Shown here: positions 1 to 64,000 of the stretch, in pieces
Layout of the letters: every line of letters begins with the position of its first letter
Numbering within the stretch: the first letter of the stretch is position 1
DNA from: Enterococcus sp. DIV0212c
GTDB taxonomy: Bacteria > Bacillota > Bacilli > Lactobacillales > Enterococcaceae
Length of the DNA: 64,000 nucleotides
Assembly: GCF_017377505.1 (NCBI RefSeq)
Contig: NZ_JAFREN010000008.1
Location: 62,001 to 126,000, forward strand
Direction of reading: 5' to 3'
Notes under the pieces: model-generated
What the model was told of the DNA's origin: nothing
What the model saw: only the letters and a program-made list of their open reading frames with translations
Databases searched by the model: none
Made by a program: the position numbers and the translations under genes

Positions 1-4
1 GCCA

Positions 5-75
5 TTGATAGAGCAGCCGATGAAAAATACTTGGCGAACGAAGTGAGAGAAGTCCTCTTACTAGTGAATCACTAA
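5..75. repeat. Dispersed intergenic repeat, family B (copy 1)
   Basis: This stretch closely resembles 42201-42270 and more loosely 42322-42385. All share the pattern CAGAG.AG..GATGAA, a middle part ending in GTGAGAGAAGTC, and (in the first two copies) ACTAGTGAATCAC. It lies just upstream of pyrR here and upstream of ribU in the other places. No coding sequence is evident. The function is unknown; it may be part of a leader or a passive repeat. Confidence 0.6.
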
Positions 76-196
76 AAAACTTCAACTACTCAAAATTAGG
101 AAGAACAATCACTAACACCCATGAAAAAGAGCAAGTGTATCGCCTTTACACTGAAACAAATTGTTCATAAGGCATTAGTAAAAACTACAATTTTAG

Positions 197-766
<570 letters not shown>

Positions 767-799
767 ACAAATACAATAGTAGAGATAGGATAGGTTGAG

Positions 800-2086
800 A
801 TGACAGAGAAAGAATTTCGCAATGAAGAAGCAGTTTTAGATATTCATGATAGACCAAAAACAGCCCATTGGATTGGCTTAAGTTTACAGCATTTATTCAC
901 TATGTTCGGAGCAACAGTTTTAGTCCCGATTTTAGTTGGAATTGACCCAGGAATCGCTTTAGTCAGTTCTGGTCTTGGAACGATCGTTTACTTGTTCGTT
1001 ACCAAAGGGAAAATACCAGCCTATTTAGGAAGTAGCTTTGCATTTATTGCAGCAATGCAAATGTTGATGAAAAGCGACGGTTATCCAGCAATCGCTCAAG
1101 GCGCGATGACAACAGGTTTGGTATACTTGATCGTTTCGATCATCATCAGCAAAATTGGTTCAGCGTGGTTGGATAAAATTTTACCGCCGATCGTTGTCGG
1201 ACCTGTAGTGATGGTCATAGGTCTTGGTCTGGCAGCAAATGCTTCAAATAATGCTATGTTCAATAACGGCGAATACGATTTTAAATTTATCGCGGTCGCA
1301 TTGATTACTTTAGGCTTAACGATTTTTTACAACATGTTTTTCAAAGGGTTTCTCGGCTTGATTCCGATTTTATTAGGGATTGTCAGTGGTTACTTAGTGG
1401 CATTAGCGTTCGGAATCGTAGACGTAGAGCCAATCAAAAATGCCGCTTGGTTTGCTATGCCGAACTTTGAAATCCCATTCGTCCAATATCAACCTAAATT
1501 ATACCTAAATGCAATTACAACAATGGCACCAATCGCTTTTGTGACAATGACAGAACATATCGGACATTTAATGGTCTTGAATAAATTAACTAAACGTAAC
1601 TTCTTCCAAGATCCAGGCTTATCCAAAACATTGATGGGGGACGGAGCAGCACAAATCGTAGCTGGTTTAGTCGGAGGACCGCCTGTCACAAGTTACGGAG
1701 AAAACATCGGGGTTCTAGCAATTACACGTGTGCATAGTGTCTTTGTTATTGGAGGAGCAGCAGTCTTTGCAGTTGGTCTTGGATTTGTCGGGAAATTAAG
1801 TGCAGTCATTTTAAGTATTCCTGGTCCAGTCATTTCGGGTATCAGTTTTGTATTATTCGGAGTAATTGCAGCAAGCGGATTAAAAATCCTGATTGACAAT
1901 CAAATCGATTTTGATAAGAAAAAGAACTTACTTATCACATCTGTGATCTTAGTTATTGGTATCGGAGGATTAGTCTTTAAGCTAGACACCTTTGAATTAT
2001 CATCAATGGCATTAGCGACAGTTTTAGGAATTATTCTGAACTTGATTTTACCTGAAACTGCACGTAGTGAAGAAAAGTCTAACTAA
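800..2086 (+). CDS. uraA: Uracil permease (NCS2 family)
   Basis: This is a 428-residue membrane transporter of the nucleobase/cation symporter 2 family, importing uracil with protons. The protein is strongly hydrophobic, with about 12-14 predicted segments starting near residue 25 (HWIGLSLQHLFTMFGATVLV). It also has the family signature around VGGPPVTSYGENIGVLAITRV in the second half, where the conserved glutamate of the family sits. Its place directly after pyrR and before pyrB is the standard order in Bacillus and Enterococcus pyr operons (called pyrP there). The three palindromes downstream could affect readthrough into pyrB. Confidence 0.95.
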   Translation: MTEKEFRNEEAVLDIHDRPKTAHWIGLSLQHLFTMFGATVLVPILVGIDPGIALVSSGLGTIVYLFVTKGKIPAYLGSSFAFIAAMQMLMKSDGYPAIAQGAMTTGLVYLIVSIIISKIGSAWLDKILPPIVVGPVVMVIGLGLAANASNNAMFNNGEYDFKFIAVALITLGLTIFYNMFFKGFLGLIPILLGIVSGYLVALAFGIVDVEPIKNAAWFAMPNFEIPFVQYQPKLYLNAITTMAPIAFVTMTEHIGHLMVLNKLTKRNFFQDPGLSKTLMGDGAAQIVAGLVGGPPVTSYGENIGVLAITRVHSVFVIGGAAVFAVGLGFVGKLSAVILSIPGPVISGISFVLFGVIAASGLKILIDNQIDFDKKKNLLITSVILVIGIGGLVFKLDTFELSSMALATVLGIILNLILPETARSEEKSN

Positions 2087-2116
2087 TAAAAATGAAGCGG
2101 AATGTTGTTAGAATCA

Positions 2117-2236
2117 TTATCTAGCTTCAAGAGCTAACCTTTCGGAAAAAAGATAAATTATAAATGAGGCAAAGAGCACCTCAGTCATAATTTCCTATTT
2201 TTCTGTCAAGGCTGACAAGCTCTTTCAGCTTTTGTG
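2117..2236 (+). repeat. Long imperfect palindrome between uraA and pyrB, unit 1 of 3
   Basis: First of three tandem units with a period of 120-121 bp. Each unit can fold over nearly its full length into one hairpin. In this unit the inner arm around 2153-2168 pairs with about 2170-2186, the A-rich arm near 2145-2160 pairs with the T-rich arm near 2183-2204, and the outer arm with AGAGCT near 2129-2134 pairs with AGCTC near 2218-2222. There is no long T run at its end, so it is not an ordinary terminator. Confidence 0.85.
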
Positions 2237-2357
2237 TTATCTAGCTTCAAGAGCTAACCTTTCGGAAAAAAGATAAATTATAAATGAGGTAAAGAGCACC
2301 TCAGTTATAATTTCCTATTTTTCTGTCAAGGCTAAGCGAGCTCTTTCAGCTTTTGTG
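2237..2357 (+). repeat. Long imperfect palindrome between uraA and pyrB, unit 2 of 3
   Basis: The left arm is nearly identical to unit 1; the loop has one change (GAGGT instead of GAGGC). On the right arm, CAGTCATAA becomes CAGTTATAA, which improves pairing with the left TTATAA segment, and GCTGACAAGC becomes GCTAAGCGAGC. The hairpin layout is the same as in unit 1. Confidence 0.85.
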
Positions 2358-2475
2358 TTATCTAGCTTCAAGAGCTAGCCTTTCGGGAAAAAGATAAAAA
2401 ATAAATGAGCCAAAGAGCACCTCAGTTATTTTTTCCTATTTTCCTGTCAAGGCTAAGCAAGCTCTTTCAGCTTTA
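2358..2475 (+). repeat. Long imperfect palindrome between uraA and pyrB, unit 3 of 3
   Basis: The third unit carries paired changes relative to units 1 and 2. Left TCGGAAAA becomes TCGGGAAA while right TTTTTCTG becomes TTTTCCTG, and left AAATTATAA becomes AAAAAATAA while right TTATAATTT becomes TTATTTTTT. Both arms therefore changed together and pairing was kept. The unit ends about 8 bases before the AAGGAGG ribosome binding site of pyrB. Confidence 0.85.
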
Positions 2476-2494
2476 AAACTAAGGAGGAAAACGA

Positions 2495-3421
2495 ATGATC
2501 ATCACATCTGAACGTATCAGTTTAAAACATCTTTTAACCGTAGAAGCATTAAGTGATCAAGAGGTTATGGGGTTGATTCATCGTGCACAAGAATTTAAAC
2601 AAGGTGCGACATGGCAACCTGAGAAAAAGCAATACTTTGCGACAAATTTGTTCTTTGAAAATAGTACACGAACCCATAAAAGTTTTGATGTTGCTGAGAA
2701 AAAACTAGGGATCGAAGTGATTGAATTTGAAGAAAGCATGAGCTCGGTAAAAAAAGGTGAAACGCTTTATGATACGGTACTGACAATGTCAGCAATCGGA
2801 GTAGATGTGGCAGTCATTCGTCACGGTGAAGAAAATTATTATGACGAACTGATCCAAAGTAAAACGATCCAGTGCTCCATCATCAACGGTGGTGACGGCA
2901 GCGGACAGCATCCAACGCAATGTCTATTAGACTTAATGACGATTTACGAAGAGTTTGGTTATTTTGAAGGTCTAAAAATTGCGATCGTGGGCGATATCAC
3001 ACATTCCAGAGTTGCCAAGTCAAACATGCAAATGCTAAAACGACTTGGTGCAACAATCTTTTTCTCAGGTCCAGAAGAGTGGTACGACAAACAATTTGAA
3101 GCTTATGGACATTATATGCCTTTAGACGAAGTGGTTGAAACTGTTGATGTAATGATGTTGCTGCGCGTTCAGCATGAACGTCATGATGGGTCAGAACTAT
3201 TTTCAAAAGAAGAATACCATCAGCAATACGGCTTAACAGTTGAGCGAGCAAAACAACTGCAAAAGCATGCGGTTATCATGCATCCAGCTCCTGTCAATCG
3301 GGATGTTGAACTAGCCGATTCACTAGTCGAAGGTATTCAATCCAGAATCATTCAACAGATGAGCAACGGCGTTTATATGAGAATGGCAATTTTAGAAGCA
3401 GTATTACATGGAAAGGCATAG
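2495..3421 (+). CDS. pyrB: Aspartate carbamoyltransferase catalytic subunit
   Basis: PyrB condenses carbamoyl phosphate and aspartate to carbamoyl aspartate, the committed step of pyrimidine synthesis. The carbamoyl-phosphate motif STRT is at residues 57-60, and the HPTQ..LD motif is near residue 135. The length of 308 residues is normal for the catalytic chain. No pyrI regulatory chain is present, as in other Gram-positive bacteria. An AAGGAGG site at about 2480-2486 serves the ATG. The gene is separated from uraA by the triple palindrome and runs straight into pyrC. Confidence 0.97.
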
Positions 3422-3430
3422 GTGAACAAC

Positions 3431-4714
3431 ATGAAAACACTTATCAAAAATGGAAAAATCATTAAAAAGGACAATCAATTAATTCCAGCAGAAATTTGGA
3501 TTGAAGATGGCAAGATCAGGGCAATTGGTGAGTTTTTTGACGAAAGTACCTTTGAAAAAGTGTACGATGCAAAAGGGCAGCTGATCACTCCAGGTTTAGT
3601 TGATGTCCATGTTCATTTAAGAGAGCCAGGCTTTACTTATAAAGAGACAATTGAAACAGGTAGCAAATCAGCTGCTAGAGGCGGTTATACAACGGTCTGC
3701 GCCATGCCTAATTTAAATCCTGTACCAGATACTGCAGAAAAACTAAAAGAAGTGTACGAGATCATCAAAAAAAATGCTGTAGTAAAAGTCTTACAATACG
3801 CTCCTATCACAGAAGAGCTGCGCAGCGAAACTTTAACAGATCAAAAAGCCTTGAAAGAAGCCGGCGCATTTGCTTTTACAAACGATGGTGTAGGAGTTCA
3901 AACTGCTGGGACAATGCATCTGGCTATGAAAGAAGCCGCAGCGCTTGGAATGGCGATTGTTGCTCATACAGAAGATGAGTCACTATTATTCGATGGTGTG
4001 ATGCATGAGGGAGAGATTTCTAAGAAATTAGGTTTGCCGGGAATTTTAAGCTCTACAGAAGCCTCACAAATTGCACGGGACGTTATTTTAGCAGGTGAGA
4101 CCGGCGTACACTACCATGTTTGTCATGTCTCCACCAAAGAAAGCGTCCGTGTCATTCGTGATGCTAAACGTGCAGGTGTTCATGTAACAGCTGAGGTTGC
4201 TCCTCATCACTTGATTTTAATCGATGAAAACATCCCGGAAGATAATGGTTTTTGGAAGATGAATCCGCCATTGCGTGCAACTGAAGATCGTGACGCACTG
4301 ATTGAAGGTCTTTTGGACGGTACGATCGATTGTATTGCAACCGATCACGCTCCTCATGGATTAGAAGAAAAAAATCAAACATTCTTAAAAGCACCTTTCG
4401 GTATTGTCGGAAGTGAAACAGCCTTCCAATTGATTTATACCCATTTTGTTGAAACAGGTAAATTTACTCTTGAACAAGTAATCGACTGGATGGCAACAAA
4501 ACCAGCTGAAATCTTCGGTTTAGAGGCAGGAACATTAACGATTGGCAGCCCAGCAGATATTGCCGTTTTTGACTTAGCGACAGAAGAAGCGATCGATGAC
4601 AAAGATTTTGAATCACAAGGTGTCAACACACCATTCGTTGGCTGGAAAGTTAAAGGAAATACACTAATGACTTTTGTTGATGGACAATCAGCATGGTCTA
4701 AGGGAGATGCATAA
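3431..4714 (+). CDS. pyrC: Dihydroorotase (class I)
   Basis: PyrC cyclises carbamoyl aspartate to dihydroorotate. The metal-binding HVHLREPG motif appears near residue 60, and other expected residues are in [18 protein letters not shown] and TDHAPHG. I chose ATG 3431 over the GTG at 3422, because AGGTGA at 3420-3425 is a well-spaced ribosome binding site for 3431 and the protein then starts MKTLIKNGK like its homologues. The site overlaps the pyrB stop codon, so translation is likely coupled. Confidence 0.96.
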
Positions 4715-4716
4715 AT

Positions 4717-5796
4717 TTGAAGCGATTATTGATACTAGAAGACGGAACCGTTTTTGAAGGAAAAGCATTTGGTGCAGCAGTCGATGTGGTTGGTGAAGTC
4801 GTGTTTACGACAAGCATGACTGGTTATCAAGAAACGATCACTGATCAAAGTTTCAATGGTCAAATCATTACATTTACTTATCCAATGGTTGGTAATTATG
4901 GTGTCAATCGCGATGATTATGAATCGATTTCTCCTACTTGTAAAGGTGTAATTGTGAAAGAACACGCTCGACTTGCATCAAATTGGCGGGCGCAAATGAC
5001 ATTAGATGAATTTCTTAAAAGAAAAGGAATACCTGGCATATCAGGGATCGACACACGAGCTTTGACTAGAAAGCTTCGTTCCGTTGGGACAATGAAAGCA
5101 GGATTTATTGATGCAGGTGATGATTTAACTCATGCGTTTGATCAGCTGAAAGCAACCGTGATGCCTAAAAATCAAGTGGCTCAAGTTTCAACAACTAAAC
5201 CATATCCAAGTCCTGGTATCGGACGTAATGTAGTCGTGGTTGATTTTGGATTGAAACATAGCATTTTACGTGAACTTTCAAAGCGTCATTGTAACTTGAC
5301 AGTTTTACCCTATAACACAGATGCTGAAACGATTTTAGAGCTATCTCCGGATGGCGTAATGCTGACCAATGGACCTGGTGATCCAAAGGATGTGCCGGAA
5401 GCGATTGAAATGATTCAAGCAATCCAAGGAAAAGTACCAATTTTCGGAATTTGCTTAGGACATCAGCTATTTGCTCTTGCCAACGATGCAGATACGTACA
5501 AAATGAAATTTGGTCATCGGGGATTAAATCATCCTGTTAGAGAAATCGCAACTGGAAGAATTGACTTTACTTCACAAAATCATGGCTATGCAGTAGATGA
5601 AGCAACCGTTGATCCAGAAAAGTTGATGGTCACACATGTAGAAGTAAATGATGGAACTGTCGAAGGTGTTAGACACCGTCAATATCCAGCGTTTACTGTT
5701 CAATACCATCCAGATGCAGCACCCGGTCCACATGATGGACTTCACTTATTTGATGAATTTATGGAACTAATGGATGCGTGGAAGGAGCAAGACTAA
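4717..5796 (+). CDS. carA: Carbamoyl-phosphate synthase small (glutaminase) subunit
   Basis: CarA hydrolyses glutamine and passes ammonia to CarB. The N-terminal CPSase small-chain domain ([13 protein letters not shown]) is followed by a class I glutamine amidotransferase domain with the nucleophile cysteine in FGICLGHQ and the histidine of [12 protein letters not shown]. The start is an unusual TTG at 4717, three bases after the pyrC stop. GGGAG about 10 bases upstream supports it, and no in-frame ATG fits the conserved N terminus. As this is the pyrimidine-operon copy, pyrAA is an equally valid name. Confidence 0.95.
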
Positions 5797-8700
5797 TGCC
5801 AAAAAGAACAGATATCAAGAAAATTATGGTCATCGGTTCAGGACCAATTATTATCGGTCAAGCCGCAGAATTTGATTATGCTGGTACTCAGGCATGTCTT
5901 GCCTTAAGAGAAGAAGGCTATGAAGTTGTTTTAGTAAACTCAAATCCAGCAACGATCATGACGGATAAAGAAATTGCGGATCAAGTATATATCGAACCGA
6001 TTACATTAGAATTTGTTTCCCGTATCTTACGTAAAGAACGCCCAGATGCGTTATTACCAACTTTAGGCGGTCAAACAGGATTGAATATGGCGATGGAATT
6101 AGCTGCTTCTGGTATTTTAGATGAGCTGAATGTCGAGTTATTGGGCACAAAATTAAGCGCAATAGACCAAGCGGAAGATCGCGATTTATTTAAACAATTA
6201 ATGGAAGACTTGGATCAGCCGATTCCCGAAAGTGAAATAGTCAACACTGTGGAGCAGGCAGTAGAATTTGCCAACAAGATTGGTTATCCGATTATTGTAC
6301 GACCAGCATTCACTTTAGGTGGAACTGGCGGAGGGATGTGTGATAATGAAGAAGAGTTACGAATCGTAGCTGAAAATGGCTTGAAATTATCTCCGGCAAC
6401 CCAATGCCTGATTGAAAAAAGTATTGCTGGTTTTAAAGAAATCGAATATGAAGTGATGCGTGATTCCGCTGATAATGCAATTGTTGTCTGCAATATGGAA
6501 AACTTCGATCCGGTAGGAATTCATACTGGAGACTCGATAGTTTTTGCTCCAAGCCAAACACTGTCTGATTATGAATACCAAATGCTTCGAGATGCATCAT
6601 TAAAAATTATAAGAGCTTTGAAAATAGAAGGCGGTTGTAACGTTCAGTTGGCGCTTGATCCTCATAGTTTCAATTATTATGTGATCGAAGTAAATCCACG
6701 TGTCTCACGTTCATCTGCATTAGCCAGTAAAGCTACAGGATATCCCATCGCTAAACTAGCTGCTAAAATCGCAGTAGGTTTAACTTTAGATGAAATGAAA
6801 AATCCTGTGACTGAGACAACTTACGCTGAGTTTGAACCAGCTTTAGATTATGTGGTAGCGAAAATTCCCCGCTGGCCTTTTGATAAATTTGAAAAAGGTG
6901 ATCGTCGTTTAGGCACTCAGATGAAAGCAACAGGAGAAGTTATGGCGATCGGCCGTAATATAGAAGAGTCATTGTTAAAAGCTGTTCGTTCACTTGAAAT
7001 TGGCGCCTATCATATTGAATTAAAAGAGTTGGAAGAGGTTAGTGATGAACGTTTAACAGAAAAAATCGTGAAAGCACAAGATGATCGTCTGTTTTATTTA
7101 TCCGAAGGAATTCGCCGAGGTTATCCGATTGAAGAATTAGCTATGTTGACCAAAATCGACTTATTCTTCTTAGATAAACTTCTTCATATCGTTGATTTAG
7201 AAACAACGTTGAAGGAAAATGTGCAGGATACAACCGTATTGAAAGAAGCGAAACAAAACGGATTCACTGATCGTAAGATTGCTGAATTGTGGCAAATGAC
7301 TGAAAAAGCAGTTACTGATTATCGCCATGAACAAAAGATTCTTCCAGTCTACAAAATGGTAGACACTTGCGCAGCAGAGTTTGAATCTCAAACACCTTAT
7401 TTTTATAGCACGTATGAATTTGAAAATGAAAGTATTCGCTCAGAGAAACCATCTGTCCTAGTACTAGGATCAGGCCCAATTCGGATTGGACAAGGGGTAG
7501 AGTTTGATTATGCCACTGTTCATTCAGTTAAGGCAATTCAAGCAGCTGGTTATGAAGCTATCATTATGAATAGTAATCCTGAAACGGTCTCAACTGACTT
7601 TTCGATTTCAGATAAACTTTATTTTGAACCATTAACTTTAGAAGATGTTATGAACGTAATCGAATTGGAGCAGCCAACTGGCGTAATTGTTCAATTTGGT
7701 GGACAAACAGCAATCAATTTAGCTGAACCTTTAGTTAAACAAGGCGTTAAGATCTTGGGCACTTCGATTGAAGATTTAGATCGAGCTGAAAATCGTGACT
7801 TATTTGAACAAGCGTTACAAGAATTAGATATACCTCAACCTCCTGGAGATACGGCTACAAGTGCTGAAGAAGCCGTAAAGGTCGCAAACAGAATTGGTTA
7901 CCCAGTTTTAGTCCGTCCAAGTTATGTTCTTGGTGGACGAGCCATGGAAATCGTAGAGAATCAAAAAGATTTGGAAGACTACATGATGAATGCAGTCAAA
8001 GCATCTCCAGAGCATCCAGTTTTAGTTGATAGCTACTTGTTAGGCAAAGAGTGTGAAGTTGATGCGATTTGTGATGGCGAAACAGTGTTGATTCCAGGAA
8101 TCATGGAACATATTGAGCGTGCAGGAGTCCATTCTGGTGATTCAATGGCTGTTTATCCGCCGCAAAGCTTATCAGAAGATATCCAAAAAACGATTGCTGA
8201 TTACACTAAAAAGTTAGCTCTTGGATTGAACTGTATCGGAATGATGAATATCCAATTTGTCATACATGAAGAAAAAGTCTATGTGATCGAGGTCAATCCT
8301 CGTGCGAGTCGAACGGTACCATTTTTAAGTAAAATTACAGGCATTCCAATGGCTCAGATAGCAACAAAAGCGATTCTTGGGCAGAAATTAAGTGAGCTAG
8401 GCTATAAAGACGGATTATATCCTGAAAGCAAACAAGTTCACGTTAAAGCGCCTGTATTCTCTTTCACTAAACTACAAAAAGTTGATACTTACTTAGGTCC
8501 AGAAATGAAATCAACAGGTGAAGTAATGGGATCTGATCATAGTTTAGAAAAAGCCTTGTATAAAGCTTTTGAAGCTTCTGGTCTGCAATTGCCAAGTTAT
8601 GGAGCTGTTCTTTTTACAATCGCTGATGAGACAAAAGAAGAAGCACTGAACTTAGCAAAACGCTTCAATGCTATCGGTTATAGTTTAATTGGGACAAAAG

Positions 8701-8978
8701 GTACAGCAAAATTCTTAGAAGAAAATGGTTTACGCGTCAAAACAGTCGATAAAATAAACCATAAGGGCGGCCAAACAGTTCTTGATTTGATCCGCACAGG
8801 TGAAGCACAAGTAGTTGTAAATACGATGGATAAAAATCGTTCAGACTTGAATCAAGACGGCTTTTTGATTCGTCGCGAAGCCGTAGAGCATGGTGTGCCA
8901 TTATTTACTTCATTGGATACAGCTGAAGCCATTTTGAAAGTCTTAGAATCAAGAGCCTTCTCAACTGAAGCAATCTAG
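5796..8978 (+). CDS. carB: Carbamoyl-phosphate synthase large subunit
   Basis: CarB makes carbamoyl phosphate from bicarbonate, ammonia and two ATP. The protein has the usual two homologous ATP-grasp halves, each opening with a V.GSGPI.IGQ..EFDYA motif (near residues 12 and 560), an oligomerisation region between them, and a C-terminal MGS-like allosteric domain ([17 protein letters not shown]). ATG 5796 overlaps the carA stop (TAATG) and has AAGGAG at 5782-5787. This is preferred to the in-frame GTG at 5778, giving 1060 residues. Confidence 0.96.
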
Positions 8979-8984
8979 AGAGAT

Positions 8985-9053
8985 TCGGACAGAAGTGTAA
9001 AACTCCGAGAAATAAGAGGTTAAACATTTCTGTCCCATCCTCTCTACAATATT
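8985..9053. repeat. Short copy of dispersed repeat family A, inside the pyr operon
   Basis: A segment of GGACAGAAGTGT type followed by CGAGAAATAAGA matches the left end of the full-length repeat at 36076-36110. It is followed by an inverted end (TTCTGTCCC), so it forms a stem of GACAGAAGTG with ACATTTCTGTC. It lies between carB and pyrK and has no T run, so it probably does not terminate. It may serve mRNA processing or stability, or be neutral. Confidence 0.6.
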
Positions 9054-9072
9054 TTGTAAAGGAGTAGCAAAC

Positions 9073-11493
<2,421 letters not shown>

Positions 11494-11494
<1 letters not shown>

Positions 11495-12129
11495 TGACAG
11501 AATTAGCAAAAGCAATCGCTAAGGACTTATTAGCAATTGAAGCCGTATTTTTAAGCCCTAATGAACCTTTTACATGGGCAAGTGGGCTTAAAAGTCCAAT
11601 TTATTGCGATAATCGTATCACAATGAGTTATCCAGTTGTTCGTAAGGCAATTGCAAAAGGTTTAGCAGAAAAAATCAAGCAGGCTTATCCAGAGGTTGAA
11701 GTAATTGCTGGAACAGCAACAGCAGGAATTCCTCATGCGGCATGGGTAGCGGATATTTTAGACTTACCAATGGTTTATATTCGTAGTAAAGCTAAAGAAC
11801 ACGGGAAAGGCAATCAAATTGAAGGTCGGATTTTTAAAGGTCAAAAAATGGTTGTGATCGAAGATTTGATTTCAACTGGTGGAAGTGTATTGGAAGCAAC
11901 AGAGGCTGCAGAACGTGAAGGAGCCGATGTTTTAGGCGTTGCGGCAATCTTCACTTATGAATTGCCGAAAGGAAAAGAAAAATTTGCAGAGCATAATATG
12001 GATTTAATTACCTTGACCAACTATTCAACATTGATCGAAGCGGCGTTAGAATCGAACTATATCGAACAAAGTGATGTTGCTTTATTGAAAAATTGGAAAA
12101 AAGATCCTGAAAATTGGTTAGATAAATAA
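11494..12129 (+). CDS. pyrE: Orotate phosphoribosyltransferase
   Basis: PyrE attaches orotate to PRPP to form OMP. The PRPP loop is in [17 protein letters not shown]. The start at ATG 11494 overlaps the pyrF stop (TAATG) and has ACGGAGA about 8 bases upstream, so I prefer it to the in-frame ATG at 11476 inside pyrF. This gives 211 residues. It is the last gene of the operon and is followed by a strong terminator at 12138-12182. Confidence 0.95.
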
Positions 12130-12137
12130 TTTAAAGT

Positions 12138-12182
12138 AAAAAAGCATGATTTTGAATGAGCGCTCAAAAATCATGCTTTTTT
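12138..12182 (+). terminator. Terminator of the pyr operon
   Basis: A long stem formed by AAAAAGCATGATTTTGA and its complement, with a short loop and a run of six T. It lies just after pyrE. The A-rich left arm could let it act on both strands. Confidence 0.9.
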
Positions 12183-12329
12183 CTTGATAGATTTCTTTCT
12201 TCTGATATGCTATATCTTGGTTATTAAAAAATTGGCCTTTAAATTATACATAAACAGTTTTTCAAAATTGACTGTTAATAATAAATACGATACAGTTATT
12301 CAAATGATAAAATCTGAAGGTGGGGTTTG

Positions 12330-13031
12330 ATGAAAAATATTAGGAATATGGATGTAGAGTGGGGATATACAGGAGAACTTGGACCAGAACACTGGCATAC
12401 GCTATGTGATTGGTTTTCAACGGGTGCTAAATATCCTTATCAATCTCCTGTCAATCTGTCAAAAGAGTTGAGTAATGGTGGAACGACAGATAGAGCAATT
12501 GCATTTCATTATAAAACAGAAGAATTTACAGAAAAAGAATTTAAAAATACGTTCCATTTTGTTCCACCGAATACAGAAAGTTATGTGATTTTTGAAGATG
12601 AAAAATATTATTTAACAGATATTCATTTCCATACACCGAGTGAGCATACTTTTGATGGGGAACACTGTCCATTAGAATTTCATCTAGTTCATATGAATAA
12701 TTCTGGTGATAACTTAGTAGTTGGCTGTTTATTTATGATTACTAAAGAAGATAATAAATTTTCAAAAAAACAGGCTGCTTTTGTTTGGAATTCAGATACA
12801 CATCAACAATGGTTTGATCCTTCAATTTTTTTACCTGAAAAAAAATCTCATTTTCACTATTTAGGATCATTAACAACACCGCCAACTAAAGGGCCCGTTC
12901 ACTGGTTTGTTTTTGACACGGTTCAAGAAATGGATCATGATTTTTTCCAACGAATCGACGAAGGCATGTTGCCATTTAATAATCGACCAGTCCAATCGTT
13001 AAATGGACGAAAAATCTATTTTTCTGAATAG
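12330..13031 (+). CDS. Alpha-class carbonic anhydrase
   Basis: This enzyme converts CO2 and water to bicarbonate and a proton. The zinc histidines of the alpha class are visible in DIHFHTPSEH and in the following EFHLVH; the C-terminal half has SLTTPP and NNRPVQ, both family hallmarks. The start ATG 12330 follows AAGGTGGGG. Unlike many bacterial alpha-type enzymes it has no signal peptide, so it should act in the cytoplasm. It follows the pyr operon directly, but behind a terminator, and is 14 bases from a LysR gene. Confidence 0.9.
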   Translation: MKNIRNMDVEWGYTGELGPEHWHTLCDWFSTGAKYPYQSPVNLSKELSNGGTTDRAIAFHYKTEEFTEKEFKNTFHFVPPNTESYVIFEDEKYYLTDIHFHTPSEHTFDGEHCPLEFHLVHMNNSGDNLVVGCLFMITKEDNKFSKKQAAFVWNSDTHQQWFDPSIFLPEKKSHFHYLGSLTTPPTKGPVHWFVFDTVQEMDHDFFQRIDEGMLPFNNRPVQSLNGRKIYFSE

Positions 13032-13045
13032 GATGGAGGGCTATT

Positions 13046-13936
13046 ATGAACATACAACAAATGAAGTATGTGGTAGCTGTTGCGAATAATGGTAGTTTTA
13101 GAGAAGCTGCGAAGAAACTTTTTATCACTCAACCAAGCTTATCTAATGGGATTCGTGAATTAGAAGAAGAAATTGGCGTTACTTTATTTATCCGTACAAA
13201 CAAAGGTGCTTCTTTAACTGATGAAGGTCTGACATTTTTAGAACATGCAGAAAAAATTTTAACTCAAATGGAAATGATTGAAAATCGCTACCAAGAAGTG
13301 ACTACGAGTGAACGGTTTTCGATTTCTTCACAGCATTATGATTTCTTAGGGGAAGTCATGGGGAAAGTGATCCAGCAATTCAAAGATCAATACAAAAACT
13401 TTCGAGTATTTGAAACTACGACATTAAAAGTAATCGAAGATGTAAAGAGTTATCATAGTGAATTAGGAATTATCTATTTAAATAGTCAAAATCAAGCAGG
13501 GATCGAGCGTTATTTAGAGCAAGCTAATTTAACATATGAGATCGTAGGTAGCTTTAAAACGCATATTTTTCTTGGGAAAAATCACCCATTAGCCGCACAA
13601 AAAGAAATCCAGTTGGAACAATTGTGCTGCTATCCTCAAGTTCGATTTACCCAAGAAGGTAGTAACTTTGCCTATTTTTCAGAAGACCTAATCGAAAATC
13701 AAGAACAAGAAACTGTGATTTATACAAATGATCGTGGTACTTTGATGAATTTACTTGTTGAAACTGAGGCTTACGCGTCAGGTTCAGGTGTTGTGACAGG
13801 TTTTACTAAAAAAGAAATAAAGTTGATTCCGTTAGCAGAAAGTACAAATAACAAAATCTGTATACTTTATCAAAAGAATAAAACGATAAGTGATATTGGT
13901 CAATATTTTATTAAAGAATTAAAACAGTTATTTTGA
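13046..13936 (+). CDS. LysR-family transcriptional regulator
   Basis: The N-terminal winged helix-turn-helix (residues 1-60, MKYVVAVANNGSFREAAKKLFITQPSLS) is followed by a LysR substrate-binding domain; 296 residues is the usual length. It sits 14 bases downstream of the carbonic anhydrase in the same direction, so the two are probably co-transcribed. LysR proteins usually respond to a small metabolite and control nearby genes. The effector is not evident from sequence; a CO2/bicarbonate or amino-acid signal is only a guess. Confidence 0.9.
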   Translation: MNIQQMKYVVAVANNGSFREAAKKLFITQPSLSNGIRELEEEIGVTLFIRTNKGASLTDEGLTFLEHAEKILTQMEMIENRYQEVTTSERFSISSQHYDFLGEVMGKVIQQFKDQYKNFRVFETTTLKVIEDVKSYHSELGIIYLNSQNQAGIERYLEQANLTYEIVGSFKTHIFLGKNHPLAAQKEIQLEQLCCYPQVRFTQEGSNFAYFSEDLIENQEQETVIYTNDRGTLMNLLVETEAYASGSGVVTGFTKKEIKLIPLAESTNNKICILYQKNKTISDIGQYFIKELKQLF

Positions 13937-13989
13937 AACTGCTAAAATTAGTTAAATTCTGTTTGAGTTAAAAATAGTATTATATAAAG

Positions 13990-14020
13990 AAACTACCCGT
14001 GTTAAAAAGGTGGTTTTTTT
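13990..14020 (+). terminator. Terminator after the LysR gene
   Basis: Stem AACTACC pairs with GGTGGTT (one G-U pair), followed by a T run. Confidence 0.7.
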
Positions 14021-14109
14021 ATTATGAATATTGTTCTATGAGAAAAAATATAATTGGTATATAAAAGTGACGGAGAAAAAAACTTATGAATCTGCAATAG
14101 ATTAGTATT

Positions 14110-14190
14110 TCTGCTCGTCTTTTGATAAAACTTTTTGAGTCAAATCCCAGTCACGTGGAAGTCGGATAAACAGTGGGATCAGAAGTGTCT
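14110..14190 (-). repeat. Decayed copy of repeat family A downstream of hisC
   Basis: Read on the minus strand this contains CTTCTGATCCCAC, GTTTATCCGA, CACGTGACTGGGA and TTTGACTC. It matches the terminator half of the repeat at 36223-36275, but the right stem arm is lost, so it is not a good terminator any more. Confidence 0.55.
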
Positions 14191-14206
14191 AACCGCGAAA
14201 ATAATT

Positions 14207-15271
14207 CTAGGAGTCACGATGGTTATCTTTGGCAAAATTTCCTATCAGTTGAGCCACTTTTTCCATTTCTTCTTGTGTTCCAATCGAAACGCGCAGATAA
14301 TTTTTTAATCTCTCGATTTTCGAGAAATAACGAACGAATACATCTTGCGTTTCTAAATAATGATAAAGATCTTCACTATTTAAATTCGGGTGTGTTAGAA
14401 GTACAAAATTTGTTTTTGAAACGAGCGAAGAGAAACCGAATGTTTTGATACTTTCTGCAAACCAATCTCTTGTTTTACAAATTTTCTTCGATAGTTCTAC
14501 ATAGTATTCTTCATCTTCAACTGCAGCAACTGCTAATCTTTCAGCTAACATATCTACAGAATAAGGATTAAAGGAGGATTTTATACTCTCCGCAATTTGA
14601 ATATATTTAGGATTTCCTATGGCATAACCCACTCGCAAGCCTGCCAAAGAGCTTGATTTTGAAAAAGTTCGAATAACGATTAGATTCGGGTAATTATCTA
14701 GAAGAGAGACCGCAGAGTGTCCAGCAAAATCAATATAAGCTTCATCAATAATCACGATAACTTCTGGATGTTTTTTTAGGAGATACTCGATTTCAGTAAG
14801 TGATTTAAACAAGCCTGTAGGCGCATTGGGGTTAGCAATAATTATCCCCCCATTTAATTGATTGTAAGCCTCTACATCTATTTCAAAATCATCGGTTAAC
14901 GGGATTTCTTTAAAAGGAATCTGAAATAAGTCTGCCCAAACTTTATAAAATCCATACGTGATATCGGGAAATAAAATAGGATCTGAACTATTGAAAAATG
15001 CTAGAAAACAAAAAGCTAATACTTCATCTGAACCATTTCCAATTAAAAAATGATCAGAAGATAGTCCGTATTTTTTTCCAAGAGCTTTTTTCAGAGACAA
15101 ATTATCTATAGAACTGTATCGTTTTAATTGCTCAGCATCAAAATGTTTTAATGCATGGGCTACTTTCGGAGAGGGCGGATAGGGATTTTCGTTCGTGTTT
15201 AGTTTGATCATATGTGGATAATCAGGTTGTTCTCCTGGAATATAAGGTGTAATCTTTCGAATGCCTTTCAT
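14207..15271 (-). CDS. hisC: Histidinol-phosphate / aromatic aminotransferase (HisC-like)
   Basis: A PLP-dependent class II aminotransferase of 354 residues. The N terminus (KLNTNENPYPPSP) and the PLP-lysine region (RTFSKSSSLAGLRVGYAIG) are typical of HisC, and the IANPNAPTG motif is present. GGGAG lies upstream of the ATG. No other histidine genes are nearby, so it may instead transaminate aromatic amino acids or serve a separate pathway. It is convergent with the LysR gene and divergent from the next aminotransferase. Confidence 0.85.
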   Translation of the reverse strand: MKGIRKITPYIPGEQPDYPHMIKLNTNENPYPPSPKVAHALKHFDAEQLKRYSSIDNLSLKKALGKKYGLSSDHFLIGNGSDEVLAFCFLAFFNSSDPILFPDITYGFYKVWADLFQIPFKEIPLTDDFEIDVEAYNQLNGGIIIANPNAPTGLFKSLTEIEYLLKKHPEVIVIIDEAYIDFAGHSAVSLLDNYPNLIVIRTFSKSSSLAGLRVGYAIGNPKYIQIAESIKSSFNPYSVDMLAERLAVAAVEDEEYYVELSKKICKTRDWFAESIKTFGFSSLVSKTNFVLLTHPNLNSEDLYHYLETQDVFVRYFSKIERLKNYLRVSIGTQEEMEKVAQLIGNFAKDNHRDS

Positions 15272-15472
15272 ATTTGCGTGCTCCCTTCATTTCTTATAAC
15301 TATAAAGAAGCAGAGAAATTTGTGCAAGAAAAATATGTGAAAACGAAAAGAAAAGTCAGTTTTTTTGAAATACAAATTTCATTTTACGGCTTATTATGCT
15401 ATTATAATTCCATTAAGAAAAATTCAACTAACGCAAAAAGCGATAAAAGTTGAAGGTCTGGGAGGGCGTCTC

Positions 15473-16636
15473 ATGGATTTAACTAAGAGATTTAACAAGC
15501 AAGTATATAAAATTGCCGTTTCAACGATTCGCCAGTTCGACGAGCAAGTAACGGATATTGAAGGAATCATAAAACTTACGTTAGGAGAGCCGGATTTTAA
15601 TACACCAGAGCATGTAAAAACGGCAGCCCATGATGCAATCAATAATAACTTTTCACATTATTCAGGAATGGCTGGTTTGACGGATGTTCGTGAAGCAGCA
15701 ACCTTTTTTATGAAAGAAAAATATGGCTTAAGTTATCAACCATCTTCAGAAGTTTTAGTAACTGTTGGAGCGACTGAAGCGATTTCAGCAAGCTTATTGT
15801 CTATTTTAGAACCAGGGGATAAAGTGTTGATGCCTGCGCCGATTTACCCAGGATATGAACCAGTGATTACTTTAGCTCAAGCGGAACCAGTTTATATTGA
15901 TACAAGGTCGAATAATTTTATTTTAACACCAGAAATGATTGAAGAGGCGATGACAGAACACGGTGATAAGGTCAAAGCAATTATTTTAAACTATCCAAGT
16001 AATCCTACAGGTGTGACGTACAATCGTGAAGAAGTAAGAGCAATTTCAGAAGTATTGAAAAACTATCCTATTTTTGTGATCAGTGATGAAATCTACAGTG
16101 AATTGACTTATGAAGATCAGCATGTATCGATTGCAGAGTTTATTCCAGAACAAACGATTTTAATCAATGGTTTATCAAAATCGCACGCAATGACTGGCTG
16201 GAGAATAGGTTTTATCTTTGGTCCAGAAAATTTGATCGCTGAAATAATCAAAGTCCATCAATATTTGGTCACAGCAGCATCTACTATTTCTCAAAAAGCC
16301 GCAGTTAGAGCTTTAATTGAAGGCATGAATGATGCGGCAGTTATGAAAGAAGAATACCGTGAGCGTCGCGATTTTGTTTATAATCAAATGACCGCTTTAG
16401 GATTTGAGGTAGCTCGGCCTAATGGGGCTTTCTATATCTTTGCTAAAATTCCAGAAGGATATGAGCAGGATTCCATGCAGTTTTGTGTGGATTTAGCCCA
16501 GAAACAAGCCGTGGCTATCATTCCAGGTGTTGCATTTGGTAAAGAGGCAGAAGGCTATGTACGGATTAGTTATGCAGCAGATTTGAAGACACTAAAAGAA
16601 GCAATGAAACGTATCGAAAAATATATAAAAAACTAA
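15473..16636 (+). CDS. Class I aminotransferase (PatA/AraT type)
   Basis: A PLP-dependent aminotransferase of fold type I with the conserved NYPSNPTG motif, DEIYSEL, and PLP lysine in GLSKSHAMTGWRIGF. It resembles the PatA/AraT group that acts on aromatic amino acids, N-acetyl-diaminopimelate or aspartate; the exact substrate cannot be read out. I chose ATG 15473 (387 residues) because GGGAGGG lies just upstream; the open frame extends further upstream without such support. Confidence 0.88.
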   Translation: MDLTKRFNKQVYKIAVSTIRQFDEQVTDIEGIIKLTLGEPDFNTPEHVKTAAHDAINNNFSHYSGMAGLTDVREAATFFMKEKYGLSYQPSSEVLVTVGATEAISASLLSILEPGDKVLMPAPIYPGYEPVITLAQAEPVYIDTRSNNFILTPEMIEEAMTEHGDKVKAIILNYPSNPTGVTYNREEVRAISEVLKNYPIFVISDEIYSELTYEDQHVSIAEFIPEQTILINGLSKSHAMTGWRIGFIFGPENLIAEIIKVHQYLVTAASTISQKAAVRALIEGMNDAAVMKEEYRERRDFVYNQMTALGFEVARPNGAFYIFAKIPEGYEQDSMQFCVDLAQKQAVAIIPGVAFGKEAEGYVRISYAADLKTLKEAMKRIEKYIKN

Positions 16637-16724
16637 AAGGCTGATAAAAAAACAGCTAAATATATTCAGATTTTAGATTAAGATGTAACAAAAGTCCTTT
16701 AGGTTCGAACAGTTGGACTAAAAA

Positions 16725-16760
16725 CCGCACAATGCATAAAACGCATTGTGTGTTTTTTTA
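16725..16760 (+). terminator. Terminator after the aminotransferase gene
   Basis: Stem CACAATGC pairs with GCATTGTG, followed by a T run. A weaker hairpin (AGTCC with GGACT) lies just upstream at about 16693-16719. Confidence 0.8.
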
Positions 16761-16868
16761 GGAAATTTCCGAAGAACTTGACTTTTTCACACCGTTTATT
16801 TGAATTTTTGGTGGTCTTAATAAAATTCGAAGTGTTTTGTCCTACATCTTTTTTTTCTCAACAAAACC

Positions 16869-16932
16869 TTTACATTCCTTTACTCATTATTTACAGAACG
16901 TTGAAACAGAATTAACACACCGCTGTTAAACT
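16869..16932 (+). promoter_or_regulatory. Pho box and promoter of pstS
   Basis: Five hexamers related to TT.ACA occur at 16869 (TTTACA), 16879 (TTTACT), 16890 (TTTACA), 16901 (TTGAAA) and 16912 (TTAACA), with spacing of 10 to 11 bp. This is the direct-repeat arrangement bound by PhoP dimers in Bacillus. A likely -10 element TAAACT follows at 16927-16932, with the repeats occupying the -35 region, as expected for an activated promoter. Confidence 0.8.
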
Positions 16933-16965
16933 AAGCTTGTAACTAATTGAAAAGGACGTGTAGAA

Positions 16966-17874
16966 ATGAAGAAACGTTTATTATCAGCAATTGTTTTAAG
17001 TGTAGGACTTTTAATCGCAGGATGCGGCAACCAAGGAGCTGCAACTAGTGAGAGTAGTAATAAATCTAAAGATAGCGGAAGTAACAGTAATCAACCTGTT
17101 AAAATTGTAGCAGTGGGTTCAACTGCCTTACAACCTTTAGTCGATGCAGCAAAAGATCAATTTGTTGCTGAGCATGCTAATTATACAATTTCAGTTCAAG
17201 GAGGCGGTAGCGGAACTGGACTTTCTCAAGTTGCCGATGGCGCTGTAACGATTGGGAATTCTGATGTTTTTGCTGAAGAAAAATCAGGTGTAGATGCATC
17301 AAAACTTGTAGACCATCGTGTCGCGGTGGTTGGAATGGGTCCTGTGGTCAATAAAGATGTCGGTGTTAAAAACATTAGCAAACAAGAATTGATCGATATT
17401 TTTACCGGAAAAACTAAAAACTGGAAAGATCTAGGCGGCAAAGATCAAGAAATCGCAGTAATCAACCGTCCAAGCGGTAGCGGAACGCGAGCAACCTTTG
17501 AAAAATGGGGACTAGATGGAGCAAAAGCTGTTCAATCTCAAGAACAAGATTCATCTGGAACTGTTCGTCAAATCGTTGCTCAAACACCAGGAGCTATCAG
17601 TTATCTTGCTTTTTCATATATGGATGACTCAACAGTAGCTTTAAGTATCGATGATGTAAAACCAACCGAAGAAAACGTTGCGGACAATTCTTGGAAAATT
17701 TGGTCATATGAGCACATGTATACAAAAGGCCAACCTGATGAAAACGTACAAGCATTTCTAGATTTTATGGTATCAGATGATGTTCAAAATGGAGTCGTAA
17801 AAGAGTTGGGCTACTTGCCAATGACTGGTATGAAAGTAGAGCGGGATGTAGCTGGCACAATCACAACAAAATAA
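16966..17874 (+). CDS. pstS: Phosphate ABC transporter substrate-binding lipoprotein
   Basis: PstS binds phosphate outside the membrane and delivers it to PstCAB. A lipoprotein signal ends at LIAGC, with the modified cysteine at residue 20. A Ser/Lys/Asn-rich linker follows, then a periplasmic-binding-protein fold with the phosphate motifs VAVGSTALQPL, GGGSGTGLSQ and RPSGSGTRATFE. No pstC, pstA or pstB follows; the gene ends at a terminator. It must use permease genes elsewhere. The Pho box upstream and the convergent phoPR genes support phosphate-starvation control. Confidence 0.93.
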   Translation: MKKRLLSAIVLSVGLLIAGCGNQGAATSESSNKSKDSGSNSNQPVKIVAVGSTALQPLVDAAKDQFVAEHANYTISVQGGGSGTGLSQVADGAVTIGNSDVFAEEKSGVDASKLVDHRVAVVGMGPVVNKDVGVKNISKQELIDIFTGKTKNWKDLGGKDQEIAVINRPSGSGTRATFEKWGLDGAKAVQSQEQDSSGTVRQIVAQTPGAISYLAFSYMDDSTVALSIDDVKPTEENVADNSWKIWSYEHMYTKGQPDENVQAFLDFMVSDDVQNGVVKELGYLPMTGMKVERDVAGTITTK

Positions 17875-17890
17875 ATTCTTCCCCTAGAAT

Positions 17891-17936
17891 AATCAAAAAG
17901 AGGCTGAACGTGAAAACATTCGCCTCTTTTTGATTT
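17891..17936. terminator. Bidirectional terminator between pstS and phoR
   Basis: A stem made by AATCAAAAAGAGGC and GCCTCTTTTTGATT. It has T runs on both strands and lies between convergent genes. Confidence 0.88.
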
Positions 17937-19695
17937 AACTATTTTTAGGTAAGCTGATCTTAAAGGATGAACCCAGTCCCAGATGGCTATCGATACTTAC
18001 CGAACCACCTAATAATTCAGTATAATTGTGTACGATCGACAAGCCTAAACCAGTTCCGCCAGAATGGCGGCTGCGTGCTTTATCCACTCGATAAAAGCGT
18101 TCAAAAATCCGCTCTTGATCTTCCAAACTAATCCCGATCCCACTATCTTTGACTACAAAAAAGAATTCATCTTCGAAACCAAATTCAATAGTGATCGTTC
18201 CGTCCGTTTGGGAATATTGTATCGCATTTTCAATCAAATTTTTGATAATTGGATAAAAAAGCTCATACTTTGTAGTATATTTTATTGTTTCATTTCCGAT
18301 AATTTGTATAGTTAAATTCTTTTCTTTGATCGGTTTACGATATGACCGCAAAATTTCTTGAGTGAATGGTAGTAAGAGAAGCTCTTGATCATCATAGGAT
18401 ATATTTTTACCATCACGTGATAGTTGTAAAATTTCTTGAATCAACTGCTGCAGACGCAACGCATCTTTTTGCATGATTTCTAAAAATTGAGAGAGCGTTT
18501 CAGGATCATCTTTTGCTCCATCTAACAACGTTTCAGTAAAGCCTAATAAAGAAGTGACCGGTGTTTTTAACTCATGAGAAACATTGCTTACAAAGTCTTT
18601 TTGCATTTTTTCTAGTTGTCTTACACGGGTTAAATCATAGGCGATACCTAAAACTTGGTAATCATTGCCATCTTCTTCTATGAATCGTAAAGACATATCT
18701 AAAATTGTTTCATTTGGTAAGTCTGTTAGTTTAATTTCTTGGTGTATAGAACTTTTTTCTGTGATAACTTGATGAATCAGATGGATCAAAGCTGGTTCTT
18801 TGATCACGTCAAAATAATCTTTCCCGGCATCATTTTCTTTGATTGTTAAGATTTCAAGCATTTTAGGGTTGATCAGCTGTAGTTTTCCTTGGACATCGAT
18901 AATAAATACACCGATCATCAATTCATCTAATAGGGCGTGAAATTGCTCCTCAGTTGATGTATAGGCTAAATAAGTTTGGCTCATTTGTTGGCTTAAAACA
19001 TTGACGGTTTGGTAAAGTTCGTTCCATTCAGGCGAATCTTGGATGATTGAACGAGCTTCATCAGGATATTTCACAATTTTTTTCAAGACAGGTAAAACCG
19101 TGACAAGAGGTTCATTTTTTTGATGCAGCAACAAAAATACAAAGGCCGTGATAATTAAAAATAAAATGCCTAAAGTAAATAAAATGTACCTTCGAAATGA
19201 TTGGATGCTATTTGAAAACTGAGTTGTTTCTTCTGCCACACGAATAATACCGATAAGTTCGCCTTTTTCACGTATTGGTAATGCTAAATAAAGCAATTCT
19301 TTATTTAAAGTAGCGCTTTTTCTTAAAGCAGAGCCAAAATCAGCACCTGAAAGAATAGCTTTTATTTCAGGTCGACTGCTTCTTGAATCGTGTAGCGTTG
19401 AGTTAGAACTGTCGTAAAAAATGTCTCCTTTGGCATTCATCAAAGTTAATCGCTCATTTTCATCCGTCGAATAATGATCTACAAGTTTTTTTTGTTGGGC
19501 GGAAACTGTTTGTGTCACAAACAGTTCAGAAGGGAGCTGATCAAGAAGCAGTGTTCCTTTTTTTTGTAAATATTCTTCTTGTTGGGTTAATAATTCCTTT
19601 TTGAAAAAGTAGTTCGTCAATAAAACACTACCGACAAATAAAGCAACCATCATGACCCAAACTAAAAGATATTCAATTCGTTGACGCTTCTTCAT
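17935..19695 (-). CDS. phoR: Sensor histidine kinase PhoR
   Basis: The kinase partner of PhoP. Of 586 residues, membrane segment 1 is at about 9-31, an extracellular domain spans 32-167, segment 2 is at 169-190, and a PAS domain is near 250-355. The phospho-acceptor histidine H374 lies in SHELKTP, and the C-terminal ATPase domain has N (NLIENAIQY), G1 (DSGIGIS) and G2 (GGTGLGLSI) boxes. Its ATG overlaps the phoP stop. The extracellular domain shape and the neighbouring pstS identify it as the phosphate sensor (PhoR/PnpS). Confidence 0.92.
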   Translation of the reverse strand: MKKRQRIEYLLVWVMMVALFVGSVLLTNYFFKKELLTQQEEYLQKKGTLLLDQLPSELFVTQTVSAQQKKLVDHYSTDENERLTLMNAKGDIFYDSSNSTLHDSRSSRPEIKAILSGADFGSALRKSATLNKELLYLALPIREKGELIGIIRVAEETTQFSNSIQSFRRYILFTLGILFLIITAFVFLLLHQKNEPLVTVLPVLKKIVKYPDEARSIIQDSPEWNELYQTVNVLSQQMSQTYLAYTSTEEQFHALLDELMIGVFIIDVQGKLQLINPKMLEILTIKENDAGKDYFDVIKEPALIHLIHQVITEKSSIHQEIKLTDLPNETILDMSLRFIEEDGNDYQVLGIAYDLTRVRQLEKMQKDFVSNVSHELKTPVTSLLGFTETLLDGAKDDPETLSQFLEIMQKDALRLQQLIQEILQLSRDGKNISYDDQELLLLPFTQEILRSYRKPIKEKNLTIQIIGNETIKYTTKYELFYPIIKNLIENAIQYSQTDGTITIEFGFEDEFFFVVKDSGIGISLEDQERIFERFYRVDKARSRHSGGTGLGLSIVHNYTELLGGSVSIDSHLGLGSSFKISLPKNS

Positions 19696-20405
19696 TTTTT
19701 AGGCTCCTGAAAGCGATAGCCAAATCCTCTTACTGTTACCAAGTATTCTGGTCTTTTCGGATCGATTTCAATTTTATCTCTCAAATGGCTAACATGAACG
19801 TCAACAATTCGACTTTGGCCTGCAAAATCATAGTTCCAAATACGATCTAATAAAGTATCGCGGTCGATCACTCGATCTTTACGTTTGATGAAATAAACTA
19901 AAAGCTCAAATTCCTTTGGGGTCAGCTCAATTTTTTTACCACGAACGTTCACTTGATAATTTTGTTCATCAACACTGATTTCACCTAATACTAAAGGGGC
20001 TTTAGTCGTTTCATCAAATTCTTCTGACTTGCTGGAGGCAGGTTTTAAACGGCGGAAAATAGCTTTCATTCTTGCAAGAACTTCCCTAGGACTAAACGGT
20101 TTTGTTAAATAATCATCTGCCCCGATTTCTAAACCGATGATTTTATCAACCTGATCATCTTTAGCGGTTAAAATCAAAATAGGTGTATCGATTTTTTCTC
20201 TACGTAGTGATTTTGTGATTTCTAAGCCGTCCATATTTGGCAACATAACATCTAAGATGATAAAATCAAATTGGTTGGACAGCGCTAATTCATAACCAAC
20301 AGCACCATCCTCAGCGGTCATTACTTCATAACCGTCTTTTTCTAAATTAAATGTCAATAACGTTAGGATCGATGGTTCGTCATCGACAACGAGTACTTTC
20401 TTCAT
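19692..20405 (-). CDS. phoP: Response regulator PhoP (OmpR family)
   Basis: A 237-residue regulator. The receiver domain has acidic residues D8 and D9, phospho-acceptor D52 (LDVMLPNMDG) and the lysine of YLTKPFSP. The C-terminal winged helix is of the OmpR/PhoB type (LTPKEFELL, VHVSHLRDKIE, VRGFGYRF). GGAG precedes the ATG. Translationally coupled to phoR. It most likely binds the Pho box at 16869-16917. The name PnpR is used for the same protein in streptococci. Confidence 0.93.
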   Translation of the reverse strand: MKKVLVVDDEPSILTLLTFNLEKDGYEVMTAEDGAVGYELALSNQFDFIILDVMLPNMDGLEITKSLRREKIDTPILILTAKDDQVDKIIGLEIGADDYLTKPFSPREVLARMKAIFRRLKPASSKSEEFDETTKAPLVLGEISVDEQNYQVNVRGKKIELTPKEFELLVYFIKRKDRVIDRDTLLDRIWNYDFAGQSRIVDVHVSHLRDKIEIDPKRPEYLVTVRGFGYRFQEPKK

Positions 20406-20550
20406 CTATTTGGCTCCTTTAAATACGAAATAAATACAACGTCATTTTATCACAGATTTGCAGGTATCAAAAACTTTATGGAATGTTTCTAAAACTACTT
20501 TCAAAGCAAAAGAAATGGTATAATAATAAAGATTGAAATGAGGGAAGCAA

Positions 20551-21033
20551 ATGATTGGTGTTAGTGCATGTCTTGGTGGGATATGTTGCCGCTATGATGG
20601 GCAAGCAAAAGAGATCGGTGCCTTAAAAAAATTAGTAGCAGATGGGCTAGCAATGCTTGTGTGTCCTGAAGTTCTGGGTGGCTTGCCGATTCCAAGAGAA
20701 CCCGCTGAAATAATAGGTGTAGACGGGTTTGATGTCTGGAAGAATAAGGCGAAGGTTCTTACGAAAACAGGTGAGGATATGACGGATGTGTTTAAACAAG
20801 GAGCAATCATTGCACATCAAAAACTAGTTGAAAACAATATCACAACAATTATCTTGAAAGAAAATAGCCCATCTTGTGGTGGCAATAGTATTTACGACGG
20901 CACTTTTTCCGGTAACCATAGAAGTGGTTGTGGAGTAGCCACAGCTTATTTTATCACTAAAGGGTTGACGGTTGTTTCAGAAAGTGACTGGCAAACACAA
21001 ATTGATTGTGAGGCTTATGATGGCAGAAAATGA
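20551..21033 (+). CDS. DUF523 family protein
   Basis: A 160-residue protein with the start MIGVSACLGGICCRYDG, the cysteine-rich motif KENSPSCGG and a late RSGCGVAT, all typical of DUF523 proteins. Conserved cysteines suggest metal or cluster binding, but the biochemical role is unknown to me. GAGGGAAG precedes the ATG, and a TATAAT lies at 20519-20524. The 3' end overlaps the Nudix gene, so the two are probably translated together. Confidence 0.88.
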   Translation: MIGVSACLGGICCRYDGQAKEIGALKKLVADGLAMLVCPEVLGGLPIPREPAEIIGVDGFDVWKNKAKVLTKTGEDMTDVFKQGAIIAHQKLVENNITTIILKENSPSCGGNSIYDGTFSGNHRSGCGVATAYFITKGLTVVSESDWQTQIDCEAYDGRK

Positions 21034-21664
21034 AGTCTTAAAGATTTTTGATGAGAATTACCAGCAGATTGGAACTGCCACAAGACAAACAGCTCATGCA
21101 AAAGGACTATGGCATGAAACCTTTCATTGTTGGTTTTATACGATTAACAAAGAAGATGTTATCATTTATTTTCAAAAACGCTCCTCTTTAAAAAAGGATT
21201 TTCCTAATCAATTAGATATCACAGCTGCAGGACATTTATTAGAAGAAGAGAGTGTTCTTGATGGTTTTAGAGAAGTAAAAGAAGAATTAGGTATTGAAGT
21301 TTCTGCTGATATGGCTGAATTCTTAGGTGTTCTCCCTGTAGAGATAGATTTAGGTACATTTATTGATAATGAATTTACAAATGTTTACTTGGTTCGTAAG
21401 GAAATCACTTTGGGGAATTTTGACTTACAAGAAGAGGAAGTGGAGAGTTTATTTCCAGTTTCTTTGACAACATTAAAGCAATTGTTCAATGGATCCTTGT
21501 CAGAAGCTGTTTTAACTGGTTACCGTCAGCATAAAGAAAGGCAAGAAATAGTAAAAGAACGTTTTTCCAAAAATGATTTTTGCGCTAATGCCCAAAGTTA
21601 TTATGACCATCTAATAGACTCTTTTGAAAAAATCCTTGAAAATCAAACAAGAACTATTGACTAA
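21017..21664 (+). CDS. Nudix hydrolase (isopentenyl-diphosphate isomerase-like)
   Basis: A protein of about 215 residues with a Nudix box (GHLLEEESVLDGFREVKEELGIE) that binds the divalent metal for cleaving nucleoside-diphosphate-type substrates. The opening (EVLKIFDENYQQIG...HAKGLWHETFHCW) is like the YfcD/Idi-type group. The start is ATG 21017 or ATG 21020, both inside the end of the DUF523 gene; the open frame upstream of that is unlikely to be used. The substrate is unknown. Confidence 0.87.
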   Translation: MMAENEVLKIFDENYQQIGTATRQTAHAKGLWHETFHCWFYTINKEDVIIYFQKRSSLKKDFPNQLDITAAGHLLEEESVLDGFREVKEELGIEVSADMAEFLGVLPVEIDLGTFIDNEFTNVYLVRKEITLGNFDLQEEEVESLFPVSLTTLKQLFNGSLSEAVLTGYRQHKERQEIVKERFSKNDFCANAQSYYDHLIDSFEKILENQTRTID

Positions 21665-21714
21665 TCATCTGGAAATCGGTAACCTAATAGGGATTGAAGA
21701 TAGGAGCAACAAGT

Positions 21715-22053
21715 ATGGAAATTGAAAAAACCAATCGAATGAACGCGTTGTTTGAATTTTACTCCACTTTGTTGACGGAAAAACAAATGAATTATATGGA
21801 GATGTATTATGCTGATGATTTTTCATTAGGTGAGATCGCAGAAGAATACGAAGTTAGCCGTCAAGCTGTTTATGATAATATCAAACGTACAGGAAAAATT
21901 TTAGAAGAATATGAAAAAAAGCTTCATTTATTTTCTGATTATATTGTACGTGGTGAATTATTAGATGGACTGAAAAAATATGTAAACGAAACCTACCCAA
22001 AAGATACAACGCTTGCCAATTATATAGAACAAATACAAGAAGTAGAGGAATGA
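21715..22053 (+). CDS. ylxM: YlxM family SRP-associated DNA-binding protein
   Basis: A small helix-turn-helix protein of 112 residues ([39 protein letters not shown] resembles a sigma region 4). YlxM proteins are encoded next to ffh and modulate the signal recognition particle in streptococci. The start ATG 21715 has TAGGAG upstream; the upstream in-frame codons lack support. The stop lies four bases before ffh. Confidence 0.92.
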
Positions 22054-22057
22054 GATT

Positions 22058-23476
22058 ATGGCTTTTGAAAGTTTAACAGATCGCCTGCAACAGGCAATGA
22101 GCAAATTACGTCGTAAAGGAAAAGTATCTGAAGCTGACGTAAAAGAAATGATGAGAGAAATACGTCTGGCATTATTGGAAGCCGATGTAAATTTACAAGT
22201 TGTCAAAGATTTTACCAAACGTGTCCGTGAACGAGCGATTGGTGTTGAAGTTCTTGAAAGTTTATCACCTGCACAGCAAATCGTTAAAATTGTGGATGAA
22301 GAATTAACAGCTACACTCGGATCAGAAACAGTTAGCTTGAACAAATCAGAGCGAATCCCAACTGTGATCATGATGGCCGGTCTACAAGGGGCAGGTAAGA
22401 CAACTTTCGGTGGAAAGTTAGCCAAACACCTAATCAAAACTGAAAATGCTCGCCCATTGATGATTGCAGCCGATATTTATCGTCCTGCTGCGATCGATCA
22501 GTTGAAAGTACTAGGCCAACAATTAGATGTCCCAGTCTTTGATATGGGTACTGATACAGATCCTGTAGAAATCGTTCGCCAAGGGATGGAGCTGGCGAAA
22601 GAAAAGAAAAATGATTATGTTTTGATCGATACGGCTGGTCGTCTTCATGTTGATGAAGCACTGATGGACGAGCTGAAACAAATCAAAAAAGTCGCAGAAC
22701 CGGATGAGATATTACTCGTAGTAGATGCAATGACTGGTCAAGATGCAGTTAATGTAGCAGATAGCTTTAATCAACAACTAGGAATAACTGGGGTCGTTAT
22801 CACCAAACTTGATGGTGATACTCGTGGTGGTGCGGCATTGTCTATTCGTGCTGTAACAGGAGCGCCGATTAAATTCATCGGTTCTGGTGAAAAACTAACA
22901 GATTTAGAAATTTTCCATCCAGATCGTATGTCCAGCCGTATTTTAGGTATGGGGGATATGCTGACTCTGATCGAAAAAGCCCAGCAAGATTATGATGAGA
23001 AAAAAGCTGAAGAACTTGCGATAAAAATGAAAGAAAACAGCTTTGATTTCAATGACTTTATCGAACAACTGGATCAAGTAATGGGAATGGGACCAATAGA
23101 AGATCTATTAAAAATGATCCCTGGAATGAACAATATGCCTGGCTTAGAAAATGTCAAAGTCGACCCTAAAGATGTGGCACGTAAAAAAGCAATGGTTCTT
23201 TCAATGACACCAGCTGAAAGAGAAAATCCAGATCTATTGAATCCAAGCCGCCGTCGTAGAATTGCTGCCGGTTCAGGAAATAATGTGGTTGAAGTCAATC
23301 GAATGATCAAACAATTCAAAGAATCTAAAAAAATGATGCAGCAAATGTCCAAAGGAAATATGGACATCCCAGGTATGGATCAAATGCTTGGCGGAGGTAT
23401 CAAAGGAAAACTTGGTAAAATGGCCATGAATCGCATGGTGAAGAAAAACAAGAAGAAGAAAAAGAAGAAAAAATAA
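22058..23476 (+). CDS. ffh: Signal recognition particle protein Ffh (SRP54)
   Basis: Ffh binds signal sequences and 4.5S RNA and targets ribosomes to FtsY at the membrane. The N domain is followed by the GTPase G domain with P-loop GLQGAGKTT, DTAGRLH, TKLDGD and a methionine-rich M domain from about residue 300 (MGMGPIEDLLKMIPGMNNMPG). It ends in a lysine-rich tail. The length of 472 residues is normal. Co-transcribed with ylxM and closed by a terminator. Confidence 0.97.
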   Translation: MAFESLTDRLQQAMSKLRRKGKVSEADVKEMMREIRLALLEADVNLQVVKDFTKRVRERAIGVEVLESLSPAQQIVKIVDEELTATLGSETVSLNKSERIPTVIMMAGLQGAGKTTFGGKLAKHLIKTENARPLMIAADIYRPAAIDQLKVLGQQLDVPVFDMGTDTDPVEIVRQGMELAKEKKNDYVLIDTAGRLHVDEALMDELKQIKKVAEPDEILLVVDAMTGQDAVNVADSFNQQLGITGVVITKLDGDTRGGAALSIRAVTGAPIKFIGSGEKLTDLEIFHPDRMSSRILGMGDMLTLIEKAQQDYDEKKAEELAIKMKENSFDFNDFIEQLDQVMGMGPIEDLLKMIPGMNNMPGLENVKVDPKDVARKKAMVLSMTPAERENPDLLNPSRRRRIAAGSGNNVVEVNRMIKQFKESKKMMQQMSKGNMDIPGMDQMLGGGIKGKLGKMAMNRMVKKNKKKKKKKK

Positions 23477-23479
23477 TAC

Positions 23480-23524
23480 AAAAAAGTTGAGTGAAATCTT
23501 ATGATTTCACTCAACTTTTTTTAT
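23480..23524 (+). terminator. Terminator after ffh
   Basis: Stem AAAAGTTGAGTGAAATC with its complement, then a T run. It may also serve the convergent ABC operon. Confidence 0.9.
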
Positions 23525-23540
23525 GATTGTTACTGTAACA

Positions 23541-24704
23541 CTATGATTTAACGTTATCCGTATTTTTTATGTGTCTTTTCCGGTTAATTAATTCATGTAT
23601 TTCTTTTCTATAAACAAGGTAACTTCCGATAAAGGCAGTGATTATTCCATAAGTCAACAAACTGGGAATCGGGGAAATACCATTTTCATAACTATAATAT
23701 CCGCGACTAAATACAAGAACCATCGTGACATAAATGGTCATCGTGATAATTACGGGTATTTTAAGCTTATCAAAGAGTAAATAATTTCCTTTTTTCTCCA
23801 AGGTAAGCGTAGGGAATAAAAACGAACCAAAAATGAATAGTAAGACCGATAGAATTAAAGCTAAAATAATTGGTACTGTAGAAATGGAATCTTTGGTTAC
23901 TGTATATACAAAAAATTTACCTGTTGTATAAACATCAGCTGTTGTGGCTGTAAGATAGTAGTATGCATTTGTAACTGCTGTAATGAAAAATTCTAATGAG
24001 AGGCAGAAACCAAATGCAGTAAGTGGACCTAAAATCACATTTCCTGTTACCAAACCAATAAAAGCTGAAATAAAGAAGTAAAGGATGCAAGTCGTCCAGC
24101 TAGCAAAAATATTCGCGGCTAAATCCATCATACTTATATTGACATATTCGGCTGGGATTCCAACTGTAATGATACCAACGAATAAAATTTTCGCTAACAG
24201 TACACTGATTAAAATAGATGAAGAAATCAGTGCAAATTTTGAGTAGTAGATTCTACGTTTAGAAAATCCTAGAGAAAAGAGAAACTCATTGAAAGACGTC
24301 TTCAAATCAACAAAAAATAGAAAGAATCCAGCTATTGAAATAACTGCAATCAAAAGAATCGGATTTTCGTTAAAATACATAGAAAAATATGGTTGATTAG
24401 CATTAGTAATCAATTTTCCCTGCTCATCATAACCTTGTGTTTGATAAAATAAACTCAAACTTTCTTTTTTATCTAGCTTTTGGCGTTCTTCAAGTGATAG
24501 TCCTTTATATCGGAGGGCATCTTCTTCGGGTATTTCTTTTAAATCTTTGAGGTATTGTTCGGAACTATAGTAAGTGTTCATTTCTTTCCATCGATTAACA
24601 TCGCTGATCCCCATATAGCTATAAAATAAAATAATAGAAAGACTTGTAATAATTAAAGCAAGTCCATATCGTTTTTTCAAAATAGTCATTAATTGTTTAT
24701 TCAT
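23541..24704 (-). CDS. ABC transporter permease
   Basis: A 387-residue membrane protein with a long extracellular loop after the first membrane segment (residues about 15-33) and several further hydrophobic segments between about 110 and 370. It resembles ABC-2-type permeases of YtrC/YtrD kind. Its ATG overlaps the stop of the ATPase gene, so it is the last gene of a gntR-ATPase-permease operon. The substrate is not evident; YtrBCDEF-type systems respond to cell-wall antibiotics in Bacillus. Confidence 0.82.
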   Translation of the reverse strand: MNKQLMTILKKRYGLALIITSLSIILFYSYMGISDVNRWKEMNTYYSSEQYLKDLKEIPEEDALRYKGLSLEERQKLDKKESLSLFYQTQGYDEQGKLITNANQPYFSMYFNENPILLIAVISIAGFFLFFVDLKTSFNEFLFSLGFSKRRIYYSKFALISSSILISVLLAKILFVGIITVGIPAEYVNISMMDLAANIFASWTTCILYFFISAFIGLVTGNVILGPLTAFGFCLSLEFFITAVTNAYYYLTATTADVYTTGKFFVYTVTKDSISTVPIILALILSVLLFIFGSFLFPTLTLEKKGNYLLFDKLKIPVIITMTIYVTMVLVFSRGYYSYENGISPIPSLLTYGIITAFIGSYLVYRKEIHELINRKRHIKNTDNVKS

Positions 24705-25600
24705 AATGTTTCTCCTTGTAACAAGTAGTCTGTTTCTTCATTCGCAAGGTTTACTTCAAAGATATCTTCTAATGTTAAAGGCAGTTCCTCGAATAAAATC
24801 GGTTGTTCTGCTTGAATCAAAGTTTTTAATTCATCGGTATAGTTTTCAAAGATGGCTGTAACAACACGTCCTTGAAAGTGAAGAAGCCGGCTATTTTCTT
24901 TAACAAGTTGAGGTACTTTCTTCGTTTTAAAAACCATTTGGATTTTACGAGCATGTTCTCTTAAAACTTCTAAATGATAATCAAGTTGGATTTGATTTTT
25001 CTTCAAAATCAAAGCACGATCAATAATACTTTCTAGTTCATTTAAATTATGAGAAGAGATAATAATCGAACGACTATTTTCACTGACATCATCTAAAAGT
25101 ATCCCTAAAACTTTCTTTTTAACGATAATATCCAGTCCATCCAACGGCTCATCTAGCAATAAATAATCTGCATTAGAACAGATCGCCAAAATCATCTTAT
25201 AAAGACCTTGCATGCCTTTAGACATTGAACGATACTTAAAACGGGGATTCAAATTATTTTTCTTAGTTAAGGCTAAATATTTTTCTTTATTAAAACCTGC
25301 ATAGGCATTCTCGTAAAATACGAGCAATTTATCCAACGTATAGCCTGAAAGAAAATTGTATTGTTCATCAATATAAAAGATTTTTTGCTTGAGTATTTCC
25401 TTTTTTTGAATATCTTCCTGATCAATAAGTATCTTGCCATGATCCAACTCATAATGACCTGCAATCAATCTAAAAAAGGTTGTTTTTCCAGAACCATTTC
25501 GACCAATCAAGCCAGTGATTTCACCTTTATTGAATGTCAAGTCGATCTCTTTTAGAATAACTTTTTGGTCAATCCTTTTTTCTAAATTTTCTATTTTCAT
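24701..25600 (-). CDS. ABC transporter ATP-binding protein
   Basis: A 299-residue ABC ATPase: Walker A GLIGRNGSGKTT, signature region SMSKGMQGLYK (a variant of LSGGQ), Walker B YLLLDEPLDGLD and the switch SSHNL. The C-terminal 90 residues form an accessory domain like that of YtrB/BcrA-type exporters. It stands between the GntR regulator (2 bases upstream) and the permease (overlap). The signature SKGM instead of SGGQ is common in this subgroup. Confidence 0.9.
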   Translation of the reverse strand: MKIENLEKRIDQKVILKEIDLTFNKGEITGLIGRNGSGKTTFFRLIAGHYELDHGKILIDQEDIQKKEILKQKIFYIDEQYNFLSGYTLDKLLVFYENAYAGFNKEKYLALTKKNNLNPRFKYRSMSKGMQGLYKMILAICSNADYLLLDEPLDGLDIIVKKKVLGILLDDVSENSRSIIISSHNLNELESIIDRALILKKNQIQLDYHLEVLREHARKIQMVFKTKKVPQLVKENSRLLHFQGRVVTAIFENYTDELKTLIQAEQPILFEELPLTLEDIFEVNLANEETDYLLQGETL

Positions 25601-25602
25601 AT

Positions 25603-25983
25603 TTATTCCCCCTTCAAGTACTGATAACTTTCATCCAACCATTGACTTAGTTCATTTTTAGGAACGTTCAAATAATTTGCTTCAATAATCAAATCGTTAA
25701 ATTTCTTTTTAATTTTTTGGATCTGATGTTCATCTCGGAGTTCTGTATCGATTTTTTTCACATAAGTTCCTTTGCCCTTAACCGTAACGATAACTTCTTG
25801 AGCTTCTAATAATTTATAAGCTTTACTGACCGTATTAGGATTCATCATAAGTTGGCGAGCCATTTCTCTAACAGAAGGTAGTCGGTCACCGGACTGCAAT
25901 AATCCACTTAAAATATCTTCTTTGATTCCTAGCATGAGTTGCTCATAATAAGGTTTACTGCTTGTTTTATTAATAAAAACCAT
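25603..25983 (-). CDS. GntR-family regulator (YtrA type)
   Basis: A short GntR protein of 126 residues: the N-terminal winged helix (LLQSGDRLPSVREMARQLMMNPNTVSKAYKLLE) is followed by only about 50 residues, as in the YtrA subfamily, which regulates ABC exporters. First gene of the operon; GGAGAAC is upstream of the ATG. It probably binds the palindrome at 26019-26039 and represses its own operon. Confidence 0.92.
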   Translation of the reverse strand: MVFINKTSSKPYYEQLMLGIKEDILSGLLQSGDRLPSVREMARQLMMNPNTVSKAYKLLEAQEVIVTVKGKGTYVKKIDTELRDEHQIQKIKKKFNDLIIEANYLNVPKNELSQWLDESYQYLKGE

Positions 25984-26018
25984 AAAGTTCTCCTTTCCAA
26001 AAAATAGTGTGTTCGTTG

Positions 26019-26039
26019 TGTACTAGTATACATAGTACA
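26019..26039. promoter_or_regulatory. Palindromic operator for the GntR regulator
   Basis: A perfect inverted repeat TGTACTA/TAGTACA separated by GTATACA, about 36 bases upstream of the GntR start codon. Such a palindrome in this position fits an auto-regulatory YtrA-type operator. Confidence 0.75.
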
Positions 26040-26132
26040 GTTTGGGTTGTAAACATTTTCCTAGAAGATTTACTAAAATAAATAAAAACTTTAAAAAATT
26101 ATGGTTTTATTATTGGAGGTGGAAAGTTGAAA

Positions 26133-26303
26133 ATGAGATGTACTTGGGCGAAAGATAATGAAAAAATGAAATGCTATCATGATACAATTTGGGGAGTTCC
26201 ATTATATGATAATTAGTGCCTGTTTAGAGAATCAATGCTAGATATCAATCAAGCTGGGTTGAATTGGCAAACCATTTTGAATAAACTTGTCTTCATTATG
26301 AAG
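26133..26303 (+). pseudogene. tag: Remnant of DNA-3-methyladenine glycosylase I (tag)
   Basis: Translation from ATG 26133 gives MRCTWAKDNEKMKCYHD and WGVPLYDN, then a TAG stop at 26214. The same frame continues with CLFRESMLDINQAGLNWQ and TILNKL before the similarity ends. These are the N-terminal motifs of the glycosylase TagI (MxRCxW, WGVPLxD, QAGLxWxTIL). A GGAGGTGG site is still present upstream. About two thirds of the gene is missing, so it must be inactive. An intact copy could exist elsewhere. Confidence 0.85.
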
Positions 26304-26304
26304 A

Positions 26305-26355
26305 AAAAAATAGTCTAAACCAAACAGTTTTTCAACGTTGGTTTAGACTATTTAA
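26305..26355. terminator. Bidirectional hairpin terminator
   Basis: A 15-bp perfect stem AATAGTCTAAACCAA/TTGGTTTAGACTATT between the tag remnant and the convergent FMN reductase gene, with A/T runs on both sides. Confidence 0.85.
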
Positions 26356-26361
26356 ATATAA

Positions 26362-26913
26362 TTAACTATTTTTCTTTAAAAAGGTAAGATAAGAATCAAC
26401 GATTGTTTTGAAAAAACTCATGGTATTTTCAGCAATAGTTCCATCCTCATTGATTAAATTTACAACATTGCCGATATAAGCTTCAGGCTGTTGTAGGGTA
26501 GGAACATTTAGGAAAACAAGTGATTGGCGTAAATGATGATTTGCACCGAAAGCACTTAATGCGCCAGGTGATACGCTAACAACTAAGCCAGGTTTACCAT
26601 CCCAAACGTTTTGACCATAAGGACGGGAACCAACGTCTAAAGCATTTTTTAAAACTCCTGGAACAGAGCGGTTATACTCTGGTGTGACAAAAACCAGACC
26701 AGAAAGTTGTTTTACTTCATCTCTAAACTTTGTCCAAGCAGCTGGAGGCGTTCCTTCGTCATCCAAATCTTGGTTATACATCTCTAATTCCTGTAAGTTG
26801 ATAAAAACAGGTTCATATTCTTCTGGGAATAAACTTGAAATAGCAACTGCGACTGCTTTACTATAAGAGTCTTTTCTCAAACTTCCGACAAAAAAACCAA
26901 TTTTTTTCTTCAT
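26362..26913 (-). CDS. NAD(P)H-dependent FMN reductase family protein
   Basis: A flavodoxin-fold reductase of 183 residues. The FMN-phosphate loop is GSLRKDSYSK near the N terminus, and the family motif VFVTPEYNRSVPGVLKNALD is near residue 75-95. Members reduce FMN, azo dyes, quinones or chromate; the natural substrate here is unknown. The start is chosen as MKKKIGFFVG (26913) because GGAGG lies 8-9 bases upstream; ten further codons upstream are open but unsupported. Confidence 0.88.
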   Translation of the reverse strand: MKKKIGFFVGSLRKDSYSKAVAVAISSLFPEEYEPVFINLQELEMYNQDLDDEGTPPAAWTKFRDEVKQLSGLVFVTPEYNRSVPGVLKNALDVGSRPYGQNVWDGKPGLVVSVSPGALSAFGANHHLRQSLVFLNVPTLQQPEAYIGNVVNLINEDGTIAENTMSFFKTIVDSYLTFLKKNS

Positions 26914-27087
26914 AAAATCATTCCTCCATTTTATAAATAACATCTATTATTTAATTTTAAGCTGAAAGTTTCTTTTTTGCAAGAAATCAATACTTTCGTT
27001 TATCATAAGCAAATCAATGTTCAGCGTCAAATAATAGCTATATAATAAAAATTAATAAAAAAGTTGTTAAAAATGGAGGATAAAACG

Positions 27088-28911
27088 ATGCGAAGGATAA
27101 AACGATTGGGTAAAATCAGCATGTTATTATTTATTTTCTGGCTGATGGTTACAGGGATTTCGATGAAAACAAACGCAGTAGAAACTAATTCTAGTACAAC
27201 TGAATCTTACGTGACTTCGAGTAAAGAACTCCTTGAACAGCAGTCTGAAAATAGTAGTACTGAAAGTCTTGATAGTACTATATCCGCGACTGAGGAAAGT
27301 ACCACCGAGAGTCAGATAAAGCAACAGCCTACTGTTAAAGCAAAAAAAGAATATGGTTCTGAGCTATTAACGAATGTGAGCTTGACTGACATTGCGAATA
27401 ATCCGATTCATCGTGTGAAAAGCAGTGACAAAATCAAAGTCAATTACTCATTTTATCTTCCTGATGAAGTACAAGCTGGGGATGAATTGACGTTTGAATT
27501 ACCGGCTATTTTACAAATGGTAAATTACAATGATTTTCCACTACTTAGTGAAAATGGCACTGAGATCGGTATAGCAAAAATCGATCGAGCAACTAATAAA
27601 GTTACGGTTACATTTAATGATTATGTTACAGATCATAATACAATCAGCGGTCAATTTTTCTTTTGGGTCAAGCTTGTGGGTGATCAGACTACAGAAGGCG
27701 TTAATCCAATCCCGTTGCCAATCAACGGTGCAACTAGTGATCTTGAACTTATGGTAAACAAAACTAACGGTGTAAGTACTGGAACGACGAATCCGACAAC
27801 TATTTTTAAAAGCGGAAAATTCGATTCATTAGATCCTCAAAAAATAAATTGGACGATCACGATCAATAATTCTGGACAAAACCTGCTGCTGCCAATCATT
27901 AATGATAGATTGGGAGCAGGCCAACAGTTGCTTGGCGATTCATTCAGTGTTAACTATCGTAATGCAGATAAAGTAAGTTTGAAAAAATATCAACTCCCAA
28001 GCAATATTCAAGGAGATATAACAAGCGTAATTCCTGCTGTGGATGGCTTTATATTATCGTTACAAAGCTTAGGAAGTTATAGCGGAGACAAAGGATACGT
28101 TTCGGCAGTTGTTAATTACAGTACAAAAGTCACAGACTCATCAGTAAAATATGTAAACAGTACGAATACTCTAGACGAGGATGGAACACCGCAATCAAGA
28201 AATGCCAGTCTAACTAATTATGCCAATGGTGGTGTTGGTAACGGAAATGTGAATCAAGCCATTGATGTGATCACAGATAAAATCGATGAAGTTGAAAGTG
28301 TTGATTTAGAAGAATTAACAGATTCTTCTGCCCAAAAATTGACCGAGGTCAAAGAGAACGCTCAAACTGTGGTAGACAATGAAAATTCAACACTTACTGA
28401 TTTAGAAGAAGCTGCTGAAACACTGATCAACCAAATAGTAACAACCGAAGAAATTGTTCAACCAACGGACATCCAAGAATTAGAAACAGTTATCGAAGAA
28501 AATAATGAACTAAAGAAAGACGACTACACACCAGAAACCTGGACACCTTGGAACGATAAAAAAACAGAAGCTATCAACCTCGTGCAAATAGCTAAAGAAA
28601 CACCGAAAGCCGTTAGTCGCAACAAAATCAAACAAACGACTCAAGAATTGAAAACAGCCAGAACCAACCTTATAGAAGTGACGGAAACATCCGAAACTAG
28701 TGAAGCAGAGTCGTCTAGTGAAACATCAACAGCAGAAACAACGAACACCACTCAAAGTAGTAGCAGTATTCCAAATGAGAAAAGTGACGGAAATCAGCAG
28801 CGTCTACTAAAAACTGGGGAAACTAAATCACCAAGTTTAATGATTATTGGAACCGTATTATCAGCAGTTGCGGCCTTGATAATATTTAATAGAAAACAAG
28901 CTAAAAAATAA
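27088..28911 (+). CDS. Cell-wall surface adhesin (MSCRAMM-like) with variant sorting signal
   Basis: A 607-residue secreted protein. The signal peptide has a hydrophobic stretch at about 11-27. A Ser/Thr-rich segment (residues 33-85) is followed by two Ig-like adhesin domains (about 90-220 and 225-380) with the look of fibrinogen/collagen-binding MSCRAMM N2-N3 domains. A helical FIVAR-like region comes next (near YTPETWTPWNDKKTEA), then a Ser/Thr-rich wall-spanning part, and a sorting signal LLKTG (573-577), hydrophobic segment and RKQAKK tail. The motif has Leu where LPxTG has Pro. ATG 27088 is preferred because GGAGG is at 27075-27079. Confidence 0.85.
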   Translation: MRRIKRLGKISMLLFIFWLMVTGISMKTNAVETNSSTTESYVTSSKELLEQQSENSSTESLDSTISATEESTTESQIKQQPTVKAKKEYGSELLTNVSLTDIANNPIHRVKSSDKIKVNYSFYLPDEVQAGDELTFELPAILQMVNYNDFPLLSENGTEIGIAKIDRATNKVTVTFNDYVTDHNTISGQFFFWVKLVGDQTTEGVNPIPLPINGATSDLELMVNKTNGVSTGTTNPTTIFKSGKFDSLDPQKINWTITINNSGQNLLLPIINDRLGAGQQLLGDSFSVNYRNADKVSLKKYQLPSNIQGDITSVIPAVDGFILSLQSLGSYSGDKGYVSAVVNYSTKVTDSSVKYVNSTNTLDEDGTPQSRNASLTNYANGGVGNGNVNQAIDVITDKIDEVESVDLEELTDSSAQKLTEVKENAQTVVDNENSTLTDLEEAAETLINQIVTTEEIVQPTDIQELETVIEENNELKKDDYTPETWTPWNDKKTEAINLVQIAKETPKAVSRNKIKQTTQELKTARTNLIEVTETSETSEAESSSETSTAETTNTTQSSSSIPNEKSDGNQQRLLKTGETKSPSLMIIGTVLSAVAALIIFNRKQAKK

Positions 28912-29006
28912 TCACTGATGGATAAGCTGCCTATCATTTATATTGCTTGATAGGATTTGAAGAACAGATATCGTTTAACTATTTCAAGCATAAATCGAAT
29001 AAATAA

Positions 29007-29122
29007 AGAATATAAAAAATAAGCTATGAACGAAAGAAAAGTGAACGGATTCAAAAAAAGTAGTTCAGAAAACTAATTTTTTTGGACCAGAACATTTCTA
29101 CATTGTCCATAGCTTATTTTTG
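29007..29122. repeat. 116-bp imperfect palindrome upstream of rpsP
   Basis: The ends AAAAATAAGCTATG and CATAGCTTATTTTT pair perfectly over 14 bp. Inside, GGATTCAAAAAAAGTAGTT pairs with AACTAATTTTTTTGGACC. The total length and nested layout are like the three units between uraA and pyrB, though the sequence differs. It may be a terminator-like or mobile palindromic element. The rest of the 28912-29225 stretch shows no gene. Confidence 0.7.
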
Positions 29123-29225
29123 TTAAGCAACTGTTGATTGCCCCTGCCAAGGTAGGTTAAGTATAGAACTAAAAGAGCTAAAAAGCAACGGGTTAAAGCT
29201 TTTTTAGGGTGTCAAGAAAAAACTC

Positions 29226-29254
29226 TTTACAGCTTGCTGAAAATCTGGTAAACT
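29226..29254 (+). promoter_or_regulatory. Promoter of rpsP-khpA
   Basis: TTTACA at 29226-29231, a 17-base spacer, and TAAACT at 29249-29254, about 40 bases before rpsP. Confidence 0.75.
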
Positions 29255-29293
29255 AACATTTGTGATTAAGTTAATGGAGGTGTAATATATAAA

Positions 29294-29569
29294 ATGTCAG
29301 TAAAAATTCGTTTAAAACGCATGGGTTCTAAAAAGAGTCCTTTTTACCGTATTGTAGTCGCAGATTCTCGTTCTCCTCGTGATGGACGTTTCATCGAAAC
29401 TGTTGGAACTTACAATCCTTTAAAAGATCCTGCAGAAGTAGTTTTAAAAGAAGATTTAGTTTTAGACTGGTTATCTAAAGGCGCTCAGCCTTCTGATACT
29501 GTTCGTAACATCCTTTCAAAAGAAGGCGTTATGAAAAAACACCACGAAGCTAAACTTGAAAAGAAATAA
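29294..29569 (+). CDS. rpsP: 30S ribosomal protein S16
   Basis: A protein of 91 residues with the canonical S16 start [25 protein letters not shown] and the motif [12 protein letters not shown]. It is part of the 30S body. The GGAGG site is at 29276-29280, spaced a little further than usual (13 bases). Followed 11 bases later by khpA, the usual partner. Confidence 0.97.
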
Positions 29570-29580
29570 GGTGACCGATA

Positions 29581-29826
29581 ATGACAGATGTGAAAGAGTT
29601 AGTTCTAACTATCGTTCGCCCATTAGTCAGTCAACCTGAGCTGGTCAAATTAGAAATAGAAGAATCTGATGTTTTTCTAGAGTACAACTTGACTGTATCG
29701 CCTGAAGATATTGGGCGTATCATTGGTAAGCAAGGTCGTGTTGCGAAAGCAATTCGTACTATTGTTTACAGCGTACGTGTAGATGGACCAAAAAAAGTTC
29801 GTTTAAATATTGTAGATGGCAAATAG
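29581..29826 (+). CDS. khpA: KH-domain RNA-binding protein KhpA
   Basis: An 81-residue protein with a single KH domain, including the GxxG loop in GRIIGKQGRVAKAIR. KhpA pairs with KhpB/Jag and influences cell length and mRNA in streptococci and enterococci. It is co-transcribed with rpsP and ends in a terminator at 29835-29865 made of ACACCCAA/TTGGGTGT and a T run. Confidence 0.94.
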   Translation: MTDVKELVLTIVRPLVSQPELVKLEIEESDVFLEYNLTVSPEDIGRIIGKQGRVAKAIRTIVYSVRVDGPKKVRLNIVDGK

Positions 29827-29834
29827 TACGAAGC

Positions 29835-29865
29835 AAAACACCCAATTTTTTGGGTGTTTTTTGTT
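29835..29865 (+). terminator. Terminator after khpA
   Basis: AAAACACCCAA pairs with TTGGGTGTTTT, followed by T-rich sequence. Confidence 0.88.
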
Positions 29866-29927
29866 TTGACGAGTAAGGGGATAATCTGCCATAATAAAAA
29901 GACGAATAAAGAGTGGAGGAGAACCGA

Positions 29928-30401
29928 ATGAACAGTCTAAAAATGTATCAAGAACAATTGGTGAGAGGCTTGAATGAATATTTTGAACAAGCTGATTTAG
30001 AGGCTGGAGATATTTTTGTCCTAGGTTGTAGTAGCAGTGAAGTTGCTGGAGGTGTGATTGGTAAGAATTCCAGCTTGGAGATCGGTGAAATGATCGTTTC
30101 TACACTCAAAGAGAGTTTGGACGAAAAAGGAATCTATTTAGCGGTTCAAGGTTGCGAGCATATCAATCGTTCCTTAGTTGTTGAAAAAGAAATCGCGAAA
30201 CAACATAATCTTGAAATTGTTTCTGTTGTACCAGCACTTCATGCAGGAGGAGCCGCGGCACTTGCAGCTTATCAACTTTTCTCAAAGCCAGTTGTTGTGG
30301 AAAAAATCGTAGCCCAAGGCGGCATAGATATCGGTGATACATCGATCGGTATGCATATCAAACATGTTCAAGTTCCTGTCCGAACGAGCGTCCGTAAATA
30401 G
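29928..30401 (+). CDS. DUF436 / UPF0340 family protein (YwlG-like)
   Basis: A 157-residue protein matching the YwlG/DUF436 family ([54 protein letters not shown]). The function is unknown; the fold is alpha/beta. ATG 29928 follows GGAGG at 29915-29919. The last codons and the stop codon form the left arm of a perfect 15-bp hairpin. Confidence 0.9.
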
Positions 30402-30431
30402 GCGGAGCGCATACCACCTATTTACGGACGC
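30388..30431. other. Perfect 15-bp inverted repeat spanning the stop codon of the DUF436 gene
   Basis: GCGTCCGTAAATAGG at 30388-30402 is repeated inverted at 30417-30431, with a 14-base loop. The left arm encodes the last residues and the TAG stop. No T run follows, so it is not a standard terminator; the real terminator comes at 30471-30516. Confidence 0.85.
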
Positions 30432-30470
30432 GACCTAAATTAATCGGCGGAATTCGTGCAATTTATGCAT

Positions 30471-30516
30471 AAAAAAGATGAAGAGCAGTTAAATTTTTGC
30501 TCTTCATCTTTTTTTT
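30471..30516. terminator. Bidirectional terminator
   Basis: AAAAAAGATGAAGAGCA pairs with TGCTCTTCATCTTTTTT. It lies between convergent genes and has T runs on both strands. Confidence 0.92.
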
Positions 30517-30526
30517 ATTTAAATCA

Positions 30527-30865
30527 TTATTTTTTTCTAAATACTTTAATAGTAAAGATAGAGGTATCAAAACTAATTTCTGCTTCATCGATCATTAAAC
30601 CAAGTAAGTGATAATCTTCTTCTTCATGGTGCGTGATCCCAAGCAATTCATCATAATAGCTCTCAATACTCAGATCTCTAGGTGTATTCAATAAATTTAA
30701 TAAATGCAAGACATTCTCAGGTTCTTCATCGGTTTTCCCTTGGATTTCGATATAAAAGCCCTCAGGAGTAAAATCTACACCAATTCGGATTTCTTCAATA
30801 TCGTTTGAAAAAAAGTATGTTAATAATTCGTCTACGATTCTTTTAGCTTTGTCTCTTTCTTGCAT
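30527..30865 (-). CDS. Hypothetical protein overlapping the DUF1576 gene
   Basis: An acidic protein of 112 residues with no recognised family. It begins within the end of the DUF1576 membrane protein gene (23-base overlap), with AAAGGTGAAAC just upstream, so translation is coupled. The sequence looks like a small soluble alpha/beta protein (EEIRIGVDFTPEGFYIEIQG). No signal peptide or membrane segment is seen. The pairing suggests it assists or regulates the membrane protein, which is only an inference. Confidence 0.75.
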   Translation of the reverse strand: MQERDKAKRIVDELLTYFFSNDIEEIRIGVDFTPEGFYIEIQGKTDEEPENVLHLLNLLNTPRDLSIESYYDELLGITHHEEEDYHLLGLMIDEAEISFDTSIFTIKVFRKK

Positions 30866-32171
30866 GTTGTTTCACCTTTCTGATCTGTAAAATATTATCA
30901 AGTAATGGTACCATGACAGCTGCCACAAAACCAGTAGAAAATCCATTATTGTAAAGATTTAATCCGCCGTGGAGATAACTAACGTTTGTGACTAATGACA
31001 TATGTAAAAATCCAGCGATCAAGCCAAAAGTAATGCCATAATATCCAGCAATTGGTGCTAAACTAGTTCCAAAAATTCCAGCAAGGACCACCGTTGTCTG
31101 ATTTACTTCAAAAACAGAAGACAATTGGGCTGTCAGAAAAACACTAACTAATAGAGGTAAACTATTCAGAATATGATTACCGAAGGCACTAAAACCGACA
31201 GCAGAAAGGATTGCTCCAACAATTGGTCCATTAAGTGTAGATTGACTGATTTGAGTATAGCCAACAAGTAAAAGTCCCATCAGCGCCATATTCATCATAG
31301 TAGCGCCAACACCAGCGATGGAAATAAAATCAGTGATCAATTTACCAGATGTTTTACTAATACTTCCTAATCCTTTTAATGAAAAATGATTAACTATGAA
31401 GCCAACAAAAAACATCAGAAAAAATAAAAATAGCAAAAAAAATAGTAATTGTGTATGATAAGCAGTTGAAACTATATTTTTTCCTTCGATTTTCCAGCCA
31501 AACATTCTTAAAATTCCTGTGAACATCATCGCAATAAGTCCAGAAGTAAAGCCGACATTGTACAAGGAAAAACCTTGGTGAAATGTAAGAATATGGGAAG
31601 CTAAGGGAGGTAAAATCAAGCCAATAAAAATACCTACAAAGCAACCTAACGGAAGAGATAAAATCAAAGGTAATGAGATCCCAAATGTCAGATAGCTGAT
31701 GATCGGTGACAAAGCACTGCCGAATAAACTAACAACGATAAATTGTGAAAAAGGTTTTTTAACGATTCTAGCGTAGCAAAGTCCACCGATAATGATCGGG
31801 ATAGAATTGTATAAATTTTTTCCGAAAAATGAACAACCTGATACTGTAAATAAAGCTGCAATCATCGGTCCGTTGATTGGAATTTTTTCTTTTTTGGCAA
31901 GTAGTACACTGATCAGTGTGAGTAATCCACTATTGACAAAAGCACTGCCAAAGGTCCCGAGTTCAATATAATCTGTTAATAAATTGCTAGGTGAGGTTAT
32001 GATTCGCGTCATGCCCATCCACAACGTATTAAGTGGCTCGCTGAATAAACCAATAATAATCAAAATAACGCAATAACCAATTAGAAAATAATAGCTTCTC
32101 TTGTTATTGATTATTGTTGAATGTTTTTTATCGGTATGTAAAAAAAGTGTTCGGCTGTTGTCTTTAGCCAT
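30843..32171 (-). CDS. DUF1576 family membrane protein
   Basis: A protein of 442 residues with about 11-12 membrane segments and an internal duplication. NGPMIAALFTVSGCSFFGKNLYNSIPI in the first half resembles NGPIVGAILSAVGFSAFGNHILNSLPL in the second, and LYNVGFTSGLIAMM resembles LYNNGFSTGFVAAV. This inverted or tandem duplication points to a transporter or channel fold. The substrate is unknown. The gene is divergent from a TetR regulator, which may control it. Confidence 0.82.
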   Translation of the reverse strand: MAKDNSRTLFLHTDKKHSTIINNKRSYYFLIGYCVILIIIGLFSEPLNTLWMGMTRIITSPSNLLTDYIELGTFGSAFVNSGLLTLISVLLAKKEKIPINGPMIAALFTVSGCSFFGKNLYNSIPIIIGGLCYARIVKKPFSQFIVVSLFGSALSPIISYLTFGISLPLILSLPLGCFVGIFIGLILPPLASHILTFHQGFSLYNVGFTSGLIAMMFTGILRMFGWKIEGKNIVSTAYHTQLLFFLLFLFFLMFFVGFIVNHFSLKGLGSISKTSGKLITDFISIAGVGATMMNMALMGLLLVGYTQISQSTLNGPIVGAILSAVGFSAFGNHILNSLPLLVSVFLTAQLSSVFEVNQTTVVLAGIFGTSLAPIAGYYGITFGLIAGFLHMSLVTNVSYLHGGLNLYNNGFSTGFVAAVMVPLLDNILQIRKVKQHARKRQS

Positions 32172-32408
32172 AAATAATACCTCCGTTTTTTATCTATAAC
32201 TAACTATAGCCTGTAAAAGTACCCTCAGTCAATAACAATACTAGTGAGACTCACAAGTTATCATGTTTTTCGAATATATCCATAATTATTGAGAAAAACA
32301 GCCGAGAAAAGAGTGTAAAATGAAAGAATAAATAATAAAAAAAGAAATATGTACAGGACTATTTTTATAAATAAATAACGATAATTTTGAAAATTAGGAG
32401 TGAATACT

Positions 32409-32948
32409 TTGGTTAGAAAAAAAGTGCATACAAAACAACATATACTAGCTGCTGCACGGGAGCTATTAATAGAAAAAGGTTTTTCTTTCATTACTGCACG
32501 GAATGTGGCTGAGCATATGGGGATTTCAACACAACCTATTTATCTTGAATTTAAAAATATGGAAGACTTGAAGTTGACTCTACTTAAAACGACGCATGAA
32601 TTCTTAGAGAGTGAATTTTTTTCTGTGAAACAGACATCAGATAGCCTAGCAAACTTGGGTTTAAACTATATTGATTTTGCTAAAACAGAGAATAAATTGT
32701 ATATATCTTTATATATCGACCAACATTCCTATGGGCAAGAATTGCGACAACTATCGTATGAGCTGTTTCAAAAGATTGTTAAAAAAGATTTGAGGTATAC
32801 AGATTCATCTACAGAACAACTTGAGAAATTGCATATGAATTTATTGATCGCAGCGACAGGGCTTGCATCGTTAACTAGTTCAGGTGTGCTTACCCAAACA
32901 GAAGAGCAACTTATATCAGCTTTTAAGACGGTTGAGCAAAATAGCTAA
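32409..32948 (+). CDS. TetR/AcrR-family transcriptional regulator
   Basis: An N-terminal TetR helix-turn-helix (TKQHILAAARELLIEKGFSFITARNVAEHMGISTQPIYLEF) is followed by a ligand domain; 179 residues. I chose TTG 32409 as start because AGGAG at 32396-32400 is correctly spaced; the GTG at 32400 overlaps that site. The motif STQPIYLEF differs from the common STGTLYHHF, a variant seen in a Firmicutes subgroup. It is divergent from the DUF1576 operon, a likely target. Confidence 0.87.
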   Translation: MVRKKVHTKQHILAAARELLIEKGFSFITARNVAEHMGISTQPIYLEFKNMEDLKLTLLKTTHEFLESEFFSVKQTSDSLANLGLNYIDFAKTENKLYISLYIDQHSYGQELRQLSYELFQKIVKKDLRYTDSSTEQLEKLHMNLLIAATGLASLTSSGVLTQTEEQLISAFKTVEQNS

Positions 32949-32994
32949 AATAAGCATAGAAGTTTCTATAAAAGCACAACAAGAATTAGCTAAG

Positions 32995-33057
32995 TAAAAA
33001 GACTGCACAAGTATACTCTAACAAAAGTTAGAACTATACTTGTGCAGTCTTTTTTTA
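32995..33057. terminator. Strong terminator after the TetR gene
   Basis: A 20-bp stem AAAAAGACTGCACAAGTATA with its complement, an inner hairpin (CTCTAAC/GTTAGAAC) in the loop, and a T run. It also serves the convergent small gene. Confidence 0.9.
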
Positions 33058-33069
33058 TGATCAATTTGT

Positions 33070-33285
33070 TCAAATAGCCTGAGGTATAAAGTCAATTGTA
33101 CATAAATCATTATAATGAAAATGGATAGTTGCTTGAATTCGTCCATCATCAATCAATTTTTGTGCAGTGTCTCTTACGTCTGTTTGGTCAAATTGCTGGA
33201 AATTGATCACATTTGCTACAAAATGAGGAGATTTCCTGTTGGAAGCCTCAACTATGAGCGTTTCTATTTGTGGATTAAACGTCAT
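33070..33285 (-). CDS. Small hypothetical protein (71 residues)
   Basis: I do not recognise a family. The start is supported by AGAGGTGAAAG about 5 bases upstream of the ATG, and the gene sits in its own intergenic space with a terminator beyond its stop. The protein is soluble and slightly acidic (TLIVEASNRKSPHFVANVINF) with no cysteines except one near the C terminus. Confidence 0.6.
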   Translation of the reverse strand: MTFNPQIETLIVEASNRKSPHFVANVINFQQFDQTDVRDTAQKLIDDGRIQATIHFHYNDLCTIDFIPQAI

Positions 33286-33379
33286 TTGCTTTCACCTCTT
33301 TTGTTAACAATACCACTTTATCGCTCAATTGGATAGCGATTCATTAGTTAATGAGGAAATGGCAAGAAATTCTTTCAGA

Positions 33380-33883
33380 TTACAATTTCTTGTACGTAGA
33401 GTAGCTGTCATAGCTTTTTAAGAGGATAAGTTTATCAGGACTGGATTCAGCTAATTTATGTAATTTAAAAATATTCTTTTCTTCAAAATGGTGATTCCAG
33501 ATAAACATCATTTTCAATAATTTAAGAGTGGGTTGATAATGAGCAGCTTCTCGTTTTGTCTTTTGTTTGATGAACCGCTTTAAAATACGAAAAACTCGGA
33601 TAGGATAAGCAGGTAAGAGCAGTAAAATAATGTTTGCATCGTCCACAGCAGGTTTGATCCATTCATTCGTTGTCGTTCCTTCAATGATCCAAGCTTCTTT
33701 AGTCAAAATATGTTGCAATTGTTGGTTGGATTCTTCCTTTGAATAGGGGCGGTCACCTTCAGGTAGGCGTTTCCATATAAGATTATCTAATTCGTAGAAG
33801 GGAATCGCTTTTTCTACTGATAATTTCTTAGCTAATGTTGTTTTTCCACTGCCGACAGGTCCAGCGATCATTATTTTTTTCAT
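33380..33883 (-). CDS. P-loop kinase, topology-modulation (FlaR-like) family
   Basis: A 167-residue nucleotide-kinase-like ATPase: Walker A MIAGPVGSGKTTLAKKL, then YELDNLIWK and EAWIIEGTTTNEW, which are typical of the adenylate-kinase-like FlaR group. The substrate is unknown. The ATG at 33883 is preferred to the one at 33892, since GGAG directly abuts the latter but is 9 bases from the former. It is a single gene. Confidence 0.82.
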   Translation of the reverse strand: MKKIMIAGPVGSGKTTLAKKLSVEKAIPFYELDNLIWKRLPEGDRPYSKEESNQQLQHILTKEAWIIEGTTTNEWIKPAVDDANIILLLLPAYPIRVFRILKRFIKQKTKREAAHYQPTLKLLKMMFIWNHHFEEKNIFKLHKLAESSPDKLILLKSYDSYSTYKKL

Positions 33884-33904
33884 AGTTGACATCTCCAGAT
33901 TAAA

Positions 33905-33978
33905 ATAAAAAATGACTGAGCAGAAGTTCTGGCCCAGTCATTTGTGTTTGGATAAACAATAGAAGTACAAATACCTCT
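33905..33978 (-). repeat. Family A repeat copy providing the terminator of the cyclophilin gene
   Basis: On the minus strand the order is CTTCTATTGTTTATCC, then a hairpin with stem AAATGACTG/CAGTCATTT and a T run. The upstream block matches CTTCTG..CCCACCGTTTATCC of the full repeat at 36223-36249. Here the terminator loop differs from the common one. Confidence 0.7.
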
Positions 33979-34030
33979 ACCTGATGGTGATTCTCAGAGT
34001 CAAACACCTTTATCCGAATTTCTTAAACGT

Positions 34031-34789
34031 TTATTTTTTAGCTTCTTGTAAAATATTGATTTTTTCGATTCTAATATCTTTTTTCGGTTTATCTTGATCA
34101 CCGGTTTCAGCAGCAGCGATTTTATCTACAACGTCCATTCCTTTAGTTACTTGACCAAAAACAGTATGTTTACCGTCTAAGAAAGGAGTTCCGCCTTTTT
34201 TATAAGCTTCGATGATTTTTTCTGGATAGTCATCTTTTAATAGACCATCAGAAACATCTTGATCGTTTTGAACAATAAAGAATTGGCTGCCGTTTGTGCC
34301 GTTTCCTTTTTCATCTGTACCAGCATTAGCCATAGATAAAGCACCACGTAGATTGTATAATTGGTTGGAAATCTCATCGTCAAATGATTTATTCCAAATA
34401 CTTTCGCCGCCAGTACCGTCACCTTTAGGATCGCCACCTTGAATCATGAAATCTTTAATAACGCGATGGAAAGTAACATTGTTATAATAACCATCTTTAG
34501 CATGTGTCATAAAGTTTTCAACGGTTTTTGGTGCTTGTTTTGGAAATAGTTTGATCTCAATCGTTCCTTCTGTTGTGACCATTTCAACTAAGTCTTCGTC
34601 TTCACTAACTGTATCAGATAACTGTGGCAAATCTAATGCATTTAAATCGACAGATTCAGAAGGTTTTGTTTCACTAGCAGAAGTGGCAGAAGAATCTGCT
34701 GCTTTTTTCTCGTTTTTAGGTCCACAAGCCGCAAATAATACTAAAGAAGTTAGTAGTGCTGTTGCAGCGATGAATTTTTTTGTTTTCAT
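34031..34789 (-). CDS. Lipoprotein peptidyl-prolyl cis-trans isomerase, cyclophilin type
   Basis: A 252-residue protein: the lipoprotein signal ends at LFAAC, followed by a charged Ser/Ala-rich linker and a cyclophilin domain (about 75-245). The catalytic core is TFHRVIKDFMIQGGDPKGDGTGG and SQFFIVQN. It assists folding of secreted proteins at the outer face of the membrane. AAAGGAAG upstream supports ATG 34789 as start; the seven codons before it are unlikely to be used. Confidence 0.92.
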   Translation of the reverse strand: MKTKKFIAATALLTSLVLFAACGPKNEKKAADSSATSASETKPSESVDLNALDLPQLSDTVSEDEDLVEMVTTEGTIEIKLFPKQAPKTVENFMTHAKDGYYNNVTFHRVIKDFMIQGGDPKGDGTGGESIWNKSFDDEISNQLYNLRGALSMANAGTDEKGNGTNGSQFFIVQNDQDVSDGLLKDDYPEKIIEAYKKGGTPFLDGKHTVFGQVTKGMDVVDKIAAAETGDQDKPKKDIRIEKINILQEAKK

Positions 34790-34890
34790 AAAGTTAAATC
34801 TTCCTTTCAAAGATAGTTATATCTCATGATAACAAATCCTTTTTAGAACCGCTAGTCAAAATAGAATTTTTTTAAGATTTCTGAAAGGTG

Positions 34891-34919
34891 TAGACCACTT
34901 TTTCTTATTCTGCTATAAT
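34891..34919 (+). promoter_or_regulatory. Promoter of the MupG-type gene
   Basis: TAGACC at 34891-34896, a 17-base spacer, and a perfect TATAAT at 34914-34919, about 48 bases before the start codon. Confidence 0.65.
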
Positions 34920-34966
34920 GAAAATGGATACATTATAATCAATACAAATCTTAGGAGGCAGTAATA

Positions 34967-36061
34967 ATGGGAAAATTAGGTATTTCTATTTATCCAGAAC
35001 GATCAACTTTTGAAAAGGACAAAGCATATTTAGACTTAGCACATAAATATGGATTTAAACGCGTTTTTACAAGTTTGCTTCAAATAACTGAGGACAAAGA
35101 AAAGGTATTAGCAGAGTTTAAAAAAGTCGTTGATTATGCAAATAGTCTTGAAATGGAAGTTATGGTCGACATTAATCCTGCCTTATTTGAACAATTAGAG
35201 ATTTCTTATGATGACTTATCATTTTTTGATGAGATGGGTGCTTATGGCGTTCGCTTAGATGTTGGGTTTACTGGTGCAGAAGAAGCGAAAATGACTCGTA
35301 ATCCATATGGCATCAAAATCGAAATCAACATGAGTACAGGAACGAGCTATGTAGACAACATCATGAGCTATTCACCGAATACAGATAATTTATTAGGTTC
35401 ACATAATTTTTATCCACATCGCTATTCTGGTTTAGGCTATGATCATTTTGTTTTTTGTTCTGAAAAATTCAGAAAATATAATTTAAATACAATGGCTTTT
35501 GTAAATTCCCATGATGCCACTTTTGGACCTTGGCCAACCCAAGATGGTCTATGTTCTTTAGAAGATCATCGTGATCTAGAAATCGCTACTCAAGTGAAGC
35601 ATTTAGTATTGACCGGATTGATCGATGATATCTTGGTAGGAAATGCCTATGCTTCAGAAGCTGAGTTAAAAGCGATGGCTGATGCATTCAACGCTGAATA
35701 TCCTTCGGTAAAAGTGGATGTTGCTGAAGATATCACAGACGACGAAAGAGAAGTCCTATTTACGAGCCTTCATAGCTATCGTGGTGATCGTTCAGAGTAT
35801 ATTTTACGTTCGACGATGACACGTATTCACTTTAAGGACCGTGATTTCCCACCTCATAATACAAAAGATATGACAAAAGGCGATGTATTGATCGATAATG
35901 TTGATTATGGACAATACAAAGGAGAAACACAAATTGCCTTAAAAGAAATGAAAAACGACGGACGTGTCAATGTTGTTGGTCGTATTTCGGAAGATGAGTT
36001 GTTCTTATTAGACTTCTTGAAACCATGGTCTAGCTTTAAATTGATTGAAAATGTAAAATAA
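34967..36061 (+). CDS. mupG: DUF871 family protein, probable 6-phospho-N-acetylmuramidase MupG
   Basis: A 364-residue TIM-barrel protein with the DUF871 pattern (LGISIYPERSTFEKDKAYLDLAHKYGFKRVFTSLLQ, NMSTGTSYVDNI, SHNFYPHRYSGLGYDHF). The MupG branch in Staphylococcus cleaves MurNAc-6-phosphate-GlcNAc during cell-wall recycling; that role is inferred here. No murQ, murR or PTS genes are adjacent, so other activities of DUF871 proteins remain possible. AGGAGG lies 8 bases upstream. Confidence 0.78.
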   Translation: MGKLGISIYPERSTFEKDKAYLDLAHKYGFKRVFTSLLQITEDKEKVLAEFKKVVDYANSLEMEVMVDINPALFEQLEISYDDLSFFDEMGAYGVRLDVGFTGAEEAKMTRNPYGIKIEINMSTGTSYVDNIMSYSPNTDNLLGSHNFYPHRYSGLGYDHFVFCSEKFRKYNLNTMAFVNSHDATFGPWPTQDGLCSLEDHRDLEIATQVKHLVLTGLIDDILVGNAYASEAELKAMADAFNAEYPSVKVDVAEDITDDEREVLFTSLHSYRGDRSEYILRSTMTRIHFKDRDFPPHNTKDMTKGDVLIDNVDYGQYKGETQIALKEMKNDGRVNVVGRISEDELFLLDFLKPWSSFKLIENVK

Positions 36062-36066
36062 AATAT

Positions 36067-36256
36067 ATGACAGGAGGTTGGGACAGAAGTGTTTAATCCC
36101 GAGAAATAAGAAGGGATTCACGAAAATTGTTCTTCAAATCTTTGTGAATTTCAGCTTATTTCCGAAGCCTTCAAATCTTAGTGCTTTAGCACTTAGAATT
36201 TGATATGATCGAAGCGTAGTGATTGCTTCTGCTCCCACCGTTTATCCGGATTCCAT
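36067..36256 (+). repeat. Full-length dispersed repeat, family A
   Basis: This 190-bp element is about nine-tenths identical, by eye, to the reverse complement of 54785-54978. It contains GGACAGAAGTGTTTAATCC, CGAGAAATAAGAAGG, an inner stem GTGAATTTCAGCTTATTTCC, a palindrome TAGTGCTTTAGCACTTAG, and CTTCTGCTCCCACCG plus TTTATCC. It belongs to the enterococcal class of short palindromic repeats (EFAR-like by type; family identity not verified). It fills the gap between mupG and the Nudix gene. Confidence 0.8.
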
Positions 36257-36303
36257 GTGAGTGGGATATGACTCGAAGAGTTATGTCCCACTCACCTTTT
36301 TTC
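36257..36303 (+). terminator. Terminator attached to the family A repeat
   Basis: Stem GTGAGTGGGA pairs with TCCCACTCAC; the loop contains TATGACTCGAAGAGTTATG, followed by a T run. The same loop is found at 49731-49746. Confidence 0.88.
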
Positions 36304-36378
36304 TTTCATAAGTTTGTTCATAGAGTACTGAAATTTTTAGCAATTTTTAATAAAATAAAAAGAAAAGAGGTGGAATTT

Positions 36379-37008
36379 ATGGAAAAAGAACTAAGTATAT
36401 TATTAACAAAGCTTCAAGGAATCGCTCAAACAGGTAAGAAATATGGAAAAGATATTTTTGATCAGGAACGTTATGAGGAACTGTCTCAAGTAACCAAACA
36501 GTTGATGCGAATAATATATCCGGTTCTTTCTGAACAAGAGCTGTCAATTATTATCGATAAAGACGAAGGATATGCTACACCAAAAGTTGATATTCGAGCA
36601 GTTGTCTTCAATAAAGAAGGAAAATTATTACTTGTCAAAGAAAAAAGTGATAATTGCTGGTCCTTACCAGGAGGATGGGCAGATATTGGTTATTCACCAA
36701 AAGAAATTGCTGAAAAAGAAACCCTAGAAGAAGCTGGAGTAATCGTTAAAGCACAGCGCTTGATCGCAGTTTTGGACAAGGCCAAACATGAATATCCAGC
36801 AGCTTTAACCTATGTATATAAGTTGTTTATTCGTTGTGAAGTACAAAGCGATGAGCCAAAAGCAGGGATTGAAACAAGCGAAGTTGGTTATTTTTCACTA
36901 CAGGAAATTAGTCGGCTTTCACTCTCAGAAGAAAGAAACATACTTGAGAACTTTAAAATGATTTTTAATGATTACGAAAATGAAAAAAACGACACGATTT
37001 GTGATTAA
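36379..37008 (+). CDS. Nudix hydrolase with N-terminal helical domain
   Basis: A protein of 209 residues: an N-terminal helical domain of about 60 residues (ELSILLTKLQGIAQTGKKYGKDIFDQERYEEL) precedes a Nudix domain with box GGWADIGYSPKEIAEKETLEEAGV. This layout is typical of YjhB/MutT-like ADP-ribose or NAD-related pyrophosphatases. ATG 36379 follows AGAGGTGG; the long open frame upstream runs through the repeat and is not part of the gene. Confidence 0.88.
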   Translation: MEKELSILLTKLQGIAQTGKKYGKDIFDQERYEELSQVTKQLMRIIYPVLSEQELSIIIDKDEGYATPKVDIRAVVFNKEGKLLLVKEKSDNCWSLPGGWADIGYSPKEIAEKETLEEAGVIVKAQRLIAVLDKAKHEYPAALTYVYKLFIRCEVQSDEPKAGIETSEVGYFSLQEISRLSLSEERNILENFKMIFNDYENEKNDTICD

Positions 37009-37121
37009 TATTGCGAAAATCTCGATAAAACATTATACTATTTAAGGATTTGAAAAAAGCTAAGTATTATTTGTTGGTTTTGACTATAAGCAGATGATAC
37101 TTTTTAACGGGGAGTAAACGA

Positions 37122-38054
37122 ATGAGTCGAATAGTAAAAGTTTTGATCGTTATTGCAATATTAATTATAATCGTATTAACAGGTGCAGGCTTGTACTTCT
37201 ATAATTATGCTGTCGTACCTTCACAAAAAGATTTCTTGGCCGGTGACACGCCTGGAACTGATGTTGAAGTGAAAAAACCAGAAGAAAAATGGTTTAAAGA
37301 TGAACTTAATCGATCTTACTGGGAATTAACATCAACTGACAACTTAAAATTAAAAGCTATTTATCTACCAGCAGCCGAAAAAACAGATAAAAATGTTATT
37401 ATGGCTCATGGCTACATGGGAAATGCTGAAACAATGGCTAGTTTTGCCAAAATGTATCATGATTGGGGATACAATGTTTTAGTACCTGATGCAAGAGGAC
37501 ACGGAGAAAGCCAAGGAGATTATATCGGTTTTGGCTGGCCAGAGCGAAAAGACTATCTTCAGTGGATCGATAAAGTATTAACTGAAAATGGTAAAGATGC
37601 TCAAATCACTTTATACGGTATTAGTATGGGTGGGGCAACAGTCATGATGACGAGCGGTGAAAACTTGCCGAAAAATGTTAAAGCCATCGTTGAAGATTGT
37701 GGTTATTCTACAGTCAATGAAGAATTAGCGTATCAATTGAAAGATATGTTTAATTTGCCATCGTTTCCACTTGTTCCTGTTACAAGCTTGATCACAAAAA
37801 TTCGTGCAGGATACTTCTTTGGTGAAGCTAGTTCAGTTGCACAGTTGAAGAAAAATAAAATTCCAATGCTATTCATCCATGGTGATGCAGATAAATTTGT
37901 ACCATTTAAAATGTTGGATGAAGTGTACAACGCAACAGCTGGACCAAAAGAAAAATTTGTTGTAAAAGGTGCAGCCCATGCTAAAGCATACACGGTAGAT
38001 CCTGAGGCATACAAAGAAAAAGTAGCAAGTTTTCTAACAAAATATGTAGATTAA
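37122..38054 (+). CDS. Membrane-anchored alpha/beta hydrolase (S33 / YqkD-like)
   Basis: A 310-residue protein with an N-terminal membrane segment (residues about 5-27). The alpha/beta hydrolase domain has the oxyanion region AHGYMGNAE, nucleophile serine in YGISMGGATV, acid in IHGDADKFVP and histidine in GAAHAKAY. The catalytic part should face outside. Substrate unknown; esterase or peptidase-like. It has its own upstream space and GGGGAG before the ATG. Confidence 0.87.
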   Translation: MSRIVKVLIVIAILIIIVLTGAGLYFYNYAVVPSQKDFLAGDTPGTDVEVKKPEEKWFKDELNRSYWELTSTDNLKLKAIYLPAAEKTDKNVIMAHGYMGNAETMASFAKMYHDWGYNVLVPDARGHGESQGDYIGFGWPERKDYLQWIDKVLTENGKDAQITLYGISMGGATVMMTSGENLPKNVKAIVEDCGYSTVNEELAYQLKDMFNLPSFPLVPVTSLITKIRAGYFFGEASSVAQLKKNKIPMLFIHGDADKFVPFKMLDEVYNATAGPKEKFVVKGAAHAKAYTVDPEAYKEKVASFLTKYVD

Positions 38055-38059
38055 TGATT

Positions 38060-38172
38060 GAAGTCGAGACAAAAGCGTTTAGATACTTATTTTCGAAGGC
38101 CTTCAACTCTTAGAAGTTGATGTGATCGAAACGGAGCGCAGTCTGCTTTTTAATCGCCGTTTATTCGTATTT
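38060..38172 (+). repeat. Divergent family A repeat copy
   Basis: Contains GAGACAAAAGCGTTT, CTTATTTTCGAAGGCCTTCAA, GATGTGATCGAAACG and CGCCGTTTATTCG in the same order as the full repeat at 36067-36256, but shorter and more diverged. A terminator follows directly. Confidence 0.65.
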
Positions 38173-38220
38173 AGAGCCCGAATCAAAACTGATTTTTAGT
38201 TTTGGTCGCGGGCTCTTTTA
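38173..38220 (+). terminator. Terminator after the alpha/beta hydrolase gene
   Basis: AGAGCCCG pairs with CGGGCTCT; an inner stem CAAAACT/AGTTTTG extends it; a short T run follows. Confidence 0.85.
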
Positions 38221-38336
38221 AAGCGCAGATTAGCTTCTTTTCTTATTTAATCGGAAACATGCATTAATTTTATGATTTTACTATACATCTGCTGGAATTC
38301 TTTGATATGATAATGAAAAGAAATGAGGTAAAATAG

Positions 38337-39227
38337 ATGGAAGAACAAGTGACTGACTATCTGCATTACTTACAAATAGAACGAGGGCTTTCTCTCAATA
38401 CAAGAAAAAGCTACGAACGAGACTTACATAAATATCTGGCTTTTCTAAAAGAGCAAAAAGTAGATTCTTGGCAACTGATCGATCGTTACATAATTATGGA
38501 ATATTTACAAACGTTGCATAATGAGAATAACTCCTCTGCGACCATTATTCGAATGATTTCAAGTTTAAGGGGATTTCATCAATTTATCAGACAAGAACGC
38601 ATCACAGATCATGATCCTATGCAGCATATCGATTCGCCGAAGAAAGCCCAAAAACTTCCTAGTACACTTTCCGTGGAAGAAGTTACTTTACTGATAGAAA
38701 CGCCAGATACCACAAAACCACTAGGAATAAGAAATAGAACCATATTGGAAGTAATGTATGCAACAGGATTACGGGTCAGTGAGTTAGTAGATTTGAAAAT
38801 CGGGGACTTACATTTGTCGATCGGTTTAGTACAAACGATTGGTAAAGGAGACAAGGAGCGAATTATTCCTTTAGGCGATTACGCGATTCAGTGGATCAAG
38901 AAGTATATGGAGGAAGTTCGGCCAATTTTAATCAAAAAAAACCAAAATGAAACACATTTATTTGTGAATCATCATGGTAACCCGCTATCAAGACAAGGTG
39001 TTTGGAAAAATCTAAAACAAATCGTTCGAGAAGCTGGAATCGATAAAAATATTACACCGCATACACTTCGTCATAGTTTTGCCACACATTTATTAGAAAA
39101 TGGCGCTGATTTGAGAATTGTTCAAGAACTTTTAGGACACGCTGATATCTCAACGACTCAAATCTATACCCACATCACAAAACAACGGATGGCAGATGTC
39201 TATAAGCAACATTTCCCAAGAGCGTAA
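38337..39227 (+). CDS. xerD: Tyrosine recombinase XerD
   Basis: A 296-residue site-specific recombinase that resolves chromosome dimers at dif with XerC. The N-terminal SAM-like core-binding domain (1-85) is followed by the catalytic domain. Catalytic Arg in YATGLRVSELVDL, Lys in GKGDKERIIPLG, HTLRHSFATHLLENGADLR, LGHADISTTQIYTH with nucleophile Tyr. The context next to ribT-scpA-scpB is that of the housekeeping xerD, not a phage integrase. Confidence 0.94.
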   Translation: MEEQVTDYLHYLQIERGLSLNTRKSYERDLHKYLAFLKEQKVDSWQLIDRYIIMEYLQTLHNENNSSATIIRMISSLRGFHQFIRQERITDHDPMQHIDSPKKAQKLPSTLSVEEVTLLIETPDTTKPLGIRNRTILEVMYATGLRVSELVDLKIGDLHLSIGLVQTIGKGDKERIIPLGDYAIQWIKKYMEEVRPILIKKNQNETHLFVNHHGNPLSRQGVWKNLKQIVREAGIDKNITPHTLRHSFATHLLENGADLRIVQELLGHADISTTQIYTHITKQRMADVYKQHFPRA

Positions 39228-39258
39228 TCGACAAATATTAAAGAAAGAAGGTGAGATC

Positions 39259-39621
39259 ATGTTAACTTATTATCGGAAAGAGCAACGAAAAATTGCGATG
39301 GGTCTATTGAGTTTTCATCAAAAGTTAACTGAATATCAAGCGCTGTTAAAAGAGATAGATATGTATGAAACAGAAGAAAACTTACATTTACTTTTTTGGA
39401 TACCAGACGGTGAACAAAATATTCAAGGGATTTTAGGAATTGAAGTAGAGACCTCAGAGGCGATGATTTTACATGATATATCAATCAATCCTTCATTTCG
39501 TGGAGAAAAGCTGGGCTTTAATTTGTTGGATGAGATGAAAGAATTGTATCCAGAGACAAAAATCTATGGCACTTTGGCTACATCTGCTTATTTATCTAAG
39601 TGGAAAGAACACAACGATTAA
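39259..39621 (+). CDS. ribT: RibT-like GNAT acetyltransferase
   Basis: A 120-residue GNAT-fold protein. The start MLTYYRKEQRKIAMGLLSF is close to Bacillus RibT, and the acetyl-CoA region is ISINPSFRGEKLGFNLLDEM. RibT is linked to riboflavin genes in Bacillus, but its substrate is not settled. ATG 39259 has AAGGTGAG upstream; the upstream in-frame ATG at 39196 lies inside xerD. The gene is 31 bases from xerD and 38 bases from scpA. Confidence 0.88.
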   Translation: MLTYYRKEQRKIAMGLLSFHQKLTEYQALLKEIDMYETEENLHLLFWIPDGEQNIQGILGIEVETSEAMILHDISINPSFRGEKLGFNLLDEMKELYPETKIYGTLATSAYLSKWKEHND

Positions 39622-39659
39622 GTTTTATGGTAAACTAGAGAGTCGATAAAGAAAGTTGG

Positions 39660-40445
39660 ATGATCTTGCAGGAAATTAATGTAAAATTAGATGTATTTGA
39701 AGGACCGTTAGATCTTTTATTGCATTTAATTCAAAAATTGGAAATTGATATTTATGATATTCCGATTGCTGCAGTGACCGAACAATATATGAATTACATT
39801 CACACCATGAAAACATTGGAATTGGAGATTGCTGGTGAATACATAGTGATGGCAGCAACGTTGATGGCAATCAAAAGTAAGATGCTGTTACCAAAACAAG
39901 AATTTGAAGTTTTTGAAGAGGATGAAATTCTAAGTGGTGAAGATCCACGAGATGCATTGGTTGCTCAGTTACTAGAGTATCGTAAATTTAAATATGCAGC
40001 TGGTCTTTTACATGAAAAAGAATCAGAAAGAAGTTTGTATTATACGAAAGAACCGATGGATATCGATGAATATAAAGAAGATAATCCATTTTTAGAGCCG
40101 AATCAATTGAATACGATCGATTTATTTCTTGCTTTTCATGCAATGCTAGAAAAGAAAAAAAGTCGTCAACCAGTAGAGACAACAGTTACCGGAGATGACG
40201 TATCTATTGAAGAGAAAATTACGACAATCTCGCAAAAAATGTGTCAAATCGATCGAGATACACCAGTGAATTTTGAATCTTTTTTCACTTCATATTCTAA
40301 ACAAGAAATCGTGACAACCTTTATGGCTTTGTTGGAATTAATGAAAAAAGGGATTGTTCATGTTGAACAAGAGGACAATTATAGTACGATTTTGCTATAC
40401 AATACGTCTGCAGAAATTGAAACAAGTACGGAGGAAACAGCGTGA
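39660..40445 (+). CDS. scpA: Segregation and condensation protein A
   Basis: ScpA is the kleisin that bridges SMC and ScpB in the condensin complex. The typical N terminus (VFEGPLDLLLHLIQKLEIDIYDIPIAAVTEQY) and a C-terminal winged helix (SKQEIVTTFMALLELMKKGIV) are present. 261 residues. The ribosome binding site is weak; ATG 39660 or TTG 39666 could start the protein. The end overlaps scpB by four bases (GTGA). Confidence 0.94.
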   Translation: MILQEINVKLDVFEGPLDLLLHLIQKLEIDIYDIPIAAVTEQYMNYIHTMKTLELEIAGEYIVMAATLMAIKSKMLLPKQEFEVFEEDEILSGEDPRDALVAQLLEYRKFKYAAGLLHEKESERSLYYTKEPMDIDEYKEDNPFLEPNQLNTIDLFLAFHAMLEKKKSRQPVETTVTGDDVSIEEKITTISQKMCQIDRDTPVNFESFFTSYSKQEIVTTFMALLELMKKGIVHVEQEDNYSTILLYNTSAEIETSTEETA

Positions 40446-41056
40446 CCACAGTTAGTCAAGTCGAAGCGATTCTGTTTGTTGTTGGAGAAGAAGGAATCGG
40501 CTTAGAACAATTATCTTATTTATTAGAATTATCTACTGCTAAAACTTATGAAGCATTGACGGCTTTAAAAGAGCGTTATGAATCAGATAAGCAATCAGCA
40601 TTAAATATTTTAGAAGTGGGTAACCATTTTGTATTGTCTACTAAGAAGGTTTTCGCACCATTATTAAAAAAATATGCACAATCACCTATCTCTAATTCAT
40701 TGTCTCAAGCTGCGCTTGAAACACTATCGATCGTTGCTTACAAGCAACCGATTTCAAGAGTAGAAGTAGATGAAATTAGAGGGGTACAATCAGCTGGATC
40801 TATGCAAAAATTAGTTGCTCGTCAATTGATTGAAGAAAAAGGACGAGTTGATGGACCTGGTCGAGCTATTTTATATGGGACAACGGCTTATTTTATGGAT
40901 TATTTTGGCTTAAGATCTTTGGAAGAATTGCCAGATATCCAGCAAATGGAAGAAGAAATCGCAGAAGAGTTACCTTTAGACCTCTTTTTCGACCGTTACA
41001 AAGAGTTAAATGAAGAAGAAACAACGGACACAAACGAATCGGAGGAAGAAAATTAA
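40442..41056 (+). CDS. scpB: Segregation and condensation protein B
   Basis: ScpB dimers bind ScpA and complete the SMC condensin. Two winged-helix domains are visible (residues 1-85; 90-170, with ETLSIVAYKQPISRVEVDEIRGV). Length 204 residues, with an acidic C-terminal tail. The start is GTG 40442 overlapping the scpA stop, with ACGGAGGAAA upstream. Confidence 0.94.
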   Translation: MTTVSQVEAILFVVGEEGIGLEQLSYLLELSTAKTYEALTALKERYESDKQSALNILEVGNHFVLSTKKVFAPLLKKYAQSPISNSLSQAALETLSIVAYKQPISRVEVDEIRGVQSAGSMQKLVARQLIEEKGRVDGPGRAILYGTTAYFMDYFGLRSLEELPDIQQMEEEIAEELPLDLFFDRYKELNEEETTDTNESEEEN

Positions 41057-41773
41057 ATGGAAAGACTTCAAAAAGTAATCGCGCACGCAGGAATTGCATC
41101 ACGTCGAAAAGCAGAAGAATATATTGTTAATGGACGTGTAAAAGTAAATGGAAAAATCGTTAGAGAACTAGGAACACAAGTAGGAAAAAATGATAAAGTT
41201 GAAGTTGATGATGTACCGATTTATAAGGAAGAATATGGCTATTATCTCTTCTACAAACCAAAAGGTGTTATTTCTGCCGTTTCTGATGATAAAGGTAGAA
41301 AAGTTGTTACAGATTTTTTCTCACACATCAAAGAACGAATTTATCCTGTGGGCAGATTAGATTATGATACTTCAGGATTGTTGTTATTAACAAATGATGG
41401 TGAGTTTTCTCAAAAATTAACACATCCAAGTCATGAAATTGATAAAGTTTATGTAGCCAAAGTAAAAGGATTAGCCAAAAAACATGATTTACTTCCGCTA
41501 ACTAAAGGAATGAAAATCGAAGGATACAAAACAGCACCTGCCGCTTTTGAGATCATATCTGTCGATTTAAAAACAAACACTAGTATTGTGGAATTAACGA
41601 TTCACGAAGGCCGCAATCATCAAGTGAAAAATATGCTAAAAGCAGTAGGCTATCCTGTTCAAAAACTAAAAAGAGAAAAATATGGTGATTTAACTCTAAA
41701 AGGATTACGTCCTGGCGAATACCGTAATTTGAATAAAAAAGAAATTAGTGTCTTGATGAACCAATCAAAATAA
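41057..41773 (+). CDS. rluB: 23S rRNA pseudouridine synthase (RluB family)
   Basis: A 238-residue enzyme that isomerises uridine in 23S rRNA. The N-terminal S4 RNA-binding domain is ERLQKVIAHAGIASRRKAEEYIVNGRVKVNG. The catalytic aspartate is in YPVGRLDYDTSGLLLLTNDG, and LTIHEGRNHQVKNML is the other family signature. It starts directly after the scpB stop with GGAGGAAG upstream. The order scpA-scpB-rluB is conserved in Firmicutes. Confidence 0.94.
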   Translation: MERLQKVIAHAGIASRRKAEEYIVNGRVKVNGKIVRELGTQVGKNDKVEVDDVPIYKEEYGYYLFYKPKGVISAVSDDKGRKVVTDFFSHIKERIYPVGRLDYDTSGLLLLTNDGEFSQKLTHPSHEIDKVYVAKVKGLAKKHDLLPLTKGMKIEGYKTAPAAFEIISVDLKTNTSIVELTIHEGRNHQVKNMLKAVGYPVQKLKREKYGDLTLKGLRPGEYRNLNKKEISVLMNQSK

Positions 41774-41775
41774 AA

Positions 41776-41850
41776 ACAACAAGGTTAAACGTGGAACCGT
41801 AGCATAATTCCTAAAAAATTACTTCTGATCCCAACATTTATCTGGATTTT
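41776..41850 (+). repeat. Family A repeat fragment before the rluB terminator
   Basis: Contains GGTTAAACGTGGAACCG, CTTCTGATCCCAAC and TTTATCTGGATT, matching the right end of the full repeat (CTTCTGCTCCCACCG, TTTATCCGGATT). The terminator follows at once, as in the other copies. Confidence 0.6.
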
Positions 41851-41898
41851 ACGTAACAGAGAGACACTCATAGAGTATATCTCTGTTACGTATTTTTT
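41851..41898 (+). terminator. Terminator after rluB
   Basis: ACGTAACAGAGA pairs with TCTCTGTTACGT, with a loop containing GACACTCATAGAGT, followed by a T run. Confidence 0.9.
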
Positions 41899-41925
41899 GT
41901 GTTTTAAATGTGAAATGCGTAACTA

Positions 41926-41953
41926 TTGCTTTTTTCAAAAAAGGTTGTATACT
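41926..41953 (+). promoter_or_regulatory. Promoter of the FMN riboswitch-ribU transcript
   Basis: TTGCTT at 41926-41931, a 16-base spacer, and TATACT at 41948-41953, about 23 bases before the riboswitch. Confidence 0.7.
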
Positions 41954-41976
41954 ATAAGAGTACAAAAATTTAATAA

Positions 41977-42103
41977 AGGTTCGTCTTCAGGGGCAGGGTG
42001 AAATTCCCGACCGGTGGTTATAGTCCACGACCTACTTCATTTGAAGTGGCTGAATTGGTGAAATTCCAATACCGACAGTAAAGTCTGGATAAAGAAGATA
42101 GGG
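41977..42103 (+). ncRNA. FMN riboswitch (RFN element)
   Basis: All the conserved blocks are present in order: AGGGGCAGGGTGAAATTCCC, GACCGGTGGT, a variable hairpin (TACTTCATTTGAAGTGG), GGTGAAATTCCAAT, ACCGACAGT and AGTCTGGAT. It binds FMN and reduces expression of the gene downstream, here the riboflavin transporter ribU, probably through the terminator at 42141-42173. Confidence 0.96.
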
Positions 42104-42140
42104 CTTATTTGAATTGGCATTTTTCAGATAAGATAACTCT

Positions 42141-42173
42141 ACTCTATTTTCCCTGCTGGAAAATAGAGTTTTT
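42141..42173 (+). terminator. Riboswitch-controlled terminator
   Basis: ACTCTATTTTCC pairs with GGAAAATAGAGT, five-base loop and a T run. It lies 38 bases after the riboswitch aptamer, as expected for a transcriptional OFF switch. Confidence 0.85.
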
Positions 42174-42200
42174 GCTGTGAATCACTACGATTGGCCAAAG

Positions 42201-42285
42201 GACAGAGTAGATGATGAACAGTACTTGGCGAACAAAGTGAGAGAAGTCACCTAACTAGTGAATCACAATATTGTGTTCATCCCAT
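42201..42285. repeat. Family B repeat, copy 2
   Basis: Shares CAGAGTAGATGATGAACAG, TACTTGGCGAAC, GTGAGAGAAGTC and ACTAGTGAATCAC with the copy at 5-75. The ends GATGAACA and TGTTCATC can pair, so it may fold as one structure. It lies in the ribU leader after the riboswitch terminator. Confidence 0.7.
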
Positions 42286-42309
42286 CAAAATCTAGGAGCT
42301 AAACCTCTA

Positions 42310-42392
42310 AGAATTGAGGGGCAGAGCAGATGATGAACAGCGCTTAAGCAACGAGGTGAGAGAAGTCACCTTCGTATTGAAACACCATGCTT
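42310..42392. repeat. Family B repeat, copy 3
   Basis: GGGGCAGAGCAGATGATGAA followed by GCAACGAGGTGAGAGAAGTC. AGGTGA and TCACCT form a small hairpin in this copy. It lies about 45 bases after copy 2 in the same orientation. The stretch 42393-42550 up to ribU shows no gene or clear site. Confidence 0.65.
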
Positions 42393-42568
42393 AACTAAAA
42401 CTAAATATGAGTGAATCTTTTTTCCAACGAAATAATGTGGCTGTATATAGTTACAGAAATCGTACCGTTTGACCAAACAACAAACACAGCAAATCAAGAG
42501 CAATTAATGAAAAAGTCAATTTAGAAAAGTTCGTTTGAAGATGGGTCCTTTTAACAGGAGGATTTCAT

Positions 42569-43177
42569 ATGCGAAACAACAAGGTACAAAAAATGGTAAG
42601 TGTAGCAATGTTAGCAGCAATAGGTGTGGTTTTACAGTTTGTAGCGTTTCCGATCATACCCTCATTAAGTTTTTTAAAAATTGATTTTAGCGACATCCCA
42701 GTTATGATCAGTATGTTCTTATTCGGCCCGCTAGCCGGAATCAGTACAGCATTTATACGATCAGCATTGCATCTATTTACAACGGGGGCTTCGCCGCAAA
42801 ACTTAGTGGGAGATGTAGCTAGCTTTTTTGCCACAACGGTTTTCACTTTGCCGATGTATTATTTTTTCAAACGTGGAAGCGACAAGCTTTCGAATAAAAT
42901 CTTAGGTATTTCTACAGGAATAATTGCTTTGACGGTTTTTATGGGTGTAGCCAATTACTTTGTGATCACACCGCTTTATTTAAAACTATTCGGCGTATCA
43001 GCGGGACAATTTTTAGGAATGTCACTAGCAAAATATGTTACGATCGGAATTATTCCATTTAACTTGATCAAAGGCGCAATTGTTAGTACGGTTTTCTTAA
43101 TTCTTCATGCTAAATTATTACCATGGTTATCTAGAAAACAACATCAGTTGGGCAATAAAAAACCATTACCAAAATAA
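42569..43177 (+). CDS. ribU: Riboflavin transporter RibU (ECF substrate-binding subunit)
   Basis: A 202-residue S component with six membrane segments. The first helix KMVSVAMLAAIGVVLQF and the motif FSDIPVMISMFLFGPLAGI are typical of RibU. It captures riboflavin and works with a shared EcfAA'T module encoded elsewhere. The FMN riboswitch upstream supports the substrate. CAGGAGG is 8 bases before the ATG. A terminator-like hairpin follows at 43195-43236. Confidence 0.94.
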   Translation: MRNNKVQKMVSVAMLAAIGVVLQFVAFPIIPSLSFLKIDFSDIPVMISMFLFGPLAGISTAFIRSALHLFTTGASPQNLVGDVASFFATTVFTLPMYYFFKRGSDKLSNKILGISTGIIALTVFMGVANYFVITPLYLKLFGVSAGQFLGMSLAKYVTIGIIPFNLIKGAIVSTVFLILHAKLLPWLSRKQHQLGNKKPLPK

Positions 43178-43194
43178 CGTATGGATAAATAGGT

Positions 43195-43236
43195 AAAGCA
43201 TGGGACGAAACGTTTAGTTTTGTTCTGTGCTTCTTT
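43195..43236 (+). terminator. Terminator after ribU
   Basis: AAAGCATGGGACGAAAC pairs imperfectly with GTTTTGTTCTGTGCTT; T-rich sequence follows. Confidence 0.7.
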
Positions 43237-43317
43237 TAGTCTTCAAGGCAAAAAAGCGTAATTACTGAGTTGTTTCTGATAAAATAGATAATGAGAACGA
43301 ATCGGAGGAGAAGTTAA

Positions 43318-44043
43318 ATGAAAAAATGGCAGAAGCGACTACTTTTGATAATTGGAGTGGTCATAGCATTTATTTTAGTGGGTTTATTTTATATAAAAAC
43401 AATCACATATACACCCGCCACAGATGCATTAGCAATATCTAAAAAAGCGACAAATGAGAATGGTGTCTTGTTTTTTGAAGGTGATCAAGAAAAGCCAGCT
43501 CTGATTTTTTATCAAGGAGCATTGGTTGAAAATGCCAGTTATAGTATTTGGGCTGAAAAAGTTGCTCAAGCTGGTTTTTCAGTTTATCTGGTATATGAAC
43601 CGTTGAACTTAGCTGTTTTAGGTCAAAATAAAGCAGAAAAAATCATCCAAGCTAACCATTTAAGCAATTATGTAATTGGCGGACACTCACTAGGTGGTGT
43701 GATGGCGAGTCGATTTGCGGCAGAACAAAAGAAACAAAGTGAGTTGAAAGGTGTATTTTTCTTAGCAAGTTATCCTGATGAAAAAGGCAGTCTGGCGCAA
43801 TTTAACGGACAGGTTCTTTCGCTAACGGGGTCTGAAGATGGTGTTTTGAATTGGTCAGCGTATGATAAAGCCAAGGAATATTTACCAAAACAAACAGTTT
43901 ACCATGAAATAAAAGGCGGTAACCACGCCGGATTTGGTAGTTATGGGGAACAAAAAGGGGACAAACCTGCGGCCATAAATAATCAAGAACAACAAGAAGA
44001 GGTAGCCAAACAATTAATTGAGTGGTTGAATACAATAAAATGA
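43318..44043 (+). CDS. Alpha/beta hydrolase with N-terminal membrane anchor
   Basis: A 241-residue protein: a membrane segment at about 9-26, then a compact alpha/beta hydrolase domain with nucleophile serine in GGHSLGGVMAS, acid near LTGSEDGVL and histidine in GGNHAGFGSYG. It fits the alpha/beta hydrolase_5 (PF12695-type) family, whose members cleave esters or act on carbohydrates; the substrate is unknown. GGAGGAG precedes the ATG. Confidence 0.87.
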   Translation: MKKWQKRLLLIIGVVIAFILVGLFYIKTITYTPATDALAISKKATNENGVLFFEGDQEKPALIFYQGALVENASYSIWAEKVAQAGFSVYLVYEPLNLAVLGQNKAEKIIQANHLSNYVIGGHSLGGVMASRFAAEQKKQSELKGVFFLASYPDEKGSLAQFNGQVLSLTGSEDGVLNWSAYDKAKEYLPKQTVYHEIKGGNHAGFGSYGEQKGDKPAAINNQEQQEEVAKQLIEWLNTIK

Positions 44044-44050
44044 AAAAAAT

Positions 44051-44097
44051 AAAAGAAGCTGAGATATGACTCCAAAAGTGGTGCCTCAGCTTCTTTT
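44051..44097. terminator. Bidirectional terminator with the family A loop
   Basis: AAAAGAAGCTGAG pairs with CTCAGCTTCTTTT. The loop begins ATATGACTCC, close to the loop in the terminators at 36257 and 49718, although the stem is different. Confidence 0.88.
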
Positions 44098-44110
44098 AAT
44101 CCAATCTATT

Positions 44111-44323
44111 CTATTTTTCTAGAATCTCTATTGCACGTACAGGACATTTGCGGTACGCTGTTAACGCATTGTCCCTTTTATTTTCGGGAACAAATTCTTG
44201 GAGAGCCTCATGATCATTTTTCAAAATGACGATTCCGTCATCATTATAATCAAAAATTTCAGGAGCATATACCTGGCAAAGTCCGCAAGCAATACATTTT
44301 TCAGGAATTATTTTACATAACAT
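44111..44323 (-). CDS. fer: Single-cluster ferredoxin
   Basis: A 70-residue [4Fe-4S] ferredoxin: cysteines in KCIACGLCQVYAPEIF and the distal KCPVRAIEI provide the ligands. Electron carrier; partner unknown. The start MLCKIIPEKC is chosen because AGGAT lies 8 bases upstream; nine upstream codons lack a site. Divergent from ypbB, as in Bacillus, where fer, ypbB and recS cluster. Confidence 0.92.
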   Translation of the reverse strand: MLCKIIPEKCIACGLCQVYAPEIFDYNDDGIVILKNDHEALQEFVPENKRDNALTAYRKCPVRAIEILEK

Positions 44324-44363
44324 ATGTGCACATCCTATTCTATCATTCAAAAGAGGTGAAAAT

Positions 44364-45395
44364 ATGGACTCTTTATTTATTTTAGCGTTATTTCAACACG
44401 GTTACAAGGCTCGGACGTCAACTTTGTATCATCTGTTAAAAGGAAAACGAACGAGCTCGGTTTTACTATATGGTTTTTTATACGAAAACCTACCTTTTTT
44501 TCAATTAACACCAGAACTTCCTGAAGCCCAGTTTAACAGAAAGCTAGATGAATTGGTTGAGCAAGAGCTATTAATTTTAAATGCTGATAACGAGGCTCAA
44601 CTAACAGTTCAAGGCAAACGAAGGCTAGCTCAAGAGAAATGTTGTTTTACTTGGATCGATAATTATCGATTTGGCAAAACAGATGAAACCATTTGGCGTT
44701 TAGTCCAATTTTTGGTACAAGTCATTTCTCATTTATCTTATGAGGATAAGCAATATATTCCTCTCGAGCAATCGCCATTGTACCAAAAACAAGTAAAAAA
44801 GTACATCAAATCAATGCCGAAAGCGCAATTAATTGAAACAGTTAGGAAAGAATTAACTCAGATTCTTTCTTATTTGCCTAAAAAAGAAGCAAACTTTTTT
44901 GCTCAGCAGTTTTCAGGATATCAGCAAATTGGCAAGACATCGTATCAATCAATGGACGACACTGACAAACCATTTCAACGGTTTTTGCAAAGAAAAGAAA
45001 TGCTTCATCATTTATTGCATCTAATTTTACAAATGCCGGAAGGGAGTTCTTTGAGAGCACTTATCTTACCTTTGGTTAAACAAAACGAAAATCAAAGTAT
45101 GAACGAAACTAAGCATTATCTGGCATTTCAACTTTCAATAGAAGAATTGGCTCAACAACGTAGAGTGAAAAAAAGCACTGTGCAGGATCATCTGATAGAA
45201 CTAGCATTGACAGAAGTGTTTCCCTTCAATACGTTTATCACCAAAAAGACCTACCATTTATTAGATGAGTATTCAGGCCCATACCAAGAGTGGGTGTATC
45301 GTTCCATAAAACAAAGCAATCCAGAACTTGATTATTTTGAGTTTCGTTTATATCAAATCCAAAAACTTAGAGAGGAAAGAGATCAGAACGAATGA
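44364..45395 (+). CDS. ypbB: YpbB-like helix-turn-helix protein
   Basis: A 343-residue protein corresponding to Bacillus YpbB. A C-terminal helix-turn-helix (FQLSIEELAQQRRVKKSTVQDHLIELAL) is like the RecQ-associated HTH_40 domain. Function unknown; fused or adjacent to RecQ helicases across Firmicutes, which suggests a role with RecS. AGAGGTG is upstream of the ATG, and its stop overlaps recS by four bases. Confidence 0.85.
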   Translation: MDSLFILALFQHGYKARTSTLYHLLKGKRTSSVLLYGFLYENLPFFQLTPELPEAQFNRKLDELVEQELLILNADNEAQLTVQGKRRLAQEKCCFTWIDNYRFGKTDETIWRLVQFLVQVISHLSYEDKQYIPLEQSPLYQKQVKKYIKSMPKAQLIETVRKELTQILSYLPKKEANFFAQQFSGYQQIGKTSYQSMDDTDKPFQRFLQRKEMLHHLLHLILQMPEGSSLRALILPLVKQNENQSMNETKHYLAFQLSIEELAQQRRVKKSTVQDHLIELALTEVFPFNTFITKKTYHLLDEYSGPYQEWVYRSIKQSNPELDYFEFRLYQIQKLREERDQNE

Positions 45396-46834
45396 CAATC
45401 AATTTAGAACAAGTATTATATGATAAATTTGGCTTCAATACATTTAAACCAGGACAAAAAGAAGTGATCCAACAACTCTTACAAAAACAAGATACCTTAG
45501 CTGTTTTACCAACGGGGACAGGGAAATCGTTGTGTTATCAATTTGTTGGGCAGTTAGTGGAAGGAACAGTGATTATTGTTTCGCCGCTATTGTCATTAAT
45601 GGAAGATCAAGCGATCCAATTACAAAGAAAAGGTGAAACTCGTGTGATCGCTTTAAACAGCAGTTTATCTTTTATAGAAAAGCAGTATGTGATAAATCAT
45701 TTAGGTAATTACAAATTCATCTTGGTTAGTCCAGAAACGCTCATGCAAAAAGAAGTTAGAAAAAAAATCGCCCGTCTAAAAATTGCGTTATTTGTAGTAG
45801 ATGAAGCGCATTGCGTTTCACAATGGGGTGTTGATTTTAGACCAGAATATACTAAGCTAGCTAAAATTCAAGAAGAATGTGGCTATCCATTGACTTTAGC
45901 TTTGACCGCCACAGCGACACCAGCTGTAAAAAAAGAGATTATTAAGCAGGTATTTACTCACCGTAAACATATTTCAGAGGTGATTTTTTCCGTAAATCGT
46001 CCGAACATTGGTTTAATCGTCAATCAAACGACGGAAAAAAAGGATACGCTACTCTTTTATTTAACGCAACTGAAAAACAAAGGAATCATTTATTGCGCAA
46101 CTAGGAAGAATGCCGAAATGATCAATCAATTAATAAAAGAGCAAACAAATTTAAAAACAGCTTTTTACCATGGCGGACTGACACCAAATGAGCGCAGTTT
46201 ATTGCAGCAGCAATTTGTGTCTAATCAACTTGATGTATTATGTGCGACGAATGCTTTTGGCATGGGAATTGATAAACCAGATGTGCGTTTTGTTATTCAT
46301 TATGATTGTCCAGACAGTTTAGAAAATTATGTTCAAGAATTTGGTCGAGCAGGTCGTGATGGACAACCAAGTGTTGCGATTTTACTTTATCAAAAAGGGG
46401 ACGAATCAATTCATTATTATTTCCAAACAGAAAGTCGACTTGATCGTTTGCTTTTGAATGAACTCAGTACATCACAAGTAGAAGATCAGGAAAAATTTTT
46501 ACCAGTTTTAAATGAAATTCAGCAAAAATGGCTGCAAGGATATTTAGAAAAGGACTACACGATCGAAGAACTAGAACAAAGATTATTAAGAAAAGAGAAA
46601 GAACGTCAACAACAGTTACATAGTATGTTAAACTATATCAATGAAGAAAAATGCCGTCGTGTGTTCATTCAGCAGTATTTCTCAGAAGAAAACAAAGAAA
46701 CAACTCAAGAAAATTGTTGTGATCGATGTGGCTTATCCTTTGACAACTACAAAGTTCAAATAGTACAATCACCAGAAGAAAACGAAATCTCTGAACAATG
46801 GGAGGACATTTTGATAAGATTATTTAAAGAATGA
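45392..46834 (+). CDS. recS: RecQ-family ATP-dependent DNA helicase (RecS)
   Basis: A 480-residue superfamily 2 helicase with Q motif FKPGQKEVI, Walker A LPTGTGKSLCYQ, DEAH box VVDEAHCVSQWG, and motif VI QEFGRAGRDGQPS. A zinc-binding region (CRRVFIQQYF...CCDRCGL) follows. It lacks the HRDC domain of RecQ, as RecS-type helicases do. Role in DNA repair and replication restart. Coupled to ypbB by an ATGA overlap. Confidence 0.9.
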   Translation: MTINLEQVLYDKFGFNTFKPGQKEVIQQLLQKQDTLAVLPTGTGKSLCYQFVGQLVEGTVIIVSPLLSLMEDQAIQLQRKGETRVIALNSSLSFIEKQYVINHLGNYKFILVSPETLMQKEVRKKIARLKIALFVVDEAHCVSQWGVDFRPEYTKLAKIQEECGYPLTLALTATATPAVKKEIIKQVFTHRKHISEVIFSVNRPNIGLIVNQTTEKKDTLLFYLTQLKNKGIIYCATRKNAEMINQLIKEQTNLKTAFYHGGLTPNERSLLQQQFVSNQLDVLCATNAFGMGIDKPDVRFVIHYDCPDSLENYVQEFGRAGRDGQPSVAILLYQKGDESIHYYFQTESRLDRLLLNELSTSQVEDQEKFLPVLNEIQQKWLQGYLEKDYTIEELEQRLLRKEKERQQQLHSMLNYINEEKCRRVFIQQYFSEENKETTQENCCDRCGLSFDNYKVQIVQSPEENEISEQWEDILIRLFKE

Positions 46835-46913
46835 AAATAATCTTTTTTTAGACTGCAGTAGATAAAAAGCTGTGGTATAATAGCAAACGAGAGAATTTTA
46901 GGAGGAACGATAC

Positions 46914-47447
46914 GTGAGTAAAAAAGATAAGAAAAAACCATCAGGTGCACGTGAACCTTGGGAGCAATCAATTTATGAAACAGATAAGAATGCAGGAGGC
47001 TCCCGCTCAGAAAAACGTCAACAAAAAAAGGGAAATACAGTCTTTCTAACAATTTTAGTTATTCTTTTGCTATTGATCATTGCCTTACCAGTAGGGACAT
47101 ATCTTTATGTGATGAGAGATAAAACGGACAATAAAGAAGCTAGTCAACCGTCGTCTTCTGTTGTTGTCCAATCATCAACGAAGAATAGTTCTTCTACACA
47201 GCCATCATCTTCAAGTGCACCACAAGAGTCATCAGAAGCAGTGAACAGCGAAAGCAGCGCGCCGCAAGAGACGACGCCAACAAGTCAAGCTGCAGAAGAA
47301 ACACCTGTGTACACAGAAGTTCTTAATGGCGAAGGTCCAAACCAAGTTGCCACAAGAAATGGTATTACAACAGATGAATTATTACAGTTGAATGGTTTGT
47401 CATTGAATTCTGTTTTACAACCAGGTCAATCTTTACGAGTGAAATAA
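46914..47447 (+). CDS. Membrane-anchored LysM protein (YpbE-like)
   Basis: A 177-residue protein: charged cytoplasmic N terminus (1-40), one membrane segment (42-66), a Ser/Pro/Glu-rich linker (70-135) and a C-terminal LysM domain (QVATRNGITTDELLQLNGLSLNSVLQPGQSLRV) that binds peptidoglycan outside. It corresponds by position and layout to Bacillus YpbE. GTG start at 46914 with AGGAGG upstream; TATAAT at 46876-46881 is the likely -10. Confidence 0.87.
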   Translation: MSKKDKKKPSGAREPWEQSIYETDKNAGGSRSEKRQQKKGNTVFLTILVILLLLIIALPVGTYLYVMRDKTDNKEASQPSSSVVVQSSTKNSSSTQPSSSSAPQESSEAVNSESSAPQETTPTSQAAEETPVYTEVLNGEGPNQVATRNGITTDELLQLNGLSLNSVLQPGQSLRVK

Positions 47448-47483
47448 TAAAAATCAGTAGAAATTAATTTCTACTGATGCTAA

Positions 47484-47525
47484 GGGTCTGAAACAAAACA
47501 GTTCATGTTTTGTACCAGACTCTTT
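47484..47525 (+). terminator. Terminator after the LysM gene
   Basis: GTCTG pairs with CAGAC, and ACAAAACA with TGTTTTGT inside; a short T run follows. A smaller hairpin (AGTAGAAATT/AATTTCTACT) lies just before it at 47455-47477. Confidence 0.78.
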
Positions 47526-47553
47526 TACTATGTGATAAACAGAGGAGTTTACT

Positions 47554-48222
47554 ATGAAGAAGATAAGCATTGCTATTGATGGTCCAGCATCATCCGGGAA
47601 AAGTACAGTGGCAAAAATTTTGGCAAAAAAATTAAATGATATTTATTGTGATACGGGAGCAATGTATCGAGTATTAACTTATTTAGCCATCAAAAATGAT
47701 GTGGATTTTGAAGATGAAGAAGGTTTAGTAACGTTATGTCTTGAACATACAATTTCGTTTAAACAGACCGATAAAGAGCAACTTGTATTTATAGATGGGA
47801 TCGAAGTAACGGAGGAAATCAGACAACCTGATGTGACCAATGCAGTATCGATTGTTGCAAAACATGCTGCTGTTCGGGAAAAGATGGTTGAATTACAGCA
47901 AAAAATTGGTCGCGCAGGCGGAGTTGTAATGGATGGACGAGACATTGGGACAGCAGTGTTACCAGATGCAGAAGTTAAAATTTTCTTAGTTGCCAGTGTA
48001 GAAGAACGAGCAGAAAGACGCTACAAGGAAAATGTGGAAAAAGGAATCACAACCGATTTTGATACCTTAAAAAAAGAAATCGAACATCGGGATTATCTTG
48101 ACTCAACGAGGGAAGTCTCACCGCTAAAACAAGCAAAAGATGCCATAAAAATCGATACGACAGGTATGAACATAGACGAAGTTGTAAAAGCAATCGAAGA
48201 GATCATTTTGGCGAAAAGTTAA
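47554..48222 (+). CDS. cmk: Cytidylate kinase
   Basis: A 222-residue enzyme phosphorylating CMP and dCMP. P-loop [21 protein letters not shown]-binding region YCDTGAMYR and [14 protein letters not shown], and the lid [22 protein letters not shown] precedes the ATG. The order cmk then rpsA then der matches Bacillus (cmk-ypfD-der). Confidence 0.96.
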
Positions 48223-48433
48223 GCTGGGATATCCTGTAATTAAAGACAAAGAACGGTGTAACTTCATACAAAGTTATACTTTCTTTGCCTTTAAGCAAGA
48301 AAATTTCAGCTTATTTCAAAGAAAAAAAATAAAATGAGAGAAATCGCTTTATTTTTTCAGTGAAATCCCGTACTATTAAAGAAGTAGGTCAGTTTTTTAC
48401 GAATTTTTGGGTGGCATAGGAGGATAAGTATTC

Positions 48434-49645
48434 ATGACAGAAGACAAAAAAGTGGAAATCAGCAATGAAACAATGGAAGATGCAATGAACAGTGTCCAAG
48501 AAGTAAGTGTTGGCGACATCGTTAAAGGTGAAGTGCTTGCGGTCGAAGACAAACAAGTAGTTGTTGGTATTGAAGGTGCCGGTGTTGAAGGCGTAGTACC
48601 AGCTAAAGAGTTATCTACTACACAAGTAGAAGATATCAATGAATTAGTCAAAGTTGGAGATATTCTAGATTTAGTTGTAATCACAACGATTGGCAAAGAC
48701 AAAGAAAATGGCAGCTATTTACTTTCTAAACGTCGTTTGGATGCTAAAAAAGTTTGGGAAGAAATCGAACAAGATTTCAAAGCAGGCAAAATCATCGAAG
48801 CGCCAGTTACTAATGTTGTAAAAGGTGGTTTAGTTGTTGATGTTGGTGTTCGTGGATTCGTTCCAGCATCAATGGTAGAAGATCATTTTGTTGACGATTT
48901 TTCTGAATACAAAGGTCAAACATTGACATTTAAAATCATTGAGATCGAGCCTTCAGAAAATCGTTTGATTTTATCTCATAAAGCTGTTGTTGAAGCTGAG
49001 AAAAATTCTAAGAAAAAAGACATCTTAGCTACATTACATGATGGAGAGATCGTTGAAGGAAAAGTAGCCCGTTTAACTGATTTTGGTGCGTTTATTGATT
49101 TAGGCGGTATCGATGGGTTAGTTCATGTTTCTGAGATTGCTCATCAGCACGTTGGCAAACCAAGTGATGTACTATCAGTTGGAGACGATGTGAAAGTTAA
49201 GATCCTTTCAATCAATCCAGATGAAGAGCGTGTTTCTCTATCAATTAAAGAAACACTAGCTGGACCTTGGGAAGATATCGCAGACAAAGCAGCGGTTGGT
49301 TCTGTTCTTGATGGAACTGTCAAACGTTTAACTAGCTTTGGTGCATTTGTTGAAGTATTCCCAGGCGTAGAAGGCTTAGTTCATATTTCTCAAATTTCAC
49401 ACAAACATATTGCAACACCTCATGAAGTATTACAAGAAGGTGAAGCAGTTCAAGTAAAAGTATTGGAAGTTAATCCTGATGAACACCGTATTGCTCTAAG
49501 CATCAAAGCTTTAGAAGCAAAACCTGAATCGCAAGAAGAGCCAAAAGATGTCCAAGAATATGAGTTACCTGAAGAAAATACAGGTTTCACAATGGGCGAT
49601 ATCTTAGGTGATGCGTTAAAAGGTCAAGAGTCTGATTCAGAATAA
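48434..49645 (+). CDS. rpsA: 30S ribosomal protein S1-like protein
   Basis: A 403-residue protein with four S1 RNA-binding domains (about 18-85, 105-172, 190-260, 275-345) and an acidic C terminus. The repeated pattern G..V.G.V..(L/T).FGAFV.....GLVH.SEI is clear in domains 3 and 4. Low-GC Gram-positive S1 homologues (YpfD) have four domains rather than six. The 48223-48433 stretch before it holds the promoter region but no gene. Confidence 0.95.
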   Translation: MTEDKKVEISNETMEDAMNSVQEVSVGDIVKGEVLAVEDKQVVVGIEGAGVEGVVPAKELSTTQVEDINELVKVGDILDLVVITTIGKDKENGSYLLSKRRLDAKKVWEEIEQDFKAGKIIEAPVTNVVKGGLVVDVGVRGFVPASMVEDHFVDDFSEYKGQTLTFKIIEIEPSENRLILSHKAVVEAEKNSKKKDILATLHDGEIVEGKVARLTDFGAFIDLGGIDGLVHVSEIAHQHVGKPSDVLSVGDDVKVKILSINPDEERVSLSIKETLAGPWEDIADKAAVGSVLDGTVKRLTSFGAFVEVFPGVEGLVHISQISHKHIATPHEVLQEGEAVQVKVLEVNPDEHRIALSIKALEAKPESQEEPKDVQEYELPEENTGFTMGDILGDALKGQESDSE

Positions 49646-49664
49646 TAGTTAATAAAAATTAATT

Positions 49665-49764
49665 GGAAAAACGCTGGCAGAAGTGATTGCTTTTGTCCAG
49701 CTGTTTATCCAAATTCAAAGCGACTGAGATATGACTCGAAGAGCTATCACTCAGTTGCTTTTTT
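49665..49764 (+). repeat. Family A repeat fragment with terminator (after rpsA)
   Basis: GCAGAAGTGATTGCTTTTGTCC, then CTGTTTATCCAAATT, then a hairpin with stem AAGCGACTGAG/CTCAGTTGCTT, loop TATGACTCGAAGAGCTAT and T run. The upstream blocks match the right end of the full repeat at 36067-36256. It is the rpsA terminator. Confidence 0.82.
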
Positions 49765-49799
49765 AAGTATGAAAAAAACGAGTCCAAGTAAATGATGAT

Positions 49800-49840
49800 A
49801 AAAAAGTAGCTTCTTCGGAAATAAGAAGCTACTTTTTTAT
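49800..49840. terminator. Bidirectional terminator
   Basis: AAAAGTAGCTTCTT pairs perfectly with AAGAAGCTACTTTT, seven-base loop, T/A runs on both sides; it serves the convergent AraC-type regulator gene. Confidence 0.9.
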
Positions 49841-49860
49841 CGACCTCATTATTTGAGGTG

Positions 49861-50637
49861 CTAATTATAAATGACTCGTAAATCTGCTGGTGTATGTTCA
49901 CCACGATATTGCTTGCGGAATTGGTGAGGAGATTGACCAACTTTTTTCTTAAATAATTTACTAAAATAAGTAGAATCGATGTAGCCGACTGTTCCGGAAA
50001 TTTCAGTAATAGATTCTTCTGTTTTCATCAATAATTGTTTGGATTTTTCTATTCGATAAGCAGTTAAGTAATCAATAAAGTTCATACCCACGGCTTCTTT
50101 AAAAAAGCGGCTAACATAATGCCGATTTAAATGCATGATATCTGCTAAAGTCGATAAATTTATTTCTTCATCATAATGATCATGAATGTAGTCAAGAATA
50201 GTATTGATTTGTTCTTTTGCTAATACTGTTGGTTTGTTATTCAAGACATCCATTAAAGAAACCTGATTCAATGATTTTACACTTCGATCAATCGCAAACT
50301 TTAATTCAGTTAAATCAACGGGTGTTAGTAAATAATCAACTACGCCACATCTCAATGCTTGATGAATACTCTGAAAATCATCTCGTTTAGTTAAAATAAT
50401 TACTTTAATATTTGGAAGTTCTTGTACTATTTTTCGTTTAACAATAAAACCATCGATATCTAGATGGTCGATTGCTATCAAGAGAATTTCTGGAAGAAGT
50501 TTTTCAGCAATACTTAGAGCCTCTTGTTCAGTTCTAGCTGGAGGTAGAATTTTTATATTCATGAATGAGTCATTGATAGATTGTTGTAGCTTTTTTTGTT
50601 CATTGGTATCATTACTAACAATCAATAATCGGCACAT
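49861..50637 (-). CDS. AraC-type response regulator with degenerate receiver domain
   Basis: A 258-residue protein of YesN layout: receiver-like domain (1-120) and two AraC helix-turn-helix motifs (INLSTLADIMHLNRHYVSRFFKE and SITEISGTVGYIDSTYFSKLFKK). The receiver lacks key residues. The usual acidic pair is S8-N9, the phospho-acceptor position before ..IDHLDIDG is A55, and the lysine of the K-P pair is T105. It is therefore unlikely to be phosphorylated in the normal way. No kinase gene is adjacent. Divergent from the aldehyde dehydrogenase gene, its likely target. Confidence 0.88.
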   Translation of the reverse strand: MCRLLIVSNDTNEQKKLQQSINDSFMNIKILPPARTEQEALSIAEKLLPEILLIAIDHLDIDGFIVKRKIVQELPNIKVIILTKRDDFQSIHQALRCGVVDYLLTPVDLTELKFAIDRSVKSLNQVSLMDVLNNKPTVLAKEQINTILDYIHDHYDEEINLSTLADIMHLNRHYVSRFFKEAVGMNFIDYLTAYRIEKSKQLLMKTEESITEISGTVGYIDSTYFSKLFKKKVGQSPHQFRKQYRGEHTPADLRVIYN

Positions 50638-50831
50638 AAGTAACCCCTCTTTCTTTGACGGAATAATTGCACTTTTTTGTTTGTGAAATTTCCTCTACTA
50701 CTCTATAATACCTTGAATAAATTAACCTTTCAAGTGTAAATGTTTGTGAAATAAATACAGTAAAAGGTAAATTTTGTCCATAATCTTCTTAAAATATTCC
50801 CTAACAAATTCGATAGAATAGATTAAAATGA

Positions 50832-50848
50832 ACTTGTAAGCGTTTAAC
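50832..50848 (+). promoter_or_regulatory. Possible CcpA cre-like site
   Basis: TTGTAAGCGTTTAACAA resembles a cre sequence (TGTAAGCG left half is good; the right half is shifted by one base). It overlaps the region just after a likely -10 (TAAAAT at 50823-50828) upstream of the aldehyde dehydrogenase gene. Catabolite control would be sensible but is unproven. Confidence 0.4.
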
Positions 50849-50909
50849 AAACCAAAAGAGATTTATAGATGGTAAAGAATGAACCACAAAAGATGAAGGA
50901 GTGTTTAAC

Positions 50910-52250
50910 ATGACTGAAATAATCAAGGTAAAAGAAATCGAAACACTAGTTGAAGCGGCAAAGAAAGCACAAATAGAATATGAAACTTTTACACAGGAAC
51001 AAGTAGATGCAGTTGTAAAAAATGTATATCAAAAAACGTTAGATAATGCAGAAAAATTGGCGATTTCAGCAAATAAAGAAACAGGATTCGGAAAAGTTTC
51101 TGACAAAATAATCAAAAATACCTTTGCGAGTGAGCAAGTTTATGAAAGTATCAAAGACTTACCTACTGTAGGTGTAATTAATCGTCGTAAGGAAGACAAA
51201 ATCATTGAGATTGGAATTCCTTTAGGGGTTGTAGCAGGCTTGATTCCGTCAACAAATCCAACAGCAACAGTTATTTTCAAATCTTTGATTGCATTAAAAA
51301 CAAGAAACGCAATTGTCTTCTCACCACATCCAAAAGCACTAAAATCTATTTTAATGGCTGTGGAAATTATTGAGGCAGCGGCAGTTGAAGCAGGAGCTCC
51401 TGCAGGATTAGTTCAAGTGATTCAAGAACCGACATTAGATGCGACTAGCGCTTTGATGAAGCATACGGATGTTTCACTGATTCTTGCAACAGGTGGAAAA
51501 GCAATGGTTCAAGCAGCATATAGTTCAGGAAATCCTGCGATTGGTGTTGGGCCTGGTAATGTTCCTGTCTTGATCGATGCTACGGCAGATATTGCTCATG
51601 CAATTGATTGTGTCATCAGTAGCAAAACATTTGATAATGGAATTATCTGTGCATCAGAACAAGCACTTGTCGTAGATGAAACGGTAAAAGAGGCGGTTAT
51701 TGAAGAATTAAAAGCTAAAAAAGCTTATTTTATGAACGAAGAAGAATCTGCAAAAGTCAGTCAATTTATTTTGAGAGATACAGGCACGCTGAATCCTGAT
51801 ATTGTTGGGAAAAGTGCATCAGATGTAGCGAAATTAGTAGGGATTTCTGTACCGGAAGAAACGTCCATTTTGATTTCAGAACAAACAGAAATCGGTCACC
51901 ACAATCCTTATTCAAGAGAGAAATTAACACCTATTTTAGGTCTATTTACAGTTGATTCTTTCGAAACTGGTGTAAAAACGTGTAAAGCTTTACTAGCAAA
52001 TGAAGGAACAGGTCATACTGCAGTGATTCATACAACAACGGATACTAATGCAGAACTATTTGGTTTAGAAATGAGAGCTTCACGTATTTTAGTAAATACA
52101 TTAGGTGCATTAGGTGCAATTGGTGCAACAACTAAATTAGCACCTTCAATGACATTAGGTTGCGGCGCAATGGGTGGAAGCAGTACAACGGATAATGTAA
52201 CAGCTCATCACTTAATGAATGTAAAACGTATTGCTTATGGTGTTGAATAG
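50910..52250 (+). CDS. Acylating acetaldehyde dehydrogenase (CoA-dependent)
   Basis: A 446-residue member of the CoA-acylating aldehyde dehydrogenase group (like the N-terminal half of AdhE, EutE or PduP). The catalytic cysteine is in FDNGIICASEQ; cofactor-binding stretches are VAGLIPSTNPTATVIFK and ILATGGKAMVQAAYSSGNPAIGVGPGN. It interconverts an acyl-CoA and an aldehyde with NAD(H). No alcohol dehydrogenase domain and no shell or lyase genes are nearby. Start ATG 50910 with AAGGAG 8 bases upstream. Confidence 0.9.
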   Translation: MTEIIKVKEIETLVEAAKKAQIEYETFTQEQVDAVVKNVYQKTLDNAEKLAISANKETGFGKVSDKIIKNTFASEQVYESIKDLPTVGVINRRKEDKIIEIGIPLGVVAGLIPSTNPTATVIFKSLIALKTRNAIVFSPHPKALKSILMAVEIIEAAAVEAGAPAGLVQVIQEPTLDATSALMKHTDVSLILATGGKAMVQAAYSSGNPAIGVGPGNVPVLIDATADIAHAIDCVISSKTFDNGIICASEQALVVDETVKEAVIEELKAKKAYFMNEEESAKVSQFILRDTGTLNPDIVGKSASDVAKLVGISVPEETSILISEQTEIGHHNPYSREKLTPILGLFTVDSFETGVKTCKALLANEGTGHTAVIHTTTDTNAELFGLEMRASRILVNTLGALGAIGATTKLAPSMTLGCGAMGGSSTTDNVTAHHLMNVKRIAYGVE

Positions 52251-52282
52251 ATCGTGATAAATCAGCAAGAATAGTTTAAATA

Positions 52283-52340
52283 GAATATCTTGTAATTGTA
52301 GCTTTGGAAGTTAGGCAATTACAGGATATTCTTTGTATTT
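52283..52340 (+). terminator. Terminator after the aldehyde dehydrogenase gene
   Basis: GAATATCTTGTAATTG pairs with CAATTACAGGATATTC with one mismatch; T-rich sequence follows. Confidence 0.8.
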
Positions 52341-52392
52341 TATAAAATAGCTGTTTTTCGGTGAGTTAATTGACATATTTCACTAGTTTTTC

Positions 52393-52421
52393 TTGCATCT
52401 TAGACAAGCTTTAGGTAAACT
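52393..52421 (+). promoter_or_regulatory. Promoter of der
   Basis: TTGCAT at 52393-52398, 17-base spacer, TAAACT at 52416-52421, 36 bases before the start codon. Confidence 0.65.
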
Positions 52422-52457
52422 AGTAAGGATTGAAAACTTGTCAAGGAGGTAATTTGA

Positions 52458-53768
52458 ATGGCAAATCCAACAATTGCAATTGTCGGGCGCCCGAACGTTG
52501 GGAAATCGACGATTTTTAACCGTATAGCTGGTGAGAGAATTTCTATAGTAGAAGATACACCAGGTGTAACAAGAGACCGTATTTATGCCACTGGAGAGTG
52601 GTTGGGACGCGAGTTTAGCATTATAGATACAGGTGGTATCGATTTGAGCGATGAACCATTTATGGATCAGATTAAACATCAAGCTGAAATCGCTATTGAA
52701 GAAGCAGATGTGATCATTTTTGTAGCAAGCGGCAGAGAAGGTGTTACGGATGCGGATGAATTAGTCGCAAAAATTTTATACAGAAGCAACAAACCGGTGA
52801 TTTTAGCTGTAAATAAAGTTGATAATCCTGAGATGAGAAATGAAATTTATGAGTTTTATTCTTTAGGATTGGGCGATCCATTTCCTATTTCCGGAAGTCA
52901 CGGTTTAGGAATTGGAGATGTTCTCGATGAAGCAGTCAAACATTTTTCAACTGAAATCGAAGAAGAAGATGAAGATACGATCAAATTTAGTTTGATTGGA
53001 CGTCCTAATGTTGGTAAATCTTCATTGATCAATGCAATTCTAGGTGAAGATCGGGTGATCGTTTCAGAGATCGAAGGAACGACTCGTGATGCGATCGATA
53101 CGCATTTTGAATCTGAAGAAGGTCAAAAATTCTTAATGATTGACACAGCAGGCATGCGCAAACGCGGTAAAGTCTATGAAAGTACTGAAAAGTATAGTGT
53201 GATGCGTGCCATGCGTGCGATAGAACGCTCAGATATTGTTTTAATGGTTTTAAATGCAGAAGAAGGTATCCGTGAACAAGATAAGAAAGTTGCTGGCTAT
53301 GCTCATGAGGCAGGTCGTGGAATTATTATTGTTGTGAATAAGTGGGATACTATTGAAAAAGAAACAAATACGATGCGTGATTTTGAAGAAGAGATTCGTG
53401 ATGAATTTCAATATCTGGATTATGCGCCAATCATCTTTGTTTCAGCATTAACAAAACAGCGTTTAAATAAATTACCAGAACTGATTGAATTAGTTAGTGT
53501 GAATCAAAATATGCGGATTCCTTCTGCCTTATTGAACGATGTTGTGATGGATGCCATCGCAATCAATCCGACTCCAACTGATAAGGGTAAACGATTGAAA
53601 GTCTTTTATGCGACACAAGTGGCTATCAAACCGCCGACGTTTGTTATTTTTGTAAATGAAGAAGAATTGATGCATTTTTCATATGCACGCTTCTTAGAAA
53701 ACCAAATTCGTAAAGCATTTACGTTTGAAGGAACACCAATCAAAATCATCCCAAGAAGACGGAAGTAG
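52458..53768 (+). CDS. der: Ribosome biogenesis GTPase Der (EngA)
   Basis: A 436-residue essential GTPase acting in 50S assembly. Two tandem GTPase domains each show a G1 motif ([12 protein letters not shown] near residue 10; [12 protein letters not shown] near 183), DTGG/DTAG and NKVD/NKWD, followed by a C-terminal KH-like domain. AAGGAGG precedes the ATG. Confidence 0.97.
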
Positions 53769-53968
53769 CGCATTTTACCACACTTTTTTCAAATGTACAA
53801 ATAAATTCATTGAGTTATAAAAAAAAATGATATTTTTAGAAAAAACTGGTTAAAACGCATCAAAAACCTTGCTATTACAAGCTTCCTATGATATCGTGAT
53901 AACAGAATATTGATCCAATTCAATATTTGTACGTCATTTTTGGACCACTCAAAAATAAACGTAAATTA

Positions 53969-53991
53969 GATATCTTTTAGATATCCTATCC
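53969..53991 (+). promoter_or_regulatory. Direct repeat upstream of hup
   Basis: TTAGATATC occurs twice, 11 bases apart, about 25 bases before the hup start. It could be a protein-binding site, possibly for HU itself, or simply lie in the promoter. The rest of 53769-54015 is AT-rich with no gene. Confidence 0.4.
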
Positions 53992-54015
53992 CTTGTGGAG
54001 GAGGTGAAATAATCC

Positions 54016-54291
54016 ATGGCAAATAAAGCAGAATTAATCGAAAACGTTGCATCTTCAACTGGTTTAACTAAAAAAGACGCAACTGCAGCAGTGGATGCTG
54101 TATTTTCAACAATCCAAGAATCTCTTGCTAAAGGTGAAAAAGTTCAATTAATCGGTTTTGGTAACTTTGAAGTACGCGAACGTGCGGCTCGTAAAGGACG
54201 TAACCCACAAACTGGTAAAGAAATTCAAATCGCTGCAAGTAAAGTACCTGCGTTCAAACCAGGTAAAGCGTTGAAAGATGCTGTTAAATAA
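54016..54291 (+). CDS. hup: DNA-binding protein HU
   Basis: A 91-residue histone-like protein ([54 protein letters not shown]) that bends and compacts DNA. GGAGGAGGTGAAAT is upstream of the ATG. Single gene, ended by a terminator at 54302-54334. Confidence 0.97.
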
Positions 54292-54301
54292 GACAGTTCT
54301 T

Positions 54302-54334
54302 AGAACCCTTGATTAGTCAAGGGTTCTTTCTTTT
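54302..54334 (+). terminator. Terminator after hup
   Basis: AGAACCCTTGA pairs with TCAAGGGTTCT; T-rich sequence follows. Confidence 0.9.
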
Positions 54335-54459
54335 ACATAGATTTGTACGTGGTTTCAGACATATCAGCATTATGAAAAAATTTTTTGATTTTTTGTTTGG
54401 TCATATATTAGTAGAAACAAGAGAGTGGACATAGCAATTATTTCGTGTATGATAAAGTT

Positions 54460-54729
54460 ATGGAAACTCATACAGGATTATTAACCCATATCAAGGTGTT
54501 TAAAGAAAAGCCTTATGCTATAACAGGAATGTTAATTTGGGAAAATGATGTCTGCATTAATTGTGTCATCAAAAACAGACCATTTGCCAGGTACGTACTA
54601 TCGCTACCGATGCACCAATATGAAATTGAGATAAAAGGAGACTATAATAGTAGAGGGCAATTTGATGTAAAACATATGCGCATCGTTAACATAGATAGCT
54701 ACATTGCTTTGATAGGAACACCAGAATGA
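54460..54729 (+). CDS. Small hypothetical protein
   Basis: I recognise no family. From ATG 54460 the protein has 89 residues (a TAT-ATG start five codons earlier at 54445 is also possible); neither start has a strong ribosome binding site. The sequence has the rhythm of a small beta-rich domain (GLLTHIKVFKEKPYAITGMLIW, YEIEIKGDYNSRGQFDVKHMRIV), possibly an OB-like fold. It ends in a very strong terminator that overlaps its last codons, which supports expression. Confidence 0.6.
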   Translation: METHTGLLTHIKVFKEKPYAITGMLIWENDVCINCVIKNRPFARYVLSLPMHQYEIEIKGDYNSRGQFDVKHMRIVNIDSYIALIGTPE

Positions 54730-54765
54730 AAGGACCCCTGAGAAGTCGGGGGTCCTTTCATTCTG
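54723..54765 (+). terminator. Strong terminator after the small gene
   Basis: A 16-bp perfect stem AGAATGAAAGGACCCC/GGGGTCCTTTCATTCT starting inside the last codons of the upstream gene. Confidence 0.88.
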
Positions 54766-54784
54766 TTCTATAAAGAAGTTAAAA

Positions 54785-54978
54785 ATGAGTTGGATAAACG
54801 GTGGGAACAGAAGCAATCACTACGCTACGCTTCGATCACATCAAATTCTAAGTGCTAAAGCACTAAGATTTGAAGGCTTCGGAAATAAGCTGAAATTCAC
54901 AAAAATTTGAAGAGCAGTTTTCGGCAATTCCTTCTTATTTCTCGGGATTAAACACTTCCGTCCCATCCTCTTACGGAT
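54785..54978 (-). repeat. Full-length dispersed repeat, family A (inverted)
   Basis: The reverse complement matches 36067-36256 along its whole length, with small indels (an extra GCGTA in the CGAAGCGTAGCGTAG part). It lacks the attached terminator. From 54979 to 55341 I see no gene, only AT-rich sequence and a small hairpin at 55113-55140 (AATTAGCTT/AAGCTAATT). Confidence 0.85.
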
Positions 54979-55341
54979 AAAGAATAATCAGCTATGTCTA
55001 ATGCTAATTGTTTAACTATAAACATTGCAAAGTGCTAATTATTCAAATCAGACTGAATCACTATGTTGCTTCAAAATAGTAAGTTTTTATGAAGTGCGCT
55101 ATCTTTCTTAAAAATTAGCTTTTTTTGAAGCAAGCTAATTATAACCAATAAATAAGAATTTTTTATATAGATAAATTAGATCATCTATGTAAGAAATAGT
55201 GAATCAATAATGTCTGTTCTTTAAGGAACTTAAAAGAACGATTGTCTTTGAGTAAAGTTTATTGCATTTCCAAAAATAAAAATCATCCCCCTTTTTGTTT
55301 TGTGACAACTAATGTTAAAATAGGGAAGAGGGGTGTTATCT

Positions 55342-56388
55342 ATGGAATTGGTTTATAATAAAAATCACCTGCAAGCAACAATCATTTACGGTGAAACGTT
55401 TGCTTCGCAACTTAAATCGGCTTCAGTTGGATTGAAGCATATTCTCATGATCACCAATCAACGTTATTATGATTTATTTTCGGATAAATTGATTCAGCTT
55501 TTTGATGACAAACAAGAAATAGATTGGTATATTTGTAAGAATGATGTCCATTGCAATAATATGAACGAATTAGAAAGTCTATTATTGTTTTTATCAGATT
55601 TTGATCAACAGCAAGAATTTGTTTTCTTGGGTGTAGGGAATGAAGGGGTTGTTCAGCTGACGAATTTTCTACATAAAACCTCTGTTTTGACTTCTGAATG
55701 CTGGTTATTGCCGCTTTCAGTTCAGTCATTAAGCAAAAGTTTGATTCCAGAAGTTCAAATAGAACTACTGAATCATCCCGTTTTGAAAAGTAGTGTACTA
55801 GCAGAAAAAATAATCTATGATTGGACATTAACAAGTGATCATGGAGATGGAAAATTAGTTGATTTCCTTGTTTTTATTCGTTGCGGCTTGGTTTGTAGCC
55901 ATGATTTTTTACGAATGCTTTTCAAAAATTATAGTGATGCAACACGATTGAATCAGCAGTCATTTACTGGCATGCTGGATGAAATGATACATTATTATGA
56001 AATAAATGGTCAAAGGATCGACCAATTTGGTCATTTATTTGAGCAAGGCTTTTTTGAAACAACCAACGGGCATTTACTATCTGGTCATATGAAACGGTTT
56101 TTAGGTTGTTTATTGCAGCTGTTGTGGTCTCAAGAAAGTAATCAGTTTTTGTTTCATTACAAAAATTTTATGATATGGTTAATCCGTTTAGGCTATCCGA
56201 TCGATTTTCCAGAACAAATATTAGTCAGTGATTATGTGGAGGGTATTTTAAAGTGTGTTGATCGTGGTGAAACTGCTGCTCTTTTGAAGGAAGTAGGCGT
56301 AATCGATCAAGTGCAAAAACCTAATGCAGAGGACTTATTGGTAACAGTAGAAAAATACAAAACTATTTTAAAAGAAATCAGAGGGTAA
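55342..56388 (+). CDS. AroB-like (3-dehydroquinate synthase fold) protein, probable pseudoenzyme
   Basis: A 348-residue protein without an obvious catalytic signature. It follows the layout of 3-dehydroquinate synthase. FLGVGNEGVVQLTNF (96-110) sits where AroB has GGGV.GDL.GF, and LPLSVQSLSKSLI (123-135) where AroB has PTTLLAQVDSSIGGK. FGHLFEQ (229-235) replaces FGHT.GHA, and LLSGHMK (245-251) replaces LLHGEAV. One zinc histidine becomes Ser. In Bacillus, aro genes lie upstream of ypiA-ypiB, as here. Start ATG 55342 has AGAGGGG upstream. The assignment is inferred by eye. Confidence 0.55.
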   Translation: MELVYNKNHLQATIIYGETFASQLKSASVGLKHILMITNQRYYDLFSDKLIQLFDDKQEIDWYICKNDVHCNNMNELESLLLFLSDFDQQQEFVFLGVGNEGVVQLTNFLHKTSVLTSECWLLPLSVQSLSKSLIPEVQIELLNHPVLKSSVLAEKIIYDWTLTSDHGDGKLVDFLVFIRCGLVCSHDFLRMLFKNYSDATRLNQQSFTGMLDEMIHYYEINGQRIDQFGHLFEQGFFETTNGHLLSGHMKRFLGCLLQLLWSQESNQFLFHYKNFMIWLIRLGYPIDFPEQILVSDYVEGILKCVDRGETAALLKEVGVIDQVQKPNAEDLLVTVEKYKTILKEIRG

Positions 56389-56391
56389 TTT

Positions 56392-57651
56392 ATGATGACA
56401 TACAGTGAAAAAATGTTACAAGCTATACATGAAGAAGAGTTAGCTCAAGCTCAATTGATGCTTGCAGAAGCAATTAGAAAAGATGACGATGATACACTTG
56501 CTGATTTAGGGGAAGAATTATTGTCACTTGGTTTTTTAGAAGAGGCGAAATTAGTTTTTGAGCATTTATTGACGATTTTTCCTGATGCGGATGGATTGAA
56601 TATTCCTTTAGCTGAGATTGCGATTGAAAATAACCAGATCGATGATGCGTTTGTTTATTTAGAGAAAGTAGCTAAGGATAGTGATAGCTATGTTCAAAGC
56701 TTGCTTGTTACAGCAGATCTCTATCAAGTAATCGGTATTCCAGAAGTAAGTGAAGCAAAATTAAAAGAAGCGCAACGACTGTTGCCAGATGAGCCACTGA
56801 TTTTATTTGCCTTAGGTGAATTGTACTTTGTGAACGGACAGTTCCGAGAAGCTTGTGAAAGTTATGGGGAATTACTTGAAGCTCAAGTGACAGAAATTTC
56901 TAATGTATCGATCAACGAGCGTGTTGGAAGTAGCTATAGTATGTCTGGAAATTTCGAAGAAGCGATCCCATTTTTGGAAAAAGCATTAGAAGAAGGACAG
57001 ACGGATGATCGGTTATTCCAATTAGCGTTTACTTATTTACAGCTTCATGAAAATCAAAAAGCAATTGCTTTATTGCAGCAATTAAGATTATTGAATCCAC
57101 ATTATCAATCGTTGTATTTATCATTAGGTGAAGCTTTACAGGAAGAAGAACAATTAGAAGAAGCACGTACAGTTTTAGCTGAAGGAATCAAAGAAAATCC
57201 TTTCCAAGTAGATTTGTATCAGTTGGCATCTGAGAATGCTTACCGACTTCACGATACAGAACAAGCAGAAGCGCTATTAAAACAAGCGCTAGAACTTGGC
57301 GAGAAAACGGATGAAACAAGATTGACGTTAAGTAATTTGTATTTAAACGAGAAACGATTTGATGAAGTGATCGATGTTGTAAAACAAATGGATGAACAAG
57401 GACATCCATATGGCGAATGGAATCTTGCTCATGCCTATAATGAGTTGGAAGAGTTTGATTTAGCAAAAGTCCATTATGAACAAGCTTACCAAGAATTGTC
57501 TCATGAGCCGGAGTTTTTAAAAGAATATGCTGTTTTCCTCAGAGAAGAAGGTCAATTAGCGAAAGCAAAGGAACTATTACAACACTATCTACAGCATGAG
57601 CCTGGTGATAATGAAGCAGAATCATTGCTAGAAGATATTGAAGAAAGATAG
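56392..57651 (+). CDS. ypiA: Tetratricopeptide repeat protein YpiA
   Basis: A 419-residue protein made of about ten to twelve TPR-like helical repeats (e.g. DEPLILFALGELYFVNGQFREACESYGELL, EEAIPFLEKALEEG). It is likely a protein-interaction scaffold in the cytoplasm; no signal peptide. It starts three bases after the AroB-like gene (ATG 56392 or 56395) and is eight bases before ypiB, so these three form an operon. Confidence 0.9.
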   Translation: MMTYSEKMLQAIHEEELAQAQLMLAEAIRKDDDDTLADLGEELLSLGFLEEAKLVFEHLLTIFPDADGLNIPLAEIAIENNQIDDAFVYLEKVAKDSDSYVQSLLVTADLYQVIGIPEVSEAKLKEAQRLLPDEPLILFALGELYFVNGQFREACESYGELLEAQVTEISNVSINERVGSSYSMSGNFEEAIPFLEKALEEGQTDDRLFQLAFTYLQLHENQKAIALLQQLRLLNPHYQSLYLSLGEALQEEEQLEEARTVLAEGIKENPFQVDLYQLASENAYRLHDTEQAEALLKQALELGEKTDETRLTLSNLYLNEKRFDEVIDVVKQMDEQGHPYGEWNLAHAYNELEEFDLAKVHYEQAYQELSHEPEFLKEYAVFLREEGQLAKAKELLQHYLQHEPGDNEAESLLEDIEER

Positions 57652-57659
57652 GTGATACG

Positions 57660-58199
57660 ATGTTTGTCAATGTCTCGGATAAGAAAGAATTTTTGGTTTG
57701 GTTAGTCAACAATATTTCTTTTAGTCAAAGAGAGGTTTTATGGATTTTAAACTATTTGATCAATCATGAAGCTATCTTAAATAATGTACATTTTATAGAG
57801 CAAGCCGATAAAGCAGCTCGTGGATTAAAAGTTACATCAAGAGAAATGGAAGAAGAACCTATCCGATTGTTCCTATCAGGAAAAGTATTTACGGATACAG
57901 ATCAGATTTTTCATGAAATTCGTATGAACTGGAAAGAAGCGTTATATATCGAATGCGTTTTTGACGGATCTTGGCAAAACAGCCAATACTTATCGATTTT
58001 AGAAGACAATCCATACGCTCGTTGGAATGAACAAGTGAGTGAAGAAGTAGTTGAAAGTATCAATAATTTCTTTGCGCATGAAGAAAAACAAGCAAAAATC
58101 GATTTGCTGTATAGTCAGATTGATTTAGCATTAGAAGACAATAACTATGATGCTTTTTTAGAGTTGACGGATGAACTGAATCATTTAAAGAGCGTTTAG
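57660..58199 (+). CDS. ypiB: UPF0302 family protein YpiB
   Basis: A 179-residue protein with the UPF0302 pattern (KEFLVWLVNNISFSQREVLWILNYLINHEAILNNVHFIEQADK and the C-terminal segment LYSQIDLALEDNNYDAFLELTDELN). Function unknown; found after ypiA in Firmicutes. AGGTGA overlaps the ypiA stop and serves the ATG. Followed by a terminator at 58211-58264. Confidence 0.9.
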   Translation: MFVNVSDKKEFLVWLVNNISFSQREVLWILNYLINHEAILNNVHFIEQADKAARGLKVTSREMEEEPIRLFLSGKVFTDTDQIFHEIRMNWKEALYIECVFDGSWQNSQYLSILEDNPYARWNEQVSEEVVESINNFFAHEEKQAKIDLLYSQIDLALEDNNYDAFLELTDELNHLKSV

Positions 58200-58210
58200 T
58201 AAACACAAAA

Positions 58211-58264
58211 AACAAGGTTGAAACAAAACAGTGGACCAACTGTCTGTTTCAACCTTGTTGTATT
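58211..58264. terminator. Terminator between ypiB and yitT
   Basis: AACAAGGTTGAAACA pairs perfectly with TGTTTCAACCTTGTT; it sits between convergent genes. Confidence 0.88.
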
Positions 58265-58283
58265 ACTCAATAGCTTTCTTCTT

Positions 58284-59174
58284 TTAGTTAAATTGCCTTT
58301 TACGCTTAAATAATGTTTTGGTTGGTCTAGAATACGTAAATCCTTCTCCAATGGCTTCATGAACGTTGATTACTGAGATAAATGCCTTTGCATCTAGCTC
58401 ATGAACAATACGTTTGATTTCCATGATTTCACTTGGGCTGACAACAACGTATAGAACTTTTTTATCAACTTGAGAATAACCGCCTTGGCCGTTTAAATAT
58501 GTTACACCGCGTTCTAACATCGCCATGATCACTTCGCCAATATCTTCTGTGTGATCAGAGATGATCAGCATTCCTTTAGCTGCATACGCACCGTCTAAAA
58601 CAGAATCAACAACTCGACTGAAAACAAAGGAAACAATCAGTGTATACATCATTCGTTTGACATCGATATAACTTAAAGAAAGAATCAAAACTAAGATATC
58701 GAAGATTAGCAATGAGCGTCCCATGCTGATGCCGTAATTCTTTTCTAAGATTCTAGCAACTACATCAGTTCCGCCAGTTGTTCCGCCAACTCGATAGACT
58801 AAACCACTGCCAATCCCAGCTGCTAACCCGGCAAGTAATGAGGCAATCAGTAGATCGTGATCCAAATTGACTTCGATTGGCCAACGTTGCCACAACCATA
58901 AAAAGACTGATAAAGAAACGGTTCCTAAAATCGTATAGTAAAAAGAATGTTTGCCTAAAATTTTTCCCCCAATCAAAATAAGCGGAATATTAATGATTAA
59001 AGTAGAATAAGCTGGATCAATATAAAAAAGTGCACGTAAAATCAAAGTAATCCCTGTAACTCCGCCTTCAGCTAAATCATTGGCAATATTAAATGTCACT
59101 AACCCGAATGCATAAAGGCATGTTCCCGCTAAAATCAAAAGAACATCTTTTATATAAAATTTTTTTTCTTCCAT
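58284..59174 (-). CDS. YitT family membrane protein (DUF161-DUF2179)
   Basis: A 296-residue protein with five or six membrane segments (about 10-200) and a soluble C-terminal DUF2179 domain (about 215-285: GVTYLNGQGGYSQVDKKVLYVVVSPSEIMEIKRIV). The glycine-rich GGTTGGTDVVARIL motif is typical. Transport function is suspected for the family; the substrate is unknown. AGGAGG upstream of the ATG. Confidence 0.9.
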   Translation of the reverse strand: MEEKKFYIKDVLLILAGTCLYAFGLVTFNIANDLAEGGVTGITLILRALFYIDPAYSTLIINIPLILIGGKILGKHSFYYTILGTVSLSVFLWLWQRWPIEVNLDHDLLIASLLAGLAAGIGSGLVYRVGGTTGGTDVVARILEKNYGISMGRSLLIFDILVLILSLSYIDVKRMMYTLIVSFVFSRVVDSVLDGAYAAKGMLIISDHTEDIGEVIMAMLERGVTYLNGQGGYSQVDKKVLYVVVSPSEIMEIKRIVHELDAKAFISVINVHEAIGEGFTYSRPTKTLFKRKRQFN

Positions 59175-59289
59175 TTTTTACCTCCTTATCCAGTACTCAC
59201 TTTATCATTCTCATTATAAAACAACAAGTAGAACCTTTCCAGATCGCGCAGTTTTTGATAAGATGATTAGTAAGAAAGGTTGGGGTAAA

Positions 59290-59637
59290 ATGAAAGATGA
59301 AAATCAATCGCTTCATTCTATGCAAGAGGAAGTGGATGTGTATATTCAGCAATTTAAAACAGGCTATTTTTCTCCATTAAGCCAAATGGCACGATTAACA
59401 GAAGAAGTAGGAGAATTAGCTAGAGAAATTAATCACTATTATGGTGAGAAACCTAAGAAAGCTGAAGAAAAACCAAAAACAGTTTCTGAAGAATTAGGGG
59501 ATGTATTATTTGTTACGATGATCATGGCAAATTCATTGGATATAGATTTAACCGAGGCATTTCAACGAAATATGGATAAATTCAACAAACGGGATAAATA
59601 TCGTTTTGAACGAAAGGACGGGCAAACAAATGATTAA
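59290..59637 (+). CDS. ypjD: MazG-like nucleotide pyrophosphohydrolase (YpjD)
   Basis: A 115-residue MazG-fold protein: [17 protein letters not shown] and [25 protein letters not shown] carry the acidic metal ligands. It probably removes non-canonical nucleoside triphosphates. Start ATG 59290 follows TTGGGGTA; the earlier in-frame ATG lacks a site. Its stop overlaps dapB, as in Bacillus ypjD-dapB. Confidence 0.9.
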
Positions 59638-60418
59638 AATTTTAGTTGCAGGTTTTAAAGGGAAAATGGGGGCAACTGCCACAAAGATGGTTTTAAATCA
59701 TGAGGGATTTGAATTAGTGGGTGTACTGGATCCATTTGAAGAAAAAACAAGTCTTAAAGAACTAGCTGAGTACCAAATGATCGATGTACCAATCTTTAAG
59801 ACAAAAGAAGAGGTTCTTACCGTTCAGCCTGATGTTTGGATCGATTTTACAATTCCGGCCGTAGCGTATGAAAATACGCATTTTGCTATAGAACACAAAA
59901 TTTCACCCGTTGTAGGAACAACAGGTTTAACAGAAGAACAGTTAACAGAATTGACGGAGCTTTCAGAAACTTTGAAAGTAGGCGGTTTGATTGCACCAAA
60001 TTTTGCGGTTGGAGCAGTTTTAATGATGCAATTTGCTCAAAAAGCAGCTGAATATTTTCCAGATGTGGAAATTATTGAGCTTCATCATGACAATAAATTA
60101 GATGCACCAAGTGGAACAGCCATCAAAACAGCTGAAATGATGAGTGAGGTTCGTTCAAAAAAAATACAAGGACATCCTGAAGAAAAAGAGCTGATCGAAG
60201 GCGCACGCGGCGCTGATTTTGAAGGTATGAAAATCCATAGTGTTCGCTTGCCAGGCATGATTGCACATCAACAGGTACAATTTGGTGGTGTTGGAGAAGG
60301 CTTGACGATTAGACACGATTCTTATGATCGCAGTTCATTTATGACTGGTGTTGCTTTAGGTTGTGAAAAGGTCGTTCACTTAGATAAATTAGTATACGGA
60401 TTGGAAAATTTATTATGA
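59630..60418 (+). CDS. dapB: 4-hydroxy-tetrahydrodipicolinate reductase
   Basis: DapB uses NAD(P)H to make tetrahydrodipicolinate for lysine and peptidoglycan precursors. Nucleotide loop [15 protein letters not shown], catalytic [20 protein letters not shown]. 262 residues. ATG 59630 has AAAGGACGGG upstream; the frame opens earlier inside ypjD but without a site. Overlaps both ypjD and cca. Confidence 0.95.
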
Positions 60419-61626
60419 AATTAGCAATTATACCTGATGAATTTATTCAAGCAGCGGGTGTGCTCAAAGAAATTCAAGCGCATGGTTTTGAAGCTTATTT
60501 TGTTGGCGGAAGTGTTCGCGATGCGTTGTTGAATCAGTCGATTCATGACGTTGATATTGCCACAAGTGCTTACCCAGAAGAAATCAAACAAATTTTTCCG
60601 CGTACGATCGATGTTGGAATCGATCATGGAACAGTTCTTGCCTTGGTCGGTGAGGAACAGTATGAAATTACAACTTTTAGAACAGAATCTACTTATCAGG
60701 ATTTTAGACGCCCAGATACAGTGACGTTCGTTCGCTCATTAAAAGAAGACCTGAAGCGACGCGATTTTACTATTAATGCTTTGGCGATGGATGTGAATGG
60801 AGAAATCATAGATTTATTTGATGGAATGTCTGATTTGAATCAGAAAATTATCCGAGCAGTCGGAGATCCTAAAGAGCGATTCCATGAAGATGCATTGCGA
60901 ATGATGAGAGGTTTGCGTTTTGCCAGTCAATTAGATTTTACAATTGAAGCAGATACATTGGCCGCTATCCAAGAATTCCATTCATTACTTGCTAAAATTT
61001 CTGTAGAACGGATTGCAGTTGAGTTTATCAAATTATTATTGGGCAAAAATAGAAAAGCAGCCTTGGTGCCGTTTATTGAGACTGAATGTTATCAATATTG
61101 TCCAGAGCTAAGAACATTTGGTGAGGCATTGCTTAATTTTTCAGAATTGCCGAATCAGCAAATTGAAACAGAAAGTCAAGCGTGGGCTTTGTTGCTTAAA
61201 ATAATGCAGTTAAAAGATAATCAAATCCGAAGTTTCATGAAAGCATGGAAACAGTCTAATCAAACAATCCATGATGTACAGCAACTTATTTATGGATTGG
61301 ATAAACGACTTTTAGCAGATTGGCAGCCATTGGATCTGTTTAATTTAGGCTTGGAGTCAGCTTTATCGGTAGAAAAACTATTGTTTTATTATGGACAAAA
61401 TAGTAAACTTGAAGAAGTAAAAGAACGTTATTCACGTTTGCCTATTCGCGACAGAAAACAATTAGCTGTAACTGGAAATGATTTATTGGCGTACTTTAAT
61501 AAAAAACCAGGTAAATGGTTAGGTGATATGATAGAAACGATTGAATCGGCTGTGGTGAATGAGCAAATACCAAATAACAAAGAAAAGTTACTTAGCTTCG
61601 CAAATAAAATGATCGATAAGGAGTGA
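60415..61626 (+). CDS. cca: CCA-adding tRNA nucleotidyltransferase
   Basis: A 403-residue class II enzyme that builds the CCA end of tRNAs. N-terminal catalytic motif [25 protein letters not shown] with the metal aspartates, EE and [11 protein letters not shown] motifs, then the nucleotide-selecting region [20 protein letters not shown] overlap with dapB. Confidence 0.96.
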
Positions 61627-61631
61627 TAATC

Positions 61632-62003
61632 ATGGAAGAGTTTTCTAAAAAGTTCGTTGTTGGTGCAAAAGATACTGCAAAGGAAATCGGATCAGGTGAT
61701 TTAGAAGTATTGGCAACACCGGCTATGATTGCAATGGTTGAAAATACGTCAAAAGAATATTTGCATAAAGAATTGGCACCAGAAGAGACCAGTGTAGGTA
61801 CATTGATCGATGCAAAACACTTACGTCCTTCTAAAGTTGGGGCTGAAATCATTGTTAAAGTAAAAGTTGAGTCTCAAGAAACATCGAAGATAAATTTTTC
61901 TTTTACTGTGTTTGATGGTGAACAAATCGTAGCATCAGGCATTCATCAAAGAGCTGTTATCTTAACGGATGTTTTTTTGAACAAACTAGCACTTTCTAAG
62001 TGA
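61632..62003 (+). CDS. Hot-dog fold thioesterase (FlK-like)
   Basis: A 123-residue single hot-dog domain (VGAKDTAKEIGSGDLEVLATPAMIAMVENTSKEYL...ETSVGTLIDAKHLRPSKVG), in the pattern of FlK/acyl-CoA thioesterases, with Thr/Glu/His in the expected region. The substrate is unknown. The ATG at 61632 follows AAGGAG that overlaps the end of cca, so it is the last gene of the ypjD-dapB-cca operon. Confidence 0.85.
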   Translation: MEEFSKKFVVGAKDTAKEIGSGDLEVLATPAMIAMVENTSKEYLHKELAPEETSVGTLIDAKHLRPSKVGAEIIVKVKVESQETSKINFSFTVFDGEQIVASGIHQRAVILTDVFLNKLALSK

Positions 62004-62084
62004 AGATGCGAATAGTGTGACCTAGCATGAAAGTTATGCTAAACTTAACTTTGTAGAAATTATTTTAGTAAGGAGACTTATGTT

Positions 62085-62537
62085 ATGAGTAGAGAAATGA
62101 CAGGATTGAAGTTTTATTTTAGAAATGGTGAAACTTGGACGATCGGTCGCCGTTTTATCGGAGATCTATGGATCAAACAAATCACAACTAGCTTTGGTCG
62201 TATCCACGGAAGCGAATTTATGGAAATCCATCCATGTGAAGGGTTTAAAATCGAGATCTTCCAAGAAGGAGACCATGTTCAAACACATGATATCAACCTT
62301 GGTGGGCTTGAATTAGGTATGTTCGCCCGCGCTTTAAAATATGAAGATATCGAGCGTATGGAAATTTTATACAAAACTGGTACACCAGATTTAGTTTATT
62401 TCCCATACAAAGATAAAACTGACGAAGGTTTAGACAATGTTTATCAATCTACTAAAGTCAGCGAAAAAACAAAAAGCTTATACATCGTGATCGACCCGAA
62501 ACAAACTGTTGATGATGTGTATGGTGAAGAACTTTAA
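62085..62537 (+). CDS. Conserved-looking hypothetical protein (150 residues)
   Basis: I do not recognise a family. Strong AAGGAG site, own terminator and normal codon use support a real, well-expressed gene. The protein is soluble, with a beta-rich start (LKFYFRNGETWTIGRRFIGDLWIKQI) and an acidic C-terminal half containing ELGMFARALKYEDIERMEILYK. The pattern suggests a small regulatory or binding domain. Confidence 0.75.
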   Translation: MSREMTGLKFYFRNGETWTIGRRFIGDLWIKQITTSFGRIHGSEFMEIHPCEGFKIEIFQEGDHVQTHDINLGGLELGMFARALKYEDIERMEILYKTGTPDLVYFPYKDKTDEGLDNVYQSTKVSEKTKSLYIVIDPKQTVDDVYGEEL

Positions 62538-62551
62538 AAAATAACTGATGA

Positions 62552-62588
62552 CCGTAGATTTCTTTTTAAAAGATTCTGCGGTTTTTTT
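62552..62588 (+). terminator. Terminator after the 150-residue protein gene
   Basis: CCGTAGATTTCTTTT pairs with AAAAGATTCTGCGG with small mismatches, followed by a run of T. Confidence 0.85.
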
Positions 62589-62612
62589 AACTTTTATGAT
62601 GGGGTGTAAAAA

Positions 62613-63593
62613 TTGAAAGCAATTGAATTATCTTTTACAGAAAAACAAGCGAAGTTAGAACTGAATCATGAGGTCGACTTACCTAAAAGAACAGAAAATC
62701 AACTACTGATCAAAGTCGAAGCAGCTGCAATTAATAGAACAGATTTAATGGCAAAAGAATCTGGAAAGTTGCCTAAAGGCAGTTCTATTTTAGGAGTAGA
62801 AGTTTCAGGAATCGTCCTTGAAAGTGATTCGGAGCTTTTTCCTCAAGGAAGCCGTGTCATGGGGCTTGTCAATGGTGGCGGTTATGCAGAATATGCTGTG
62901 ATGAACATCGGTAATGCAATGCCTTTATCAGAACAGTTGACTTTTGAAGAAGGCGCAGCAATTCCAGAGGTGTTTCTTACAGCATATCAAACACTTTTTT
63001 GGTTAGGAGAATTGAAGTCTACGGAGTCTGTATTGATTCATGCAGGGGCGAGCGGTGTAGGCACGGCTGCCATACAGTTAGTTAAACAATTAACCTCAGC
63101 TAAAATCTTTGTAACAGCAGGAACTCCTGAAAAACTTGAATTGTGCCGCTCGTTAGGCGCAGATATTCTTATTAATTATAAAGAAGAAGCCTTTCCTCAA
63201 ATCGTACAAAAAGAGACAGAAGGCAAGGGCGTCGATCTTATTTTAGATTTTGTAGGTGCTTCCTATTGGGAGTCTAATTTAGCTAGTATTGCATATGATG
63301 GACGCTTGATTCTGATTGGAATTCTCGGAGGCTCACTTGTGAAAGAAGTCAACTTGATGACTTTACTGGAAAAAAGAATAACTGTAAAAGGGACCGTGCT
63401 GACTCCACGTAGTGATGCGTACAAAGCTGAATTAACGAAAGAATTCTTAAGTAAAACCACTATGCTATTTGAATCTGGTCAATTAAAACCGGTAGTCGAT
63501 TCTGTATTCTTGCTTGAAAATGTAGAAGCGGCCCATCAATATATGTTGGAAAATAAAAATAAAGGAAAAATCATATTGAAAATCAACGAGTAA
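62613..63593 (+). CDS. NAD(P)-dependent quinone-type oxidoreductase (zinc-free MDR family)
   Basis: A 326-residue medium-chain dehydrogenase/reductase of the quinone oxidoreductase/PIG3 kind. N-terminal GroES-like domain (EAAAINRTDLMAKESGKLP), nucleotide motif HAGASGVGTAAIQLVK, and no zinc cysteines. It reduces quinones or enones with NADPH; the substrate is unknown. TTG start with GGGGTG upstream. A single gene, followed by a hairpin at 63631-63680. Confidence 0.87.
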   Translation: MKAIELSFTEKQAKLELNHEVDLPKRTENQLLIKVEAAAINRTDLMAKESGKLPKGSSILGVEVSGIVLESDSELFPQGSRVMGLVNGGGYAEYAVMNIGNAMPLSEQLTFEEGAAIPEVFLTAYQTLFWLGELKSTESVLIHAGASGVGTAAIQLVKQLTSAKIFVTAGTPEKLELCRSLGADILINYKEEAFPQIVQKETEGKGVDLILDFVGASYWESNLASIAYDGRLILIGILGGSLVKEVNLMTLLEKRITVKGTVLTPRSDAYKAELTKEFLSKTTMLFESGQLKPVVDSVFLLENVEAAHQYMLENKNKGKIILKINE

Positions 63594-63630
63594 TTCAAAC
63601 TCAGTCATATAAAGATAAAATGCTGATAAT

Positions 63631-63680
63631 CAGTTGGTTTTAAACCTTTTCGATTCAATCAGCAAGATGATTTTTTTATT
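63631..63680 (+). terminator. Terminator after the oxidoreductase gene
   Basis: TGCTGAT pairs with ATCAGCA around a longer loop; a T run follows after a few bases. Confidence 0.6.
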
Positions 63681-63695
63681 AATAAGAAAAATATG

Positions 63696-63724
63696 TTGAC
63701 ACTTAGGTGAGGTAGGTATATACT
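63696..63724 (+). promoter_or_regulatory. Consensus promoter of the leader-peptide transcript
   Basis: Perfect -35 TTGACA at 63696-63701, a 17-base spacer, and TATACT at 63719-63724. It is the strongest sigma-A promoter in the window, about 40 bases before a short leader ORF. Confidence 0.88.
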
Positions 63725-63764
63725 GAGAACAATTCTTAAATAAATCAGTTACGGAGTGATTCAT

Positions 63765-63827
63765 ATGACAACCATGAAGCATAACCAATTACAACTGAAT
63801 AATTATTACTTTAGCTATTTTAGATGA
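63765..63827 (+). CDS. Leader peptide (20 residues) of a putative attenuator
   Basis: A short ORF reads MTTMKHNQLQ LNNYYFSYFR. ACGGAG at 63751-63756 is well placed for the ATG. Its last half is rich in Asn, Tyr and Phe and it ends in Arg then stop. It lies between a consensus promoter and a set of mutually exclusive stems, so it probably controls the gene beyond the window by ribosome stalling. Either aromatic-amino-acid shortage or a ribosome-targeting antibiotic could be the signal. Confidence 0.75.
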   Translation: MTTMKHNQLQLNNYYFSYFR

Positions 63828-63937
63828 GTTTGTATTCATAACATTATGGATGCAGACTAGCAAGTTTGTATCTATGATGGCTAGGGGATTTTGAGATGAC
63901 TTTCAGCCGCGTAGATGAGAAAATCTATAGTGGCTTT
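63828..63937 (+). promoter_or_regulatory. Attenuator stems after the leader peptide
   Basis: Segment 1 (63828-63841, GTTTGTATTCATAA) can pair with segment 2 (63844-63857). Segment 3 (63863-63875, AGTTTGTATCTAT) is nearly a copy of segment 1 and can pair with segment 2 instead. Beyond, GCCGCGTAGAT (63906-63916) and ATCTATAGTGGC (about 63922-63933) form a terminator-like hairpin followed by TTTTAT. Confidence 0.75.
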
Positions 63938-63959
63938 TATATTACCTATTTTTTGTGAG

Positions 63960-64000
63960 GTGTTCACTGTAGATTTTTCTAAAAATTTACGTGAATACCT
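63960..64000 (+). CDS. Possible start of a downstream gene, cut by the window edge
   Basis: A frame opens with GTG at 63960 (MFTVDFSKNLREYL) and runs off the end. There is no good ribosome binding site, so the real start may lie outside. It is too short to assign. Confidence 0.25.
   Translation, partial: MFTVDFSKNLREY

Follow-up and report, generated by a model that had tools for sequence, protein, structure and literature searches.

A dispersed hairpin repeat at translation-initiation signals in Enterococcus sp. DIV0212c, present in three tandem copies before pyrB, and its relatives across Bacilli

Results

The window, i.e., the whole stretch of 64,000 nucleotides of Enterococcus sp. DIV0212c DNA that was analysed, carries three long hairpins between uraA and pyrB. 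These are a triple copy of a dispersed repeat that stands at the junction between the stop codon of one gene and the Shine–Dalgarno sequence (SD) of the next. Its regular placement at translation-initiation signals is the most important regularity that we found, and was absent from an earlier note on this DNA. We regard it as an even question whether this Bacilli-wide repeat encodes an RNA hairpin that closes on itself and has spread into ribosome-binding sites, that ribosomes initiate across in streptococci (dnaJ, parC, alaS, purE), and whose unfolding, cutting or binding would switch many operons at once.

Three tandem units between uraA and pyrB

When the window was searched for direct repeats, three copies of 121 nt were obtained, with spacings of 120 and 121. 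They correspond to three head-to-tail palindromic units of about 121 bp that occupy the uraA–pyrB gap at 2117-2478. Unit 1 (2117..2237, + strand) and unit 2 (2238..2358, +), the latter being the query of our DNA searches, were delimited by repeat search, blastn, folding and profile search; unit 3 (2359..2478, +), a subfamily variant with paired arm changes, by repeat search, blastn and folding. In blastn, units 1 and 3 were 96% and 91% identical to unit 2. The upstream gene (800..2086, +; stop at 2084-2086, 30 nt from unit 1) encodes a uraA-type uracil permease of the NCS2 family that scored above the cut-off of TIGR00801 and just under the own cut-off of the uracil permease model NF007995. 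Downstream, the SD of pyrB (AAGGAGG, 2481..2487, +), recognised from the sequence, lies directly 3′ of unit 3, a layout met again in 40 of 45 clusters of units described below. It is a normal SD, 3′ of all the hairpins, and is followed by pyrB (2495..3421, +; start at 2495), whose product, aspartate carbamoyltransferase, scored above the cut-off of NCBIfam TIGR00670. Repeat search, blastn and folding thus confirmed the three tandem hairpin units 5′ of pyrB that the earlier note had claimed; the extent given there, 2117..2475, holds the three units, but the last one runs on to about 2478, directly 5′ of the SD.

Every unit folded into a single long imperfect hairpin, with energies of −30.7, −35.3, and −37.2 kcal/mol for units 1, 2, and 3, and z-scores against dinucleotide shuffles of −2.60, −4.09, and −4.75, respectively. 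It had been claimed that both arms of unit 3 had changed jointly with pairing kept, and the letters quoted for this are present. The left arm reads AAATTATAA at 2155 and 2275, and AAAAAATAA at 2396 in unit 3; the right arm reads TTATAATTT at 2305 and TTATTTTTT at 2426 (unit 1 has TCATAATTT in its right arm). Similarly, TCGGAAAA at 2142 and 2262 stands against TCGGGAAA at 2383, and TTTTTCTG at 2198 and 2318 against TTTTCCTG at 2439. A unit elsewhere in the genome (locus L032) is nearly the same variant (AAAAAATAA with TCATTTTTT, TCGGGAAA with TTTTCCTG), and the similarity of unit 3 to it (0.908) equals that to unit 2 (0.908). Hence, the paired changes of unit 3 need not have arisen at pyrB.

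The 3′ end of a second repeat type (TTTGCTTTGAAACACAGTGAATAAAATGAACTGATGTTG...GCGGAACGTTGTTAC) seems to survive at 2087-2116, 5′ of unit 1; the same type was also seen in the uraA–pyrB gap of G011, G008, and G003, and in L140, L151, L154, L156, and L179.

Most clusters in the genome end directly before SDs

Searching the genome with unit 2 by blastn gave 71 matches, and an iterated nhmmer profile run on 37 fetched stretches gave at least 79 units in 45 clusters of one to four tandem units (22 single, 14 double, 7 triple, and 2 of four). It may be noted that the earlier note had offered, as one possibility, an expanded EFAR-like palindromic repeat (EFAR reportedly being the Enterococcus faecalis repeats of Venditti et al. 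2007). As to kind this is supported, since a multi-copy palindromic intergenic repeat that forms a hairpin was found, the likeness being one of description. Palindromic arms are present in the units.

The position of the clusters was examined by asking for GGAG 0–13 nt after the last unit and a start codon 4–10 nt further. This arrangement was present in 40 of the 45 clusters, the distance to GGAG being exactly 10 nt in 25. Random positions in the same loci, coding sequence included, passed in 301 of 18,000 cases (1.7%). Of 7,880 positions taken from the 150 nt preceding 197 reading frames (each 150 aa or longer), 687 passed (8.7%). One of the five failing clusters, L042, has a truncated unit and in fact ends at AGGAGG. 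On the other side, an upstream gene of the same strand ended within 20 nt of the first unit in only 9 of 39 cases.

The downstream genes are unrelated. They include pyrB, mfd, lgt, dapA, pstC, menB, codY, hslV, trpB, fabD, and nfo, as well as clpB, tsf, polC, proV, citrate synthase, V-ATPase A, cas5c, and others (the scan covered 38 of the 43 distinct downstream proteins, five of which gave no NCBIfam match at 1e-15). A regulon by pathway was therefore rejected on the gene names (CodY, HslV, MenB, TrpB, FabD, ClpB, Tsf, PolC, citrate synthase, Lgt, Mfd, etc.). The cas5c gene, of type I-C (L048 2497-3228, − strand), has one copy directly before its SD.

Other repeat types stand beside some of the units. 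Another palindromic-looking sequence (CACTACGCT..TTCGATCTCA..AAGGATTGAAGG), or parts of it, is nested in the left arm of some, as in the lgt leaders of G001 (L329) and G007 (L337) and in L127 and L144.

These results bear on the suggestion, made in the earlier note from the place where Bacillus has its third PyrR attenuator, that the hairpins exert a special control on pyrB. The place between uraA and pyrB fits such a control. Moreover, three terminator-like patterns were predicted within 1900-2600 against 0.3 expected, one formed by the loop hairpin of unit 2 (+ strand) and two by the loop hairpins of units 1 and 2 (− strand); the same interval yielded no promoter-like site of the sigma-70 type. 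Against this, no PyrR binding site (RF00515) was detected in the gap, while the one before pyrR was detected: the sole match in L031 600-3700, which extends from before pyrR into pyrB, was at 841-991, in the leader before pyrR and just outside the window. In addition, the identical unit type precedes dozens of unrelated genes, and at pyrB itself several congeners either lack it or retain no more than remnants. A PyrR-type attenuator for pyrB is therefore strongly disfavoured, and we consider this or any other pyrimidine-specific control of pyrB by the units very improbable. Many copies at unrelated sites, without effect on transcript levels, had been named beforehand as an outcome that would favour a neutral repeat; the genome-wide search found the first half of this, which concerns place.

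A known RNA family was likewise rejected for the unit, which had no match in Rfam 15 at the gathering score. The scan of the window and 18 loci returned only the FMN riboswitch, rRNA, and tRNA, and eight G000 loci gave no match at the unit coordinates at E up to 5. The FMN riboswitch of the window lies at 41979-42103 (+; RF00050, 101.5 bits).

The hairpin covaries

For 64 of the 79 units (15 lacking the core motifs were left out), an alignment was made and a consensus hairpin of 30 pairs was evaluated. Paired cells amounted to 94.7% against 82.0% in shuffles, and cells changed on both sides to 307 against 105.8; neither value was reached in any of 500 shuffles, although related copies can exceed shuffles even without structure. 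Changes on both sides were seen for 21 of the 30 pairs. When the partners were slid by one column, pairing fell to 45.8–55.8%. This control, along with the many pair types, speaks against kinship of the copies as the whole cause of the covariation. What the earlier note had read from one unit, selection on the folded form or a copying process that preserves the fold, is now seen on 64. The covariation could instead reflect a hairpin-dependent copying mechanism.

The inner loop, AAAAGATAAA opposite TTTCCTATTTT, was nearly invariant in the 64 units, while the stems flanking it varied in concert. The conservation of the loop is partly built in, because the units were chosen by core motifs; two of the left-out units have a variant, AAAATAGATAAA opposite TTTCCTAATTTTC, which is itself a paired change (by eye). 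A conserved internal loop (AGATA opposite CCTA) would suit a processing or regulatory RNA, in which a double-strand RNase cuts the hairpin or a protein binds it at that loop, setting the mRNA stability or translation of many operons. The position of the units in 5′ UTRs and operon gaps agrees with this, and Correia elements have been reported as RNase III targets (PMC3049150, in the part available). However, no pathway is common to the downstream genes, and no Rfam family covers the unit. On balance, and considering the streptococcal leaders described below, such a role is rather improbable in our judgement.

Empty and filled sites in the genus

The uraA–pyrB gap was read in 22 genomes of the genus and classified by eye. 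Three units occurred in one genome only, that of the window, whereas G005 and G010 each had two. Six genomes had a single unit, in part damaged, seven retained remnants, and six had none. At the clean empty sites, in G006 and G014, the stop codon TAG of uraA overlaps the SD, and no stem-loop is visible by eye. Short remnants of the closing stem are left at pyrB in some congeners.

The hprK–lgt junction of the same 22 genomes, also read by eye, held one to four units in 13, a remnant in one, other sequence in two, and was empty in six, where stop and start are 11–13 nt apart. Five of the 22 junctions, all of them filled, have as hprK stop codon a TAG that belongs to the 5′ end of the element (TATCTAG). 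At lgt, TAG is found on both sides of the insert (by eye), which would fit a 3-nt duplication.

Judging from the empty sites at pyrB and lgt, the element probably inserted after the stop codon of the upstream gene and ahead of the SD; both signals survive. From the clean overlap in the empty sites, the direction appears to have been insertion and not loss.

Such turnover is also what would be expected of a neutral, MITE-like element inserted by machinery with a preference for targets resembling a stop codon or SD, the covariation then arising from hairpin-dependent transposition or gene conversion between arms, with no role in RNA. At both pyrB and lgt, the 22 congeners show that copies have been turned over, by deletions, remnants, and changes in the tandem arrays, and 21 of the 45 units in arrays had their nearest relative in their own array, against 1.1 expected. 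EFAR, moreover, is named among MITEs (PMC3733652, in the part available). Nevertheless, we take a purely neutral element to be not very likely, on the strength of the plasmid and phage searches and the streptococcal closing helix described below.

Streptococcal copies can separate the SD from the start codon

Streptococcal copies of the element can have the SD on their 5′ side and the start codon on their 3′ side. For this analysis, a covariance model (R2) was built from 38 pattern-selected units, two of which were dnaJ leaders. The genus of G038 was taken to be Streptococcus from DnaJ and PurE, which in the best genomes were 98–100% identical to proteins of named streptococcal loci.

A match to model R2 was found directly before the start codon of dnaJ in 45 of 58 genomes. 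All 45 leaders had AAAGGA 70–190 nt upstream of the start, and none had an SD-like word in the interval from 16 to 4 nt before it. Among the 13 genomes without a match, eight had a near SD, three had a far SD with a degenerate or truncated insert, and two had neither. Similarly, purE had a near SD in none of four filled loci (by eye) against 24 of 26 empty ones, among the best 30 of 54 matches. PurE proteins beginning with MKP share a start codon, and the others begin one codon earlier. A far SD with none near the AUG was thus seen in 45/45 dnaJ and 4/4 purE leaders with the element, unlike at pyrB of the window.

Further split cases were parC, purN, purB, alaS, an E2 (pdhC-type) gene, and pheT, the last named by eye from its reading frame. 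When the 30 loci listed among 79 matches from four genomes were read by eye, about 10 of the 30 had the copy at an initiation site; in half of these it separated SD and start. In S. ratti, the 3′ tail of the 16S rRNA contains UCCUUUCU, to which the far SD, AGAAAGGA, is complementary.

Neither in-frame translation through the element from the far SD nor a second SD near the AUG was seen in any of the 47 streptococcal leaders, of 48 read, in which a far SD was found; the set counts some leaders twice (e.g., L171 and L263), and the start of L148 was set slightly off. L373, which is the L250 locus in opposite orientation, has a near SD and is without the element. A short upstream reading frame (TTG-AAC-..-TAA after the SD, seen by eye in some dnaJ leaders) was discarded, as it is not kept in other subtypes. 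Removal of the element as an intron is not supported; the copies read did not interrupt known reading frames.

The purE leader L288 has an extra insert in the right arm of the element; this does not prevent closure of the predicted fold, and the SD remains distant from the start. Where streptococci lack the element, leaders of the same genes (dnaJ in L355, L357, and L361; empty purE leaders such as L264) have a different long, structured-looking sequence (..GTCGCTTGCGTCC.. or similar).

A conserved closing helix and the predicted spacing

A spacing of 7 nt between SD and AUG is a normal one. When the SD-to-AUG segments of the 45 dnaJ leaders were folded, a median of 7 unpaired exterior nt (range 7–22) was predicted, bearing in mind that the ends of folded RNAs tend to be close anyway. 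Exactly 7 were left in 24 of the 45, and the longer leaders kept more, up to 22. The number was under the mean of 40 shuffles in 38 of 45 leaders and not so in seven; the mean energy was −36.0 kcal/mol against −23.1 in shuffles. In the 108-nt type, the linkers usually measure 3 nt on the SD side and 4 nt on the AUG side; in longer types a small hairpin precedes the main one and the 3′ linkers are longer. The structure, as predicted, would therefore restore a functional spacing.

For 25 segments of 102–116 nt (dnaJ, E2, pheT, parC), picked by length from 63 distinct ones and including many near-identical dnaJ rows, the closing helix was 98.2% paired, and five of its nine pairs had changes on both sides. 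Over the whole structure, 46 double-changed cells were counted against 10.7, a value that none of 500 shuffles reached. A closing helix that covaries in leaders of different genes argues against the neutral element outlined above, as do three shortened inserts (L365, L369, and L042) that look still able to keep the closing stem (by eye). The same leaders argue against processing, since a cut in the streptococcal hairpin would take the only visible SD off the message.

Spread across Bacilli

A covariance model built from the units of this genome (R1) matched 75 of 198 genomes of the order, in 21 of 54 genera. Under stricter filters, at least 47 of 299 genomes and at least 16 of 119 genera of the class were matched, at least 28 of these genomes lying outside the order. 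Scanning named genomes for the core pattern gave enterococci, streptococci, lactococci, and Alkalibacterium among the matches listed; E. moraviensis, E. termitis, and E. ureasiticus were among the named matches with the unit type of the window.

The 20 loci read from other genera comprised 19 from outside the order and one from the window's own family. Their outer arms were alike and the inner arms different in most. None of the 20 copies stood directly before an SD (by eye), which favours the neutral element. That element, if actively mobile, would be expected on plasmids or phages, yet nothing matched when 72,556 records of plasmids and 50,697 of phages were searched by blastn with window 2087-2494; carriage by either was accordingly rejected for these records.

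One copy in S. ratti lies between a tRNA gene and the 23S rRNA (L128 3197-3249, −). Four copies in G243 (L308, L312, L316, and L320), alike where read, adjoin the 5′ end of the 23S rRNA; their strand is uncertain owing to the palindrome, and the 23S was recognised by eye. A copy in an rRNA spacer and copies adjoining 23S rRNA count in favour of the processing element.

Discussion

We lean slightly towards the view that the repeat is a self-closing, translation-transparent insert, that is, an EFAR/MITE-like repeat tolerated at stop/SD junctions. By this mechanism, the palindromic repeat would insert where the stop codon of one gene is followed by the SD of another. Its transcript would close into a hairpin whose base joins the flanking signals, and the ribosome would meet these near their old spacing, SD to AUG in streptococci and stop to SD in the genus of the window. 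Covariation would then reflect selection for an insert that stays closed, and additional tandem units would come at little cost, since every unit folds up on its own. The hairpins at pyrB would be a translation-transparent spacer and not a pyrimidine sensor. As the best reading of the data, the self-closing insert has its strongest case in streptococci, with their split of SD and AUG, and a weaker one at pyrB with its intact SD; initiation at pyrB needs no bridge because the SD lies 3′ of the hairpins. The 30 nt that separate the uraA stop from unit 1, the small share of upstream genes ending close to a first unit, and the copies away from initiation signals in other genera and in four streptococcal genomes also weigh against this reading.

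If ribosomes do initiate across these hairpins, the rule that an SD stands 5–10 nt before the start fails for some streptococcal genes, and gene finders and translation-rate models would misjudge those with a split SD. Filled and empty orthologues would offer a natural comparative test of how structured spacers are handled by the 30S subunit. The spread of a palindromic repeat through operons with essential genes, which it leaves functional, would be accounted for as well, as would the covariation of its arms. Split ribosome-binding sites would then be a genus-wide feature made by a repeat, and not a curiosity of single phage or E. coli genes.

Comparison with known systems

EFAR units are said to be palindromic, to vary in length by assembly of modules, and to carry a short stem-loop at empty sites. 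BOX, RUP, and SPRITE of Streptococcus pneumoniae are not known to resemble the unit of the window in sequence. Like it, these are small interspersed structured repeats, of a related genus, some of which are transcribed; in contrast, they are reported to be over-represented between convergent genes (PMC3049150, in the part available). Efa-1 is a structured family of 163 bp with 65 copies in E. faecalis (PMC2267715). EFAR and Efa-1 resemble the present repeat as dispersed intergenic enterococcal repeats that form stem-loops, a comparison made by description and not by sequence; the portions of those descriptions available mention no fixed place before SDs, covariation, or Bacilli-wide relatives. 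Also by description, bcr1–bcr18 of the Bacillus cereus group are alike as intergenic repeat families, partly MITE-like and partly with conserved RNA structure (PMC3446304). In the literature accessible to the search, no description of this element at SDs was found, which is a weak absence, as subscription papers were mostly outside it.

The streptococcal arrangement is closest to split sites known from single genes. In phage T4, a hairpin between SD and AUG cuts the spacing from 22 to 5 nt for gene 38 and from 27 to 11 nt for gene 25, and destabilising it lowers initiation (PMC3014915, in the part available). In the split site of E. coli thrS, a long hairpin is accommodated by the ribosome (PMC3936740, likewise). 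Common to all of these, and predicted here, is that folding of the intervening RNA places a distant SD within working range of the AUG. Unlike those single genes, with T4 spacers that are much shorter, the present case involves a repeated module of 108–175 nt at several genes of one genus.
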